A stretch of 54,809 bases of DNA from assembly GCA_019116585.1 (NCBI GenBank), contig DXBJ01000050.1, positions 1 through 54,809 on the forward strand, written 5' to 3'. Below the pieces are notes generated by a model. The model was not told the origin of the DNA, searched no databases, and saw only the letters and a list, made by a program, of their open reading frames with translations. This document shows, in pieces, positions 1 through 54,809 of the stretch (the first letter of the stretch is position 1; each line of letters opens with the position of its first letter). The DNA comes from Candidatus Faecalibacterium gallistercoris (GTDB taxonomy: Bacteria; Bacillota; Clostridia; Oscillospirales; Ruminococcaceae). The translations under genes and the position numbers were made by a program.

Positions 1-133
1 CCCTGGGGACAAAATTTGGCGCTGAACCGCGCACTCGCCGCAAAGCGGCTCGCACACTCTCAGCGCCAAATTTCCCTGTATGTGTCCCGACCGTACGCAC
101 ATGTCGTCCGCTCGGGACTTTATTGACTGTCTG
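1..133 (+). repeat. Structured repeat, copy 1 (5' end cut by window)
   Basis: First of four copies; the others are at 9754-9968, 36741-36955 and, inverted, 54611-54745. Visible here are a long stem whose arms start AAATTTGGCGCTGA and close TCAGCGCCAAATTT, with an inner hairpin GCCGC-AAA-GCGGC, and then a terminator-like hairpin at 84-118 (GTCCCGA/TCGGGAC) enclosing the invariant loop CACATGT. Stem bases differ from copy 2 in a paired manner (T-A for G-C, G-C for A-T, A-T for T-A). The 5' module seen in copies 2 and 3 would lie outside the window. Confidence 0.8.
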
Positions 134-187
134 AACCGCCCGGAGAGGGGCTGCCGGGCCGAAACGGCCGGCCCCGGACTGGGAAAC

Positions 188-238
188 AAACAAAAAACCT
201 GGCGGATGAGAGCGGTTGCAAGCCTCTCATCCGCCAGG
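188..238 (-). terminator. Intrinsic terminator, minus strand
   Basis: A perfect 15-bp stem (arms CCTGGCGGATGAGAG and CTCTCATCCGCCAGG, loop about 11 nt) is followed on the minus strand by TTTTTTGTTTG. It ends whatever is transcribed leftwards from about 1313. No protein gene ends just before it. Confidence 0.85.
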
Positions 239-470
239 ATGCTTACTTCTTCGGAGTCATTGCCTCATTACCTCACATTGCCTATTTTTCGGAGTTGACC
301 TCGCCTTTCATAGTGTTGGCCTTTCCTTATACTTTAGGAAATGATAGGGTAGGGGATCGCCGATTTAACTAGTACATTGGTTTCAAGCCTCATCCGAATC
401 GTTGGATTGCGTCTTACGAAGGACCTTCATAGAAACACATTCTTTCGATTGAATCACTCCAGGGGACAAG

Positions 471-576
471 CTACCTAAATCATTGGAGTACTCCCTCCGT
501 GTTACTCAAATATCTGCATCCATACAGGGACTTTCATGGGGGATCATCCTTTCTGGGGTGCTTTATTTGAATGACC
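471..576 (-). repeat. Duplicated module A inside the candidate RNA
   Basis: Diverged direct repeat of 967-1068. It shares the exact 15-mer TAAATCATTGGAGTA (plus strand, 476-490) and a stem made by ATTCAAATA (564-572) with TATTTGAGT (504-512), one pair being a G-U wobble here. Confidence 0.6.
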
Positions 577-966
577 TTTGTTCGGATCAGGGATTATTCA
601 GCTCTAAACGGTTCCTCATGGTTTCTGCTTTTCCGGTCCTGTCGAAATGGTGCCTTGCGGACTTTTCCGGCTTCCGGTGCATCATCCTTTGACCACCTGT
701 GTTATTTGAGGGGGTACATCACCGCCGCTCAAACCAATTTGCTGATCCCGTCCTGTCTGCAATTTCCAGATATATTCAAAAGCCGTACAGCAGTTCTCGT
801 AAGAATTACCTTTTACAGTTCTGGTTATCCAAATTGACAGGGAACAGGGGGGACATTTTGCCTTCTGCCTGAAGCTTCCGGCCTGCTGGGTCAATCGAAT
901 GCAGGTTCAGCCAACTTTGCCGCCCATCATTTCTGATCCGGTCCGGCATCTGCCTTGAGGATGCGA

Positions 967-1068
967 CTACTTAAATCATTGGAGTAGCTCCTTCCATGCT
1001 ATTCAAATACTGGTATCCGTAAAAAAGCTTTCATATGGATCACTTCCTGCGGATCTATTTGAATTGCC
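967..1068 (-). repeat. Duplicated module B inside the candidate RNA
   Basis: Partner of 471-576. The 15-mer is at 972-986 (plus strand). The stem ATTCAAATA/TATTTGAAT (1056-1064 with 1001-1009) is fully Watson-Crick here. A small stem CTACT/AGTAG closes the conserved CCAATGATTTA loop. Confidence 0.6.
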
Positions 1069-1319
1069 TGAGGGGTATCCGACAGACTGTTCGTTCATCG
1101 CTATTTTATGCTAAAGACTTCGCTTATAACTCTCTTTAAAGTTTTTTCGGGGGAAACATCCCGTACTGGTAAGCGGCTTTTCGCTTTCAACGATTCCCGA
1201 CAGTCTGTCCAAACTGAACGGGTGTTACTTCAACCATCGGTCTCGCTCCTTTCTCCCTTTAAGTCAGCGGGGTTGGATCTCTTTTGATCCTCTGCTGTAC
1301 TTTCTTGGTTTCTGGCCTT

Positions 1320-1348
1320 ATTATATCCAAAAAAACCGCCGCTGTCCA
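1320..1348 (-). promoter_or_regulatory. Sigma-A promoter, minus strand
   Basis: Reading leftwards: TGGACA (1348-1343), a 17-nt spacer, then TATAAT (1325-1320). A near-consensus housekeeping promoter that fires into 1313-190, where no long protein is encoded. Confidence 0.7.
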
Positions 1349-1444
1349 TTCGCAGAATCCACAACGATTTTCTCGTGATTTTAGGCAGTTTTACGCGTGA
1401 AGTTGATAAACACTTGTCCAAATCGTGAACACACGGTGCAAAAA

Positions 1445-1482
1445 GATCCCGCCCGGCCGCGTGTGCAGGCGGGCGGGACGGA
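1445..1482 (-). terminator. Terminator of argS operon
   Basis: Stem TCCCGCCCG/CGGGCGGGA 20-odd nt after the argS stop, followed on the minus strand by TCTTTTTG. It separates argS from the lower-GC unit to its left. Confidence 0.8.
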
Positions 1483-1502
1483 TGTGCGTTTTTCGGCGGA
1501 TG

Positions 1503-3320
1503 TTACATCTTGTCGGGCACCTGGATCTTGAACATGGTCAGCACGCTGCGGATGACGTTGCGCACGCCGATGCACAGGGCGATGCGGGCCTGCTGCAGGG
1601 CGGGGTCGGCCTCCTGGATGCGGCAGCTGCCGTAGAAGCGGTGGAAGGCGCTGGCCAGATCGATCACAAAGCGGTTGATCCGGCTGGGGTCGTACTTCTC
1701 GGCCGCCAGGACGATCTCCTGGGGGAAGGCCGCCAGCATCCGGATGAGGTCCATCTCGGCGGGGTCGGTCAGGAGGGTGGCGTTGGCGTTTTCGGTTCCC
1801 AGGAACTCGACGCCGGTGCTTTCCAGCTTGCGCAGGATGGAGCAGATGCGGGCGTGGGCGTACTGGACGTAGTAGACGGGGTTGTCGTTGTCGGTCTTGA
1901 CGGCCTGGTCCAGGTCGAAGTCGATGCTGCTGCCGGCCTCGTGCATATTAAAGAGGAAGCGGGCGCTGTCGATGGGCACCTCCTCCAGCAGGTCGGTGAG
2001 GGTGATGGCGTTGCCGGTCCGCTTGGACATACGCACCGGCTGGCCGTTCTGCATCAGGTTGACCATCTGCATCAGGACCACGTCCAGACGGCTGCCGTCC
2101 AGGCCGATGGCGTCCATCGCGCCCTTCATCCGGGCCACATGGCCGTGGTGGTCGGCGCCCCAGACGTCGATGGCCCGGTCAAAGCCGCGGGTGGCCAGCT
2201 TGTTGTAGTGGTAGGCGATGTCGGCGGCAAAGTAGGTGGGGATGCCGTTGGCCCGGACCAGGACCTCGTCCTTGTCCTCCTCGGGGGCGCCGTCGTCGGT
2301 CTTTTTCTTGTTGGCCGCGCCGTACTTGGCGGCGTACTGGGCGCTGCGGTACAGGATGGCGCCGTCCTCGCCCTTGTAGCAGGCGCCTTTTTCCAGCAGC
2401 AGGTCCACCACCTTCTGCACAGCGCCGGACTGGTGCAGGGTGCTCTCGGGGAACCATACGTCGTACTGGATGCGGTATTTGCCCAGGTCCTCCTTGAGGG
2501 CGGCGATGTTCTTGGGCAGGGCGTAGCCCACCAGGGCGTCCTTCAGGGCGGCAAAGGCCTCGCTCTCATACAGGGCCTCGTCCTGCAAGCCGCGGCAGGG
2601 CAGGGCGTACTTGTCCCCCTCCCGGGCGGCGAACTCCAGGGCCAGCAGGGTGATGTCCCCGCCCTGGTAGCACTCCTTGGGCAGGGGATAGGCCGTCTCG
2701 TCGTAGTAGTGCTGCAGATAGCGGATGGCCAGGCTCTTGCCGAACTTCTGGATCTGATTGCCGGCGTCGTTGATGTAGAACTCCCGGGTGACGTCGTAGC
2801 CTGCCCACTCCAGGACGGCGGCCAGGCAGTCGCCCAGGGCGCCGCCCCGGGCGTTGCCCATGTGCATGGGGCCGGTGGGGTTGGCCGAGACGAACTCGAC
2901 GTTGTACTTCTTGCCCTGGCCGTGATCGGTCCGGCCGTAGTGGGAGGAGCTGCAGGCCGCCATGACCACGCCGGCCCAGAAGGCGGGGGACAGGAACAGG
3001 TTGATGAAGCCGGGGCCGGCCACCTCGGCCCGGGTGAAGCAGCTGTCCGTCAGGCTGGGCAGGTGGGCCAGCAGAGTTTCGGCGATCATTTTTGGGGCCT
3101 TGCGCCAGGTGCGGGCCCCCGCCATGGCGATGTTGGAGGCGATGTCGCCGTTCTTCGCGTCGGCAGGCACCTCCACGATGAAGGCAGGCAGCTCGGCGGC
3201 AGGCAGGTCGCCGGCCTCCATGGCGGCCATGGCGGCCTGGGTCAGCAGGGCCCGGGCCTCGGCCAGGGCGGCCTGCCGGGGGTTGTAGTTCTCAAAGGCG
3301 GGGTAGTTCTTGTTGTTCAT
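1503..3320 (-). CDS. argS: Arginine--tRNA ligase
   Basis: Class I aminoacyl-tRNA synthetase of 605 residues that charges tRNA-Arg in the cytoplasm. The N-terminal Add-1 region (about 1-120) is followed by the catalytic Rossmann fold. The HIGH signature appears as HMGN within SANPTGPMHMGNARGG (about 145-160), and the KMSKS loop appears as MSKRTG near residue 400. The C-terminal helical anticodon-binding domain ends ...TMFKIQVPDKM, typical of the family. It is the last gene of a minus-strand group ddl-murI-DUF1934-argS. The preceding DUF1934 gene matches the ywiB-argS pairing of Bacillus. The start has GAAAGGATTTAGA just upstream. Confidence 0.97.
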   Translation of the reverse strand: MNNKNYPAFENYNPRQAALAEARALLTQAAMAAMEAGDLPAAELPAFIVEVPADAKNGDIASNIAMAGARTWRKAPKMIAETLLAHLPSLTDSCFTRAEVAGPGFINLFLSPAFWAGVVMAACSSSHYGRTDHGQGKKYNVEFVSANPTGPMHMGNARGGALGDCLAAVLEWAGYDVTREFYINDAGNQIQKFGKSLAIRYLQHYYDETAYPLPKECYQGGDITLLALEFAAREGDKYALPCRGLQDEALYESEAFAALKDALVGYALPKNIAALKEDLGKYRIQYDVWFPESTLHQSGAVQKVVDLLLEKGACYKGEDGAILYRSAQYAAKYGAANKKKTDDGAPEEDKDEVLVRANGIPTYFAADIAYHYNKLATRGFDRAIDVWGADHHGHVARMKGAMDAIGLDGSRLDVVLMQMVNLMQNGQPVRMSKRTGNAITLTDLLEEVPIDSARFLFNMHEAGSSIDFDLDQAVKTDNDNPVYYVQYAHARICSILRKLESTGVEFLGTENANATLLTDPAEMDLIRMLAAFPQEIVLAAEKYDPSRINRFVIDLASAFHRFYGSCRIQEADPALQQARIALCIGVRNVIRSVLTMFKIQVPDKM

Positions 3321-3365
3321 TCTAAATCCTTTCTGTTGGCATCGGGCCGCGCCGGTGCGCCGGCG

Positions 3366-3809
3366 TCAGTTGATATGGGTCACGGTGACTTCCAGGCTGT
3401 TTTTGCTGATGAGGGTGGAGACGTCCCCGTCCAGCAGGTAGCTGAAACGGGCGGCGCCCCCCTTGGGGGTCAGGCCGCACTCGATGCCGTCGGCGGTCAC
3501 CCCCAGGGTGACCGAGCCGTAGCCGGTCTCGTAGTGGCACAGGTTGCGCCGGCCTTTTTCGATCACCAGCTGGCTGGCCTGGGGGCCAAAGCGCAGCATG
3601 GCCACCCGGCTGGAGTCGGCGGCGATCTTCAGGGTGGTGACGTTGCCCTCGTAGCCGGTGGTCTCGGTCTCCCGGTAGGTGATATAATAGCTGCCGTCCC
3701 GCATGATGAAGCTGCCGCGGGTCATCAGCTCGACCTGCTCGGTCTCGCCGTCCTGCTCGATGCGGCTTTTGATGCGGATGATATAGTTTTCCTTTAAGGC
3801 TTTGCTCAC
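3366..3809 (-). CDS. DUF1934 (YwiB-like) beta-barrel protein
   Basis: A 147-residue cytoplasmic protein without signal peptide or membrane segment. The pattern (IKSRIEQDGETEQVELMTRGSF at the start, YITYRETETTGYEG, then TTLKI and a C-terminal VTHIN) matches DUF1934, a lipocalin-like barrel family that sits next to argS in many Firmicutes, as in Bacillus ywiB. Family function is unknown. It is probably co-transcribed with argS (about 45 nt apart). The assignment rests on pattern recall and gene order. Confidence 0.8.
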   Translation of the reverse strand: MSKALKENYIIRIKSRIEQDGETEQVELMTRGSFIMRDGSYYITYRETETTGYEGNVTTLKIAADSSRVAMLRFGPQASQLVIEKGRRNLCHYETGYGSVTLGVTADGIECGLTPKGGAARFSYLLDGDVSTLISKNSLEVTVTHIN

Positions 3810-3872
3810 AGTTTTTTGATCCTCAAATTTCTGCTCTGTCCAGGCCGCGGCCCGGCACGCCCGGAGGGCGGT

Positions 3873-4697
3873 TCAGTATTGGTCGATGCAGATCTGCTCG
3901 GCGGTGCCGCCCCGGTATTCCCCCAGGAACAGGTCGGCGGTATGGATGAAGCTGTCGGGCACGTCGCTGACGTAAAAACGGGTGCCGCCCCGCTCCCGGC
4001 TGGCCCGCAGCCCCTTGCCCGCCAGCAGCTGGTCCAGGTCGTCGGCGGCGGCGCGGCCGGGGTCGATCAGGGTCACCGCAGGGCCCATGTATTCGCCGAT
4101 CATCCCGGCCAGCAGGGGGTAGTGGGTGCAGCCCAGGATCAGGGTGTCCACGCCGGCCTCCCGCACCTCCTGCAGGTACTGGGCGATGACCAGCCGGGTC
4201 ACCTGCTGGCAGTCGGGGGCGGAGCCGTCCACATAGCCGTTCTCCACCAGGGAGACGAACAGGGGGCAGGCCCGGGCGGTGATCTCGGCCCCGGGCACCA
4301 GGCGCCGGAGGATCTGCTCGTAGCTGTGGGAGCGGATGGTGGCGGAGGTGCCGATCACCCCGATCCTGCGGTTGCGGGTGGCCCGGGCGGCCCGCCGCGC
4401 CGCGGAGGAGACCACACCCATATAAGGTACGGGCAGTTTGGCGGCCTCCTCGGAGGGGTAGGTGCTGGACACCGTGCCGCAGGCCGCCACGATGCACTTG
4501 ACGTTCTGGGACAGCAGGAAAGCGATGTCTTGCCGGGCGTACTGCAAAATGATCTCCCGGCTGCGGCTGCCGTACGGCACCCGGCCAGTGTCCCCGAAAT
4601 AGACGATGTCCTCGCCGGGCAGCAGCCGCCGCAGTTCCCGGACGCTGGTCAGCCCGCCCAGCCCGCTGTCGAACACGCCGATGGGGCGGTTATCCAT
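3873..4697 (-). CDS. murI: Glutamate racemase
   Basis: Makes D-glutamate for peptidoglycan. 274 residues, the usual length. The N-terminal GVFDSGLGGLTSV holds the catalytic Asp; the two catalytic cysteines lie in AACGTVSS (Cys73) and GCTHYPLL (near 184). The first motif departs from the textbook CNTASA (Gly for Asn, VSS for ASA); both cysteines and the following Thr are kept, so activity is expected. It overlaps the end of ddl by 8 nt, so the two D-amino-acid enzymes are translationally coupled. Confidence 0.94.
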   Translation of the reverse strand: MDNRPIGVFDSGLGGLTSVRELRRLLPGEDIVYFGDTGRVPYGSRSREIILQYARQDIAFLLSQNVKCIVAACGTVSSTYPSEEAAKLPVPYMGVVSSAARRAARATRNRRIGVIGTSATIRSHSYEQILRRLVPGAEITARACPLFVSLVENGYVDGSAPDCQQVTRLVIAQYLQEVREAGVDTLILGCTHYPLLAGMIGEYMGPAVTLIDPGRAAADDLDQLLAGKGLRASRERGGTRFYVSDVPDSFIHTADLFLGEYRGGTAEQICIDQY

Positions 4698-5799
4698 GGC
4701 GGGCCACCGGCCTTTCCATCGCCAGGGCGATCAGGCGGTCGATGAGCTGGGGCAGGGGGATGCCTTCGTGCTCCATCAGCTTGGGGTACATGCTGATGGA
4801 GGTGAAGCCGGGCATGGTGTTGATCTCGTTGATGAGGACCCGGCCGGTGCCCCGCTCCACGAAGAAGTCGCAGCGGGCCAGCCCCTCGCAGCCCAGGGCG
4901 GTGTAAGCCCGGGCGGCCAGCTCCTTGACCTCGTCCAGCTTTTCTTCGGGCAGGCGGGCGGGGATGACGGTCTGGCTGACGCCGTTCTTGTACTTGTCGT
5001 CGTAGGTGTAGAACTCGGCGCCGGCCAGGATCTCCCCGGGGCGGGTGGCGGCGGCCGGCTCCGAGCCGATCACCGCGCATTCCACCTCCTGGCCGTCCAC
5101 AAAGGACTCAAAGACCACCTTGCGGTCGTTTTCCAGGGCGACTTGGATGGCCCGGGCCAGCTCATCGGGGCTGCCCGCCTTGGTCACCCCCACGCTGGAG
5201 CCGGCGTTGGCGGGCTTGACGAAGATGGGCCAGCCCAGCGTCTCGGCCAGGTGGGCGGCGATGCCCGCAGGGTCGGCCTCCAGCTGGGCCCGGGTGTAGG
5301 CGGCCCAGGCGCAGTGGGGGATGCCGTGGCAGGCGAACAGGGCGTTGGCCACCGCTTTGTCCATGCAGACCGCGCTGGCCAGGACGCCGCAGCCCACATA
5401 GGGGATGCCGGCCAGCTCCAGCAGGCCCTGGATGGTGCCGTCCTCGCCCCACAGGCCGTGCAGCACCGGCAGCACCACGTCGATGTGCAGCTTTTCCACA
5501 TGGCCGGACGGGGTGAACAGGATGGCCCCGTGGTCGGCCCGGTCGGGGCTCAAAACGCAGGGCATGTTGCCGGGCAGCTGCTCCCAGCTGCCGTCCGCCA
5601 TCTGGGCGGAAGTGGCCTCGGTATAAAGCCAGCGGCCTTCTTTGGTGATGCCGATCTTGATCAGCTCGTACCGCTCCGGGTCCATATGCTCGGCAAAGGT
5701 GACGGCCGACACCCGGCTGACCTCGTGCTCGCTGGACAGACCGCCGAACAAAAGCGCCGCGCACAGCGGGCGGGCGGCGGGATTTGCGCTAGGGATCAT
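4690..5799 (-). CDS. ddl: D-alanine--D-alanine ligase
   Basis: ATP-grasp enzyme that joins two D-Ala for peptidoglycan. 369 residues from the ATG at 5799, which has AGAGGAGAGAG upstream; the frame is open 30 codons further but without a better site. Visible are GGLSSEHEVS near the N-terminus, PVLHGLWGEDGTIQGLLELAGIPYVG (core segments VLHG and GEDGT), MDKAVAN, FVKPANAGSSVGV (ATP-grasp lysine) and EINTMPGFTSISMYPK at the Mg-binding end. First gene of the group with murI; D-Ala-D-Ala and D-Glu supply are paired. Confidence 0.95.
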   Translation of the reverse strand: MIPSANPAARPLCAALLFGGLSSEHEVSRVSAVTFAEHMDPERYELIKIGITKEGRWLYTEATSAQMADGSWEQLPGNMPCVLSPDRADHGAILFTPSGHVEKLHIDVVLPVLHGLWGEDGTIQGLLELAGIPYVGCGVLASAVCMDKAVANALFACHGIPHCAWAAYTRAQLEADPAGIAAHLAETLGWPIFVKPANAGSSVGVTKAGSPDELARAIQVALENDRKVVFESFVDGQEVECAVIGSEPAAATRPGEILAGAEFYTYDDKYKNGVSQTVIPARLPEEKLDEVKELAARAYTALGCEGLARCDFFVERGTGRVLINEINTMPGFTSISMYPKLMEHEGIPLPQLIDRLIALAMERPVARHG

Positions 5800-6049
5800 T
5801 GTTCCACTCTCTCCTCTATTTGTTCCGTTACTTATTAAGATGCCCCCGAACGTGGAGGCGTTCAACCATAAGTACGTCCATGATACCACAAAAATGCGCC
5901 GGTTTCCATACCTGCAGCAAATTCAGGGGGCCAAAATCGTTCCGCCGCGGCAAAAGCGGCCCAACGCCGGCGGGGCCGCCGGCAGGCCGGCCCGGGGCAA
6001 ACTGCCCAGGACGGAGGCAAAAAATTTGGCCAGATGGGCAAAATAATGC
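5800..6049. other. Divergent intergenic region, ddl / rpmG
   Basis: About 250 nt between the ddl start and the rpmG promoter. It should hold the leftward ddl promoter (TTGAAC near 5863-5868 is a possible -35, with no convincing -10). The rest is GC-rich and I see no gene or clear RNA element in it. Confidence 0.5.
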
Positions 6050-6078
6050 TTGACGCCGGGGGTAAAGCGTGATAGAAT
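6050..6078 (+). promoter_or_regulatory. Promoter of rpmG-secE-nusG-rplKA
   Basis: TTGACG (6050-6055), 17-nt spacer, TAGAAT (6073-6078). It lies about 100 nt before rpmG and is the only good promoter for the five-gene unit. Confidence 0.8.
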
Positions 6079-6181
6079 GATAGCACCTCTTTTGCGGGAT
6101 TATTCAGTGCGCCCCTTTTTCGGGGGCCGGCCCGGCGAACGAGGGAGGTTCGATAACCGTTAAGTATGGAGGTGTCAACAA

Positions 6182-6331
6182 ATGACAGTGAAAATCACTC
6201 TGGCCTGCACCGAGTGCAAGCAGCGCAACTACAACACCACGAAGAACAAGAAAAACAACCCTGACCGCCTGGAGATGAAGAAGTACTGCCGCTTCTGCAA
6301 GAAGCACACGGTCCATCGCGAGACCAAGTAA
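6182..6331 (+). CDS. rpmG: 50S ribosomal protein L33
   Basis: A 49-residue basic zinc-ribbon protein of the large subunit. Starts [17 protein letters not shown] and carries two CxxC pairs (CTEC and CRFC), so it is the zinc-binding (C+) form. ATG at 6182 is preceded by TATGGAGGTGTCAACA. It stands 15 nt before secE, the conserved rpmG-secE-nusG order. Confidence 0.95.
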
Positions 6332-6346
6332 GAAAGGCGGAGCACA

Positions 6347-6598
6347 ATGGCAGACAAAACCGATAAGAAGCCGGGCTTTGTGGCCAGAGCAAAGAACGCC
6401 GTGAAGAATTTTGCCGCAAACGTGGCAAAGTTCTTCCGCGATACCAGAAGCGAACTGAAGAAGGTCGTCTGGCCCGGCAAGGAAGATACCAGGAAGAACA
6501 CGACGGTCGTGCTGGTGGTGGTCCTCATCGCCGCCGCGGTGCTGTTCGTCCTGGACGCCATCTTTGGCGGCATCCTGGGCCTTATCATCGGCGGCTGA
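6347..6598 (+). CDS. secE: Preprotein translocase subunit SecE
   Basis: Small (83 residues) SecYEG subunit. The basic amphipathic region FFRDTRSELKKVVWPGKEDT is the family signature, followed by one C-terminal membrane helix (about residues 52-82). Single-helix SecE is the normal Gram-positive form. Between rpmG and nusG. Confidence 0.95.
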   Translation: MADKTDKKPGFVARAKNAVKNFAANVAKFFRDTRSELKKVVWPGKEDTRKNTTVVLVVVLIAAAVLFVLDAIFGGILGLIIGG

Positions 6599-6633
6599 CC
6601 CAAATCTTGTATGGAAACGGAGGCTGACCACAG

Positions 6634-7164
6634 ATGGAAGACCAGTCGAATGAAGCTTTGTGGTATGTAGTGCATACCTATTCCGGCTACGAGAACAAAG
6701 TCGCGACCGATCTTGCAAAGATGGTGGAGAACCGCCGCCTGCAGGATCTGATCTGCGAGATCAAGGTGCCCACCGAGATGGTGCCTGAGATCAAGGACGG
6801 CAAAGAGCGGATGGTGGAGCGCAAGCTCTTCCCCGGCTATGTGCTGGTCAAGATGGTTATGAACGACGACACCTGGTATGTGGTGCGCAATACCCGCGGC
6901 TGCACCGGTTTCGTCGGGCCTGCTTCCAAGCCGGTCCCCCTGACCGCCGAGGAAGTGGAAAAGATGGGCGTGGAGGCCAAGGCCCCGCTGACGGTGGATT
7001 TTGCCGCCGGGGACAGCGTCCAGATCACGTCCGGTCCTCTGGAAGGCTTTATGGGCGTTGTAGAGGAGATCAACACCGAGACCTTCAAGGTGAAGCTCAA
7101 GGTGAACATGTTCGGCCGGGAGACCCCCGCAGAGGTGGACATCGCCCAGGTCGAGCCGCTTTAA
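6634..7164 (+). CDS. nusG: Transcription termination/antitermination factor NusG
   Basis: 176 residues. N-terminal NGN domain (WYVVHTYSGYENKVATDL, then LFPGYVLVKMVMNDDTWYVVRNTRG) and a C-terminal KOW domain (GDSVQITSGPLEGFMGVVEEIN). It binds the RNA polymerase clamp and couples to ribosome or Rho. Follows secE by 35 nt; a gap of about 140 nt before rplK contains no obvious terminator. Confidence 0.96.
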   Translation: MEDQSNEALWYVVHTYSGYENKVATDLAKMVENRRLQDLICEIKVPTEMVPEIKDGKERMVERKLFPGYVLVKMVMNDDTWYVVRNTRGCTGFVGPASKPVPLTAEEVEKMGVEAKAPLTVDFAAGDSVQITSGPLEGFMGVVEEINTETFKVKLKVNMFGRETPAEVDIAQVEPL

Positions 7165-7302
7165 CAAGCGCAAGGCAAGACACGTTTTTCCTGGATAAGA
7201 CCGCATGCGGTTCTTATAGAGCGGGCCGGGCAAGGCCTGCTCGTGGGAGGCTTGCAGACAGCGGGCCGCAACTCACCACAGATTTTTGGAGGTGCATTTA
7301 TC

Positions 7303-7728
7303 ATGGCACAGAAAGTAACTGGCTACATCAAGCTGCAAATCGAGGCCGGCAAGGCAACCCCGGCTCCTCCTGTCGGCCCGGCCCTGGGCCAGAAGGGCGT
7401 CAACATCATGGCGTTCACCAAGGAGTTCAACGAGCGTACCAAGAACCAGATGGGCTATATCATCCCCGTCGTCATCACCGTGTATGCTGACCGTTCCTTC
7501 AGCTTTATCACCAAGACCCCCCCGGCCGCCGTTCTGATCAAGAAGGCTGCCGGCCTGTCCACCGCTTCCGGCAAGCCCAACAAGGAAAAGGTCGGTTCCC
7601 TGACTGCCGCTCAGGTTGAAGAGATCGCAAAGACCAAGATGCCCGACCTGAACGCCGCCTCCCTCGAGGCTGCGTGCAGCATGATCCGCGGCACCTGCCG
7701 CAGCATGGGCGTCACAGTCGAAGGCTGA
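7303..7728 (+). CDS. rplK: 50S ribosomal protein L11
   Basis: 141 residues from the ATG at 7303, which follows TTTTTGGAGGTGCATTTATC; an in-frame codon at 7243 lacks a ribosome site. Begins [29 protein letters not shown], the L11 N-terminal signature, and ends [10 protein letters not shown]. Binds the 23S GTPase centre with L10/L12. Confidence 0.97.
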
Positions 7729-7782
7729 GACATAAACAGTGGGAGGGCGCAGCGCCCGCAAAACCACATAGGAGGATAAACA

Positions 7783-8475
7783 ATGAAACACGGCAAGCAT
7801 TATATCGACGCTGCCAAGCAGGTCGATTCCACCAAACTGTACGATGTGAACGAGGCGCTGGAGCTGGCCTGCAAGCTGGCCACCGCCAAGTTCGATGAGA
7901 CCGTCGAGCTGCACGTCCGCCTGGGCGTTGACGGCCGTCACGCCGACCAGCAGGTCCGCGGCGCCGTCGTGCTGCCCAACGGCACCGGCAAGACCGTCCG
8001 CGTCTGCGCCATCGCCAAGGGCCCCGCTGCTTCCGCCGCTGAGGCTGCCGGCGCTGACATTGTCGGTGATGACGACCTGATCGCCAAGATCCAGGGCGGC
8101 TTCATGGACTTTGACGTCGTGGTCACCACCCCCGACATGATGGGCAAGGTCGGCCGTCTGGGCAAGCTGCTGGGACCCCGCGGCCTGATGCCCAACCCCA
8201 AGGCCGGCACCGTGACCCCCGACCTGGGCAAGGCCGTCAAGGAGGCTAAGGCCGGTAAGATCGAGTACCGCCTGGACAAGCAGAACATCATCCACGTCCC
8301 CGTGGGCAAGGCATCCTTCGGCGCCGAGAAGCTGTTCACCAACCTGGACACCGTCATGGACGCCATCGCCAAGGCCAAGCCTGCCGCTGCCAAGGGCACC
8401 TACTTCAAGAGCGCGACCATCGCCACCACCATGGGCCCTGGCATCCGTCTGAACACCCTGAAGTACGGCGTCTAA
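7783..8475 (+). CDS. rplA: 50S ribosomal protein L1
   Basis: 230 residues, full length. Contains the L1 stalk-protein core ([33 protein letters not shown]). Preceded by CATAGGAGGATAAACA. The L1 mRNA-mimic site that represses rplKA in other bacteria would lie in the leader; I did not identify it. Confidence 0.97.
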
Positions 8476-8521
8476 GACGGTTTGGGCAAACCCCGGTTCT
8501 GAAATTTTTTCAGAAAACCGC

Positions 8522-8550
8522 TTGACAAAGCCGCATTTGTGCGGTAAAAT
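8522..8550 (+). promoter_or_regulatory. Promoter of rplJL
   Basis: Perfect TTGACA (8522-8527), 17-nt spacer, TAAAAT (8545-8550). Upstream, at about 8494-8516, is a small hairpin (TTCTGAAA/TTTCAGAA) that may end part of the rplKA transcripts. Confidence 0.85.
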
Positions 8551-8556
8551 ATTCAT

Positions 8557-8676
8557 GCTGTTTTTAAGACAGCAGGCGCTGGAGTCCAGTGTAAAGTGTA
8601 TCCGCCTGCCGAGAAACGCGTAACGTTGTTTTATGCCTCTCTCTCGGCCTGTGTGCGCGGGAGAGAGGCTTTTTCT
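8557..8676 (+). promoter_or_regulatory. L10 leader with attenuator
   Basis: The 165-nt untranslated leader of rplJL holds a stem-rich region around 8575-8612 (GCAGGCG... pairing with ...CGCCTGC) and ends in an intrinsic terminator at 8635-8676 (GCCTCTCTCTCGG/CGGGAGAGAGGC followed by TTTTTCT). This position and layout match the known Firmicute L10(L12)4 leader, where the ribosomal complex binds its own mRNA and tips it toward termination. The exact kink-turn was not resolved. Confidence 0.75.
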
Positions 8677-8721
8677 ATGGCTCCGGCTTCCGATGTAGTT
8701 TTGAAACGAGGTGAAACCGAA

Positions 8722-9237
8722 ATGCCCAGTGCAAAGATTCTTTCTGAAAAGCAGGCTTATGTCGCTGGTCTGAAGGCAAAGTTTGAGAACGCGGTTTCCG
8801 GTTGCGTGGTCGCTTACGGCGGTATCAACGTCGAGAACGACACCAAGCTGCGCAAGGAGCTGCGTGAGGCTGGCGTTGAGTATATGGTCGTCAAGAACAC
8901 CATGCTCCGTCTGGCTGTCAAGGATACCTCCATCGAGGGCCTGACCGACAGCTTTACCGGCGACACGGCTGTCGCGTTCGCCACCGCTGAGGACCCGATG
9001 GCTGCCGCCCGCATCCTGTGCAAGTACCAGGACGGCGACCGCTCCAAGAAGTTCGTCGTCAAGGCCGGCTTTATGGAGGGCAAGGTGCTCAGCGCCGCTG
9101 AGACCAACGCCATCGCCAAGCTGCCCGGCCGCGAAGGTATGCTGTCCATGTTCGCCGGCGCGCTCACCAGCACCCTGTCCGGTCTGGCTGTCGCCATGCA
9201 GGCTTATGTGGACAAGCAGGAGGAGCCCGCTGCGTAA
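8722..9237 (+). CDS. rplJ: 50S ribosomal protein L10
   Basis: 171 residues from ATG 8722 (ACGAGGTGAAACCGAA upstream). The frame is open back to 8596, but that part overlaps the leader terminator and is not protein. N-terminal LSEKQAYVAGLKAKFENA and YMVVKNTMLRLA are L10 features; the C-terminal helix for L12 dimers follows. Autoregulator of its own leader together with L12. Confidence 0.95.
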   Translation: MPSAKILSEKQAYVAGLKAKFENAVSGCVVAYGGINVENDTKLRKELREAGVEYMVVKNTMLRLAVKDTSIEGLTDSFTGDTAVAFATAEDPMAAARILCKYQDGDRSKKFVVKAGFMEGKVLSAAETNAIAKLPGREGMLSMFAGALTSTLSGLAVAMQAYVDKQEEPAA

Positions 9238-9319
9238 CGCGGCGCCGGCTGCTGCCTGACACACACCGTTCAACCACCACATTCCTACAAAAATCAACTG
9301 AAATTGGAGGGTTATTACC

Positions 9320-9694
9320 ATGGCTTCTGAGAAGATTACTGCCATCATCGAGTCCGTCAAGGGCCTGTCCGTCCTGGAGCTGAAGGAGCTGATCGACGCT
9401 TACTGCGAGGAGTTCGGCGTTTCTGCTGTTGCTGCCGCTCCTGTTGCCGCTGCCGGCGCTGCTGCTCCCGTTGAGGAGGAGAAGACCGAGTTCGACGTCA
9501 TCCTGACCGACGTGGGCGCTACCAAGATGCAGGTCATCAAGACCGTCAAGGAGATCACCGGCCTGGGCCTGAAGGAGGCCAAGGCGATCGTCGACGGCGC
9601 TCCCAAGGCCATCAAGGAGAAGGCTTCCAAGGCCGACGCCGAGGACATCAAGAAGAAGCTGGAAGAAGTCGGCGCCAAGGTCGAGATCAAGTAA
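9320..9694 (+). CDS. rplL: 50S ribosomal protein L7/L12
   Basis: 124 residues. N-terminal dimerisation part, an Ala-rich hinge ([19 protein letters not shown]), and the factor-binding C-terminal domain ([36 protein letters not shown]). Preceded by TTGGAGGGTTATTACC. Last gene before the terminator at 9720. Confidence 0.97.
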
Positions 9695-9719
9695 GTTTCT
9701 GCCTCAAAACAAAACTGCG

Positions 9720-9754
9720 AACAGGGGGTTCCCGCAAGGGAGCCCCCTGTTTTA
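9720..9754 (+). terminator. Terminator of rplJL
   Basis: Hairpin CAGGGGG-TTCCC-GCAA-GGGA-GCCCCCTG followed by TTTT. Its loop sequence TCCCGCAAGG (9730-9739) recurs exactly at 9981-9990, beyond the adjoining repeat copy. Confidence 0.9.
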
Positions 9755-9968
9755 GCGTGTCGCAAAAGCGCCACGCTCCAGGAGGAACCCATTTCTGCGC
9801 GCAGTCGCGCGGCAGAAATTCCTTCCCCCTGGTATCCCCCTGGGGACAAAATTGAGCGCTGAACCGCGCACTCGGCCTTGCGGCCTCGCACACTCTCAGC
9901 GCTCAATTTCCCCGTATGTGTCCCGTCCATCCGCACATGTCGGCTGGACGGGACTTTTTTGACAGGCT
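9754..9968 (+). repeat. Structured repeat, copy 2 (full length)
   Basis: Full 215-bp unit. Hairpins in order: P1 AGCGTG/CACGCT; P2 ATTTCTGC...GCAGAAAT with inner GCGC/GCGC; P3 AAATTGAGCGCTGA/TCAGCGCTCAATTT with inner GGCC-TTGC-GGCC between two GCRCACTC-like strings; P4 GTCCCGTCCA/TGGACGGGAC (9920-9954) with inner CCG-CACATGT-CGG, followed by TTTTTT and GACAG. It looks like a stand-alone structured RNA or a small non-autonomous mobile element ending in a terminator. Confidence 0.85.
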
Positions 9969-10017
9969 GGAACCGGAGAGTCCCGCAAGGAAAATCACTG
10001 TTTTTGTTGTGGGCCGG

Positions 10018-11247
10018 TCAGGCCAGCCTGCCGAAGACCCGTCTGGAGCAAAGGGAGATGCACAGCGCAGCGCCGGCGGCGCCCAGCAGCACCAGATAAG
10101 GATACGGGGCAAACAGGCCGAACAACAGGCCGTAGAGAGCCTGCCCCACCGGCTGGCCGCACATGGCAATGGAGATCAGAGCGGCCATGACCTTGCCCAC
10201 CAGCTGGGGCGGCGTCTGCACCTGCACCAGCGTGTAGATCTGGACCATAAAAAGGGTGGATGCGCCCATGGCGGCAAAGCTCATCAGGGTGATGGCGGCA
10301 TAGGAGACCAGGGGAGGCAGGCGCAGCCAGAGGGACAGGCCCATGACTGCCACGGCAGCCGAGCAGGCCAAGAGCAGCAGATGGGCTTTTTGGACCCGCA
10401 GCTTATCCCCGCAGGCCGCTGCCAGCGCCCCACCGCACAGGCCGCCCAGGGCAAGAGACCCCTGGGTCAGGCCGTACAGGGTATCGGACATGCCCAGCAC
10501 CTGGGTGATGAGGATGGGGGTGCCCACGATCATCACTGCGCTCAGCACCAGGTTGAACATGGCAACCAAAACCACCACCGAAACGAAAACAGGCTTTTCA
10601 GATTGCACAAAGCGGCAGCATTCCTGCAGGTCCTGCCGGACGACCTGGAACACGCCGGCCTCGCTGGGGCGCCGTTCGTGGGGGATGCGGATGAAGATCT
10701 CCATGACGGCGGAAAAGGCAAAGCAGGCCGCGCTCAAGAGGAGGATAGGGCCGATGCCCCAGAGGGTGAACAGCACGCCGCCGGCCACCGGACCCAGCAG
10801 GCCGGAGAGGGTGTTGACCTGGTTGATGACGGCATTCCCGGCAATGAGCTTTTCTTTTTGCACCAGCAGGGGGACGCTGGCCTGGACGGCCGGCTGGTAG
10901 GTGCCGGAAATGCCGTAAAGGAGCATCAGCACAGCGATAAAAAGGGGGACGGTGGGCAGCCTGCCCAGAGCGGCGTAAAAAAACAGGATGATGGCGGCGG
11001 TGGAAAAGTCCAGCCCGACCATGATGTTCCGCTTGTTCACACGGTCGGCCAGCACGCCCCCCGCCATGGAAAGGACCACCATCGGTGCGAAAGAGCAGGC
11101 GGTCACGACCCCGAACAGGGCTGGGGACCCGGTTTGGCGCAAAAGATACAGGGGCAGGGCAAAGCGCAGGATCGCGTTGCCGAAGAGGGAGATGATCTGT
11201 CCGATCACGACGAGAAGAAAATCCCGCCCAAAAGATGTTTTCTGCAT
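10018..11247 (-). CDS. MFS drug/solute exporter
   Basis: 409 residues with about 12 membrane helices. Loop signature GGVLADRVNKRNIMVGLD after helix 2 is the major-facilitator motif A, and the overall pattern resembles macrolide/multidrug efflux members (MFS_3/Mef-like). ATG at 11247 has GGAGG five bases upstream; the open frame further left crosses an operator and is not used. It follows its likely repressor gene and has that repressor's operator in its own promoter, the usual arrangement for inducible efflux. Substrate unknown. Confidence 0.85.
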   Translation of the reverse strand: MQKTSFGRDFLLVVIGQIISLFGNAILRFALPLYLLRQTGSPALFGVVTACSFAPMVVLSMAGGVLADRVNKRNIMVGLDFSTAAIILFFYAALGRLPTVPLFIAVLMLLYGISGTYQPAVQASVPLLVQKEKLIAGNAVINQVNTLSGLLGPVAGGVLFTLWGIGPILLLSAACFAFSAVMEIFIRIPHERRPSEAGVFQVVRQDLQECCRFVQSEKPVFVSVVVLVAMFNLVLSAVMIVGTPILITQVLGMSDTLYGLTQGSLALGGLCGGALAAACGDKLRVQKAHLLLLACSAAVAVMGLSLWLRLPPLVSYAAITLMSFAAMGASTLFMVQIYTLVQVQTPPQLVGKVMAALISIAMCGQPVGQALYGLLFGLFAPYPYLVLLGAAGAALCISLCSRRVFGRLA

Positions 11248-11271
11248 ACATACCTCCATGATCCAATGAAT

Positions 11272-11288
11272 AAACCGACCGTCGGTTT
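11272..11288 (-). promoter_or_regulatory. TetR-type operator before MFS gene
   Basis: Perfect palindrome AAACCGACCGTCGGTTT, 24 nt upstream of the exporter start. It lies between a possible -35 (TTTACA) and the -10 region. A close variant lies at 12004-12020 in front of the tetR gene. Confidence 0.8.
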
Positions 11289-11304
11289 GTAAAGCGCCTG
11301 AAAG

Positions 11305-11331
11305 AAACTGCTCCGGTGGGAGCAGTTTTTT
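11305..11331. terminator. Terminator between tetR and MFS gene
   Basis: AAACTGCTCC-GGTG-GGAGCAGTTT with T-rich flanks on both strands (TTTTTT on plus, TTTCTTTC on minus). It would limit read-through from tetR into the exporter. Confidence 0.75.
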
Positions 11332-11339
11332 GCAGAGGG

Positions 11340-11990
11340 TCAGGCTCTGCGCTGGGAGCGGCAATAGCCAAGGTAGCCTTCGATCATTTCTTCGTCCAAA
11401 AGCTGGCGGACCCCGGCGCCCTGCAGCAGGGCGTTGAACGTTTGGCAGCGGCGGCGCATCCCCGCCTCGTCGGTCATGCTGACCAGAGGATTGAGCCAAA
11501 CATTGGACAGGACCATGATCGACTCGGCCAGCTCGCGGGGGTTCGAGGCCTGGATGGAGCCGTCGTCGATCCCTTGCTGCAGGATCGGCTGGATGAACCC
11601 GGGCGCAACGATCTGATACAGCTGCGCGATCTGCATGGCCAAAAAGCGGGGATTGTCCAGCAGGCAGGGTGTGACGGTCAGCATCAGGCTCTGGTTCGAG
11701 TTGAACAGGGCCGCCTTGAAGATCGCCCGCAGCTTTTCCAGCCCATTCAGGGCAGGGTTGTCCCGCACTTTTGCCAGCGCGGCGGTGTTCTGCTCCCCGA
11801 TGCGCCGGAAGATCGCTTCAAAGATCTCCTCTTTGGACGAAAAATGATGGTAGATCGCTCCCTTTGAGAGTTTGGTCTCGCTGATGATGTCCTGCAGGGA
11901 CGTCGCATCGTACCCTTTTTCCACAAACAGATGGGTCGCGGCGTCCAGGATCAGCTTGACCGTTTCCTCCGGGTATTTGTTTCTTGCCAT
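11340..11990 (-). CDS. TetR/AcrR-family repressor
   Basis: 216 residues from ATG 11990 (AAGGAGGTGCGGG upstream). N-terminal helix-turn-helix: ILDAATHLFVEKGYDATSLQDIISETKLSKGAIYHHFSSKEEIFEAI is a textbook TetR_N domain; the C-terminal ligand domain is typical in length. A promoter (TTGACA-17-TATCCT, 12053-12025) and operator lie directly in front, so it should repress itself and the adjacent exporter. Confidence 0.93.
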   Translation of the reverse strand: MARNKYPEETVKLILDAATHLFVEKGYDATSLQDIISETKLSKGAIYHHFSSKEEIFEAIFRRIGEQNTAALAKVRDNPALNGLEKLRAIFKAALFNSNQSLMLTVTPCLLDNPRFLAMQIAQLYQIVAPGFIQPILQQGIDDGSIQASNPRELAESIMVLSNVWLNPLVSMTDEAGMRRRCQTFNALLQGAGVRQLLDEEMIEGYLGYCRSQRRA

Positions 11991-12003
11991 CCCGCACCTC
12001 CTT

Positions 12004-12053
12004 ACAAACCAACGGTCTGTATAGAGGATACCAAAAAAGAACGCCCTTGTCAA
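12004..12053 (-). promoter_or_regulatory. tetR promoter and operator
   Basis: Leftward TTGACA (12053-12048), 17 nt, TATCCT (12030-12025); then the operator ACAGACCGTTGGTTTGT (12020-12004), an imperfect palindrome matching the one before the MFS gene. Bound repressor would cover the transcription start. Confidence 0.8.
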
Positions 12054-12156
12054 CAGGGAAAACCTGGTGTTTGCACCCTGACGGCAGGACCACCCAAAAA
12101 AGGCCCGCAACCGGCGGCAAACCGGCTGTGGACATTTTGGATTTGATGCGGCTGCG

Positions 12157-12336
12157 TTACACCTGGCGGGTCTTGCCCATGGTGGTCAGCATTTCCACGG
12201 TGGCGGTGTCGATGGCGCGGTAGCCCACTTCCAGGGCGTCCAGCACGCAGCGCTCGCATTCCTCGCTGCTGACCTGATAGACGCCGTAGCCCACCCGGGG
12301 CATCCGGACGCCGTTGTTCAGTGTTGCGTATTCCAT
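12157..12336 (-). pseudogene. Aldo/keto reductase, N-terminal fragment
   Basis: 59 codons beginning [20 protein letters not shown], with good ribosome site (GAAAGGAGAGG). The first 45 residues match the start of the intact AKR at 14201-15046 (MEYTTLNNGVQMP...), up to ...GYRAIDTA. The remaining [14 protein letters not shown] is not AKR sequence, so the gene was cut after the first helix and fused to something else, losing Tyr, Lys and His of the active site. Probably non-functional. Confidence 0.8.
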
Positions 12337-12358
12337 ACGGAAACCTCTCCTTTCGGTG

Positions 12359-13453
12359 TTACTGCACGTTCTGCTGGATCCAGATCTCGATGTGGTCGGC
12401 GATGACGTCGTTGTTCAGATCCTGGAACATGAAGTGGTCGTTGCCGGTGATGCCCTCATCCGGCAGGCGCACCACCGTGCTGGTGCAGCCGGCGGCGGTG
12501 TACGCCGCGGTGAAGGTGTCGGCGGTGGAGGCCATCATGGACCACATGGCGGCTGCGGGCACGTCGGTGTACTGCTGGCCGATGTAGTCGTCGTAATAGA
12601 AGGCCACCGGGATGTTCTGCTCCGCCATGGCGTTGTAGGCATCGCTGCCCACCTCGGGCGCAGCGCCCGGCTCAATGGCCACAATGGCGGCCACGTGATC
12701 CGTATACAGGGGGACTTCCCAGACGGGCAGGCCGCCCTGGGAGTGGGTGACCAGGATGGAGTCCTTGCCGGTGCGGGCGTAGACCTCGTCGATGGTCGCC
12801 GCAACGGCCTGGGCGACCACCGTGTTGTCGATGGCCTGGTCTCCCGCGTCGTTGTCCATGCCGGTGTCAGGGGTCATCTGCCGGAAGAACTGGTCCAGCA
12901 CCTCCTCGCCCCGGGGGAACTGGGAGCCCTCGTTGTAGGTGAACTGATCGTTCAGGTAGGTGCCGATGCGGAACTGGGTGTACCAGGTCTGATCCGAGGT
13001 GGTGGTGGTCATGGTGCCCGCCACCGAGGTCTGGCCGGCCTCGCCCCGGCGGGGCTGGTCGATCAGCCAGACGCTGTGGCCCTTGCGCAGGAACATATCC
13101 GACCAGCCTTCCCGGCCGTCGGGGGTGGTCATCCAGCCCATGCGGGACTGGCCGTACCCGTGCAGGAACACCATGGGCAGCTCGGTGTCGTTTTCGGGGA
13201 TCTGGTAGAGGACGTTGGCGTGGTCCACGTGGGCGGTGGAGCCATCCCGGGAGGTGTAGTAATTGCCCACGTCAAAGGTGCCGTCCGAGCGGATGACGGT
13301 GCCGCCCGCCGAGAAGATGCCCTGCTCCGCGATGCGCAGGGGCGCGTTTTCGGGGTCGATCAGGTCCCGCAGGGGGGCGGGCAGAAGGTCCAGGATGCCG
13401 TTTTCGGCGGGGGCGGACTCGGATGCCGCAAAGGCGGTGAGCGGCGCTGCCAC
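12359..13453 (-). CDS. Secreted alpha/beta-hydrolase, start codon unclear
   Basis: At least 364 residues of an alpha/beta-fold esterase-like protein. Visible are the oxyanion region [14 protein letters not shown], the nucleophile elbow THSQGG, a DQPRRGEAG segment seen in this subfamily, and a late DHFMFQ with the likely catalytic His. The only in-frame start is GTG at 13453, but codons upstream read [25 protein letters not shown], clearly a signal peptide, and that frame stays open to about 13567 without ATG, GTG or TTG. The gene may therefore have lost its 5' end. It sits in the redox gene group on the same strand. Confidence 0.75.
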
Positions 13454-13591
13454 GGTGGACAGAGCCAGGACGGCGGCCGCTGTCAGGGCGGCGTAGCGCA
13501 GCCAGAGCGCGCCGCCGTCCAGGGGTTTTGCCTCCGCCAGGCGGAAGGCGACGGGCCCGCCGGATGACCGGCTCCGAAAAGTTCAGATTGC

Positions 13592-14149
13592 TTATTTCAG
13601 CTTGCCGCCGTCCCAGAAGGCGTTGCCCACCTTCTCGCCCAGGGCGCGGTAGATGTTGTTGGCCGGGTCGAAGGAGATGGGCTGGAACACGTCCGGGTCG
13701 ATCTGGCCTTCGGCGTTCAGGACGGTGTCGTCCACGCTGACGTTGACGATCTGGCCGATGATGTTGCCGTCCTCGTTCATCTTGAGCAGCTTGCACTCCA
13801 GGGCTACCGGCAGCTCGTCGATCAGGGGCGCGTCCACGGTGCTGGCCTTGCTGGTGTGGAAGCCGGCCTTTTTCATCTTGTCCGGTTCGCTGTTGCCCGA
13901 GACCATCCCCACATAGTCGGCGGGGATGGTGTGGGCTGCGTCGGCAAAGCTGACGGTGAAGGCCTTCCGCTCCAGGATATTGGAGGTGGTGCGGTGGCCT
14001 CTGCTGAGGCAGAGCACCACCTTGTCGGCGTCGTACAGGCCGCCCCAGGCGGCGTTCATGGCGTCGGCGGTGCCGTCGGGGTTATAGCTGCCCACGATCA
14101 GCACCGGCAGGGGATAAAACCAGGGTTTTGCGCCAAAATTGGTCCGCAT
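13592..14149 (-). CDS. Flavin reductase-like FMN-binding protein
   Basis: 185 residues from ATG 14149 (AAAGGAG upstream). The pattern PVLIVGSYNPDGTADAMNAAWGG, RTTSNILERKAFTVSF and DYVGMVSG matches the flavoredoxin/DIM6-NTAB split-barrel family, which binds FMN and passes electrons from NAD(P)H or ferredoxin. Same strand and close spacing to the AKR gene at 14201 (about 50 nt). Cytosolic. Confidence 0.88.
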   Translation of the reverse strand: MRTNFGAKPWFYPLPVLIVGSYNPDGTADAMNAAWGGLYDADKVVLCLSRGHRTTSNILERKAFTVSFADAAHTIPADYVGMVSGNSEPDKMKKAGFHTSKASTVDAPLIDELPVALECKLLKMNEDGNIIGQIVNVSVDDTVLNAEGQIDPDVFQPISFDPANNIYRALGEKVGNAFWDGGKLK

Positions 14150-14200
14150 ACAAAATCGCTCCTTTGTTGAAATCGTAAGATGGTTTCGGGACAACGCCGT

Positions 14201-15046
14201 TTACTTCTGCCCGTCCACGTCGGGGACCATCTCCACATAGCGCCGCAGCAGCTCGGGGGTGCTGGTGTAGTAGCGCCTGGCCTGGTCCATGGCGGCGATC
14301 TGGACCATCTCGCCGTCGGTCAGCTCGAAGTCGAACAGGTCGAAGTTGTCCCGGATGTGGCTGGGGTTCTTGGAGCCGGGGATGACGATGTTGCCGCTCT
14401 GGATCTGCCAGCGCAGGATGATCTGGGCGTTGGACTTGCCGTACTTGCCGGCCAGCTGGGTGAACAGAGGCTCGTCGATCAGGGCCTTGTCCCCGTGGCC
14501 CAGGGGGTACCATGCCTGGATGACCATGGCCTGCTCGGCCAGGAACTGCTTGAGGGCTTTTTCCTGGTTGTAGGGGTGGACCTCGGTCTGCAGCACGGCG
14601 GGGCGGACCCTGCAGTTGTCCAAAATCTCCTGGATCTGGGCCTGGCTGAAGTTGGACAGGCCGATGGCGCGGACCTTGCCCTCCTGATAGGCCTTTTCCA
14701 TCTGCCGGTAGCCGGCCAGATAGTTGCCGGCGGGCTGGTGGATCAGCAGCAGGTCGATGTAGTCGGCGCCCAGACGCTGCAGGGTCTTGTCCACCGCGTC
14801 GGGCTGCTCGTAAAAGCTGGGCCAGAGCTTGGTCTCCAGAAAGATCTCCTGCCGGGGCAGGCCAGAAGAGCGGATGGCCCGGCCCACCGCCTTCTCGTTC
14901 CTATAGGCGTTGGCCGTGTCGATCAGGCGGTAGCCGCACTGCAGGGCGCTGCGCACCGAGGCTTCGGCCTCGTCGGGGCTCAGGAGAAAGGTGCCGATGC
15001 CCGCCATGGGCATCTGGACGCCGTTGTTCAGGGTCGTGTATTCCAT
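14201..15046 (-). CDS. Aldo/keto reductase (intact)
   Basis: 281-residue (beta/alpha)8 NADPH-dependent carbonyl reductase of the 2,5-diketo-gluconate reductase type. The catalytic tetrad is visible: Asp and Tyr in DTANAYRNEKAVG, Lys in LETKLWPS, His in LIHQP. Cofactor segment SGNIVIPGSKNPSHIRDN near the C-terminus. Start ATG 15046 follows CAAGGAGGTTTTGTCTT. The only one of three AKR genes here that keeps its active site. Physiological substrate unknown. Confidence 0.93.
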   Translation of the reverse strand: MEYTTLNNGVQMPMAGIGTFLLSPDEAEASVRSALQCGYRLIDTANAYRNEKAVGRAIRSSGLPRQEIFLETKLWPSFYEQPDAVDKTLQRLGADYIDLLLIHQPAGNYLAGYRQMEKAYQEGKVRAIGLSNFSQAQIQEILDNCRVRPAVLQTEVHPYNQEKALKQFLAEQAMVIQAWYPLGHGDKALIDEPLFTQLAGKYGKSNAQIILRWQIQSGNIVIPGSKNPSHIRDNFDLFDFELTDGEMVQIAAMDQARRYYTSTPELLRRYVEMVPDVDGQK

Positions 15047-15064
15047 AAGACAAAACCTCCTTGT

Positions 15065-15667
15065 TCAGTTTTTGTTTACGCCAAAGACGCCGGACATCTC
15101 CACCCGGTCCAGGGCCTGGTCCAGAGCGGCCACCTCCGCGGGGGTGAGGGCGATACCGGCGGCCCCGGCGTTCTCGGCCATGCGGGCCTCCTTGCGGGTG
15201 CCGGGGATGGGGACGATCCAGGGCTTTTTGCACAGCATCCAGGCCAGAGAGATCTGGGCCGGGGTGGCCTGCTTTTCCTGCGCCATCCGGCGCAGCAGAT
15301 CCAGCAGGGGCTGGTTCTGGTCGATGGCGCCGGGGGCGAACTGGGGCATCCCCGCCCGGTAGTCGGTCTTGGGGTCGAAGCGGCTGTCCTTGCCGTAGCT
15401 GCCGGTCAGAAAGCCGTTGGCCATGGGGCTGAAGGCCACCAGCCCCACCCCCAGCTCTTCCAGCGTGGGGAACAGGGCCTCGTACTGCCGGGCCATCATG
15501 GAGTAGCGGTTCTGCACCGCGGTGACGGGGCAGACGGCGTTGGCCCGGCGCAGCAACCGCACCGCCTCGCCGGATTCAGTGGGCGCGCCGTAAGCGTGGG
15601 AAAAGCCCATGCACCCCAGCCCTACCGCCGAGACCTGCAGGTCTTTGCCCAATGTCCTTGTCTGCAT
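15065..15667 (-). pseudogene. Aldo/keto reductase with internal in-frame deletion
   Basis: 200 residues from ATG 15667. Starts MQTRTLGKDLQVSAVGLGCMGFSHAYG and ends with an AKR C-terminus (VPIPGTRKEARMAENAGA), matching the AKR13/YakC-like type that is normally about 330 residues. At LLRRAN-AVCPVTAVQNRYSMM the protein jumps from the first strand-helix to beta-strand 6, omitting some 120-130 residues with the catalytic Asp, Tyr, Lys and His. The reading frame is preserved, so it may be translated, but it cannot be a working reductase. Confidence 0.85.
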
Positions 15668-15710
15668 CTTGCTTGCCTCGCTTTCTTTTTTTCTGATTCT
15701 ATTATAACCT

Positions 15711-15749
15711 GTCAGGTGCAAACCGGAAGTCTCGATTGGTTATCCAGTA
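15711..15749 (-). promoter_or_regulatory. Promoter of AKR group with shared box
   Basis: A -10 TATAAT (15716-15711) and, 9 nt upstream over the -35 region, a 24-nt box (15726-15749) that is 23/24 identical to 19954-19977 in front of the alcohol dehydrogenase. No good -35, as expected for an activator-dependent promoter. Confidence 0.65.
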
Positions 15750-15779
15750 GTAACCCCAACGTTACTGCCGGCGGGGCGA

Positions 15780-15834
15780 TTGACTTTGCGCAAACTCTAT
15801 GGTAAACTTTTTGTTACAAGTAAAACTATACTAC
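15780..15834 (+). promoter_or_regulatory. abrB-like gene promoter and operator
   Basis: TTGACT (15780-15785), 17 nt, TAAACT (15803-15808), followed by a half-conserved operator at 15812-15834. The left arm TTACAAGT is shared with the perfect palindrome at 16187-16209; the right arm is degenerate. Confidence 0.7.
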
Positions 15835-15854
15835 CCAGGAAAGGAAGTGTGACC

Positions 15855-16070
15855 ATGGGGAAGGAAAAGCCGGCGGAAGGAAAATTTGTCGCTTCGGTCA
15901 AAGTTGGGCCAAAGGGCCAGATCATCGTCCCGAAAGAGGTGCGGGATATGTTCCACATCCAGCCGGGCGATATGCTTTTGATGCTGGCCGATATGGAACA
16001 GGGAATCGCCATCCAGACGTTCGATACAACGGACGAAATGTTTGAAAAGCTCTTTCCGGCAAAAAAGTGA
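15855..16070 (+). CDS. AbrB/SpoVT-type DNA-binding regulator
   Basis: 71 residues from ATG 15855 (AGGAAAGGAAG upstream). The swapped-hairpin AbrB fold is evident in ASVKVGPKGQIIVPKEVRDMFHIQPGDMLLMLADME. The C-terminal EMFEKLFPAKK is unlike full-length AbrB. It precedes an ABC transporter cassette and both promoters carry the same ACAAGT motif, so it probably represses itself and the transporter. Not a clear toxin-antitoxin member, since no toxin follows. Confidence 0.88.
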   Translation: MGKEKPAEGKFVASVKVGPKGQIIVPKEVRDMFHIQPGDMLLMLADMEQGIAIQTFDTTDEMFEKLFPAKK

Positions 16071-16084
16071 ACCGGTCGAATGCG

Positions 16085-16123
16085 GCCGCGCCTCAGCATG
16101 AGGCGCGGCGCTTTTTTGTTGTA
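16085..16123 (+). terminator. Terminator after abrB-like gene
   Basis: GCCGCGCCTCA-GCA-TGAGGCGCGGC followed by GCTTTTTTG. It separates the regulator from the transporter, which has its own promoter. Confidence 0.9.
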
Positions 16124-16147
16124 TTAGTAAAACTTGTAGAATTTATA

Positions 16148-16209
16148 TTGATTTTATCTACCGACTGTGCTATAATGCGCTTAACATATTACAAGTTCTA
16201 CTTGTAATA
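16148..16209 (+). promoter_or_regulatory. ABC cassette promoter with perfect operator
   Basis: TTGATT (16148-16153), 17 nt, TATAAT (16171-16176). From 16187 to 16209 lies a perfect 23-bp inverted repeat, TATTACAAGT-TCT-ACTTGTAATA, placed at about +4 to +26. A bound protein would block initiation or escape. Confidence 0.85.
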
Positions 16210-16274
16210 CTGATGGAAGGAGGTGCGGAGCCAGCAACTGGATGGAACATTGCCGATTCACAAGGAGGATTTGT

Positions 16275-17018
16275 ATGAAATTGCTTGAAGTAAAGGGGTT
16301 GACAAAAAGATACCCCAAATTTACCCTGAAAAACGTTTCTTTTTCGCTGGAGCAGGGAAGGATCATGGGTTTGATCGGGAAAAACGGCGCGGGCAAAAGC
16401 ACCACCCTGAAAGCTATGCTCAATATGGTATGCCCGGATGGAGGCAGCATCCAGATGCTGGGTTCCGATTTCAGACAGGAAGAGGAACGCTGCAAACAGG
16501 AGCTCGGCGTAGTATTGGGGGGTATCCAGTTCTATCCGACCAAAAAGCTGCAGGCGATCACCGACGTGACCAGGCGCTTCTACCAAAGCTGGGACGACGA
16601 TGCGTACCAGCGGTATATGTCCCGGTTCGAGCTTGATGGACAAAAGCAGGTCCGGCAGCTTTCCGAAGGGATGAAAGTGAAATATTTGATTGCGCTGGCC
16701 CTGTCCCACAATGCCAAGCTCCTGATCTTTGACGAGCCGACCAGCGGACTTGACCCTGTGGCCCGGGAGGACCTGCTGGAGCTTTTTCAGCAGCTGGTCG
16801 AAAGCGGGCAGAGAAGCATCCTGTTTTCCACCCACATCACATCGGACCTGGACAAATGCGCCGACGACATTACTTATATCCGAAACGGCGAGCTGATCGC
16901 CAGTGCGGACAAAGCCGCTTTCGTCCAGTCGTTTCAATCCCTGAAACAGCCCGGGGAGGACAGCCTCAATCTGGAGGAAATCATGGTGCGAAGCGAAAGG
17001 GGGAACTACCGTGTCTAA
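16275..17018 (+). CDS. ABC transporter ATP-binding protein
   Basis: 247 residues from ATG 16275 (ACAAGGAGGATTTGT upstream). Walker A GKNGAGKST, signature LSEGMKVKYLIALA (a lax LSxG type found in YtrB/BcrA-like ATPases), Walker B LLIFDEPTSGLDP, and the H-loop STHITSD. It pairs with the permease that overlaps its end by 8 nt. These regulator-ATPase-permease cassettes often answer cell-wall antibiotics, but nothing here proves that. Confidence 0.93.
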   Translation: MKLLEVKGLTKRYPKFTLKNVSFSLEQGRIMGLIGKNGAGKSTTLKAMLNMVCPDGGSIQMLGSDFRQEEERCKQELGVVLGGIQFYPTKKLQAITDVTRRFYQSWDDDAYQRYMSRFELDGQKQVRQLSEGMKVKYLIALALSHNAKLLIFDEPTSGLDPVAREDLLELFQQLVESGQRSILFSTHITSDLDKCADDITYIRNGELIASADKAAFVQSFQSLKQPGEDSLNLEEIMVRSERGNYRV

Positions 17019-17652
17019 ACTGCTCTACAAAGAGTGGAAACTTGCCGTCCACTCCGTGGTGTATTTGTTTTTGTTGATCGGGGCGCTGCTGCTGGTCCCC
17101 GCTTATCCCTACGGCATGATCTTTTTCTTTGGCTGCCTGGGGTTGTATTTCACTTCCCAGTTTGCCAGAGAAAATTCCGATGCCTTTTATGCGGCCACCC
17201 TTCCCATCAAAAAATGTCACGTTGTAAAAAGCAAATGCCTCTTGTTCGTGAGCATCGAGCTGGCGCAGCTGGCGATCTGCATCCCCTTTTCGATCCTCCG
17301 GCTGTGGACGCTTCCCGAGGGCAACCCTGTGGGCATCGAGGCCAATGCAGCGTATTTCGGGTTTGGACTGATCGTCTACGCGATTTTTAATTTTTTGTAT
17401 CTGACAGTCCTTTTTCGGTCTGCGTACCAGGTGGGCAAAGCATTTGTCATTGCGATCCTTCCGGCAACGGCGGTCATAGCGCTGATGGAATACGCGGTGC
17501 ATCTGCCGTCGTTTGCCTGGCTTGACAGCGTGCAAATGGCAGATGTGCCCAGACAGCTGCCTGTACTGGCGGCCGGCGTTTTGATTTATGTGGGCGGCAA
17601 TCTCCTGACTTACAAAGCTGCGTCCAAGCAGTTTGAGCGCGTCGATTTGTAA
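17011..17652 (+). CDS. ABC-2 type permease
   Basis: 213 residues from GTG 17011 with AAAGGGGG upstream. About six membrane helices; no recognised motif beyond the ABC-2 layout (short cytoplasmic N-terminus SKLLYKEWKLAVHS, then paired helices). Translationally coupled to the ATPase gene. Runs toward the opposing gene group. Confidence 0.8.
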   Translation: MSKLLYKEWKLAVHSVVYLFLLIGALLLVPAYPYGMIFFFGCLGLYFTSQFARENSDAFYAATLPIKKCHVVKSKCLLFVSIELAQLAICIPFSILRLWTLPEGNPVGIEANAAYFGFGLIVYAIFNFLYLTVLFRSAYQVGKAFVIAILPATAVIALMEYAVHLPSFAWLDSVQMADVPRQLPVLAAGVLIYVGGNLLTYKAASKQFERVDL

Positions 17653-17672
17653 TCAAAACAACCGGTTTCTTA

Positions 17673-17984
17673 TCAGTCCCGGGCGGGTTTTTGCAAACTG
17701 CGGAAGGTGTGGAAGTACATCCCCAGGGAGACCGGCAGCATGATGACCTCCACCACGGAAAAGGCGGTGGCCATGGCCGCGCCCGCCACGTTCAGATGGA
17801 ACACAAAGATGAACACCGGGTCCAGCACCACGTTGAGGATGCCGCCGAACATCATGCCGGCGCTGGCCTGCCGGGCGTGGCTCTCGCTGCGCAGCAGATG
17901 GCCCAGCGCCAGGCTGACCAGAGTGGCCACGGCCTTGGGCACCGGCATCTCCTCAAACAGATATTTTTCCTCTTGTTCCTCCAT
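17673..17984 (-). pseudogene. MATE efflux protein, internally deleted and shortened
   Basis: 103 residues from ATG 17984 (AGAGGGG upstream). The start LFEEMPVPKAVATL is the usual N-terminus of Clostridial MATE transporters. It then joins directly to SLALGHLLRSESHARQASAGMMFGGILNVVLDPVFIF, normally some 120 residues further on. It ends soon after, where a full MATE protein has about 450 residues. At most three membrane helices remain, so transport is not expected. Same kind of in-frame internal loss as the AKR at 15065. Confidence 0.8.
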
Positions 17985-18013
17985 ACGATCGACCCCTCTT
18001 TCTTTCAAAGAGG

Positions 18014-18057
18014 CAAGCCCCCGGCCCGCCCCAAAGGGACTGGTCGGGGGCTTGCCC
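18014..18057 (-). terminator. Hairpin after flavodoxin gene
   Basis: Stem GGCAAGCCCCCG/CGGGGGCTTGCC, followed on the minus strand by TCTTTGAAAG. Likely terminator of the adh-flavodoxin unit, with a weak T tract. Confidence 0.6.
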
Positions 18058-18098
18058 ACGGAATATGGATGGAAGGTAAATGGCGAATGACAGGGGCA

Positions 18099-18683
18099 TT
18101 ACAGCCCGTTCTGGTCCAGCCAGGCTTCCACGTCGCGCTGGGTGACGCCGGAAGGGAAACGCTGGCCCTCCATCCAGTCGCCGGCGCCGGCCAGCTCGGC
18201 CAGCAGCCGACCGCTCTCACCGATGCTCGAGCTGGCCGAGGTGCAGAAGGGAATCACCGTCTTGCCGGTGAAATCGTTGGCCCGGACGAAGCTTTCCACC
18301 GGCCAGGCCGCTTCGAACCACCAGATGGGGTAGCCGATGAACACGGTGTCGTAGCTGTCCCAGTTGTCGGGTGTGGCGTCGGCTAGAGGGACGGGCTGCA
18401 GGGTGTCCGCCTCTTTCTGCGCGTGCTCCACCGAGACGCGGCTCTCGGGGTTGTTCCAGTTCAGGTCCTCGCTGGTGTAGGGGTCGGTGGGGACGATCTC
18501 GAACACATCGGCGCCGATGGCCCCGGCGATGTAGCCGGCGGCCTCCTCGGTGTTGCCGGTGGCCGAGAAATAGACCACCAGGGCGTTGTCCAGGTCCACG
18601 CCCTCCAGGCTGGAGGGGGCGCTGCACCCGGCCAGGCCCAGCGCCAGGGCCAGGCTCATCAAAAGGGCTGTCAGTCGTTTCAT
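18099..18683 (-). CDS. Flavodoxin-domain lipoprotein
   Basis: 194 residues. A lipoprotein signal MKRLTALLMSLALALGLAGC (Cys20 in the lipobox) places it outside the membrane. The rest is a flavodoxin fold: FMN phosphate loop YFSATGNTEEAA, then GYPIWWFEAAWPVESFV and FCTSASSSIGESGR around the isoalloxazine ring. It lies 18 nt after the alcohol dehydrogenase and with the reductases forms a redox cluster. Surface flavodoxins of this type are common in gut Clostridia; their partner is unknown. Confidence 0.9.
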   Translation of the reverse strand: MKRLTALLMSLALALGLAGCSAPSSLEGVDLDNALVVYFSATGNTEEAAGYIAGAIGADVFEIVPTDPYTSEDLNWNNPESRVSVEHAQKEADTLQPVPLADATPDNWDSYDTVFIGYPIWWFEAAWPVESFVRANDFTGKTVIPFCTSASSSIGESGRLLAELAGAGDWMEGQRFPSGVTQRDVEAWLDQNGL

Positions 18684-18701
18684 ACAAAAGCTCCTTTCTG
18701 C

Positions 18702-19869
18702 TTATTCATAGCACTCACAGAAGATCTTGTAGATCTCCTCGTGGGTCATTTTTTTGTAGCTGCCCTGGGAGATGCCGCAGCTGTCGGCGATGGGGCGCAG
18801 CTGATCCTTGCCGGCTCCCAGCTCCTTGAGGGTGGTGGGCAGGCCGATCTCCCGGATAAAGGCCGCTAGGGCGTCGATACCGGCCAGGGCCAGCTCCGCA
18901 TCGGTTTTGCCCTCCCGCGGGATGCCCCAGACACTCTGGGCAAACTTGACAAATTTGGGCAGCCCGTCCTGGAAGATATGACGGTAATAGACCGGGTGCA
19001 GCACCGCCAGGCCGCAGCCGTGGTTGCAGTTGGTGTAGGCGCCCAGCTGGTGCTCCATGTTGTGGCACTCAAAGTCGCACTGTTTGCCCATCTTGATCAG
19101 GCGGTTTTCGGCCATGGTGGCGTCCCACATCAGGTTGGAGCGGGCGGTGTAGTCCCGGGGGTCCCGGATGGCGGCGCGCAGGTTGCGGATGACGCTGCGC
19201 ATCAGGGCTTCCATGATGTCGTCCGAGACGTTGTCCTCGTCCGGGGCGCTGAAATAGGTCTCCATAATGTGGCTGAGGATGTCGAAGCTGCCCGACACCA
19301 TCTGCTTTTGGGGCACGCTGTAGGTGCAGGTGGGGTCCATCAGGGCGAACCGGGCGTTGAGGGCGGGGTAGTCCCGGCCGGTCTTGATCTTCTTGGCCTC
19401 GTTGGTGATGACCGCGCCGCCGTTGCACTCGCTGCCGGTGCCCGCCACCGTGACGATCACCCCCAGGGGCAGGGGCTCAAAGTCGATGACGCCGGGCCGT
19501 GCCCAGAAATCATCCCAGACATCCCCGTCGTAGCGGGCGGCCAGGCTGACCGCCTTGCAGCAGTCCATGACGCTGCCGCCGCCCACCGCCAGGATCATGT
19601 CAGCGCCGCACTCCCGGGCCAGGCGGGCCCCCCTCCTGCACCTTGGCGTAGGTGGGGTTGGCCATGATGCCCGAAAACTCCACCACCTGCTTGCCGGCCT
19701 TATAAAAGATGTCCATGATCTCGTCGTAGACGCCGTTGCGCTTGATGGACCCTCCGCCGTAGGTCAGCAGAATGGTGTCGGCCTGCCGGGTCAGGCAGGC
19801 CAGGTATTCCTTGACGCAGCCCTGCCCGAAGTAGACTTTGGTGCTGTTCTGAAAAATAAAATTGTTCAT
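18702..19869 (-). pseudogene. Iron-containing alcohol dehydrogenase, frameshifted
   Basis: Two abutting frames give one protein of about 388 residues. Frame 1 (from ATG 19869) reads MNNFIFQNSTKVYFGQG... to NPTYAKVQEG; frame 2 (from about 19627) continues ...MILAVGGGSVMDCCK through to the stop at 18702. The shift lies in a run of six C (19628-19633); five would restore GAG GGG GCC CGC. Metal ligands are present: SFDILSHIMETYF and HNMEHQLGAYTNCNHG. It resembles YqhD/BdhA butanol-type dehydrogenases. Sequencing error, phase variation or true decay are all possible. Confidence 0.88.
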
Positions 19870-19927
19870 ACAAAACGCTTCCTTTCCGATCGTGACCTTG
19901 CTCCCTGCGGCGGCCGTTTCTGAACTT

Positions 19928-19977
19928 AGTATAAAAAAATCGAGGCTTCGGCAGAAGTCTCGATTGGTTATGCAGTA
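19928..19977 (-). promoter_or_regulatory. adh promoter with shared box
   Basis: A -10 TATACT (19933-19928) with, 20 nt further upstream, the 24-nt box 19954-19977 that matches 15726-15749. Box to -10 distance differs from the AKR copy by 11 nt, about one helical turn. Confidence 0.6.
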
Positions 19978-20131
19978 TATACCCTTGGCTTATCAGTCCG
20001 GCGCAGACCTCCCGGCCAGGCCGTGGGGACCGGGGCTTCGCACCCCTGCCGCCGGCAAAAACGCCGCAGCGTCGGAGCTTGCCTCCCTTTCTGCGCAACC
20101 AAACGCAACACATTTTGCCTGCCGCGGTTGG

Positions 20132-20160
20132 TGGAACTTTTGGACCATCGAGAGTATAAT
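20132..20160 (+). promoter_or_regulatory. Promoter of XRE fragment
   Basis: TGGAAC (20132-20137), 17 nt, TATAAT (20155-20160), divergent from the adh promoter. Confidence 0.6.
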
Positions 20161-20182
20161 CGAACCAGGAGGTGTGAAAGGT

Positions 20183-20326
20183 ATGAAAATGCAGAAAAAT
20201 AAAATTGCCCAAAATCTGATGGTCCTGCGGCAGCTGCATCAACTGTCCCAGGAAGAGGTGGCCGGGCGGATCGGCGTTTCCCGGCAGGCTGTCGCAAAGT
20301 GGGAGACCGGAGTTTCCCTCAGATAA
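20183..20326 (+). pseudogene. XRE-family regulator, truncated
   Basis: 47 residues from ATG 20183 (AGGAGGTGTGAAAGGT upstream): MKMQKNKIAQNLMVLRQLHQ then LSQEEVAGRIGVSRQAVAKWE, an almost complete Cro/CI helix-turn-helix that stops right after WETGVSLR. Homologues continue SLPDI... with a C-terminal domain. Divergent from the alcohol dehydrogenase, so probably once its regulator. The remaining piece might still bind DNA. Confidence 0.75.
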
Positions 20327-20422
20327 AGATGCCGCCAGCCCGCGCTTCCTGCTTCCACCGTCATCAGGCCGAAACTGCGTCTATTGAAAAATAACCTGTC
20401 CCAAAAAGAGTGTGCAAAAATT
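20327..20422. other. Short region after XRE fragment
   Basis: GC-rich remnant sequence without a gene; presumably the scar of the XRE C-terminal deletion. Confidence 0.4.
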
Positions 20423-20465
20423 GACCCTCCAGGGAAGTCAAAACGGCCTCCCTGGAGGGTCTTTT
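20423..20465. terminator. Bidirectional terminator
   Basis: GACCCTCCAGGGA...TCCCTGGAGGGTC with TTTT on plus and AATTTTTGC on minus. It ends the sugar locus (histidine kinase, minus) and anything arriving from the left. Confidence 0.85.
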
Positions 20466-20549
20466 CGCATGATTGTTCCGTTTTTCAGAAGCGATGTTGC
20501 GTTTTCGTTTTGCCGCCGCCCGACTCTTTATATAGGGCTGCTGTCTCTG

Positions 20550-22298
20550 CTAAATACTTTCCTCCCTGCGTTCTTCCTGACGCAGGACGATGCGTACCGT
20601 GGTGCCGGCCTGGGCGGTGCTGTCAAAGTCAAAGGTGAAATCGCGGTAGAGCATAGCCAGGCGTTCGTAAATGTTTTTCAGGCCGATGCCGTGGCCCTGG
20701 GGTTTGACGGTAAAGGCGCGGATGGCGGCCAGGCGCTCGAGCGGCACGGGCGCGCCGGTGTTGTGGACGGTCAGGGTCAGCATGCCGCCGGCGGCGACGG
20801 CGCACACATCCACATGACAGATGGTCTCGCTCTGCTCGACGCCGTAGTGGATGGCGTTTTCCACCAGCGGCTGCAAGGTGAAGTGGGGCAGGTACCAGTG
20901 TTCCAGGTCGCCTTCGGCCGTCAGGGTAAAGACGGCGCGGTTTTTGTAGCGCAGCTGCTGGATGTCGATGTAGCTGCGGGCCAGCTGGACGTCGGCGGCA
21001 GCCGTCGAGTTGTCCCGGGGGCTGAGCGCGGCCCGCAGGATGTCCCCCAGGCTGACGATCATCCTGCAGGCGTCCTCCCGGTCGCCCGCCCGCACCAGCC
21101 AGTTCAGAGTGCTGAGGGTGTTGTACAAAAAGTGCGGGTTGATCTGGGCCTGCAGCATCTTGTAGCGGGTCTCCTGCAGCATCAGCTGCTTTTCGTAGTT
21201 TTCGTGGATCAGGGTGTCGATCTGCCGGAGCATCACGTCAAACTCCCGGGTCAGTGCGCCCACCTCGTCCCCCGCAGGGTCGGCGGGCAGCAGGGCGCGG
21301 GCCGCGGCAAAGTCGCCCCCTTCCACCACCTGCACCGCTTCGCTCAGGGTGTGGATAGGCCGGGTGACGAACCGCGCCATCCGCAAAAGCACCCAGGCGA
21401 ACAGGAGCAGGATGGCGCACTCGCCCGCGATCAGAGCGTTGCGGGCTGCGCTGGTCTGGCCGTAGATCTGGTTGTAATCAAAGACGCTGCACAGCCGCAT
21501 CCCGGTCAGGCGGCTGGTCATCCAGCAGAGGAAATATTTTTTGCCCCCCAGCGTGCTGATCCGATAGCCCTGCCCGCTTTCCGGCAGGGTGAACGCCGCG
21601 CCGCTGCTGCTGTAGACCAGCTGTCCGCCGCTGTACAGGTACAGTTCGCTCGGCGGGGTGGACAGGCTGCCGATCTCGCCGTCCAGCAGCGCGCCCACGT
21701 CCAGGGCGGCGATCACGGTGCCCAGCGGGGCCAGGCTGACGTTCTTGCTCTGCAGAATGGCGCGCCCGCAGAGCAGGTAGGGATAATCTGCGTCCACCGG
21801 CGGCAGCAGGGCAAAGCCGCCGGCCTTTTGCTCCAGCAAAGCCTCCATCTGCGCGCCATGCTCGGGGGCGGGGTCCGGCATCTCTTCGCCGATGGTCAGG
21901 GTGTGGCCGTACAGGTCGGTGTACCGGATGCTGCTGAGCTGGCGGCTCTGGTAGAGCTTTTCCAGCAGCAGCGGGCGTACACCCGTCAGCAGGTAATAGT
22001 AGGCTGCCGTCTCCGGGTCGGCGGCAGCCAGCTCCCCCAGCTGCTGCTGAACGGCCGAGTCCACCGCGATGCTGCGGGTCAGGGTGTCCACCTCCTGGAT
22101 GTCCCCGTCCACTCGCTGGAGGAAAAAGTCCAGCTCCTGCAGGGATTTTTCGTAGAACTTTTCCTCAAAGACCGACAGCCCCAGATGGAGCGCCCCCACC
22201 ATCAGCGCCCCGCTGAGCAGGGTCATCAGGGAAAAGACAAAGACGAACTTTTGGGCCAGGGGCCAGTCGAGAAAACGTTTTTTCATGCGGCGGAGCAT
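20550..22298 (-). CDS. YesM/LytS-type sensor histidine kinase
   Basis: 582 residues. A membrane helix (about 18-40), a large extracellular domain of some 240 residues, a second helix (near 285-305), HAMP (RFVTRPIHTLSEAV), then the His_kinase phosphoacceptor motif MLQAQINPHFLYNTLSTLNWL (His near 400) and an HATPase_c domain (LQPLVENAIHYGVE, GHGIGLKNIYERL). It follows the GH115-like gene by 9 nt with AAGGAGG at the junction. Family members sense sugars and phosphorylate AraC-type regulators; the partner expected here is the broken gene at 27715-28640. Confidence 0.93.
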   Translation of the reverse strand: MLRRMKKRFLDWPLAQKFVFVFSLMTLLSGALMVGALHLGLSVFEEKFYEKSLQELDFFLQRVDGDIQEVDTLTRSIAVDSAVQQQLGELAAADPETAAYYYLLTGVRPLLLEKLYQSRQLSSIRYTDLYGHTLTIGEEMPDPAPEHGAQMEALLEQKAGGFALLPPVDADYPYLLCGRAILQSKNVSLAPLGTVIAALDVGALLDGEIGSLSTPPSELYLYSGGQLVYSSSGAAFTLPESGQGYRISTLGGKKYFLCWMTSRLTGMRLCSVFDYNQIYGQTSAARNALIAGECAILLLFAWVLLRMARFVTRPIHTLSEAVQVVEGGDFAAARALLPADPAGDEVGALTREFDVMLRQIDTLIHENYEKQLMLQETRYKMLQAQINPHFLYNTLSTLNWLVRAGDREDACRMIVSLGDILRAALSPRDNSTAAADVQLARSYIDIQQLRYKNRAVFTLTAEGDLEHWYLPHFTLQPLVENAIHYGVEQSETICHVDVCAVAAGGMLTLTVHNTGAPVPLERLAAIRAFTVKPQGHGIGLKNIYERLAMLYRDFTFDFDSTAQAGTTVRIVLRQEERREESI

Positions 22299-22307
22299 GG
22301 AGCCTCC

Positions 22308-24317
22308 TTACTCGCCCCAGCGCTGTTCCATCAGCCGCCAGAGGGCGTCGTCGTCCGGGTGGTTTTCGGTGTTCAGGATCAGCATGACCCGGCGCTGGGC
22401 CTCGCTGTCCCCGAATGCCCGCATCCACTCGTAAAAGTGCGGGCCTTCGCCCAGGGTGCGGGCAAAGCTCATCAGGTAGCCGCACAGCTGTGCGGTCTGC
22501 TTGACATCAGTTTGGCACTCATTGGCGTAAAAGTCAATCCATTTCCCGTGTTCCCTGGCCCGCATGGCGGCGTCGGCGGCCGTATAGGCCCGCTTTGCCC
22601 GCCCCGCCAGATAAAAGCAGCGGGCCCAGTCCCCCACAAAACCGGCCTGCAGCGCCTGGCAGACCGCCAGCGCCCCTTCGCTCCAGAAGGCATACAGCCG
22701 GGCCTGCAGCAGCAGGCTGTCCTGGAACAGGGTCCGCGCCGGGCCGGTCAGAATGGCGGCGGTGGCCTCGCACTCCCGCAGGTAGCCGTCGTAGCTGGCG
22801 CAGGCCGCGGCGTACCGGTCCGCGCACCAGTTGGCCTGGGCGCTGAGGGCCGGCAGGCCGCACAGCCAGCGCAGGCTTTCAGCCGGCCGGTCCCGTCCGG
22901 CGATGAACTGGGTGATGAGCATCCGGGGCACATGGTTGTAGAACTGGTCCCCGGCGTGGTCGTCCTCGTGGGGGCCGTAGGCCAGGGCTGCGCCGGCGTA
23001 ATGGCGCAAACATTTGGCCACCGCCCACCCGGCGGCAGCGCCATAGTAGCTTTGGGCATAGGCCACGCTGTGGCCCACAGGTTCGGCCTCGCCCGTCTGC
23101 CACAGCCGGGCGATCAGGTCCAGCAGGGGCAAATGGGGCTTGACGTTGGAGCAGTTGACCAGCCAGTAATCCTCTGCGCCGCGTGCGAGAGCCTGCTTCA
23201 GCTCATCGCAGACCAGTCCGGCGCTGTTGGGCAGCATGGTGATGTGGCTGGCCGCCTGCAGGTCGTAGAAGGAGGCGTGGTAATAGACGCCGTGCGCGCC
23301 GCCGTCCCCTTCGGGGGGCAGAGCAGGGACACGGGGGTTGTCGTTGCCCTGGCGGCGGCTGACCATCCTGCCGTAGCCGTTGTCGGCCCAGATCTTGATG
23401 ACGTCTGCCGGCAGGTCAAGGCAGCCCTGCCGGTAGAGGTCCATCACCTCGCCGTAGAGGTTGGTGCAGCAGACGGCGTCCGGGTCGCTCTGTTTGACCA
23501 GATCGTACTGCTGGCGGATGAGGCTGGAGATCAGCGCGCCCCGCTTGGCCGGGGTATCGTACCGGGGGTCGTCCTCCCAGAAGGGCCGGTCTCCCTGGCC
23601 GCGAAAGCCGATGTTCCAGACCACCCGCATCCCCTTTTGTGCGTCGATGCCCTGCTGCCACAGCGCCCGGAACCGGTCGGGATATTCGCTGTACCGGGCT
23701 TCCAGCTCCGGGTAAACGCTGGCGAACATCTCAGCCCCCAGGGGCTCGGCGTGGTGGTGGGTCAGGATCAGCCCCATGTCCGCCGCGGCCCGGCGGTAGC
23801 GGCGGGCATTTTCGCCGGTGCCGGGGATGACCATATTCCCCCCCGCAGCGCAGCAGCGCCTCAAATGCCATGATAAAGGGCAGGTCGTCCCGGCGTTCCA
23901 CTTTCCAGTGGGAGAGCAGGGTCTCGTCGTTGATGAACCACCCGCGGTACCTGACCCGGGCGGGGCGGCTCTCCTCGCAGAAGTCCTCCGGCACGGGGAC
24001 CTGTTCCACAGGGGCAAAGGCCTGGTCGTTCCAGAACCAGAAGGGCAGCACCCCCAAAAAGCGGCGGCTGATCTCGAACAGCCCGTAGACAAACCCCAGG
24101 TCGTCCCCGGCGGCAAGGGTCAGGGCCTTTCCCTCCGCCTGCAGGCGGTAGCACTCGGCGGGCAGGCCCTCCGCCTGCTCCAGCCGGATGCAGCCGCCGG
24201 GGGCGGCACTCTCCCGGAACACCTTGGCCATATCCCGTTTCAAAGCGTTCAGCGCATACCGGACGGGCGCCGTAAGGTTTGAAGGAGGGACGATCTCACT
24301 GTTGCGGTTTAAAACAT
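22308..24317 (-). pseudogene. GH115-like glycosidase, frameshifted
   Basis: Reads as about 669 residues once two small shifts are mended. The N-terminal part (NALKRDMAKVF..., FGLFEISRRFLGV-type segments, RGWFINDETLLSHWKVE) and the C-terminal part (NMVIPGTGENARRY, NIGFRGQGDRPFWEDDP, KIWADNGYGRMVSRR, GVYYHASFYD, WLVNCSNVKPHLP) resemble glycosyl hydrolase family 115, xylan alpha-glucuronidases. Shift 1: a run of seven C at 23838-23844 (six would join ...LLRCGG to NMVIPG). Shift 2: at the start, ATG 24317 with GAGGTG upstream reads ATG TTT TAA, and one more T would open the frame. No signal peptide. The family assignment is from recalled motifs. Confidence 0.7.
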
Positions 24318-24335
24318 AGCAAACACCTCGTTTTG

Positions 24336-24374
24336 AAAAAAGGCGCTGCGCACAGATGCACAGCGCCTTTTCCA
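24336..24374 (-). terminator. Terminator/attenuator between permease and GH gene
   Basis: AAGGCGCTG...CAGCGCCTT followed by TTTTC on the minus strand, directly after the permease stop. It should lower expression of the glycosidase and kinase relative to the transporter. Confidence 0.8.
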
Positions 24375-24376
24375 GT

Positions 24377-25228
24377 TTAACCCTTGATGCCGTCGGTGGC
24401 AATACCCTCGACGATGTACTTTTGGAACAGGATGAACACGACGATGACCGGCAGCAGCGAGACCACCGACATGGCGAACAGGCCGCCATAGTTGTTGTAG
24501 CTGTTGGGGTCCAGATAGAGGTTGAGCGCCAGGGGGATGGTGTAATTCTCCGGGCTGGACACAAAGATCAGCGGCTGGAAGAAGTCCTGCCAGATCCAGT
24601 AAAAGGCAAAGATGGAGGCCGTGACGATGGCGGGCTTGACGATGGGGATCATGATCTTGAACAGGATGCCCGCCTTGGAGCAGCCGTCCAGCATGGCGGC
24701 TTCGTCCAGGTCGCGGGGGATGCCCCGCATATACTGGGCGATGAGGAAGATGAAGAACCCGTGGCCGAACACCCAGGGCAGCGTCATCGAGACCAGCGTG
24801 TCCGACAGGCCCAGGTGCTTCAGGATGATGTACTGGGGCACCACCATCACCTGGGAGGGGATCATCATGGTCATGACCACGCAGCCGAACCAGAAGCCGG
24901 AACCTTTGAATTTGAGCCGGGAGAGCGCGTAGGCCGCCAGCAGGGAGCAGAAGATGCTGCCCACCACCGACACCACCGTCACGATGGCGGAGTTTGCGAA
25001 AAAGCGCCAGAACGGGATGCCCGCGACCCCCTCAAAGCCGGACAGGTAGTTGGTGACGGCGGCCCACTTTTCGGGGATGAGGCTCCACGCATTGTGGAAC
25101 ATGGTGTCGTTGGACTTGAAAGAGCTCATCAGCAGCCACAGCAGCGGGTAGACCATGATGAACCCCAGCAGGCAGGAAAAGATGTGGAAGAACACAGACT
25201 GTGCCTTTGTGCTTTTTTGACCGACCAT
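24377..25228 (-). CDS. ABC sugar permease (MalG-type)
   Basis: 283 residues, six membrane helices. C-terminal half carries the EAA loop DEAAMLDGCSKAGILFKIMIPIVKP, which contacts the ATPase. CUT1-type carbohydrate importer subunit. No ATPase gene lies in the locus, so a shared MsmX-like ATPase encoded elsewhere is expected. Sits 15 nt after its partner permease. Confidence 0.94.
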   Translation of the reverse strand: MVGQKSTKAQSVFFHIFSCLLGFIMVYPLLWLLMSSFKSNDTMFHNAWSLIPEKWAAVTNYLSGFEGVAGIPFWRFFANSAIVTVVSVVGSIFCSLLAAYALSRLKFKGSGFWFGCVVMTMMIPSQVMVVPQYIILKHLGLSDTLVSMTLPWVFGHGFFIFLIAQYMRGIPRDLDEAAMLDGCSKAGILFKIMIPIVKPAIVTASIFAFYWIWQDFFQPLIFVSSPENYTIPLALNLYLDPNSYNNYGGLFAMSVVSLLPVIVVFILFQKYIVEGIATDGIKG

Positions 25229-25243
25229 TGCGTTGCTCCCTCC

Positions 25244-26161
25244 TTACCCTTCGTAGTGGACCCAGGCCCGCTGGCTCTTGAAGAGCAGCAGCGTTGCCAG
25301 GCCGATGATGGCCACCAGGATCCAGGCCAGCGCGCAGGAATAGCCCATGTGGAAGTTGGCGAAGGCCGACCGGTACAGATACAGCACATAGGTCAGGGTG
25401 CTGTTCATGGGGCCGCCGTCGGTGATGACGTAGCTCTCGGTAAAAACGCGGAAGCCGTTGATGATCTGCTGGATGAGGTTGAAGAAGATGGTGGGGGTGA
25501 GCATGGGCATGGTGATCTTCCAGAACTGGGTAAAGCGGGACGCGCCGTCCATGGAGGCCGACTCATACAGGGACTGGGGGATCTGCTTGAGGCCCGACAA
25601 AAAGACCAGCATACAGGAGCCGAACTGCCACACGCCCATCAGGATGATGACGAACAGGGCGGTGTCGGGGTTGCCCAGCAGAGAGAACTTTTGCTCGATG
25701 CCAAAGACTTCCAGCAGGCTCATCAGGACGCCCTTGTTGCCGAAGATCTGCTTCCAGACCACCGAGACGGCGATGGAGCCGCCCACGATGGAGGGGATAT
25801 AGTAGAGCACCCGGTAGAAGGCCATGCCCATGTGCTTTTTGTTCAGCAGGGTGGCCACAAAGAGGGCGAAGGCCAGCCGCAGCGGCACCATGATAAAGAC
25901 ATAGCGGAAGGTGACGGACATGGCCTGGCGGAAGTTCTGGTCCTGGGTGAAGATCTGGATGTAGTTGTCCAGCCCCACCCAGTCGGGTGCGGACAGCAGG
26001 TTGTAGTTGGTGAAGGAATAGTAGATGGACATGACCGCCGGGACAAGGTACATAAAGACAAACCCGAACAGCCAGGGCGCCAGCAGCAGATAGCCGGTGC
26101 GCAGGTCGCTGCCGCCCCGCCGTTTGTGCCGGGGCGCGGCGGCCGCTTTTGCCGTGAACAT
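25244..26161 (-). CDS. ABC sugar permease (MalF-type)
   Basis: 305 residues, six membrane helices after a basic N-terminus. EAA loop YESASMDGASRFTQFWKITMPMLTP. Pairs with the downstream permease. ATG 26161 follows GTAAGGAGGTTTGCATC. CUT1 family. Confidence 0.94.
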   Translation of the reverse strand: MFTAKAAAAPRHKRRGGSDLRTGYLLLAPWLFGFVFMYLVPAVMSIYYSFTNYNLLSAPDWVGLDNYIQIFTQDQNFRQAMSVTFRYVFIMVPLRLAFALFVATLLNKKHMGMAFYRVLYYIPSIVGGSIAVSVVWKQIFGNKGVLMSLLEVFGIEQKFSLLGNPDTALFVIILMGVWQFGSCMLVFLSGLKQIPQSLYESASMDGASRFTQFWKITMPMLTPTIFFNLIQQIINGFRVFTESYVITDGGPMNSTLTYVLYLYRSAFANFHMGYSCALAWILVAIIGLATLLLFKSQRAWVHYEG

Positions 26162-26224
26162 GATGCAAACCTCCTTACAGTTTGGATGAAAAGGGGGAGG
26201 GCCTCTCCCTCCCCGTGCAAAAGA

Positions 26225-27568
26225 TCAGTTGTTGGCGGCCAGGACGCTGTTTGCCTGCTCATAGAACTGGGCGGCAGCCTCGGCCGGGGTGGCCTGTCCA
26301 TAGAAAACGCTGTAGGCGATGTCCTTGAAATAGGTGTTGATCTCGGAGATGCCGGTGGGATCGGGGGCGGGGGTTTCGCCGCAGTAATCGGCGGCCTCGG
26401 TGGCAAAGTTGAACATCTCCGCCTGCTTGCCGCGCAGCTTGCCCGAACCGACCAGATAGTCGCGGGCCGAGCTGGAGGCGGGGGTGCCGCGCTCGCCCAT
26501 GATGATGTCGTTGGCCTCGTCGCTGTTGACAAACCAGTCGATGAAGCGGGCGCACTCCTCCTTGATCTCGCTGGTCTCGGCCACCGAGAAGAACATGCCG
26601 GGCTTGTACCACAGGGCGGCCTGGCCGGCCTCTTTGACCGGGGGCACCAGCAGTTCAAGGGTGTCGTTGCCGGCGTTGGCGCCGATGTTGGCGAAGTTGT
26701 CCCAGGACTGGTGGAAGGCGGCGTCGCCGGTGATGACGGGGCTGGCCTCGTTGCCCAGGGTGGCGATCTGCTCATACTCGTCGGGATTGGGGGCCGCGCC
26801 GGCGTCGATCAGATCCTTCCACAGCTGGAAGTAGTCGGTCAGGATCTGCTGGTCGTCAAAGCCCAGGCTCTTGTTGTCCGCCGCAAAGAGGGGCACGCCG
26901 TACTGGCGGACCCAGTAATTGAGCAGGTTGGTGTCGATGAAGGCCGACCCGCCGAAACCGTACTTGCCGGTCGTTTCCTTGACGGTCAGGCAGATGGACT
27001 TGAAATCGTCCCAGGTCCAGCCGTTCCGGGGCGGCTCGACGCCGGCTTCCTCCAGGACGGAGGGGTTATAGATGAAAGCCAGCAGGGTGCTTGCCAGGGG
27101 GATGCCCACCAGTTTGCCGTCGATGGTGCCCGAGCCCAGCAGCGCCTCGTCGATGGTGGAAGTGTCCAGAGTGCCGTCCGAAGAATAGCTGCTCAGATCG
27201 GCCAGGGAGCCGTTTTTGGCGTAGGTGGAAATGTACATGTAGTCCATCTGGACGATGTCGGCCATGCCGCCGGTGGCGGTGTCGGTGGCCAGCTTTTCAA
27301 AGTAGCCGTCCCAGCCGGAGGGGGTGGCCTGGAAATGGACGCTGGGGTTCAGCTCGGTGTACTTGTCCAGCAGCTGCTGGGTGTACTCGTGGCGGGACTG
27401 CCCGCCCCACCAGGTGATGCGGATGGTCACATCCCCGCCGGCCGCCGCGGACGCGCCGCCCGCCGCTGCGCCGCTGCCCGACGAAGAGCCGCCGCAGGCG
27501 GCCAGGGCCCCGGCCGCACCGGCCGCGCCCATCACGTTGAGAAACGTTCTGCGAAAGATCTTTTTCAT
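26225..27568 (-). CDS. Extracellular sugar-binding lipoprotein
   Basis: 447 residues from ATG 27568 (CAGGAGGAATCACCACC upstream). The signal MKKIFRRTFLNVMGAAGAAG... has a twin-arginine pair and a lipobox ending LAAC (Cys25), suggesting Tat export with lipid anchoring. Mature part is a bacterial extracellular solute-binding protein family 1 (WWGGQSRHEYTQQLLDKYTELNP, FYEQANSVLAANN at the end). It captures the sugar for the two permeases; with a GH115-like enzyme nearby the ligand may be a glucuronoxylan oligosaccharide, which is inference. Confidence 0.92.
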   Translation of the reverse strand: MKKIFRRTFLNVMGAAGAAGALAACGGSSSGSGAAAGGASAAAGGDVTIRITWWGGQSRHEYTQQLLDKYTELNPSVHFQATPSGWDGYFEKLATDTATGGMADIVQMDYMYISTYAKNGSLADLSSYSSDGTLDTSTIDEALLGSGTIDGKLVGIPLASTLLAFIYNPSVLEEAGVEPPRNGWTWDDFKSICLTVKETTGKYGFGGSAFIDTNLLNYWVRQYGVPLFAADNKSLGFDDQQILTDYFQLWKDLIDAGAAPNPDEYEQIATLGNEASPVITGDAAFHQSWDNFANIGANAGNDTLELLVPPVKEAGQAALWYKPGMFFSVAETSEIKEECARFIDWFVNSDEANDIIMGERGTPASSSARDYLVGSGKLRGKQAEMFNFATEAADYCGETPAPDPTGISEINTYFKDIAYSVFYGQATPAEAAAQFYEQANSVLAANN

Positions 27569-27671
27569 GGTGGTGATTCCTCCTGTATGTTCTTTCCTGC
27601 CGGGCCGCTTGTCCGCGGCCCCTTCCGTTGGCTCTATTCTACCGCGTTTTTTCAAAAACAGAATGGAAAAA

Positions 27672-27706
27672 GCCGGTCTTTCTTTTGGAAAAAAACCGGC
27701 ATTCGT
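27672..27706 (-). terminator. Terminator after response regulator remnant
   Basis: GCCGGT...ACCGGC followed by TTTTTCC on the minus strand, 10 nt past the regulator stop. A weak promoter (TTCTGT-16-TAGAAT) for the binding-protein gene follows. Confidence 0.8.
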
Positions 27707-27714
27707 CCTGCGTG

Positions 27715-28640
27715 CTATTTGAGTCTGTTCCGGTAATCGGTGGGGGTCACGCCGCAGACTTTGCGGAACACCTTACTGAAATACTGCCCGTCCAGCGGGT
27801 AGCCCACCAGCTCGGCCAGGCGGCTGATCTTCATGTCAGGCTGGTATTCCAGCAGACGGCAGGCCAGCCGGATGCGGCACTGTTCGAGATAGACGGAAAA
27901 GCGCCTGCCCGTCAGCTGGGAAAAGACCCGCCGCAAATGGTCCTCGCTGACATACAGCCGCTCCTGCGCGATCCGCTGCAGGCTGAAGTCCGGGTCGCCC
28001 AGGTTTTCATAAATGGCAAGGAATATTTCCCGGCTGCGCTCGTCGGGGCAGGGCAGGCCCCAGGCCGCCGTCAGCGCCCCGGCCCACCCGGCCAGGGTGG
28101 CGGACGGCGCGGGCTTGTCGGCAAAGAGCAGCTTCCAGGCCAGGGCGCAGAGCTGTTGCTGCTGGCGAAGGCCGAAGCCCTTTGCTTCCATCTTCAAAAA
28201 GGCCAGCGCCAGTTCCTGCACCAGCGCCTCATACCCCGCCGCCTGCCGCAGGGCGTCGAAATCGAACACTTCCCCCACCGTCTCGGGCAGGAACGCAGTA
28301 CGCCCGGGGCGGAGCAGTCCCTCCGCGCCCGCGTCCATATTCAGCCCCAACAGCTCCTGCACCTGCCGGAACAGCAAAGGCAGCTCTTCCAGCGTCCCCA
28401 CCCGGCTGGCCGCCGAGAGCATGGGCGCCTGCTCGAACCGCTTGAATTCCTTTTTCAGGCACTGGACCGCCGTCTCCGCCCTGCGGTCCGCCATGGCGTC
28501 CGCCAGGACCAGGACGTCCCGGTCTACGCCGGCCGTCATCAGCAGGGCGCCGTCGGGCAGCAGGTCTCCCAGCATATTGCCGATCACATACCGTTCCAGC
28601 GCGTCAAAGCCGCCTGTAAGCCGGATGAGCCCTTCCCCCA
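27715..28640 (-). pseudogene. YesN/AraC response regulator lacking its receiver domain
   Basis: About 305 residues remain: a long linker and a C-terminal AraC double helix-turn-helix (DFSLQRIAQERLYVSEDHLRRVFSQLTGRRFSVYL, then ISRLAELVGYPLDGQYFSKVFRKVCGVTPTDYRNRLK). YesN-type regulators are some 500 residues with an N-terminal receiver domain. Here coding begins abruptly at ...LIRLTGGFDALERYV beside IS sequence (28630 onward), and no native start is left. The phosphorylation site for the locus kinase is therefore gone. Without it, the locus is probably silent or constitutive. Confidence 0.88.
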
Positions 28641-29583
28641 AAAACGGACACAAAACAGGAGGAAAAAGCTGAATAAAATGCAGAGATAAGGTGTACTGCA
28701 GTCAGGCGGCGGAAGCAGCAAGTTCGGCTTCAAAACTTGCAGGTGAACGCCAGCCAAGGGCAGAATGGGGGCGGATGGTATTGTAAAAGGCTTCGAGATA
28801 GGCAAATACGTCGTCCTGTGCAGCTGCCCTTGTAGGATAGTGCTTGAGGTGGACCAGCTCACACTTAAGGCAGCTGAAGAAGTTCTCCGCAACGGCGTTG
28901 TCATAGGGGTCGCCGCGGCGGGACATACTCTGCCGGATACCATAAGTTTCCAGGCGCTCCCGGTAGGCCCGGGCGGCATATTGGACACCTCGGTCGCTGT
29001 GAAAAATCAGACCTCTGGCGGGCTTGCGGCGACGATACGCCATATCCAGGGCTGCCAGCGTCAGCTGGGTATCGATTCTGTCTGAGAAGGCGTAACCGAC
29101 GATCTTACGTGTACACAGGTCTTTGACAATGGCTAAATAGAGCCAGCCTTCCCCGGTGGGAATGTAAGTAATATCTCCCACCCAGGCCTGGTCAGGCCGG
29201 TCGAAGGAAAAGTCCCGCTGCAAAAGGTTGGGCGCAATGGGATGGCTGTGATTGGAATGGGTCGTCTTTTTATAAGACCTCCTGCGTACCGAGGAGATCC
29301 CGGCCAGGCGCATCTGACGGTGTACCCGTTTGCGGGAGCAGCCAAATTCCGGCTTCAGCAGCCGGTACAGGCTGTCCAGCCCCAGGGCCGGATACTTCTC
29401 ATGCAGTTCGATCAGCCGGCGCCGAATCGCCTGGTTTTGCAGCCTGCGCCTGCAGGTCTTCTCTGCCTTCCAGCCGTAATACCCGCTGCGGGATACCTCC
29501 AATACCCGGCATGCCTGTTCCACAGAGGCTCCCTGACGCTTGAGCGTCTGGACGCAGCGGTATCTCTCCTCTAATGTGAACTA
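28630..29583 (-). mobile_element. IS3-family element, partial (orfA missing)
   Basis: Outer end at about 28630 (GAGCCCTTCCCC..., then aaaaacggacac). Holds orfB complete to its stop but no orfA. Its right side runs at about 29580 into an inverted partial copy. It removed the 5' part of the response regulator gene. Confidence 0.85.
28702..29580 (-). pseudogene. IS3-family transposase OrfB, no start of its own
   Basis: 292 open codons. Begins FTLEERYRCVQTLKRQGASV (HTH_21 region EQACRVLEVSRSGYYGW), then the rve integrase core with DDE residues in GDITYIPTG, FHSDRGVQY and NAVAENFFSCLK, ending HSALGWRSPASFEAEL. Directly upstream is a TAG and then the inverted copy; in intact IS3 elements this part is made by frameshifting from OrfA, which is absent. 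GTG at 29523 is the only in-frame start. Catalytic residues are intact. Confidence 0.9.
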
Positions 29584-29815
29584 GTCCACCTCAAGCACTA
29601 TCCTACAAGGGCAGCTGCACAGGACGATGTCTTTGCCTATCTCGAAGCCTTTTACAACACCATCCGTCCCCATTCTGCCCTCGGCTGGCGTTCGCCTGCG
29701 AGTTTTGAAGCTGAACTTGCCGCTTCCGCCGCCTGATTGCAGTACACCTTATCTCTCTACATTTTATTCAGCTTTTTCCTCCTGTTTTGTGTCCGTTTTT
29801 GGGGAAGGGCTCATT
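29584..29815 (+). mobile_element. Inverted 3' end of a second IS3 copy
   Basis: Reverse-complement image of 28630-28862 with several silent differences. It encodes the same last 51 residues (VHLKHYPTRAAAQDDVFAYL to ...EAELAASAA, stop at about 29736) and the same outer end. So two diverged copies are joined head to head, the second reduced to its tail. Confidence 0.88.
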
Positions 29816-29938
29816 CTCGTACAGCCAGTCGTAGTCCATGACTTTCTCGATTTTTCGCAGCAGATGCGCCTTTGGCACCAGCATATCGATGTCTACCACC
29901 ATTGCCTCTTTCCGCGCGTCTTTTTTCCATTTCTCCAT
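29816..29938 (-). pseudogene. IS1182-like transposase, N-terminal fragment
   Basis: From ATG 29938: MEKWKKDARKEAMVVDIDML, then VPKAHLLRKIEKVMDYDWLYE, the conserved N-terminus of IS1182-group DDE transposases. It is cut after 41 residues by the IS3 end. Upstream (29949-29980) is a hairpin CCCCCGTTTC/GAAACGGGGG close to the original IS end. Another, older insertion target. Confidence 0.8.
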
Positions 29939-30004
29939 AAAAGCACCCCCGTTTCTTTTATTATACAGGAAACGGGGGATATTGCACCAGTTTTTTGACA
30001 AACT

Positions 30005-30032
30005 GAGGGACAGGCTTTGGAGCCTGTCCCTC
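30005..30032 (-). terminator. Hairpin after flavin reductase gene
   Basis: GAGGGACAGGCT...AGCCTGTCCCTC, about 40 nt past the stop at 30074. T-rich sequence follows weakly on the minus strand; a likely terminator. Confidence 0.6.
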
Positions 30033-30073
30033 TCGGTTGGCTTTGCCGCCGGCCAGCGGCGGGATGGATAGAG

Positions 30074-31837
30074 TTATGCGGCAGCCGATTCTTCCGCGAT
30101 GGCGTTGGCGGCGTTGCGGCCGGCGATCTTGCCAAAGCAGACCGACTGCGAGTAACCGCCCGACTGCCAGGTGACCTCGCCTGCGCCGTACAGGTCGGGG
30201 ACCACGCTGCCGTCCTCATACAGAGCCTGTGCAAACTCATTGCAGCCCAAGCCGCCCTTGGTCATGTGGTCGGCGGACTCCACCTGCACGGCAAAGAAGG
30301 GAGCCAGGTCGATGGTGTCGGTGGGTTCAGCGCCCAGAGGATCGGCGGTGCCGTTTGCAGCGGCGTTATAGGTGTCAATGGAAGCCTGCAGCGCATCCGC
30401 GGGGACACCCATCTGCTCGGCCAGTTCCTCAATGGTATCGGCTTCCAGCCAGTAGCCCAGACGGGTCTGCTTACGCAGGCGGCCGTCGGTCTCCAGACCC
30501 TTGGAGTCGATCACCATCCAGGTGGTGTCCTGCTCCAGCAGAGTGGTGCCCAGATCCAGACCGCTGAGGGTCTTTTCACCCATGAACCGCTCGCCGCTGC
30601 CGTTGACCAGAACAAAGTTCTGTCCGGAAGAGGTCAGGTCGCGGCGGGGCTTCAGGATGTAGGAGAAAACGCTCATCCGGTCCATGTTCTGGAGCATCAT
30701 GCCGTTTTCCTCAAAGACTTTGACAAAGTCGCCGGTATTGCTCATCTGGTTGGAGGTGTTGAGCACCTCGTAGCCGGGAGCGTATTCCGCCAACAATTCC
30801 TTGTTGGCGCAGAAGCCGCCGGTGGCTACAATGGTCTTTTTGGCCAGGATGTCGTAGCTCTCATTGTGATTGGTCTGGACCGAGACGCCCGCCACGCGGT
30901 CGCCGTCCCAGACAAAGTCCACGCCGGCGGTGCCGGTGCGGATGTCCACACCCAGCTCATAGGCCAGCTTTTCCATGTTGTCCATGATGGTCTCGCCGGC
31001 GTAGGTGTCGGCATCCACCATGTGGTTGCCCAGGCCGTAGGTATAGTTCAGCTCGGTGCCCATATCGCGCAGCCAGGCGTCGGTGGTGAACTCTTCTTCA
31101 CCCCAGACCTGCACCCGCTCGGCGGTCTCGCCGGAGTCGGCGTAGTCGCGCAGGAAGTCGTCCAAGGTGTACTCAATGCCGGCTTCCTCCATGGCCTGGG
31201 AGCCGTACAGATCGAAGAAGTTCATATCCAGCTTGCCGTTGCCGCCCAAAATATCCAGCTTCTCCACCACGATGACGTTCAGGTCCGGGTTGGTCTGCTT
31301 GGCCACCACGGCGGCGGACAGGCCGGCGGGGCCGCCGCCGATCACCACGATGTCGCACTCTGCGTTCTCGAGGGTGGTGGGCGCGTACTCGATGCCGGCG
31401 TTGGTGGCAAAGGTGATCTCAGGGGCTTCCAGCCCGGCGGCCGCCATGGCGTTGGCCACGGCTGCCTTGACGCCGAAGCTGGTGAAGGTGGCCCCCGATA
31501 CGGAATCGACCACCGGGCTGTTGGCCTCGACGATCCGCTCCTCGATCACGGGGAAAGCCCGGCTGATGATGGCGGAAGTGTCGTGGTTGTCGCCCAGCTC
31601 GATGTCGGTGATCTTGCCGGCGTCAAAGGTGACGGTGACGGTCAGGTCGCGGTCGTAGCTGGGTGCGGTGCCCTCGAAGCTGCCGCTGACCGACGCGGGG
31701 TCAACGGTGGAGGCCGGCGCGCTGCTGCTGGGCGCTGCCGAACTGGCGGTGCTGGAGGACGAGCCGCCGCAGCCCGCCAGGGACAGCAGCATGCCCGCCG
31801 ACAGCACAGCTGCCAGTGCGCGGGACAGTTTTTTCAT
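30074..31837 (-). CDS. Surface flavoprotein reductase (FMN_bind + FAD fumarate-reductase-like)
   Basis: 588 residues from ATG 31837 (AAAGGAGAATGTACC upstream). Lipoprotein signal with LAGC (Cys23), then a Ser-rich linker, an FMN_bind domain (about 50-135) with SGATFTS at 114-120, the site where ApbE-type enzymes attach FMN to Thr, and a FAD domain (VVIGGGPAGLSAA near 165) ending in GGLGCNEFAQAL and NAIAEESAAA. This is the architecture of extracellular fumarate/urocanate/cinnamate-type reductases of Gram-positives, used as electron sinks in anaerobic respiration. The acceptor cannot be told from sequence. Single-gene unit with an extended -10 promoter at 31892-31899. Confidence 0.92.
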   Translation of the reverse strand: MKKLSRALAAVLSAGMLLSLAGCGGSSSSTASSAAPSSSAPASTVDPASVSGSFEGTAPSYDRDLTVTVTFDAGKITDIELGDNHDTSAIISRAFPVIEERIVEANSPVVDSVSGATFTSFGVKAAVANAMAAAGLEAPEITFATNAGIEYAPTTLENAECDIVVIGGGPAGLSAAVVAKQTNPDLNVIVVEKLDILGGNGKLDMNFFDLYGSQAMEEAGIEYTLDDFLRDYADSGETAERVQVWGEEEFTTDAWLRDMGTELNYTYGLGNHMVDADTYAGETIMDNMEKLAYELGVDIRTGTAGVDFVWDGDRVAGVSVQTNHNESYDILAKKTIVATGGFCANKELLAEYAPGYEVLNTSNQMSNTGDFVKVFEENGMMLQNMDRMSVFSYILKPRRDLTSSGQNFVLVNGSGERFMGEKTLSGLDLGTTLLEQDTTWMVIDSKGLETDGRLRKQTRLGYWLEADTIEELAEQMGVPADALQASIDTYNAAANGTADPLGAEPTDTIDLAPFFAVQVESADHMTKGGLGCNEFAQALYEDGSVVPDLYGAGEVTWQSGGYSQSVCFGKIAGRNAANAIAEESAAA

Positions 31838-31862
31838 GGTACATTCTCCTTTCTGTTGAGAA

Positions 31863-31899
31863 GGGCGGATCGGTCCGCCCTCTTTACGCTCATTATAGC
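31863..31899 (-). promoter_or_regulatory. Promoter and leader hairpin of flavin reductase
   Basis: Extended -10 TGCTATAAT (31900-31892) without a matching -35, then a short hairpin GGGCGGA-CCGA-TCCGCCC (31880-31863) just ahead of the ribosome site. The hairpin could tune translation. Confidence 0.55.
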
Positions 31900-31900
31900 A

Positions 31901-32059
31901 CGGGCGTTTCAAAATGGGTAGTGCAAAAAGCAAAATGCGATCGGATTGTAACCATTGCCCGAAATGCGGGCCGGAATTTGTAAGCTGTTACAAATATGTG
32001 AAAAAACGCCCGCCGCGCCGGCGCAGAAAAGAAAAAATCCCGCTCCGGTCATTTTCCTC
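31901..32059. other. Divergent spacer, reductase / rpmE
   Basis: About 160 nt, A-rich in part. No gene or recognised element seen apart from the flanking promoters. Confidence 0.4.
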
Positions 32060-32087
32060 TTGCATTTTTTTGAATTCGTGCTATACT
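32060..32087 (+). promoter_or_regulatory. rpmE promoter
   Basis: TTGCAT (32060-32065), 16 nt, TATACT (32082-32087). The 110-nt leader that follows is long for one small gene and may carry an L31 autoregulatory structure; not resolved. Confidence 0.7.
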
Positions 32088-32203
32088 ATTACAGCAATCG
32101 TTCCCAAGGCCGCTCGACGGGGTAGCCGAAATTGAAGGTTGTGATGGGCGCATACATTGAATATGGCCCCTATTCGTCAGAACCAGAAATGAGGTGAAAA
32201 GCT

Positions 32204-32404
32204 ATGAAACAGGGTATCCATCCCAACTACGTTGACTGCACCATCACCTGCGCGTGCGGCAACGTGATCAAGACCCGCTCCACCAAGCCCGAGATCCACG
32301 TTGAAATCTGCTCCAAGTGCCATCCTTTCTACACTGGCAAGCAGAAGCTAGTCGATACCGGCGGACGTGTGGACCGCTTCAATCGCCGCTTTGGCCGCAA
32401 GTAA
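32204..32404 (+). CDS. rpmE: 50S ribosomal protein L31
   Basis: 66 residues, [20 protein letters not shown]..., with the four cysteines of the zinc-binding form (C12, C16, C18 region, then CSKC) and the C-terminal [22 protein letters not shown] preceded by AATGAGGTGAAAAGCT. Monocistronic, ended by the hairpin at 32424. Confidence 0.96.
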
Positions 32405-32423
32405 TTGCATCAACGCGCACTAT

Positions 32424-32454
32424 CGCCGCTCTCCGTTTCGGGGGGCGGCGTTTT
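32424..32454 (+). terminator. rpmE terminator
   Basis: CGCCGC...GCGGCG followed by TTTTG, 20 nt after the stop. Confidence 0.8.
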
Positions 32455-32467
32455 GATGTACAGGGCC

Positions 32468-32506
32468 AGGTCCAGACCGTGCGGATTCGTCCGGTCTGGA
32501 CCTTTT
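32468..32506 (+). terminator. Second strong hairpin after rpmE
   Basis: AGGTCCAGACCG/CGGTCTGGACCT followed by TTTTCTG. A tandem terminator, or the end of a short transcript starting after the first one. Confidence 0.75.
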
Positions 32507-32663
32507 CTGCATTTCTGCGCGCGGGGACGGGAACCTTAATTTTTGCCTGCGTTCATCCTTCTGCCTTATTTTGAACACATTTGGGCCCTACACTTACCAG
32601 TGATCCCCTGGGGCGCGGCGGCAAAGCCGTGCGGCCCCTCTGAGACGAAAGGAGTTTTTGCCA

Positions 32664-33416
32664 GTGATCGAAGTTTCCCATTTGACGCGGATGTACGGCG
32701 TGCGGGCGGCGGTGAAAGACCTGTCTTTCACGGTGGAGGACGGGCAGATCTACGGCCTGCTGGGGCCCAACGGCGCGGGCAAGTCCACCATTATGAACAT
32801 CCTGGCGGGCTATCTGGCCGCCACCAGCGGGACGGTGACGGTCTGCGGCCACCCGCTGCCCGAGGAGGCGGCCGCCGCCCGGGCCTGTATCGGCTACCTG
32901 CCCGAGACGCCGCCCCTCTACCCCGAGATGACGGTGGAGGAATACCTCCGGTTTGCCGCAGCCCTGAAAGGGGTGCGGCGGGGCGAGCGGGCGGCCCAGG
33001 TGGAGCAGGCCGCCCGCCGCACCGGGCTGGCGGGGGTGATGCCGCGGCTGATCCGCAACCTGTCCAAGGGGTACCGCCAGCGGGTGGGCATCGCCCAGGC
33101 CCTGCTGGGCAGCCCCTCCATCATCATCCTGGATGAGCCCACCGTGGGCCTTGACCCGGCCCAGGTGATTGAGATCCGCCGCCTGATCCAGCAGCTGGGC
33201 AAAAGCCACACCGTTATCCTGTCCAGCCACATCCTCAGCGAGGTGCAGGCCGTCTGCACCCGGGTGCTGATCCTGTCCCACGGGCAGCTGGCGGCCAGCG
33301 GCGACCTGGCCAGCCTGACCGCCGGCGGCAGCCTGGAAGAACGCTTCCTGGAGCTGACCGGCGGCGAAAGTGAGGAAGAGTCCATCACCGGCACAGGGGA
33401 GGAGGATGCGACATGA
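32664..33416 (+). CDS. ABC transporter ATPase (GldA-like)
   Basis: 250 residues from GTG 32664, nine bases after GGAG; a TTG at 32658 is too close to that site. Walker A GPNGAGKST, signature LSKGYRQRVGIAQ, Walker B IIILDEPTVGLDP, H-loop SSHILSE. C-terminal tail GESEEESITGTGEEDAT is acidic. First of four coupled genes (ATPase, permease, auxiliary GldG-like, DUF4340) that resemble the Gld ABC system of Bacteroidetes but are widespread in Clostridia, where the cargo is unknown. Confidence 0.92.
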   Translation: MIEVSHLTRMYGVRAAVKDLSFTVEDGQIYGLLGPNGAGKSTIMNILAGYLAATSGTVTVCGHPLPEEAAAARACIGYLPETPPLYPEMTVEEYLRFAAALKGVRRGERAAQVEQAARRTGLAGVMPRLIRNLSKGYRQRVGIAQALLGSPSIIILDEPTVGLDPAQVIEIRRLIQQLGKSHTVILSSHILSEVQAVCTRVLILSHGQLAASGDLASLTAGGSLEERFLELTGGESEEESITGTGEEDAT

Positions 33417-34285
33417 CGGCGATTTTTGTGCGGGAGGTGCGCAGCGCCTTTTCCGGGATGATGGGCTGGCTGCTGACCGCCTTTCTGGTGGCGGCGTCCG
33501 GCCTGTACTTTATGGCCAACAACCTGGGTTTTGGCCTGACCGACTTCGGCTACTACACATTGTACCAGACCTCTTTTGTCCTGCTGGTGTATGTGCCGGT
33601 GCTGGCCATGCGCAGCCTGGCAGGGGAGCGGCACGCCCGCACCGACCAGCTGCTGCTGACCAGCCCGGTGCCGGCCTGGGGCATCGTGCTGGGCAAATAC
33701 CTGGCCATGTGCGCGGTGTTTGCCCTGCCCTGCCTGGCGGATGCGGCCATGATCCTGGCGCTGCGGCTGCTGGGCTCCACCGGCACGGCGCTGGCATCCA
33801 ATTTCGCCAGCCTGCTGGGCTATTACCTGCTGGGCTGCGCCGCCATCGCCCTGTGCGAGTGGATCTCGGGCCTGACCGAAAACCAGATCGTGGCGGCGGT
33901 GCTGGGCTTTGCGGCCCTGCTGCTGGCCTTCCTGATGCCCAGCCTGCGCAGCCTGTTCAGCGCCGGCAGCGCCGCGGCCCTGGTGATTTTTACCCTGCTG
34001 GCGGCGGGCGCATCCGTCCTGGCCGGGCTGCGCAGCCGCAGCCTGACGCTGGGCTGCGTCCTGTTTGCGGTGCTGGCGGCGGGGATCTCGGCGCTGTTCC
34101 TGTTCCGCAGCGGGTGGCTGACCGGGGCTTTCAGCGCGGTGCTGGAGGCGCTGTGCCTGTTTGCGCCCTTTGAGCGGTTCGTCAACGGCAGTTTTTCGGT
34201 GCAGGCGGTGGTCTATTACCTCAGCGCGGCGGGGCTGTTCCTGTTCTTTGCGGCGCAGGGGCTCGAAAAGCGCCGCTGGGTCTGA
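33413..34285 (+). CDS. ABC-2 permease (GldF-like)
   Basis: 290 residues with six or more membrane helices. ATG overlaps the ATPase stop (ATGA). N-terminal IFVREVRSAFSGMMGWLLTA and the SLAGERHARTDQLLLTSPV loop are characteristic of GldF/NosY-like ABC-2 permeases. Works with the ATPase just upstream. Confidence 0.9.
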   Translation: MTAIFVREVRSAFSGMMGWLLTAFLVAASGLYFMANNLGFGLTDFGYYTLYQTSFVLLVYVPVLAMRSLAGERHARTDQLLLTSPVPAWGIVLGKYLAMCAVFALPCLADAAMILALRLLGSTGTALASNFASLLGYYLLGCAAIALCEWISGLTENQIVAAVLGFAALLLAFLMPSLRSLFSAGSAAALVIFTLLAAGASVLAGLRSRSLTLGCVLFAVLAAGISALFLFRSGWLTGAFSAVLEALCLFAPFERFVNGSFSVQAVVYYLSAAGLFLFFAAQGLEKRRWV

Positions 34286-34300
34286 CAGGGGGTGCAGGGA

Positions 34301-35734
34301 ATGAAACAAAAGAAAAAAGCCGGGCGCCCCGACGGAGGGCGCATCTTCCGCAGCGGGGTATATTCCACCGCCATCCTGGCCGCCGCCGTGGTGCTGGCGG
34401 TCCTTGTCAACCTGGTGGTGCAGGCGATCCCGGTCCGCTACACCGAGTTCGACCTCTCCGAAGGGGGCCTGTACACCCTGGGCAGCACGTCGGCCCAGCT
34501 GGCCGGCAGCCTGGAACAGGATGTGACCATCTACTATCTCTGCGAGACGGGCAGCGAGGACGCCATCATCACCGGCCTGCTGGACCAGTACGCGGCAGCC
34601 GGCAGCCACATCCGCTGGCAGCAGATCGACCCGGCGGTCTATCCCACTTTTGCCGCCCGGTACGGGGCCGAGACGGTCTCCACCGGCAGCCTGATCCTGG
34701 ACGCCGGGGAGCGCAGCGCCGTCCTGGACGCCGCGGATTTCTACGTTTACGACTATACCGATTATTATACCTACAGCGTCCGCTTCGACGGCGAGCAGCA
34801 GATCACCTCGGCCCTCTACCGGCTGACCAGCGACGAGGCCAGCCGGGCCTACTACACCACCGGCCACGGGGAAAAATCCCTCTCCTCCACCCTGGTGGAC
34901 GCCCTGGCCACCCAGAACATCGAGACCGAGCCCCTCAGCCTGCTGTCCGGCCCGGTGCCGGAGGACTGTGCGCTGCTCATCATCCACTGCCCCGCCACCG
35001 ACTTTGCCGGGCCGGAGGGGGCGGTGGATGAGATCGGCTTTCTGCAGGCCTATCTGGACGGGGGCGGCAAGGTGCTGCTGACCACCGACGCCTACTACAG
35101 CACCCCCCGCCTGGACGCCGTGATGGCCGGGTTCGGCCTGGCCCGGGTGGACGGGCTGGTGGTGGAAGGGGACGCCGGCCATAGCCTGTACGGCTACAGC
35201 TATTACCTGCTGCCCGACTACGCAGCTTCCAGCGGCAGCACCGCCCTGGACGGGCTGGACCTCACCGCTCCGGTGCTGCTGCAGATGGCCCAGGGCATCG
35301 CCATCACCCCCACCGACGGCATCACCGCCGGGCCGCTGCTGACCACCTCGGACGCGGCCTACAGCAAGGCGGCGGGCTACGACATGACCACCGCCGACCG
35401 GGAGGAGGGGGACCTGGACGGCCCCTTTGACCTGGCGGTCTGGGCCGAGTCGGACAGCACCGGGGCCCAGGTGATCTGGATCGGCTGCTCCAATATGGAC
35501 GACGACCTGCTTTACCAGAGCATCCCCGGCAACTGCGATTTCCTGGTGGGGTGCGCCGCCTCCCTGACCGGGCAGTCCAGCGGCATCCTGATCGAATCCA
35601 AGGCCCTGGAAGCCGACCAGCTGGTGATCCCGGCCCGGACGGCGGCGGCCGTGGGGCTGGTGTTTCTGGCCCTGGTGCCGGCAGGGCTGCTTGTGACGGG
35701 GGCGGTGGTCACCATCCGCCGCCGCAGAAGGTAA
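34301..35734 (+). CDS. GldG-like ABC auxiliary protein
   Basis: 477 residues from ATG 34301. One N-terminal membrane helix (STAILAAAVVLAVLVNLVV), an extracellular domain of the ABC_transp_aux type (FDLSEGGLYTLGSTS, YYTTGHGEKSL, YLDGGGKVLLTTDAYYS) and a C-terminal membrane helix followed by RRRRR. It belongs to the DUF4350/GldG group that accompanies such transporters. Two-helix topology brackets a large outer domain. Confidence 0.88.
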   Translation: MKQKKKAGRPDGGRIFRSGVYSTAILAAAVVLAVLVNLVVQAIPVRYTEFDLSEGGLYTLGSTSAQLAGSLEQDVTIYYLCETGSEDAIITGLLDQYAAAGSHIRWQQIDPAVYPTFAARYGAETVSTGSLILDAGERSAVLDAADFYVYDYTDYYTYSVRFDGEQQITSALYRLTSDEASRAYYTTGHGEKSLSSTLVDALATQNIETEPLSLLSGPVPEDCALLIIHCPATDFAGPEGAVDEIGFLQAYLDGGGKVLLTTDAYYSTPRLDAVMAGFGLARVDGLVVEGDAGHSLYGYSYYLLPDYAASSGSTALDGLDLTAPVLLQMAQGIAITPTDGITAGPLLTTSDAAYSKAAGYDMTTADREEGDLDGPFDLAVWAESDSTGAQVIWIGCSNMDDDLLYQSIPGNCDFLVGCAASLTGQSSGILIESKALEADQLVIPARTAAAVGLVFLALVPAGLLVTGAVVTIRRRRR

Positions 35735-35745
35735 GGGGGAGCACC

Positions 35746-36708
35746 ATGCGGGCAAAACAGCGCACCCTGCTGGTCCTGCTGGGGCTGATCGTGCTGGCCG
35801 GGGCGGCCCTGGCCCTGCTGACCCTGGCCAACCGCCGGGAAGAAGAGGCCGCCAGCGCCGCCGAGGCGGGGACCATCCCCCTTTCCAGCTTTGCGGTGGA
35901 GGACCTGACCGCCATCCAATACACCTGGCAGGGGCAGACGGTGTCCCTGGCCTATGAAGAGGGGGTCTGGACCCTGGCGGACGACCCGGACTACCATCTG
36001 GACCAGACCAAATGCGACACCATGGCCGCGGCCCTGGCCGACCTGAAGGCCAAGCGCCGGCTGGAAGCCCCGGCAGGGGAGGACTACGGCTTCGCCGCGC
36101 CTCTGCTCACCGTCACGGTGACGGCGGCGGACCAGACCAGCACCTTCACCTTTGGGGACACCAACACCGTCACCGGGGACATCTACCTCCAAAAGGCGGG
36201 GGACGGCGCCGTCTACACCGCGGCGGCAGCCAAGGCGGGCTGCTTCGAGTACGGCAAGGCGGAGCTCTTCGAGCCTTTCAACCCGGCGGGCATCACCGCC
36301 AGCCGGCTGGAGCGCATCGAGTACACCCTCCCGGAGGGGGAGACGGTCCGCCTGCAGGCGGTGTCGGTGCCGGCGGAAGAGACCGAAGGGGACAGCGCCG
36401 CCTACACCACCGTCTGGCGCCTGGCGGACGATCCCGACGCCCCTCTGGACCAGGAGGCGGTAGACGCCCTGCTGTCGGCGCTGGGGGGCTACGTGACCGG
36501 CCAGATCACCGGGGCGGACCCCTCTGCCTACGGTTTTGACCAGCCGCTGGCCGCCGTCTCGGTCTCGGACGGGGAGAAGAGCTATGCCCTCGCCTACGCC
36601 TCCGGCGCCGACGGCTATTACCTGAGGGTGGAAGGGGACGGCTCGGTCTACACGGTGGACGGGACGGCGGCCGCCGCCTTTGTCCCGGCGGAAGAACTGA
36701 AAAGCTGA
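35746..36708 (+). CDS. DUF4340 membrane-anchored protein
   Basis: 320 residues from ATG 35746 (AAGGGGGAGCACC upstream). One N-terminal helix (LLVLLGLIVLAGAALALL), the rest extracellular. Two similar halves: WTLADDPDYHLDQTKCDTMAAAL and WRLADDPDAPLDQEAVDALLSAL, each leading to a YGF motif and a strand-rich stretch; this repeated unit is DUF4340. Fourth gene of the transporter operon. Role unknown. Confidence 0.88.
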   Translation: MRAKQRTLLVLLGLIVLAGAALALLTLANRREEEAASAAEAGTIPLSSFAVEDLTAIQYTWQGQTVSLAYEEGVWTLADDPDYHLDQTKCDTMAAALADLKAKRRLEAPAGEDYGFAAPLLTVTVTAADQTSTFTFGDTNTVTGDIYLQKAGDGAVYTAAAAKAGCFEYGKAELFEPFNPAGITASRLERIEYTLPEGETVRLQAVSVPAEETEGDSAAYTTVWRLADDPDAPLDQEAVDALLSALGGYVTGQITGADPSAYGFDQPLAAVSVSDGEKSYALAYASGADGYYLRVEGDGSVYTVDGTAAAAFVPAEELKS

Positions 36709-36710
36709 GC

Positions 36711-36733
36711 CCTCTCCCCGCCGGATGCGGGGG
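36711..36733 (+). terminator. Terminator-like hairpin after DUF4340 gene
   Basis: CTCCCCGC-CGGAT-GCGGGGGAG without a T run. Its TCCCCGCCGGATGCG (36715-36729) recurs exactly at 36961-36975. Confidence 0.55.
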
Positions 36734-36740
36734 AGCAGGC

Positions 36741-36955
36741 AGCGTGTCGCAAAAGCGCCACGCTCCAGGGGGAACCCATTTCTGCCTGCTGCGCAGGACA
36801 GAAATTCCTTCCCCCTGGTATCCCCCTGGGGACAAAATTGAGCGCTGAACCGCGCACTCGGCCTTGGGGCCTCGCACACTCTCAGCGCTCAATTTCCCTG
36901 TATGTGTCCCGTCCATCCGCACATGTCGGCTGGACGGGACTTTTTTGACAGTCTG
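36741..36955 (+). repeat. Structured repeat, copy 3 (full length)
   Basis: Same 215-nt unit as copy 2, same strand. P1 is identical; the inner part of P2 is CCTGC/GCAGG instead of GCGC/GCGC; P3 is identical with inner GGCC-TTGG-GGCC; P4 at 36906-36940 is identical with TTTTTT. The transporter operon ends 33 nt before it. Confidence 0.85.
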
Positions 36956-37058
36956 CCCCCTCCCCGCCGGATGCGCGGCCCTGCGCCTGTTTTTGTGCCC
37001 CGGGGCGGCGGGGGCCGGCGCGGCAGGGCGGCCGCGCCGAAAAAGATTCGTTTCTGAA

Positions 37059-37087
37059 TTGACATTTTCCGCGGGATTGTTTAAGAT
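37059..37087 (+). promoter_or_regulatory. pot operon promoter
   Basis: TTGACA (37059-37064), 17 nt, TAAGAT (37082-37087). The leader to potA is about 65 nt. Confidence 0.85.
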
Positions 37088-37159
37088 AGTCCTTGTATAC
37101 CGGCTGCATGCCTGCCGCCGGGATGAGGCAATAGGATAAGGGGAGGACTCTTTTGGAAA

Positions 37160-38206
37160 ATGGACAATTCTGTGATCGTATCCCTGCGGGATATTGTGGT
37201 GGACTTTGACGGCCAGCGCATCCTGAACGGGCTGAACCTGGACATCCACGACAAGGAATTCGTGACCCTGCTGGGCTCGTCCGGCTGCGGCAAGACCACT
37301 ACCCTCCGGCTGATCGCCGGCTTTCTGGAGCCGAACGCAGGCACGGTCAGCCTGCACGGCAAGGACATTACCGGGGTGCCGCCCTACAAGCGGCCGGTGA
37401 ACACCGTGTTCCAGAAATACGCGCTGTTCCCGCATCTGAACGTGTTTGAAAACGTGGCCTTCGGCCTGCGGCTCAAGCACATGGACGAGGACACCATCCG
37501 CACCAAGGTGCGGGATATGCTGGAGGTGGTGGGCCTGAAAGGTTTCGAGCGGCGCAGCATCTCCCAGATGTCGGGCGGCCAGCAGCAGCGTGTGGCCATC
37601 GCCCGCAGCCTGGTCAACGAGCCGGAGATCCTGCTGCTGGACGAGCCCCTGGGCGCTTTGGACCTCAAGCTGCGCAAGGAGATGCAGCTGGAGCTCAAAC
37701 GGCTGCAGCGGGAGATGAACATCACCTTTATCTATGTCACCCACGACCAGGAAGAAGCCCTGACCATGTCGGACACCGTCGTGGTCATGAACGGCGGCGT
37801 GATCCAGCAGGTGGGCACCCCCGAAGAGATCTACAACGAGCCCCGGAACGCCTTTGTGGCCGACTTCATCGGCGACTCCAACATCATCGACGGGGTGATG
37901 CACCGGGACTTCCTGGTCTCCTTCGCGGGGGTGCAGTTCCCCTGTGTGGACCGGGGCTTCAAGCCCGAGCAGAGCGTCCAGGTGGTGGTCCGCCCCGAGG
38001 ACATCGAGGTGGTCTCGCCCATGGAGGGCCAGCTGACCGGCGAGGTCAACGAAGTGATCTTCAAGGGGGTCCACTTTGAGATGCACGTGGATTGCGACGG
38101 GCGGGAGTGGCTGATCCACTCCACCCGCGCCTGCACCCCCGGCGAGCGGATCGGGATGCGGATCGGCCCCAACGAGATCCACATCATGGCGCGGAGCGAG
38201 GGGTGA
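37160..38206 (+). CDS. potA: Spermidine/putrescine ABC ATPase
   Basis: 348 residues. Walker A GSSGCGKTT, signature MSGGQQQRVAIARSL, Walker B ILLLDEPLGALD, and a C-terminal TOBE domain (VVVRPEDIEVV). First gene of potABCD, importing polyamines. Gene order and the TOBE domain make polyamine uptake the best call. Confidence 0.94.
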   Translation: MDNSVIVSLRDIVVDFDGQRILNGLNLDIHDKEFVTLLGSSGCGKTTTLRLIAGFLEPNAGTVSLHGKDITGVPPYKRPVNTVFQKYALFPHLNVFENVAFGLRLKHMDEDTIRTKVRDMLEVVGLKGFERRSISQMSGGQQQRVAIARSLVNEPEILLLDEPLGALDLKLRKEMQLELKRLQREMNITFIYVTHDQEEALTMSDTVVVMNGGVIQQVGTPEEIYNEPRNAFVADFIGDSNIIDGVMHRDFLVSFAGVQFPCVDRGFKPEQSVQVVVRPEDIEVVSPMEGQLTGEVNEVIFKGVHFEMHVDCDGREWLIHSTRACTPGERIGMRIGPNEIHIMARSEG

Positions 38207-38212
38207 TGCGGG

Positions 38213-39028
38213 ATGAAAGTGTATGACAAGCGGCTCGCCTCCCCGTATCTGGTCTGGATGGCGCTTTTCACCGTGATCCCCCTGCTGATCGTCTGCTACT
38301 ACGCCCTGACCGACAGCGAGGGGCGTTTCACCCTGGCCAACCTGGTCTCGGTCAGCGGGTACGGGTCGGTCTTTGCCCGCAGTTTGCTGCTGGCCCTCAT
38401 CGCCACCGTCATCTGCCTGGTCATCGCCTTCCCGGTGGGGTACTTCCTGTCCCGGCTGCGGGTGAACAAGCAGCGGATCATGCAGATGCTGGTGATGCTA
38501 CCCATGTGGATGAATTTTCTGCTGCGGACCTACGCCTGGATGGGCCTTTTGAGCATCAACGGACCCATCAACACCCTGCTGGGGGTGTTCGGCCTGGGGC
38601 CCTTCAATATGCTGAACACCGCCGGGGCGGTGGTGCTGGGCATGGTGTACAACTACGTGCCCTATATGATCCTGCCCCTTTACACCAGCATGGTCAAGAT
38701 CGACCAGAGCATCATCGAGGCCGCCCAGGACCTGGGTGCCAACACCACCAAGACCCTGTTCCGGGTGCTGATCCCCATGAGCGTGCCGGGCATCTGCACC
38801 GGCATCACCATGGTGTTCGTCCCGGCGGTGTCCACCTTTGTCATCAGCCGGATGCTGGGCGGCGGCGCCAACCTGCTGATCGGCGACCTGATCGAGATGC
38901 AGTTTCTGGGCAACAGCTATAACCTGAACGTGGGCTCGGCCATGAGCCTGGTCCTGATGATCATCGTCCTGCTGTGCATGAGCTTCACGTCCAGCTTTGA
39001 CGAAGACGAAATGGAGGGGGTGTCCTGA
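38213..39028 (+). CDS. potB: Polyamine ABC permease I
   Basis: 271 residues, six helices. EAA loop IEAAQDLGANTTKTLFRVLIP. Starts 7 nt after potA and shares its stop region with potC (TGATG overlap). Confidence 0.93.
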   Translation: MKVYDKRLASPYLVWMALFTVIPLLIVCYYALTDSEGRFTLANLVSVSGYGSVFARSLLLALIATVICLVIAFPVGYFLSRLRVNKQRIMQMLVMLPMWMNFLLRTYAWMGLLSINGPINTLLGVFGLGPFNMLNTAGAVVLGMVYNYVPYMILPLYTSMVKIDQSIIEAAQDLGANTTKTLFRVLIPMSVPGICTGITMVFVPAVSTFVISRMLGGGANLLIGDLIEMQFLGNSYNLNVGSAMSLVLMIIVLLCMSFTSSFDEDEMEGVS

Positions 39029-39873
39029 TGAAAACAAAGCATCTCCGCCTGATGCAGCGGACCTATATCATCCTGTTTTTCGGGTTCATGTATCTGCCCA
39101 TCGCGTACATGATCCTGTTCAGCTTCAACGAGAGCAAGGGCTACGCCCTGTTCACCGGCTTCACCCTGAAATGGTACGAGAGCCTGCTGCACAATTCCTC
39201 CATCCTGCGGGCCCTGGCCGTCTCGGTGGAGGTGGCGCTGGTCTCGGCGGTGGTGGCCACCATCCTGGGCACGGCGGCCTCCCTCGGCATTGCCGGCATG
39301 AAGCGGACCAGCCGCCTGGTCATCACCAACGTGACCTACATCCCGGTGGTCAACCCGGAGATCATCACCGGCATCTCCCTGATGCTGCTGTTCGTGGCCT
39401 ACCAGCGCTTTGCCGCCGGCGTGCCCTGGCTGCCCGACACCATCATGGGGATGCCCACCCTCCTGATCGCCCATGTGGCTTTCAATGTGCCCTACGTCAT
39501 CTTCAACGTCAGCCCCAAGCTCCGCCAGCTGGACGTCCACCTGTACGAGGCGGCCCTGGACCTGGGCTGCGACCCCCGGCAGGCCTTCTTCAAGGTCATC
39601 CTGCCCGAGATCAGCCCGGCCATCCTCTCCTCCTTTTTGATCTGCCTGACCTACTCCATTGACGATTTCATGATCTCCTACTTCAACTGCGGCACCGTCG
39701 AGACGCTGCCCATCGCCATCTACTCCATGACCCGCCGCAAGGTCAGCCCGGAGATCTATGCGCTGTCCACCATCATGTTCGCGGCCATCCTGGCGGTGAT
39801 CCTGATCTCGAACGCGGCCGAGGGCCGCCGCTACCGGCGGGACCTGACCGCCCAGCAGCAGGCCCAGATGTGA
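39028..39873 (+). CDS. potC: Polyamine ABC permease II
   Basis: 281 residues, six helices. EAA loop YEAALDLGCDPRQAFFKVILPE. Typical PotC end. Overlaps potB by one base and precedes potD by 13 nt. Confidence 0.93.
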   Translation: MKTKHLRLMQRTYIILFFGFMYLPIAYMILFSFNESKGYALFTGFTLKWYESLLHNSSILRALAVSVEVALVSAVVATILGTAASLGIAGMKRTSRLVITNVTYIPVVNPEIITGISLMLLFVAYQRFAAGVPWLPDTIMGMPTLLIAHVAFNVPYVIFNVSPKLRQLDVHLYEAALDLGCDPRQAFFKVILPEISPAILSSFLICLTYSIDDFMISYFNCGTVETLPIAIYSMTRRKVSPEIYALSTIMFAAILAVILISNAAEGRRYRRDLTAQQQAQM

Positions 39874-39886
39874 GGGAGGGAAAGCC

Positions 39887-41119
39887 ATGAAGCGTTTGTT
39901 TGCATTTCTGTCCGCCCTGGCGGTGACGGCCGCCTGCGCCGTGACCGCCTGGGCCGCCCAGCCCATCCAGGTGGTGGAGGGCATCCGCGTGTCGGGGGAT
40001 TACGACTGGACCCGTTTTGCCGGCCAGAACGTGACCCTGAACGTCTACAACTGGGGCGAATACATCTCCAACGGCTCGGACGGCAGCATCGACGTGGTGG
40101 ACGCCTTTGAGCGACTCACCGGCATCAGCGTCAACTACACCACCTTCGACTCCAACGAGTCGATGTATGCCAAGCTCAAATCGGGCGCGGCCAGCTACGA
40201 CGTCATCATCCCCTCCGACTATATGGTGGCCAAGATGATCGACGAGGGGATGCTGCTGCCCCTGAACTTCGACAACATCCCCAACTTTGCCCTGATCGAC
40301 GAGGGCTACCGCAACCCCGACTACGACCCGCAGAACGCCTACAGCGTCCCCTATATGCTCTGCACCACCGGCATCATCTACAACACCACCATGGTGGACC
40401 AGGCCCCCGCCGCCTGGGCCGACTTGTGGGACGAGCAGTACGCCGGCAATATCCTGATGTTCAACAACAGCCGGGACGCCTACGCCATCGCGGCTTTCAA
40501 GGAGGGCAAGAGCGTCAATCCCCCCACCACCGCCGAGGTGGACGAGGTGATGGAGCAGCTCAAGGCCCAGAAGCCCCTGGTCCAGGCCTACGTCATGGAC
40601 GAGATCTTTGACAAGATGATCGGCGGCGAGGCGGCCGTGGGAGTGTACTATTCGGGGGACGCCATCACCATGATCGACGACAACCCCGACCTGGCCTGGG
40701 TGTTCCCCGAGGAGGGCAGCGTCCTCTCGGTGGACTGCATGTGCATCCCCGCCGCCAGCCAGAACCAGGAGGCCGCCGAGATGTTCATCAACTTCATGTG
40801 CGAGGTGGACGTGGGCGTCGCCAACGCCGAGTACATTGGCTACACCACCCCCAGCTCCGCCGTCTGGGAACAGCTGGACGAGGAGCTGAAGTACAGCGAG
40901 ATCGCCTACCCCTCGGAGGAGGTGGCCGCCAAAGAGCAGGTGTTTACCGCTCTGAGCGAGGAAGTGAACAGCGAGCTGGACGTCAAGTGGAGCGAGATGA
41001 AGAGCTACGACGAGGGCGGCAGCGGCTATCTGTTTTTGCTGCTTCTGCTGGCGATGATCCTGCTGGCCTGCTTCAACATCTGGCGCAAGATGCGCAGAAA
41101 GATGCGTAACATGTATTGA
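39887..41119 (+). CDS. potD: Polyamine-binding protein with C-terminal membrane anchor
   Basis: 410 residues. Sec signal MKRLFAFLSALAVTAACAVT..AWA without a proper lipobox, then a PotD/PotF binding protein (VYNWGEYISNGSDGSID, YDVIIPSDYMVAKMI, YTTPSSAVWEQL). After the binding domain comes SGYLFLLLLLAMILLACFNI followed by RKMRRKMRNMY: a hydrophobic helix and basic tail that would anchor it in the membrane. Gram-positive PotD proteins are usually lipid-anchored, so this replaces the lipid with a C-terminal helix. Confidence 0.92.
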   Translation: MKRLFAFLSALAVTAACAVTAWAAQPIQVVEGIRVSGDYDWTRFAGQNVTLNVYNWGEYISNGSDGSIDVVDAFERLTGISVNYTTFDSNESMYAKLKSGAASYDVIIPSDYMVAKMIDEGMLLPLNFDNIPNFALIDEGYRNPDYDPQNAYSVPYMLCTTGIIYNTTMVDQAPAAWADLWDEQYAGNILMFNNSRDAYAIAAFKEGKSVNPPTTAEVDEVMEQLKAQKPLVQAYVMDEIFDKMIGGEAAVGVYYSGDAITMIDDNPDLAWVFPEEGSVLSVDCMCIPAASQNQEAAEMFINFMCEVDVGVANAEYIGYTTPSSAVWEQLDEELKYSEIAYPSEEVAAKEQVFTALSEEVNSELDVKWSEMKSYDEGGSGYLFLLLLLAMILLACFNIWRKMRRKMRNMY

Positions 41120-41159
41120 CGTGCGGCCCCGGAAAGAGGGCCGGAAAGGAGACATACCG

Positions 41160-41894
41160 ATGGAAGACCACAGCAGCTATACCGAACGGATCACCCTGGA
41201 CGAAGGGGATGTGGATTACCGCGGCCTGATGCGGCCTTCGGCCCTGCTGCGCTGTGCCGAGCACATGGCCACCGCCCACGCCTGGGAGCTGGGGATGGAC
41301 AAAGCCTTTTACAGCGCGCGGCAGATGGTCTATCTGGTGGGGCGGCAGGCGTTCCAGTTCCTGCGGGTGCCCGCCATGCGGGAGACCGTCACCCTGACCA
41401 CCTACCCCGAAAAGACCCGCCGCGGCGCCAACAAGCGGGTGCTGGTGGTGCGCAGCCTGGACGGGGAAGAGATGGCCCGGGTGGACACCCGCTGGACCCT
41501 GGTGGATACCACCGCCAGCAAGATCATCCGGCACATCCCCGAGGACATGGAGCGCTACTGGAGCGACACGGTGGAGTGGGAGCTGCCCCTGCAGGTGCCC
41601 AAAGCGTCCGCGCTGACCAGCGCCGGCCTCCGGCGGGCGGCTTACTCCCTCTGCGACACCAACCGCCACATCAACAACGCGGCCTATCTGGACGTGGCCT
41701 GCGACGCCCTGCCCCTGGAAGTGGTGGAACAGGGGCCCATGCGCTATGCCGCCGTCAAGTACCACCGCCAGGTGCCCCTGGGGGAGGAGATGGAACTGTT
41801 CTACGGCCCCGCCGAAAGCGAGGACGGCCCCGGCTGGTACGTCGCCGGCCGCCGGGAGGACAAGGCTGCCTTCGAGCTGTTCTGCCGGTTTTAA
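41160..41894 (+). CDS. Acyl-ACP thioesterase
   Basis: 244 residues from ATG 41160 (GGAAAGGAGACATACCG upstream). Double-hotdog fold of the FatA/FatB-like family: ITLDEGDVDYRGLMRPSALL at the start, YPEKTRRGANKRVLVVR, and CDTNRHINNAAYLDVACDAL with the catalytic Asn/His region. Releases free fatty acids from acyl carrier protein. Follows the pot operon by 40 nt without a terminator, so it may be co-transcribed; no functional link is evident. Confidence 0.9.
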   Translation: MEDHSSYTERITLDEGDVDYRGLMRPSALLRCAEHMATAHAWELGMDKAFYSARQMVYLVGRQAFQFLRVPAMRETVTLTTYPEKTRRGANKRVLVVRSLDGEEMARVDTRWTLVDTTASKIIRHIPEDMERYWSDTVEWELPLQVPKASALTSAGLRRAAYSLCDTNRHINNAAYLDVACDALPLEVVEQGPMRYAAVKYHRQVPLGEEMELFYGPAESEDGPGWYVAGRREDKAAFELFCRF

Positions 41895-41958
41895 GGGGGC
41901 AGGGGAGGGGCACAACAAATTTTCACAAAAGAAATTACAAAAAAGTGACAAAAAGGTA

Positions 41959-41987
41959 TTGCAAATTGGAGACAAAAGAGTTACAAT
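41959..41987 (+). promoter_or_regulatory. Promoter of candidate small RNA
   Basis: TTGCAA (41959-41964), 17 nt, TACAAT (41982-41987) in an A-rich stretch. Confidence 0.65.
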
Positions 41988-41993
41988 ATAGTT

Positions 41994-42166
41994 ACAGCAG
42001 CGAGCCAACCCGGCGACTGTGAAATCTTTTTCTTCTTGCTTTTGGGATATCGGGCGCCGCCTGCCCCTCCTCCGGCTGTTCTCCTTCTCAGCTGTTAGGC
42101 CGGCGCCACACAGGCGATATCCCGCTTCGTGTGCAAAAAAGTCCGTCTTTCAAGGCGGGCTTTTTT
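41994..42166 (+). ncRNA. Candidate small structured RNA (about 170 nt)
   Basis: Lies between its own promoter and a terminator (AAGTCCGTC-TTTCAA-GGCGGGCTT, 42139-42162, then TTTTTT). The centre folds on GGGATATCG/CGATATCCC (42044-42052 with 42115-42123), continued by GGCGCC/GGCGCC, around an inner hairpin (GCTG/CAGC). Length and the one-long-arm shape would suit a 6S-like or other regulatory RNA, but I recognise no family. guaB downstream has its own promoter, so this is not simply a guaB leader. Confidence 0.5.
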
Positions 42167-42306
42167 GTTTGTCTGCCCGCGCCTGGGGGCGGCGGGTCTG
42201 GCGCGGGCCGGCGCACGGAGCAGTGTTGAGGAGTTTTCAGATACACCCTATGCAAAGTGACTGTTTTTTGCGAGCGGAATTTGGAAAAGTTTGTCGCCGG
42301 AAGGTT

Positions 42307-42335
42307 TTGTATTCTGGCCTCAAATGTGGTATTAT
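42307..42335 (+). promoter_or_regulatory. guaB promoter
   Basis: TTGTAT (42307-42312), 17 nt, TATTAT (42330-42335), 83 nt before the start codon. No riboswitch recognised in the leader. Confidence 0.75.
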
Positions 42336-42418
42336 TATAGCCAAGTATTTGTCCCCGGCGCCGCGCGGCGCGCAGGCGTCCGAGGTTTCGCACAGGTTGG
42401 CATGAAAAGGAGATTATC

Positions 42419-43933
42419 ATGGCATACTTTTATGAAGAACCCTCCCGTACTTTTGGCGAATACCTGCTGGTCCCCGGCTATTCCTCCGCGGAGAATGTGC
42501 CCGCCGCAGTGAGCCTCAAGACCCCCCTTGTCAAGTACCGCAAAGGGGAAGAAAAATGCCCCCTGGAAATGAACATCCCCATGGTCAGCGCCATCATGCA
42601 GTCGGTCTCGGGCGAAAACCTGGCCATCGCGCTGGCCCGTCAGGGCGGCGTGTCCTTCATCTACGGCTCCCAGAGCATCGAGGATGAGGCCGCCATGGTC
42701 CGCCGGGTCAAGACCTACAAGGCCGGCTACGTGGTGTCCGACTCGAACCTGGGCCCCAATGCCACCCTGCACGACGTGCTGGAGCTGAAAGCCCGGACCG
42801 GCCATTCCACCATCGCCATCACCGACGACGGCACCGCCAGCGGCAAGCTGATGGGCATCGTGGCCTCCCGCGACTACCGGATCAACCACACCCCCGACGA
42901 CGCGCCGGTGACCACCTTCATGACCCCCATGAGCAAGCTGGTCACCGCCCCCGAGAACACCTCCCTGCACGACTGCAACAACATCATCTGGGACAACAAG
43001 ATCAACACCCTGCCCCTGGTGGACGAGGAAGGCCGCCTGAAATACTTCGTCTTCCGCAAGGACTACAACTCCCACAAGGAGAACGCCAACGAGCTGCTGG
43101 ACGCCCGCAAGAGCTATGTGGTCGGCGCAGGCATCAACACCCGCGACTACGCCGAGCGGGTGCCCGCCCTGGTGGACGCCGGGGTGGATGTTTTGTGCAT
43201 CGACTCTTCCGAGGGTTTCTCGGAGTGGCAGAGCCGCACCCTGAGCTGGATCCGCGAGCACTACGGCGACAAGGTCAAGGTGGGCGCAGGCAACGTGGTG
43301 GACCGGGAGGGCTTCCTCTTCCTGGCCAAGGCCGGGGCCGACTTTGTCAAGATCGGCATCGGCGGCGGCTCCATCTGCATCACCCGCGAGACCAAGGGCA
43401 TCGGCCGCGGCCAGGCGACCGCCGTCATCGAGGTGGCCAAGGCCCGCGACGAGTACTTCCAGGAGACCGGCATCTACATCCCCATCTGCTCGGACGGCGG
43501 CATCGTCCACGACTACCACATCACCCTGGCCCTGGCCATGGGCGCAGACTTCGTGATGCTGGGCCGCTACTTCGCCCGCTTCGACGAGAGCCCCACCAAC
43601 CGGGTCCGCGTCAACGGCCAGTACATGAAGGAGTACTGGGGCGAGGGCTCCAACCGCGCCCGCAACTGGCAGCGGTACGACCTGGGCGGCGCGACCAAGC
43701 TCTCCTTTGAGGAGGGCGTGGACAGCTACGTGCCCTACGCCGGCCCCCTGGCCGAGGGCGTCCAAACCACCCTGTACAAGGTCAAGAGCACCATGTGCAA
43801 CTGCGGCGCGCTGACCATCCCCGAGCTGCAGCAGAAGGCCAAGCTGACCGTCGTTTCTTCCACCTCCATCGTGGAGGGCGGCAGCCACGACGTCCTGCTC
43901 AAAAACTCCACCCCCAACATCATGAACGGGTAA
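42419..43933 (+). CDS. guaB: IMP dehydrogenase
   Basis: 504 residues. Oxidises IMP to XMP, the committed step of GMP synthesis. TIM barrel interrupted by two CBS repeats ([13 protein letters not shown] and [19 protein letters not shown]); catalytic Cys loop [20 protein letters not shown]; the flap region [12 protein letters not shown] differs from classical enzymes, but all landmarks are present. Start ATG follows AAAAGGAGATTATC. Confidence 0.92.
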
Positions 43934-43948
43934 ATTTCTGCCTTTCGG

Positions 43949-43972
43949 GCCCCGGCGCAAGCCGGGGCTTTT
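43949..43972 (+). terminator. guaB terminator
   Basis: GCCCCGGC-GCAA-GCCGGGGC followed by TTTTCTG. Confidence 0.9.
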
Positions 43973-44051
43973 CTGCATCCGGGATAAGTGGCAGACTTGA
44001 CAGCTGACGCGACATTGCACCGGAATTTGACCGGAATTTTGCAAAAAGAAC

Positions 44052-44080
44052 TTGCGCCGCGCCCCAAATGATGCTATCAT
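44052..44080 (+). promoter_or_regulatory. pncB promoter
   Basis: TTGCGC (44052-44057), 17 nt, TATCAT (44075-44080). Confidence 0.7.
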
Positions 44081-44152
44081 ATCGTTAATATACAAGTGCC
44101 GGCCCCGGGTCAGGGCCGGCCGCTACATGAGAGAACAAGAGGGGAAAGCTCT

Positions 44153-45673
44153 ATGGAAAATAAGATCGAAGTGATCCCGTATATTCCCGACGAGGACTAT
44201 GACAACCCTGCCATGGTGGTGGACTTTTACGAGTTCACCATGGCCAACTGCCTGTTTCTGCACGGCTACAAGGACACAAAGCTGGTCTTTGATATGTTCT
44301 TCCGCAAGAACCCGGACGACCAGGGCTATTCCATCAGCGCCGGCCAGCGCAAGCTGACCCGCTTTTTGCTGAACTACCACTTCAACGCCCAGGACATCTG
44401 GTGGCTGCGCACCAAGGGCATGAGCGAGGAGTTCTGCGAATACCTGCGCACCTACCAGTGGAAAGGGGATATGTACGCCCTGCCCGAGGGGACGGTGTGC
44501 TACCCCAACGTCCAGATGGTGCGGATCGAGTGCGACATGGTGGGCGCGATCCTGATCGAGACGTACCTTTTGCAGACCATCAACTTCCACAGCCTGATCG
44601 CCACCAAGGCCACCCGGATCGTGGGCCTGAACACCCACACCCCCCGCAGCGTGATGGAGTTCGGCACCCGGCGGGCCCAGGGCGAGAGCGCCGGCAACGA
44701 CGGCGCCTATGCGGCGGTGCTGGGCGGCTGCGTGGGCACCGCCAACTGCCTGGCCGAAATGAAGTTCGGCGCAGAGGTCAAGGCGGTGGGCACGGTGGCC
44801 CACAGCTTCATCGAGTTTTTCCCCACCGAGTTCGAGGCGTTCAAGGCCTTTGCGGACACCTACCCCGAGTCGGTCAGCCTGCTGCTGGACACCTACAACA
44901 TCATGGAGAGCGGCCTGCCCAACCTCATCAAGCTGGACGATTACCTGATCGAGAAATACCCCGACGACCCCAACAAGCGGGTCAAGTCCGCCCGCATCGA
45001 CTCGGGCGACCTGGCCCGCGGCTCCAAGCGGCTGCGCAAGGCCCTGGACGCGGCCGGCAAGACTTATATCAAGCTGGTGGCCTCCAACGCCCTGGACGAA
45101 AAGAAAATCGCCAACATGGAGCTGTACGAGCACGCCCACTTCGACTCCTACGGCGTGGGCGAGAACCTGATCACCTCGGCTTCCGACCCGGTGTTCGGCG
45201 GCGTTTACAAACTGGTGGCGGTCAAGCAGGCCGACGGCAGCTACCAGCCCAAGATGAAGATTTCGGACAGCGTCAGCAAGGCCATCATCCCCGGCAAAAA
45301 GATGCCCTGGCGTCTGTACGACGCCAACGGCCAGGCCCAGTGCGACCTGATCGCCATGGACGGCGAGGTGATCGAGGCGGGCAAGCCCATCACCATGGTC
45401 AACCTGGACCCCGACGCGGTGGAGCGGGTCATCACCTTTACCCCCACGGCGGTCAAGCCCCTGCTGGTGCCCTATATCCTGGACGGCCAGCTGGTCATCG
45501 AGCTGCCCTCCATCAGCGAGCGGCGGGCGTATGTGGCCCGCCAGCTGACCAGTGAGGTGTGGGAGAGCGAGCTGCGGATGGAGTGCCCTCACAAGCACTA
45601 TGTCAACATGACCCCCGCCGTGGCCGAGTGCCGCGAAAAGATGTACGCCGAGTATCACGGCGGCCGGATGTGA
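44153..45673 (+). CDS. pncB: Nicotinate phosphoribosyltransferase
   Basis: 506 residues from ATG 44153 (AGAGGGGAAAGCTCT upstream). Converts nicotinate and PRPP to nicotinate mononucleotide in NAD salvage. Landmarks: VDFYEFTMANCLF, MEFGTRRAQGESAGNDGAYAA (phosphohistidine/PRPP region), GTVAHSFIEFFPTEFEAF with the catalytic His, and RIDSGDLARGSKRLR. Length is that of the long PncB type. Confidence 0.95.
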   Translation: MENKIEVIPYIPDEDYDNPAMVVDFYEFTMANCLFLHGYKDTKLVFDMFFRKNPDDQGYSISAGQRKLTRFLLNYHFNAQDIWWLRTKGMSEEFCEYLRTYQWKGDMYALPEGTVCYPNVQMVRIECDMVGAILIETYLLQTINFHSLIATKATRIVGLNTHTPRSVMEFGTRRAQGESAGNDGAYAAVLGGCVGTANCLAEMKFGAEVKAVGTVAHSFIEFFPTEFEAFKAFADTYPESVSLLLDTYNIMESGLPNLIKLDDYLIEKYPDDPNKRVKSARIDSGDLARGSKRLRKALDAAGKTYIKLVASNALDEKKIANMELYEHAHFDSYGVGENLITSASDPVFGGVYKLVAVKQADGSYQPKMKISDSVSKAIIPGKKMPWRLYDANGQAQCDLIAMDGEVIEAGKPITMVNLDPDAVERVITFTPTAVKPLLVPYILDGQLVIELPSISERRAYVARQLTSEVWESELRMECPHKHYVNMTPAVAECREKMYAEYHGGRM

Positions 45674-45677
45674 ACGG

Positions 45678-45706
45678 TTGACAAATGCCCGGCGCTATTG
45701 TATTAT
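45678..45706 (+). promoter_or_regulatory. tRNA promoter
   Basis: Perfect TTGACA (45678-45683), 17 nt, TATTAT (45701-45706). Confidence 0.85.
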
Positions 45707-45749
45707 AGTATCTGCCCGCCGCCGCGCCCCCGGGGTGCGGCGGCTGCGG

Positions 45750-45833
45750 GCCGCTGTGGTGAAATTGGCAGACACGAGGGACTTAAAATCCCTTTCTGGA
45801 GACAGAGTACGGGTTCGACCCCCGTCGGCGGCA
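45750..45833 (+). tRNA. tRNA-Leu (anticodon UAA)
   Basis: 84-nt class II tRNA. Acceptor GCCGCTG/CGGCGGC (one G-U), D-loop GTGAAATTGGCAGACAC, anticodon loop CTTAAAA inside AGGGA/TCCCT, a long variable arm (TTCTGGAGACAGAGT) and T-arm GGGTTCGACCCC. CCA is not encoded. Reads UUA. Confidence 0.97.
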
Positions 45834-45838
45834 TTGCA

Positions 45839-45882
45839 AAGCCTGTGAAGTGTGCGTTGGCACGCCTCACAGGCTTTTTTGC
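45839..45882 (+). terminator. tRNA-Leu terminator
   Basis: AGCCTGTGA...TCACAGGCT followed by TTTTTTG, six bases after the tRNA. Confidence 0.9.
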
Positions 45883-45912
45883 TGGGCAGGGGTGCCGCCG
45901 AAAAGGATAATC

Positions 45913-45941
45913 TTGACAAAGCGAATGCAATGTGATATGAT
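45913..45941 (+). promoter_or_regulatory. Promoter of SPFH-RHH operon
   Basis: Perfect TTGACA (45913-45918), 17 nt, TATGAT (45936-45941). Confidence 0.85.
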
Positions 45942-45991
45942 TTTGATATCGAAACGATGCTTCTCAAACCATTGTCAGGAGGATGATGTAT

Positions 45992-47026
45992 ATGACGGAA
46001 AAGATTTTGCAGACGAAAAAGAACGGGATGCCCGTATTGCTGCTGGTGCTGCTGGGCTACGTCGTCGCCATTGCGGCGGCGGTCGCGGTCGGGATGGCCG
46101 GGGTGCCGGGCGTCCTGGGCAACGTGGTGATGGGCATCGCCATTGTGTACATGGTCCTGGCCTGGATCCTGCTGTGCGGGCTCAAGGTTCTCAAGCCCCA
46201 GGAGGCTCTGGTGCTGACTTTGTTCGGCAACTACATCGGCACCCTGAAAGGGGAGGGCTTTTACTGGGTCAACCCCTTCTGCACGGCGGTCAACCCCGCC
46301 GCCGGCACCCGCCTGAGCCAGAGCGGGGACGTCCAGAACGGCGACGCCACCGGGCTGGCCGCGGTGCTGGGCAAGGAGGCGGCCAACCAGGCCGCGGCAG
46401 CCGCCAACAGCGGCAAAAAGATCTCCCTCAAGCGGATGACCCTGAACAACGCCCGCCAGAAGATCAACGATTGCCTGGGCAATCCGGTGGAGATCGGCAT
46501 CGCGGTGATCTGGCAGGTCAAGGACACCGCCAAGGCGGTGTTCAATGTGGACAACTACAAGGAATACCTCTCCCTCCAGTGCGACAGCGCCCTGCGCAAT
46601 GTGGTGCGCATCTACCCCTATGACGTGGCCCCCGGCATCGACACCACCGGCGACGGCCAGCCCGACGACGGCAGCCTGCGGGGCTCCAGCGAAGTGGTGG
46701 CCGAGCGCATCCGGGCCGAGATCCAGGACAAGGTGGAGGAAGCCGGCCTCGAAGTTCTGGAGGCCCGCATCACCTACCTGGCCTACGCCCCCGAGATCGC
46801 CGCGGTGATGCTGCAGCGGCAGCAGGCGTCGGCCATCATCGACGCCCGCAAGATGATCGTGGACGGCGCCGTGGGCATGGTGGAAATGGCTCTGGAGCGC
46901 CTGAGCGAAAACAATGTGGTGGAGCTGGACGACGAGCGGAAGGCGGCCATGGTCTCGAACCTGCTGGTTGTGCTTTGCGGCAACCATGACGCCCAGCCTG
47001 TGGTCAATTCCGGCAGCCTGTACTGA
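45992..47026 (+). CDS. SPFH/Band-7 membrane protein
   Basis: 344 residues from ATG 45992 (CAGGAGGATGATGTAT upstream). Two N-terminal membrane helices (about 11-33 and 40-62), then an SPFH domain beginning [22 protein letters not shown] and GFYWVNPF, followed by a helical part ending [18 protein letters not shown]. Flotillin/stomatin-like scaffolds order membrane proteins. It overlaps by one base a ribbon-helix-helix gene, a pairing I recall from other Clostridia. Confidence 0.9.
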
Positions 47027-47226
47027 TGGCTGAGCCCAAAAAGCAGGTGCCGCTGCGCCTGTCCGCGAAGTTGTACGACGCCATCGCCGCCTGGGCGGAG
47101 GACGACTTCCGGTCGGTGAACGGACAGATCGAATATCTGCTGACCGAATGCGTGCGCCAGCGAAAGAAAAACGGCAAGTATGTCCCGGAGGAATTGGATG
47201 TGCCGCCCGAACTGGACCTGAAATAA
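47026..47226 (+). CDS. Arc-like ribbon-helix-helix protein
   Basis: 66 residues, [40 protein letters not shown]. The short beta-strand ([13 protein letters not shown]) and two helices fit the Arc/MetJ fold of DNA-binding dimers; [12 protein letters not shown] is typical of Arc-type proteins. Its start overlaps the SPFH stop (TGATG). No toxin follows, so it is not an obvious antitoxin; it may repress its own operon. Confidence 0.85.
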
Positions 47227-47232
47227 ACGACG

Positions 47233-47275
47233 AAAACGGCCGCCATGCAGCATTGCACGGCGGCCGTTCTTTGCA
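47233..47275 (+). terminator. Terminator of SPFH-RHH operon
   Basis: ACGGCCGCC...GGCGGCCGT followed by TCTTTG. Confidence 0.8.
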
Positions 47276-47308
47276 GGATGTCCAGGTGGTCCGGGGTCCG
47301 GCGGGGCG

Positions 47309-48658
47309 TCAGCGCCGTTTGATGTGCTTGCTGCCCCAGCTGCGCTGTTCCCGGATGGCGTTCTGGACCCACCAGAGCCCGTACAGGGCCAGGGCGATGG
47401 CGCTGAGGGCCAGCACCACCTTTAAATAAAGGCTGCCCAGAAAGGCCTGGAACTGGGCGATGCCATAGAGCACCGGGTTCCGGTTGACGTCCTGGCCTGC
47501 GACCAAGTTGACCACGCCGATGGTCTCGCCGGCGAGGCGGATCTCCACCGTGCCGATGATGTCCCCCTGCTTGACCGGCGCGGCCGCCGACTCGGGCAGG
47601 TGGAAAAACTTCTGGGTCACCGAGTTGTCCGAGGAGGAGGGCAGGATGGTCATCATCTGGTCGTCGGGGTAGAGCAGGAGGGTGTCGGTTTCGGAGGAAT
47701 ACTTGACCGGGATCTCGGCCAGGGCCTGGTCGGGGTCGAGGGCGGCCTGGACCGAAAAGCTGCTGTAGACCCAGTCCATCAGCTGGGTGGTCTCGTAAAG
47801 GGCGGGGCGGCGGTTGGCGTAGCCGTAGGCGTCGGCAGTGTCGGGCACCCCCATGACGCAGAAGATATAGGTCTCGCCGTCCTGGGAGGCCCAGGAGACA
47901 TAGCTCTGGGTGCCGGTGTCGTTTTTGTAGGCCACCACGTCGCACATGCCCCCCTTCATGGCCGAGCGGTAGAATTTGCCCCCGCTGCTCTGGTTCAGGG
48001 CCATGTTCTGGTTGGTGAGGATAAAGGGCTTGGAGTGCTTCTCCTTGGCGGGCATCTGGAAGGTGGCCGACCCGGCGATCTCCACAAAGGCGTCAAAGCC
48101 CATCAGATACCGCAGGATCAGGTACATATCCACGGCGTTTGTCACATTGCCGGGGTCGAGGCCGCAGGCGTCGGTCCAGGTGCTGGCGGTGGTGCCGATC
48201 TGCTGGGACAGGCTGTTCATCTGGCTGACCCAGCCGGCCAGGTCGTTGCCCGACAGCTGGTAGGCCATGCCCATGGCGGCGTCGTTGGCGTTGCGCAGCA
48301 GCATGGCATAGAGGGCCTCCCGCAGGGTGAAGGTCTCGCCCGAGCGCATATCGGCGTTGTCGGTGCCATAGACATAGTCCGAAATGGCAAAAGGCATCTG
48401 GAAGGTGCGGGTGTCCAGCTCGTCGCCGTAATTGGTCAGGACCAGGGCGGCGCACATCAGCTTGGTCAGGCCCCCGGCGGACACCTGGGCGGTACTGTCC
48501 TTGTCATAGACGATGATGTTGGTGTCGGTGTTGACGATGTAGGCGCTTTGGGCCTTGACGTCGTAGACCGGGCTGGGGTCAAAGATGGCGCCTGCCGGCA
48601 TGGCCAGGCAGCCCACGGCCAGCGCCAGGGTCAAAAGCAGTGCAAAAAGTCGTTTCAT
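47309..48658 (-). CDS. DacA-like D,D-carboxypeptidase homologue, catalytic motifs altered
   Basis: 449 residues from ATG 48658 (GAGGGAA upstream). Signal peptide (1-24), a peptidase S11/penicillin-binding domain, a C-terminal PBP5-like domain and a last membrane helix with a basic tail (GSKHIKRR). All three active-site motifs are changed where it matters: SxxK reads GLTK (Gly63 for the nucleophile), SxN reads NAN (123-125), KTG reads KGG (235-237). The surrounding context (GLTKLM, ANDAAMGMA, MKGG) is otherwise family-like. Probably a non-catalytic peptidoglycan-binding relative. Confidence 0.88.
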   Translation of the reverse strand: MKRLFALLLTLALAVGCLAMPAGAIFDPSPVYDVKAQSAYIVNTDTNIIVYDKDSTAQVSAGGLTKLMCAALVLTNYGDELDTRTFQMPFAISDYVYGTDNADMRSGETFTLREALYAMLLRNANDAAMGMAYQLSGNDLAGWVSQMNSLSQQIGTTASTWTDACGLDPGNVTNAVDMYLILRYLMGFDAFVEIAGSATFQMPAKEKHSKPFILTNQNMALNQSSGGKFYRSAMKGGMCDVVAYKNDTGTQSYVSWASQDGETYIFCVMGVPDTADAYGYANRRPALYETTQLMDWVYSSFSVQAALDPDQALAEIPVKYSSETDTLLLYPDDQMMTILPSSSDNSVTQKFFHLPESAAAPVKQGDIIGTVEIRLAGETIGVVNLVAGQDVNRNPVLYGIAQFQAFLGSLYLKVVLALSAIALALYGLWWVQNAIREQRSWGSKHIKRR

Positions 48659-48845
48659 GTAGACAATTCCCTCAGAACGCGTTACAATAAGAGCGTCGAT
48701 TTCTATCAAAAAACCGCATTGGATGCGGAACAGTCAAACAGGACCGGGCGCGTGGTCCGGTCTTACTCTAATAATATAGCAGGTTTGCAGGTGGGTGGCA
48801 AGGGTTTGGCACATCACTTTCACAAACCAAAAGAGGGAGACACGC

Positions 48846-49538
48846 ATGATCTATATCACTGGGGATACCCACGGGGAGCTGGACCGCTTCAAGGGCAAAG
48901 AGCTGCGCCGCCTGGGCAAAAACGACGTCCTTTTCGTGCTGGGGGACTTCGGCTTTTTGTGGGACGGCGGCAAAGAGGAGCGCAAGCGCCTGGACTGGCT
49001 GGCCAAGCGCCCCTACACCATCCTGTTCCTGGACGGCACCCACGAAAACTTCGAGATGCTGGACGCTTTGCCGCTGGAGGAAAAGTTTGGCGGGCGGGTG
49101 CAGCCGGTGGGCGGCAACGTCTACCACGTCTGCCGGGGCAGCATCCTGGAGCTGGAGGGGATGAGCTTCCTCTGCTTTGGGGGCGGCGAGAGCCCCGACA
49201 AGGAAGAGCGGGACCCCGGCGTCAACTGGTGGCCCCGGGAGATGCCCTCGGACGAGGAATACGCCTTTTGCGACGCCAACGTAGAGGCCCACGGCTTCAA
49301 AGTAGAGTATGTGCTGACCCACGACGCCCCAAGCAGGTTCCTCGATTTTACCATCCTGCCCTCGGGCGCGGGTAACCGCCTCCATGGCTATTTCGACAAG
49401 CTGGTGGAGAAAATGACTTATGACAAGTGGCTGTTTGGCTGCTACCACCGGGACACCCAGCTCTCGCCCAAGGTGCGGTGCCTGTTCAACGATGTGGTGT
49501 CGGTGGGGGAGAAAAAGAAAAGCTGGTGGAAACGGTAA
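48846..49538 (+). CDS. Calcineurin-like metallophosphoesterase
   Basis: 230 residues from ATG 48846 (AAAGAGGGAGACACGC upstream). Metal-binding motifs in order: GDTHGE, GDFG, GTHEN (GNHE variant with Thr for Asn), THDAPS, and a late FGCYHRD in place of GHTH. The Asn-to-Thr change is common in this small Clostridial subfamily, whose substrate is unknown. Six bases before the next gene, so co-transcribed. Confidence 0.85.
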   Translation: MIYITGDTHGELDRFKGKELRRLGKNDVLFVLGDFGFLWDGGKEERKRLDWLAKRPYTILFLDGTHENFEMLDALPLEEKFGGRVQPVGGNVYHVCRGSILELEGMSFLCFGGGESPDKEERDPGVNWWPREMPSDEEYAFCDANVEAHGFKVEYVLTHDAPSRFLDFTILPSGAGNRLHGYFDKLVEKMTYDKWLFGCYHRDTQLSPKVRCLFNDVVSVGEKKKSWWKR

Positions 49539-49544
49539 AATGTC

Positions 49545-49946
49545 ATGAAAAAATTTGACCGTGTGACCGTCCTGCTGGGGGTGGGGCTGATCCTGGCCCT
49601 GCTGGCGGGGCTGAGCCTGGTGGCCGGCGGGTTTATGAAGCTGTTCGGCTTCACCTACGACTCGGTGGGCAGCCTGGTGCTGTATTTTGTCGCGGCGTCG
49701 GTGCTGTCCGCCGTGTTTGGCGAGGTGTTCAGCGCCCTGCCCAAGGTATTGTATGCGATGGGCAAGGTGAACCGTGCGGAGGGCGTCATCCTCTATCTGG
49801 TCCTGGACACCCTGGTCACCGCCGCGGGCCTCGGGGTGGTGGACCACTGGATGCCCTCGGTGGCGGCCACCGACAAGGCCATCGTGGCGGTGTCGCTGCT
49901 GTTTGCCCTGCCGGGCCTTGGCGATTTTGGAAAAGGGAAAAAATAG
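49545..49946 (+). CDS. Small membrane protein, YrvL-like
   Basis: 133 residues, about four membrane helices. FGFTYDSVGSLVLYFVAASV resembles the YrvL regulatory protein family (Bacillus YrvL modulates an extracytoplasmic sigma response), but that is weak recall. No catalytic motif. Cotranscribed with the phosphoesterase. Confidence 0.55.
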   Translation: MKKFDRVTVLLGVGLILALLAGLSLVAGGFMKLFGFTYDSVGSLVLYFVAASVLSAVFGEVFSALPKVLYAMGKVNRAEGVILYLVLDTLVTAAGLGVVDHWMPSVAATDKAIVAVSLLFALPGLGDFGKGKK

Positions 49947-50041
49947 GCCCTGTGCCGTGCGGGAGAAGCAAAGCCCCCGCGCGGCGTTTTTTGCGCCGCG
50001 CCGGCGCGCATACTGTTTACAGATTGTTTACGCAGAGACAC

Positions 50042-50070
50042 TTGTATTCCCGGTCAAAATCTGGTAGGAT
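50042..50070 (+). promoter_or_regulatory. Promoter of CmpB-like gene
   Basis: TTGTAT (50042-50047), 17 nt, TAGGAT (50065-50070), 60 nt before the gene. Confidence 0.7.
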
Positions 50071-50129
50071 AAATCATACTTTTCACGGGTTGAAACGAAC
50101 GGCTCTGTACCAAATCAAAGGAGAAGATC

Positions 50130-51413
50130 ATGGAATATGCGTGGTATTACGACCTCGTGCTGTTGTACGTGGTCTATTCGTTTTTGGGCTGGGTGGCCGA
50201 GACGGTGGTCTCGGCGGCCCGGGGCAGGGGCTTTGTGGACCGCGGCTTTGCCGCAGGGCCCTTTTGTTACGTTTACGGCTTTGCCGCGGTGATCATGGCC
50301 GTCGGCTTTGACGACCTGCGGGGTTCTCTGGGCTATCTGTTCCTGGGCTGTGTGACGGTGGCTACTGTGGTGGAATGGTTTGCCGCCAAGATCCTGGAGC
50401 GGCTGCACCACCGCACCTGGTGGGATTACTCGGGCCACCGCTTCAACATCGACGGTTATGTCTGCCTGCCCTACTCTCTGCTGTGGGGCGTGCTGGGCTG
50501 CCTCTCGGTGCTGTGGGGCAACGACCTGCTGCGGGCGCTGTTCCACCTGATGCCGGTGTGGCTGTTCCGCACCCTGGCGTGGGTGCTGGGGATCCTGGCC
50601 CTGCTGGACCAGCTGGGCAGCGCCGCCCTGCTGCGCCGCCGGTCCACCCCGCTGGAGGGGCTGAACCGCGCCCTGGAGCGCCAGGCCCGCACCCTGTACG
50701 ACCGCATCGCCCTGCGGATCGAGCGCCGGATCGAAGGTGCCTACCCCCATGCGGTGGAAAAGCCCGCCGCCCTGGAGCCGGGGGTGAGCCTGGCGGATGT
50801 GGTCTGGCTGTTCACCATCGGGTCGCTGGTGGGGGACCTGGTCGAGACGCTGTTCTGCCGGATGACCATGGGGGTCTGGATGAGCCGCTCCAGCCTGGTG
50901 TGGGGGCCCTTCAGCATCGTGTGGGGGGCTGCCCTGGTGATGGCGTCGGTGCTGCTGCCCCGCAAAAGGGACGGCAGCGAGCGCACGTCCAGCGAGCTGT
51001 TCGTGATGGGCACCTTTATGGGCGGCGCCTACGAATATATCTGCAGCGCCCTGGGCGAGCTGGTGTTCGGGGTGATCTTCTGGGACTACAGCAAGATCCC
51101 CTTCAACCTGGGCGGGCGCATCAACCTGCTGTACTGCTTTTTCTGGGGCTTTGCCGCGGTGGCGTGGGTCAAACTGTGCTTCCCCCATGTATCCCGGGGC
51201 ATCGAGTTCATCCGCCGGCACACCGGCCACTGGCTGACCGTGCTGGTCGGGGTATTCATGGTGGTGAACATGGCGGTGTCGGGGCTGGCCCTGATCCGCA
51301 GCGACGCCCGCTCGGAGGGCGAGCCGCCGGCCAACGCGCTGGACGTGTTCCTGGACGACCACTTCCCCGACGAGCGGATGGCCCGGATCTACCCCAACGC
51401 AAAGAAAACGTAA
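50130..51413 (+). CDS. ABC_trans_CmpB-family membrane protein, duplicated
   Basis: 427 residues. Two copies of the same domain: the first holds FLGWVAETVVSA, TWWDYSGHRFNIDGYVCLPYSLLWG; the second holds SLVGDLVETLFCR, VFGVIFWDYSKIPFNLGGRI and LLYCFFWG. Single-domain members of this family (putative ABC transporter permease, CmpB) are about 200 residues, so this is an internal duplication with a basic linker between. Some ten membrane helices. Transport role is assumed from family name only. Confidence 0.82.
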   Translation: MEYAWYYDLVLLYVVYSFLGWVAETVVSAARGRGFVDRGFAAGPFCYVYGFAAVIMAVGFDDLRGSLGYLFLGCVTVATVVEWFAAKILERLHHRTWWDYSGHRFNIDGYVCLPYSLLWGVLGCLSVLWGNDLLRALFHLMPVWLFRTLAWVLGILALLDQLGSAALLRRRSTPLEGLNRALERQARTLYDRIALRIERRIEGAYPHAVEKPAALEPGVSLADVVWLFTIGSLVGDLVETLFCRMTMGVWMSRSSLVWGPFSIVWGAALVMASVLLPRKRDGSERTSSELFVMGTFMGGAYEYICSALGELVFGVIFWDYSKIPFNLGGRINLLYCFFWGFAAVAWVKLCFPHVSRGIEFIRRHTGHWLTVLVGVFMVVNMAVSGLALIRSDARSEGEPPANALDVFLDDHFPDERMARIYPNAKKT

Positions 51414-51461
51414 GAGAACGGGCCGGGCTGCGCCGGCCATGAGACACAAGGAGGCGACGCA

Positions 51462-52433
51462 ATGCTGACGGCTGTTTTATTATTCTGTGTAGGGCTGCTC
51501 TGCCTGGTCAAGGGCGGCGACTGGTTCGTGGATGGAGCGGTGGGGATCGCCCGGCGGTTCCGCCTGCCCGACCTGCTGATTGGGGCCACGGTGGTGTCGG
51601 TGGGCACCACCCTGCCCGAGGTGATGATCTCGGCGGCCTCGGCCGTGGGCGGCCATGGGGAGATCGCCTATGGCAACGCCATCGGCTCCATCATCTGCAA
51701 TGCGGCGCTGGTGGCGGCGGTCACCATTGCGGTCCGGCCCGGTAAGGCGGACGCCGCCGCCCTGCGGCTGCCGGTGGGCTTCTTCTTTGTGGCGGCGGTC
51801 TTTTACGCGGCGGTGGCGTACACCACCGGGATGTTCAGCCGGTGGGTGGGCATCGTCCTGCTGGCGATGTTCGCGGCCTATATGGCGGCGCAGGTCGCCG
51901 CCGCCCGGCGCGCCCCGGCGGCCCCCGCGTCCGGTGAGGCGGCAGAGGAGAGCGCCGGCGGAAGCCTGGCGGTGGAGCTGGTGCGGCTGGTCCTGTCCGC
52001 CGCCCTCATCGCTCTGGGCGCCAACCTGATGGTGGACAACGGCGTGGTCATCGCCGCAGGGCTGGGCGTGCCGGAATCGGTCATCGCCCTTACGGTGGTG
52101 GCCCTGGGCACCTCGCTGCCCGAGCTGGTCACCGCCATCACCTCCCTGGTCAAGGGCCATGGGGCCCTGTCCCTGGGCAACGTCATCGGCGCCAACCTGT
52201 TCAATCTGGTGCTGGTGAACGGCGTCTCGGTGGCGCTGGCCCCTTTCGGCCTGCCGGAGGGCTCCACCCTGGCCGGCTACAACGCCTCGCTGGTGCTGGA
52301 CCTGCCGGTGGCGTTTCTGGTGATGGTCCTGCTGGTGGCGCCGCCCTTGTGGAAAGGCCGGCTCTACCGCTGGCAGGGCGTGACCCTGCTGGCCCTTTAC
52401 GCGGCCTACTGCGCGGTGCAGTTCACCCTGTGA
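51462..52433 (+). CDS. Ca2+/Na+ antiporter (CaCA family)
   Basis: 323 residues, ten helices in two inverted halves. The alpha-1 repeat reads GTTLPEVMISAASAV and GNAIGSIICN; the alpha-2 repeat reads GTSLPELVTAITSLV and GNVIGANLFN. The acidic residues needed for Ca2+ are in both. YrbG-like. A cytosolic loop (about 145-170, Ala/Glu-rich) divides the halves. Starts 48 nt after the CmpB-like gene. Confidence 0.93.
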   Translation: MLTAVLLFCVGLLCLVKGGDWFVDGAVGIARRFRLPDLLIGATVVSVGTTLPEVMISAASAVGGHGEIAYGNAIGSIICNAALVAAVTIAVRPGKADAAALRLPVGFFFVAAVFYAAVAYTTGMFSRWVGIVLLAMFAAYMAAQVAAARRAPAAPASGEAAEESAGGSLAVELVRLVLSAALIALGANLMVDNGVVIAAGLGVPESVIALTVVALGTSLPELVTAITSLVKGHGALSLGNVIGANLFNLVLVNGVSVALAPFGLPEGSTLAGYNASLVLDLPVAFLVMVLLVAPPLWKGRLYRWQGVTLLALYAAYCAVQFTL

Positions 52434-52474
52434 TCTGCTCCGGGCAGGGCCGGGTTCCCCGGCACCTTTTATAA

Positions 52475-52520
52475 AACAACAAATCCCATCCGGCAGGCAT
52501 CCGCCGGATGGGATTTGTTA
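52475..52520. terminator. Bidirectional terminator
   Basis: AACAAATCCCATCCGGC...GCCGGATGGGATTTGTT, between convergent exchanger and nucleotidase genes; A/T tracts on both sides serve both strands. Confidence 0.9.
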
Positions 52521-52557
52521 TCGTCTTAGAAAACCGGTAGGGGAGGGCGCTGCTTCA

Positions 52558-54324
52558 TCAGAAGAGGGTGATGCGGCCTGCGCCGTAGGGGTTCTCGTAG
52601 TCCAGCAGGTAGCCGGGGTAGTCGGCCAGGGGGCTGTTGGCGCTGGTCATGACGGCGCCGTCGAACAGCATGGCGTAGCTGGACAGGACCAGGTAGTCCT
52701 CGGACACGTAGTCCTTGACCAGGGTGGCGCCGTCGAACATGGCAAAGCCGTCGCCCAGGCTGCGCAGGGTGTAGTTCATGCCGGCCATGTTGTAGGTACG
52801 GTTGGGGTCAAGGGGCTCGTAAGCGCCGGTGGCCTTGTTGTAGATCTTGACGTTCTGGACGCGGGGCGTGCCGGTGGCGGGGCCGCTCCAGACGCCCTGG
52901 TCGTCGGTCTGGACGGTGTTGGGGATGTCGGTGTGGATCTCATAGGTCGCGCCGGCCACCTGCAGGAAGCCGCCGTTCTCCTGGCCGGAACCGGCATACC
53001 GTGCGCCGAACTCCAGAGCGTTCTGGATCTGGGCGCCGGTGACCGACATCAGGCAGGCCACGTTGCCGAAGGGGCTGACCGTCTTGCAGGACATATAGGT
53101 CCAGTCGCCGGCGGGGATGTCGGAGCGGATGCCGCCGCCGTTCATGATGGCGATGTCACAGCTGAGCTGCTCGATCTCGTTGAAGTAGGCGTAGATGCCG
53201 TCGGCCACCAGGTCGCCCATGTTGGTCTCCTGCGAGCGGATGAGGCGGTCGCCGGTGACGGGGTCGTTGATGTAGAAGTTGATGGGGCTCTCGGCGATCT
53301 TCTCGCCCAGCATGTTGTCCACCGCGTTGATCCAGTCGGTCTGGAGGATCAGGGTCTCGTTGAAGGGGTTGACGTTGCTGGAGGAGATCAGCTCGGTGGT
53401 GAAGTTGCGGTCGGTGTCGATGGTCATGCGGCCCACGTTGCCCAGATAGCAGCCGGTCTGGGTCAGGACGACGGGGTTGCCCTCGGCGTCGCGGACGGTC
53501 TCGCCGGGCATCTCGGTGTGGGAGTGGCCGTCGATGAACGCATTGAAGCCGACGGTGTGCTGGATGACCTCACGGCTGGTCCAGGGCGAGGAGGAGCCGT
53601 CCACGCCCAGGTGGCCCAGGCCGATGACAAAGTCGGCGTACAGCCATGCCTCGTCGATGGCCTTCTGGACGGCGTCGTAGAGCTCCTGGCCGTCGTCGCC
53701 GCCGTCGATGCCGTAGATGTACTCGTTCTGGCCGGCGTCCATGAAGTAGGCGGGGGTGGATTTGGTGATGGTCTCGGGGGTGGTCACACCGATGAAGGCC
53801 AGGATGCGGCCGCCGCGGAAGAAGTACTTGATGGCGGGCAGCACCTTTTTGCCGGTGCGCAGGTCCTTGAAGTTGCAGCTGATGTAGGGGAAGTTGGCCT
53901 CTTCGTTGACGATCTCCAGGATGCGGTCCATGCCGTAGTCGAACTCATGGTTGCCCAGAGTGGCCAGGTCATAGCCGGCGGAGTTCATCAGCTTGATGAT
54001 GGAGGCGCCCTTGTCCATGGCGCCATAGGCGGTGCCCTGGATGTGGTCGCCGGCGTCCAGCAGCAGGACGTCCATGCCGGCGTCCTCGTAGCTCTTCTTG
54101 AGGGCCTCGATGGAGGCGTAGGTCAGCTCCGGAGCCTCGTTGTCGATGTAGGTGTGTACGTCGTTGGTGTACAGGATGGTGATGGGGTGTTTTTCAGGCG
54201 CGATCGGGGGATAGAACAGGCCGTCCGCACTGACGGGGGCGGCGGTAATGCCCAGGGCGGCGGCTGCGCCGGTCAAAGCGCCGGCCGCTTTCAGGAAATT
54301 ACGGCGCGAAATATAGCTTTTCAT
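52558..54324 (-). CDS. Tat-exported 5'-nucleotidase/metallophosphatase
   Basis: 588 residues. Tat signal ISRRNFLKAAGALTGAAAAL (SRRNFLK is the twin-arginine consensus) ending near PVSA. Metallophosphatase motifs NDVHTY, DAGDH, TLGNHEFDYG, DGHSHTE; then the 5'-nucleotidase C-terminal substrate domain (SQETNMGDLVADGI, NGGGIRSDIPAGDWTY, FGNVACLMSVTG). Likely frees phosphate and nucleosides from nucleotides outside the cell. Monocistronic, promoter at 54411-54439. Confidence 0.93.
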   Translation of the reverse strand: MKSYISRRNFLKAAGALTGAAAALGITAAPVSADGLFYPPIAPEKHPITILYTNDVHTYIDNEAPELTYASIEALKKSYEDAGMDVLLLDAGDHIQGTAYGAMDKGASIIKLMNSAGYDLATLGNHEFDYGMDRILEIVNEEANFPYISCNFKDLRTGKKVLPAIKYFFRGGRILAFIGVTTPETITKSTPAYFMDAGQNEYIYGIDGGDDGQELYDAVQKAIDEAWLYADFVIGLGHLGVDGSSSPWTSREVIQHTVGFNAFIDGHSHTEMPGETVRDAEGNPVVLTQTGCYLGNVGRMTIDTDRNFTTELISSSNVNPFNETLILQTDWINAVDNMLGEKIAESPINFYINDPVTGDRLIRSQETNMGDLVADGIYAYFNEIEQLSCDIAIMNGGGIRSDIPAGDWTYMSCKTVSPFGNVACLMSVTGAQIQNALEFGARYAGSGQENGGFLQVAGATYEIHTDIPNTVQTDDQGVWSGPATGTPRVQNVKIYNKATGAYEPLDPNRTYNMAGMNYTLRSLGDGFAMFDGATLVKDYVSEDYLVLSSYAMLFDGAVMTSANSPLADYPGYLLDYENPYGAGRITLF

Positions 54325-54410
54325 CGAAACGTCCTCCTCATTCTATTGACAGGAATGTGGTTTTTACCCTGTGCGGCGGGATGCCACGACCCCGCTGCAC
54401 CATCACCATA

Positions 54411-54439
54411 ACAATAGCACAAAAACCGGCCTAAAACAA
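54411..54439 (-). promoter_or_regulatory. Nucleotidase promoter
   Basis: Leftward TTGTTT (54439-54434), 17 nt, TATTGT (54416-54411). Confidence 0.7.
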
Positions 54440-54610
54440 GACCCAAACAGTCAAAATCTGACTTTTTGAGCGGATAAAAGAAAATATCTTGGGCAGGTTC
54501 GCTAAAAAATGGGAAAGATTTTACGCCGTTCATACGAAAAAACAAAACAAAGACAGGACACAGGGAGAAAAAACTTTTTTCTGAAAGTATACTTGTAATA
54601 CAGGACGTCG

Positions 54611-54745
54611 CAGACTATCAAAAAAGTCCCGTCCAGCCGACATGTGCGGATGGACGGGACACATACAGGGAAATTGAACGCTGAGAGTGTGCGAGCCGCC
54701 TTGCGGCGAGTGCGCGGTTCAGCGCTCAATTTTGTCCCCAGGGGG
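54611..54745 (-). repeat. Structured repeat, copy 4 (inverted, short form)
   Basis: Same P3 and P4 as copies 1-3 on the opposite strand, upstream of and co-directional with the nucleotidase gene. One P3 arm has a G-U wobble (AGCGTTC opposite GAGCGCT), the inner hairpin is GCCGC-AAG-GCGGC, and P4 is at 54660-54626 with TTTTTT. The P1-P2 module is absent; instead a different hairpin (CTGCGCCA/TGGCGCAG, about 54747-54805) stands directly on its 5' side. Confidence 0.8.
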
Positions 54746-54809
54746 CAGCTGCGCCAAGCGCGTCCAGTGGACGAAGCAGCGAAGGCGCGGCTGGCGCAGC
54801 GCTCCGGTT

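Follow-up and report, generated by a model that had tools for sequence, protein, structure and literature searches.

Correia and ERIC belong to the bacterial MITEs, which are short, multi-copy, intergenic and foldable and have ends that match those of a full insertion sequence. For one family of insertion sequences, IS1182, direct repeats are known in the range 0-60. The same MITE traits are found in RUP and others, and the available part of the account that describes them also covers two small structured repeats, SPRITE and BOX of the pneumococcus, the former being terminator-like (PMC10969869). Within the IS1182 family, IS1272 targets stem-loops and terminators with no sequence consensus and, in the available sections of two reports, deletes or replaces the target stem-loop without duplicating it (PMC5678879, PMC4923244); duplication of the whole stem-loop is drawn in one of these as a possible pathway (PMC5678879).

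The repeat analysed here is like IS1272 and its family, as the accessible parts of those reports describe them, in its terminal inverted repeats, in the family of its candidate transposase (NF033551) and in its preference for stem-loops and terminators. IS1182-family insertion sequences carry a transposase, whereas the element carries none. It has the traits of the MITEs listed above, but departs from them, so far as the available text characterizes them, in its long, hairpin-sized target duplication, its terminator target and an internal core that crosses genera and has no match in the 30 IS1182 loci compared; with SPRITE and BOX, which are also small structured repeats, it is compared by description only. 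No description of the element was found in the open-licence papers searched. We consider it quite probable, judging from the ends, targets and duplications set out below, that the repeat is a non-autonomous, MITE-like element mobilized in trans by an IS1182-family transposase at terminator stem-loops.

Copies, anatomy and distribution of the repeat

The window, a stretch of 54,809 nucleotides from Candidatus Faecalibacterium gallistercoris, is the complete contig C5 of an 81-contig genome. A first-pass annotation had listed four copies of a structured repeat in it, and each was located at its place: copy 1 (positions 1-133, plus strand), of which the contig start leaves only the right part; copy 2 (9754-9969, plus strand), a full element with hairpins P1, P2, P3 and P4 that runs from AGCGTGTCGC to GACAGGCTG; copy 3 (36741-36955, plus strand), again a full element; and copy 4 (54611-54809, minus strand), which preserves the right portion of a long variant that has an extra hairpin module and is truncated by the contig end. 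The copy number of four was not borne out. BLAST returned at least 41 matches to the repeat in this genome, one of them just 29 nt long (40 of 109 candidates scored), and the exact P3 motif matched 62 times and the reversed motif not at all; the genome carries at least 62 element copies. Positions 1 and 54809 of the contig both lie inside repeat copies, many more of the genome's contigs end in the same way, and the repeat seems to be a main cause of the fragmentation. The element helps to explain why assemblies of such genomes break at these repeats.

Element copies measure about 210-680 bp. A short copy, of about 216 bp, consists of the hairpins P1, P2, P3 and P4 followed by TTTTTTGACAGTCTG, and the ends of the element form an imperfect inverted repeat (CAGCGTGTCGCAAAAG / CAGACTGTCAAAAAAG). 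In copy 2 the left terminal inverted repeat, AGCGTGTCGCAAAAG (9754-9768, plus strand), is also the 5' arm and loop of P1 and matches IS1182 ends; the base that precedes it is T in this copy and mostly C elsewhere. The right terminal inverted repeat, CAGCCTGTCAAAAAAG (9954-9969, minus strand), includes the T6 tract. P3, the conserved core hairpin (9842-9913, minus strand), forms a wobble helix, GUGUGC/GUGCGC, and a GA/GA loop on the minus strand, and P4 (9920-9954, minus strand) has a conserved apical loop that reads CACATG on the plus strand. The inverted-end pattern CAGNNTGTCNNAAAAG gave 44 matches in the genome, a few of which sit outside elements, for example inside a gene, versus one for the reversed pattern. 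In longer copies further hairpin modules lie between P2 and P3, and a single copy, L192, has them between P3 and P4 as well; the modules reassort among Faecalibacterium copies. In a set of long variants (L072, L077, L079 and L192) the longest reaches about 680 nt, and L077 has one module twice in tandem. In the G188 lineage (L349-L357, L292-L314) the P1, P2 and P3 stems are swapped en bloc between otherwise similar copies and the variants reassort, the replaced stems being mostly perfectly paired.

The facing stem changes, the unchanging P4 loop and the T tract are as the annotation described them. The tract had been read as the end of a transcript; it is indeed there, but it belongs to the terminal inverted repeat. 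P4 and T6 together look like an intrinsic terminator, a GC-rich hairpin followed by a T run, but a simple terminator scan did not list them, and the T run also belongs to the terminal repeat. As the T tract belongs to that repeat and many copies have target-site duplications, we reject a free-standing RNA family ending at the tract as the whole story, and with it a discrete RNA gene of that extent. A match to an insertion sequence or MITE, which the annotation itself had named as refuting its reading, is largely what was found. The right end (for example window positions 9959-9969) reads TTGACA outwards, a -35-like box that could make hybrid promoters with flanking DNA.

BLAST matched the repeat in 11 of 31 genomes of the genus and in 0 of 30 outside it. 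Apart from the genome of the window, the exact P3 motif was counted 39 times in G012, 33 times in G016, 15 times in G021, six times each in G013 and G014, four times in G001, three times in G024 and once in G002, with no occurrence in the remaining 22 of the 31 genomes. Among the matches listed by a pattern scan of named genomes, at least 73 stretches, are Candidatus F. intestinigallinarum, Ca. F. faecigallinarum, F. sp. An121 and An122 and other Faecalibacterium, together with an uncultured Oscillospiraceae from the isolate Lapin-012, which is from rabbit by its name. A covariance model of P3 (R1), scanned over 394 genomes of the order, was positive in seven and added two further genera, G188 and G221; single R1 matches in G131 and G277 were not accepted, a looser pattern having seen no motif at either place. 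Elements of G221 have the same ends and the same duplications, and the G188 copies have P1-P4 with no recognizable inverted ends or hairpin duplication. The core is present in four lineages of Oscillospirales, three of them with IS1182-type ends, and the richest genome seen per lineage holds between 13 and 62 or more copies. Neither viral contigs, searched for the exact P3 motif, nor plasmid records, searched with copy 3, gave a match. A Faecalibacterium-type copy is also present on L180, a contig that bears the label Candidatus Pullilachnospira, which is likely a binning error.

Terminator hairpins as targets and their duplication

The left end of the element lies mostly directly after a terminator stem, and the whole hairpin, of about 22-40 bp, is often present again on the far side. 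Copy 2 is preceded by the intact rplL terminator (9722-9753, plus strand), a stem-loop CAGGGGG..CCCCCTG with four T, and followed by a decayed copy of it (9970-10006, plus strand; duplication score 26, null 99% point 22), the two differing at 9 of 34 positions in a by-eye count without gaps. Copy 3 stands between the upstream terminator copy of a DUF4340 gene (36710-36740, plus strand) and its downstream duplicate (36956-36996, plus strand; duplication score 38). The threshold for duplication was the 99% point of 2000 mismatched flank pairs (a 1% null), and the sample comprised 102 distinct copies with both flanks, of 149 placed copies. Above this null the terminator hairpin was duplicated in 22 of 26 copies of the rabbit lineage (G061), in all five G221 copies and in 21 of 71 from Faecalibacterium; in an enlarged G221 set, which includes the first five and in which copies having 60 nt of internal sequence in common were merged, 13 of 15 copies have a duplicated hairpin. 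The duplicates are identical or nearly so over 24-35 bp in several copies (for example L259, L274, L286, L310 and L315). When the 45 clear duplications are aligned in both senses, 39 fit better as direct and six as inverted copies, four of the six by at least 10 score points.

A hairpin of -14 kcal/mol or lower lies within 40 nt before the element in 49/71 Faecalibacterium, 24/26 rabbit and 5/5 G221 copies, and the same criterion is satisfied by 88/355, 30/130 and 4/25 windows, respectively, drawn from the same loci. Some Faecalibacterium copies stand directly behind a stop codon with no terminator. The upstream gene points towards the left end of the element in 116 of the 133 copies that could be scored (of 187), and none of the 85 copies scored on both sides lies between divergent genes.

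Sites without the element have a single hairpin. In G012, G016, G021, G001, G024 and G013 rplL is followed by one terminator and no element, although these unoccupied sites show the left side only because the DNA further right differs. At the site of copy 3, which was readable in four of eight relatives (the other four had no exact match to the gene start), G007, G024 and G014 have a lone terminator between the same two flanking genes and lack the element. In G016 an independent truncated element (L145) lies in the opposite direction at the orthologous copy 3 site, which is therefore a re-used place.

Insertion sequences with matching ends

A candidate mover is found in G188, where locus L319 encodes a protein of 470 aa that matches NF033551 with 384.6 bits (cut-off 270) and is, on the strength of that match, assigned to the IS1182-family transposases. 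The element that carries it ends in CAGTTTGTCAAAAAAA and CAGTTTGTCAAAAAACC (also given as CAGTTTGTCAAAAAA) and is flanked on both sides by a 31-bp terminator hairpin, ACAGGTCCGGCATTTCAAATGCCGGACCTGT. When the 394 genomes of the order were searched with the L319 protein, 15 had a match at 1e-60 or better. A matching end pair was present at 17 of 19 related loci (with some doubt about the pair of L342, and with L343 truncated on its right), many with CAGCCTGTCGAAAAAG on one side. The hairpin is duplicated in 12 of the 17 insertion sequences having paired ends; the other five are without a hairpin duplication, one of them being cut on its right side. Whereas IS1272, in the available sections of the earlier open-licence work, deletes or replaces the stem-loop, these insertion sequences and many copies of the element have the whole hairpin duplicated, which is repeated evidence from nature that transposition of the IS1182 type is able to duplicate a complete terminator hairpin.

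The ends of the two kinds of sequence can be compared directly. In G221, CAGCGTGTCGAAAAAG of element copy L293 agrees at 15 of 16 positions with CAGCCTGTCGAAAAAG of several insertion sequences, and the Faecalibacterium ends, CAGCGTGTCGCAAAAG and CAGACTGTCAAAAAAG, are a looser fit to insertion-sequence ends. Terminal inverted repeats are common to the element and to full-length IS1182 elements, and both have the same target and the same duplication, the G188 copies excepted. Remnants of this transposase occur in three of the four lineages, and an intact copy in G188. In the genome of the window, L113 holds a remnant with 33 of 51 residues identical, whose left end, CAGTTTGTCAAAGAAC (also CAGTTTGTC), comes directly after a terminator, and which is broken off by an apparent other mobile gene. 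Further remnants lie in the rabbit lineage (L320 in G061, 71% over 109 residues) and in G221 (L321, 44% over 140 residues), the latter with an end, GACAGTCTG, beside a terminator. Since ends, target and type of duplication all coincide, we read the element as one probably moved by an IS1182-type transposase, and it can be classed, by the same features, as an IS1182-type non-autonomous element with whole-hairpin target duplication.

Element and transposase do not occur together consistently. No intact transposase of the L319 subgroup was found in Faecalibacterium. The genome of the window has two intact IS1182 genes, which are of other subgroups with other ends, and in the element-rich G012 DUF772 revealed no partner transposase and NF033551 matched only weakly (E 6.9e-6). 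Of the 11 genomes of the genus that bear the element, six (G001, G010, G012, G014, G019 and G024) lack an NF033551 match over the cut-off, G020 has such a match and no element, and among the 15 genomes whose L319-like transposase reaches 1e-60, G188 alone also has the core (R1). Loss of the mover after the element had spread would explain this poor co-occurrence. An autonomous copy bearing the element's ends was not seen in 258 loci scanned with the exact pattern; two of the four unmasked end matches in these loci come from rabbit-lineage elements. L091-L093, L109 and L094/L095, the IS1182 copies that were detected first, were rejected as partners, as their ends differ. The P3 model R1 had no match in 30 IS1182 loci, which argues against an origin of the element by simple internal deletion from an insertion sequence and makes the core look like cargo and not like an insertion-sequence left-over. 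A non-autonomous element using IS1182-type ends is a better fit than a plain deletion derivative.

In the mechanism that we propose, the transposase would recognize the terminal inverted repeats CAGnnTGTCnnAAAAG, and the element would be inserted at the foot of a transcription-terminator stem-loop. The strands would be joined at both hairpin feet, after which gap repair would leave the whole hairpin duplicated, and the second hairpin copy would decay later. The ends, the target, the hairpin duplication, the unoccupied sites and the insertion sequences with the same ends and duplication can all be read from the DNA; the movement in trans and the chemistry are inferred. With its hairpin duplicated the upstream gene would keep a terminator, and the insertion would consequently do little harm, which suggests how a genome could tolerate over 60 insertions, most of them behind genes. 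The second hairpin could also serve as an age clock for each insertion.

Several other IS1182-type sequences were noted in these genomes. In G020 (L096, about 1324-2925) an IS1182 element with ends CAGACTGTC lies inside an apparent domain V hairpin of a group II intron. A member of another IS1182 subgroup in G021 (L093, ends near 1400 and 2900), with ends GGAGCTGTTGACAAA, is located in the loop of a terminator-like hairpin; the loop sequence AAAAC stands on both sides of it, which is a loop duplication and not a stem-loop duplication. The remnant at L320 in G061 (reverse complement, about 1890 onwards) ends at an apparent CRISPR array whose repeats (ATTTCAACCCACGCACCCC..) are palindromic and may have been a further target of this kind. 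A protein of ~182-194 aa that has an N-terminal DUF772 transposase domain only is retained in several Faecalibacterium species (L099, L104, L103, L100 and others) and may be a domesticated DNA-binding protein.

The folded core and its strand

The element contains a folded core that is common to four lineages and has no Rfam match at gathering score. The stems differ between the lineages, and two stretches of P3, GCGCACTCG and CTCGCACAC, are kept with few exceptions. Copies 2 and 3 fold better on the plus strand than all 200 shuffles (z -8.2 and -8.6), as does copy 2 on the minus strand (z -10.0). In a plus-strand set of 62 P3 sequences, chosen for diversity from 131 distinct ones, 172 cells were changed on both sides of a pair, where shuffles gave 55.8 +/- 5.9 and slid structures no more than 48. 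A minus-strand alignment of 40 sequences, hand-picked from 83, gave 136 two-sided cells (shuffles 41.9 +/- 5.3, slid structures 50 or fewer), a count that is lowered by the register, which fits the Faecalibacterium and rabbit rows and is off in the outer stem of 11 G188/G221 rows. Paired changes strongly exceed both controls, which is covariation of the kind that the first-pass annotation had named as support for an RNA family, and 98% of stem cells (3105/3156) are Watson-Crick. It should be emphasized that, although facing changes are present, some of the stem differences between copies are hairpin modules exchanged en bloc and not independent compensations; exchange of modules between copies is evident.

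On the plus strand the kept P3 stretches resemble an internal loop. On the minus strand AGUGUGCGA and GAGUGCGCG pair, forming a helix GUGUGC/GUGCGC with three G-U pairs that is closed by a GA/GA loop. For every one of the 131 P3 sequences from Faecalibacterium and G061 the minus strand gives the better fold (mean -36.1 versus -24.5 kcal/mol), although these are not independent cases because the motif is nearly invariant, and the same holds for the single examples taken from G221 and G188. Whole copies fold better on the minus strand in 101 of 102 cases, and host flanks in 56 of 102. In the plus-strand stems of 51 short Faecalibacterium copies there are 18 distinct A-C mismatches (32 cells) and six distinct G-T mismatches (six cells), an excess of A-C that would follow from folding of the minus strand. 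In the 26 rabbit copies this asymmetry is absent (seven distinct A-C, five G-T), and by cells G-T outnumbers A-C by 29 to seven, with 25 of the 29 in one doubtful three-pair helix. The plus strand assumed at the outset is probably wrong, as the bases of the apparent P3 internal loop find partners on the complementary strand only and, in Faecalibacterium, A-C mismatches exceed G-T ones; the folded strand is most likely the one antisense to the upstream gene. The apical motif of P4, compared by eye across the four lineages, reads GCACATGTC, GCGCATGTC, GTACATGCC and GTACACGCC; on the antisense strand its loop is RCRUGYR.

The interior of inserted copies can be set beside the DNA that surrounds them. 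In copy 2 the stems and conserved loops are intact beside the second terminator, which has decayed. In four same-site copy pairs from two species, P2 and P4, the parts of the element to which the figure applies, are identical at 318 of 343 positions and the flanks at 1311 of 1452 and 1213 of 1360; a by-eye count gave one difference in 108 positions for the P3 loops of these pairs. Ten candidate same-site pairs were considered, of which seven were aligned, and three of the seven were left out of the count (elements arranged differently or alignment failed). These data, together with the 98% of Watson-Crick stem cells, suggest that the element interior is kept after insertion; conversion or homogenization among copies could equally keep the copies alike. 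In the best explanation the P3 and P4 core would be kept by selection for the folded strand. Selection on RNA structure, as first proposed, is partly supported, in that pairing is conserved with strong covariation, but what carries the structure is probably a mobile element and not a free-standing RNA gene. As a guess, we favour a cis-acting structure in mobilization by a small margin over an RNA that serves the host. It is conceivable, though less likely than not, that the core is a structured nucleic acid of an undescribed family, in at least four Oscillospirales lineages, that is either an active part of mobility or a functional antisense RNA at gene 3' ends and not a dead passenger.

It could be argued that the repeat is a structured RNA with a function in the cell, a 3' UTR element or an antisense small RNA, that was spread once by transposition and then kept by selection. 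The strong covariation, the nearly invariant core in four lineages, the better fold of the minus strand, the mismatch asymmetry in Faecalibacterium and the fact that P2 and P4 are as conserved as the flanks at the four shared sites all speak for such an RNA. Its presence is patchy, however, as 20 of the 31 genomes of the genus have no match, and many duplications are intact, so that the element is or was mobile; in addition, no sigma-70-like promoter was found in the copy 2 region, the rabbit lineage does not share the mismatch asymmetry, and homogenization between copies could also account for the likeness of the core. On balance we regard this explanation as unlikely. We attach the same low probability to the proposal that the paired changes arise from DNA processes, such as hairpin-templated correction of one arm or exchange of whole modules, and not from selection on a folded molecule. 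The en-bloc stem differences in G188 and the reassortment of modules in Faecalibacterium are consistent with such processes, and the inverted loops in six of the 45 duplicated host hairpins hint at hairpin-based rearrangement, but nearly invariant stretches beside freely changing stems in four lineages need selection on something, and a symmetric DNA process would not be expected to produce the strand asymmetry of the Faecalibacterium mismatches.

Two further explanations concern the terminators themselves. The duplicated hairpins might be independent terminators of facing genes and not target-site duplications, as 36 of the 85 copies scored on both sides lie between convergent genes and on the right side of 50 of 71 Faecalibacterium copies a second hairpin could not be detected. 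The paired hairpins are, however, alike in loop as well as stem, often over 25-35 bp, which mismatched flanks are not, and the unoccupied sites have one hairpin. For copies above the null threshold the proposal is refuted, and overall we find it barely credible. Group IIC introns use terminators as targets, and an element of that kind, a REP/RAYT-type element or another retro-element aimed at terminators could in principle account for the location of the repeat; this is very improbable, given that the window has no Rfam match at gathering score beyond IMPDH RNA and a tRNA and that target duplication together with terminal inverted repeats is a misfit with both the REP/RAYT and the group IIC intron classes. 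A non-autonomous element moved by an IS1182-type transposase remains our preferred reading of the repeat.

At gathering score none of the Rfam matches in the window falls in the repeat, in agreement with the expectation that it belongs to no named family, and for copies 2 and 3 and four further loci the match lists, taken up to E 0.5 or 1, contain sub-threshold matches only, the best at E 0.036. A resemblance of P3 to group II domain V was dropped, there being no Rfam match at gathering score; the features of group II domain V differ from those of P3. The IMPDH RNA (RF02994) is located on the same contig as the copies, at positions 42039-42147 of the window on the plus strand, with a score of 117.8 bits.
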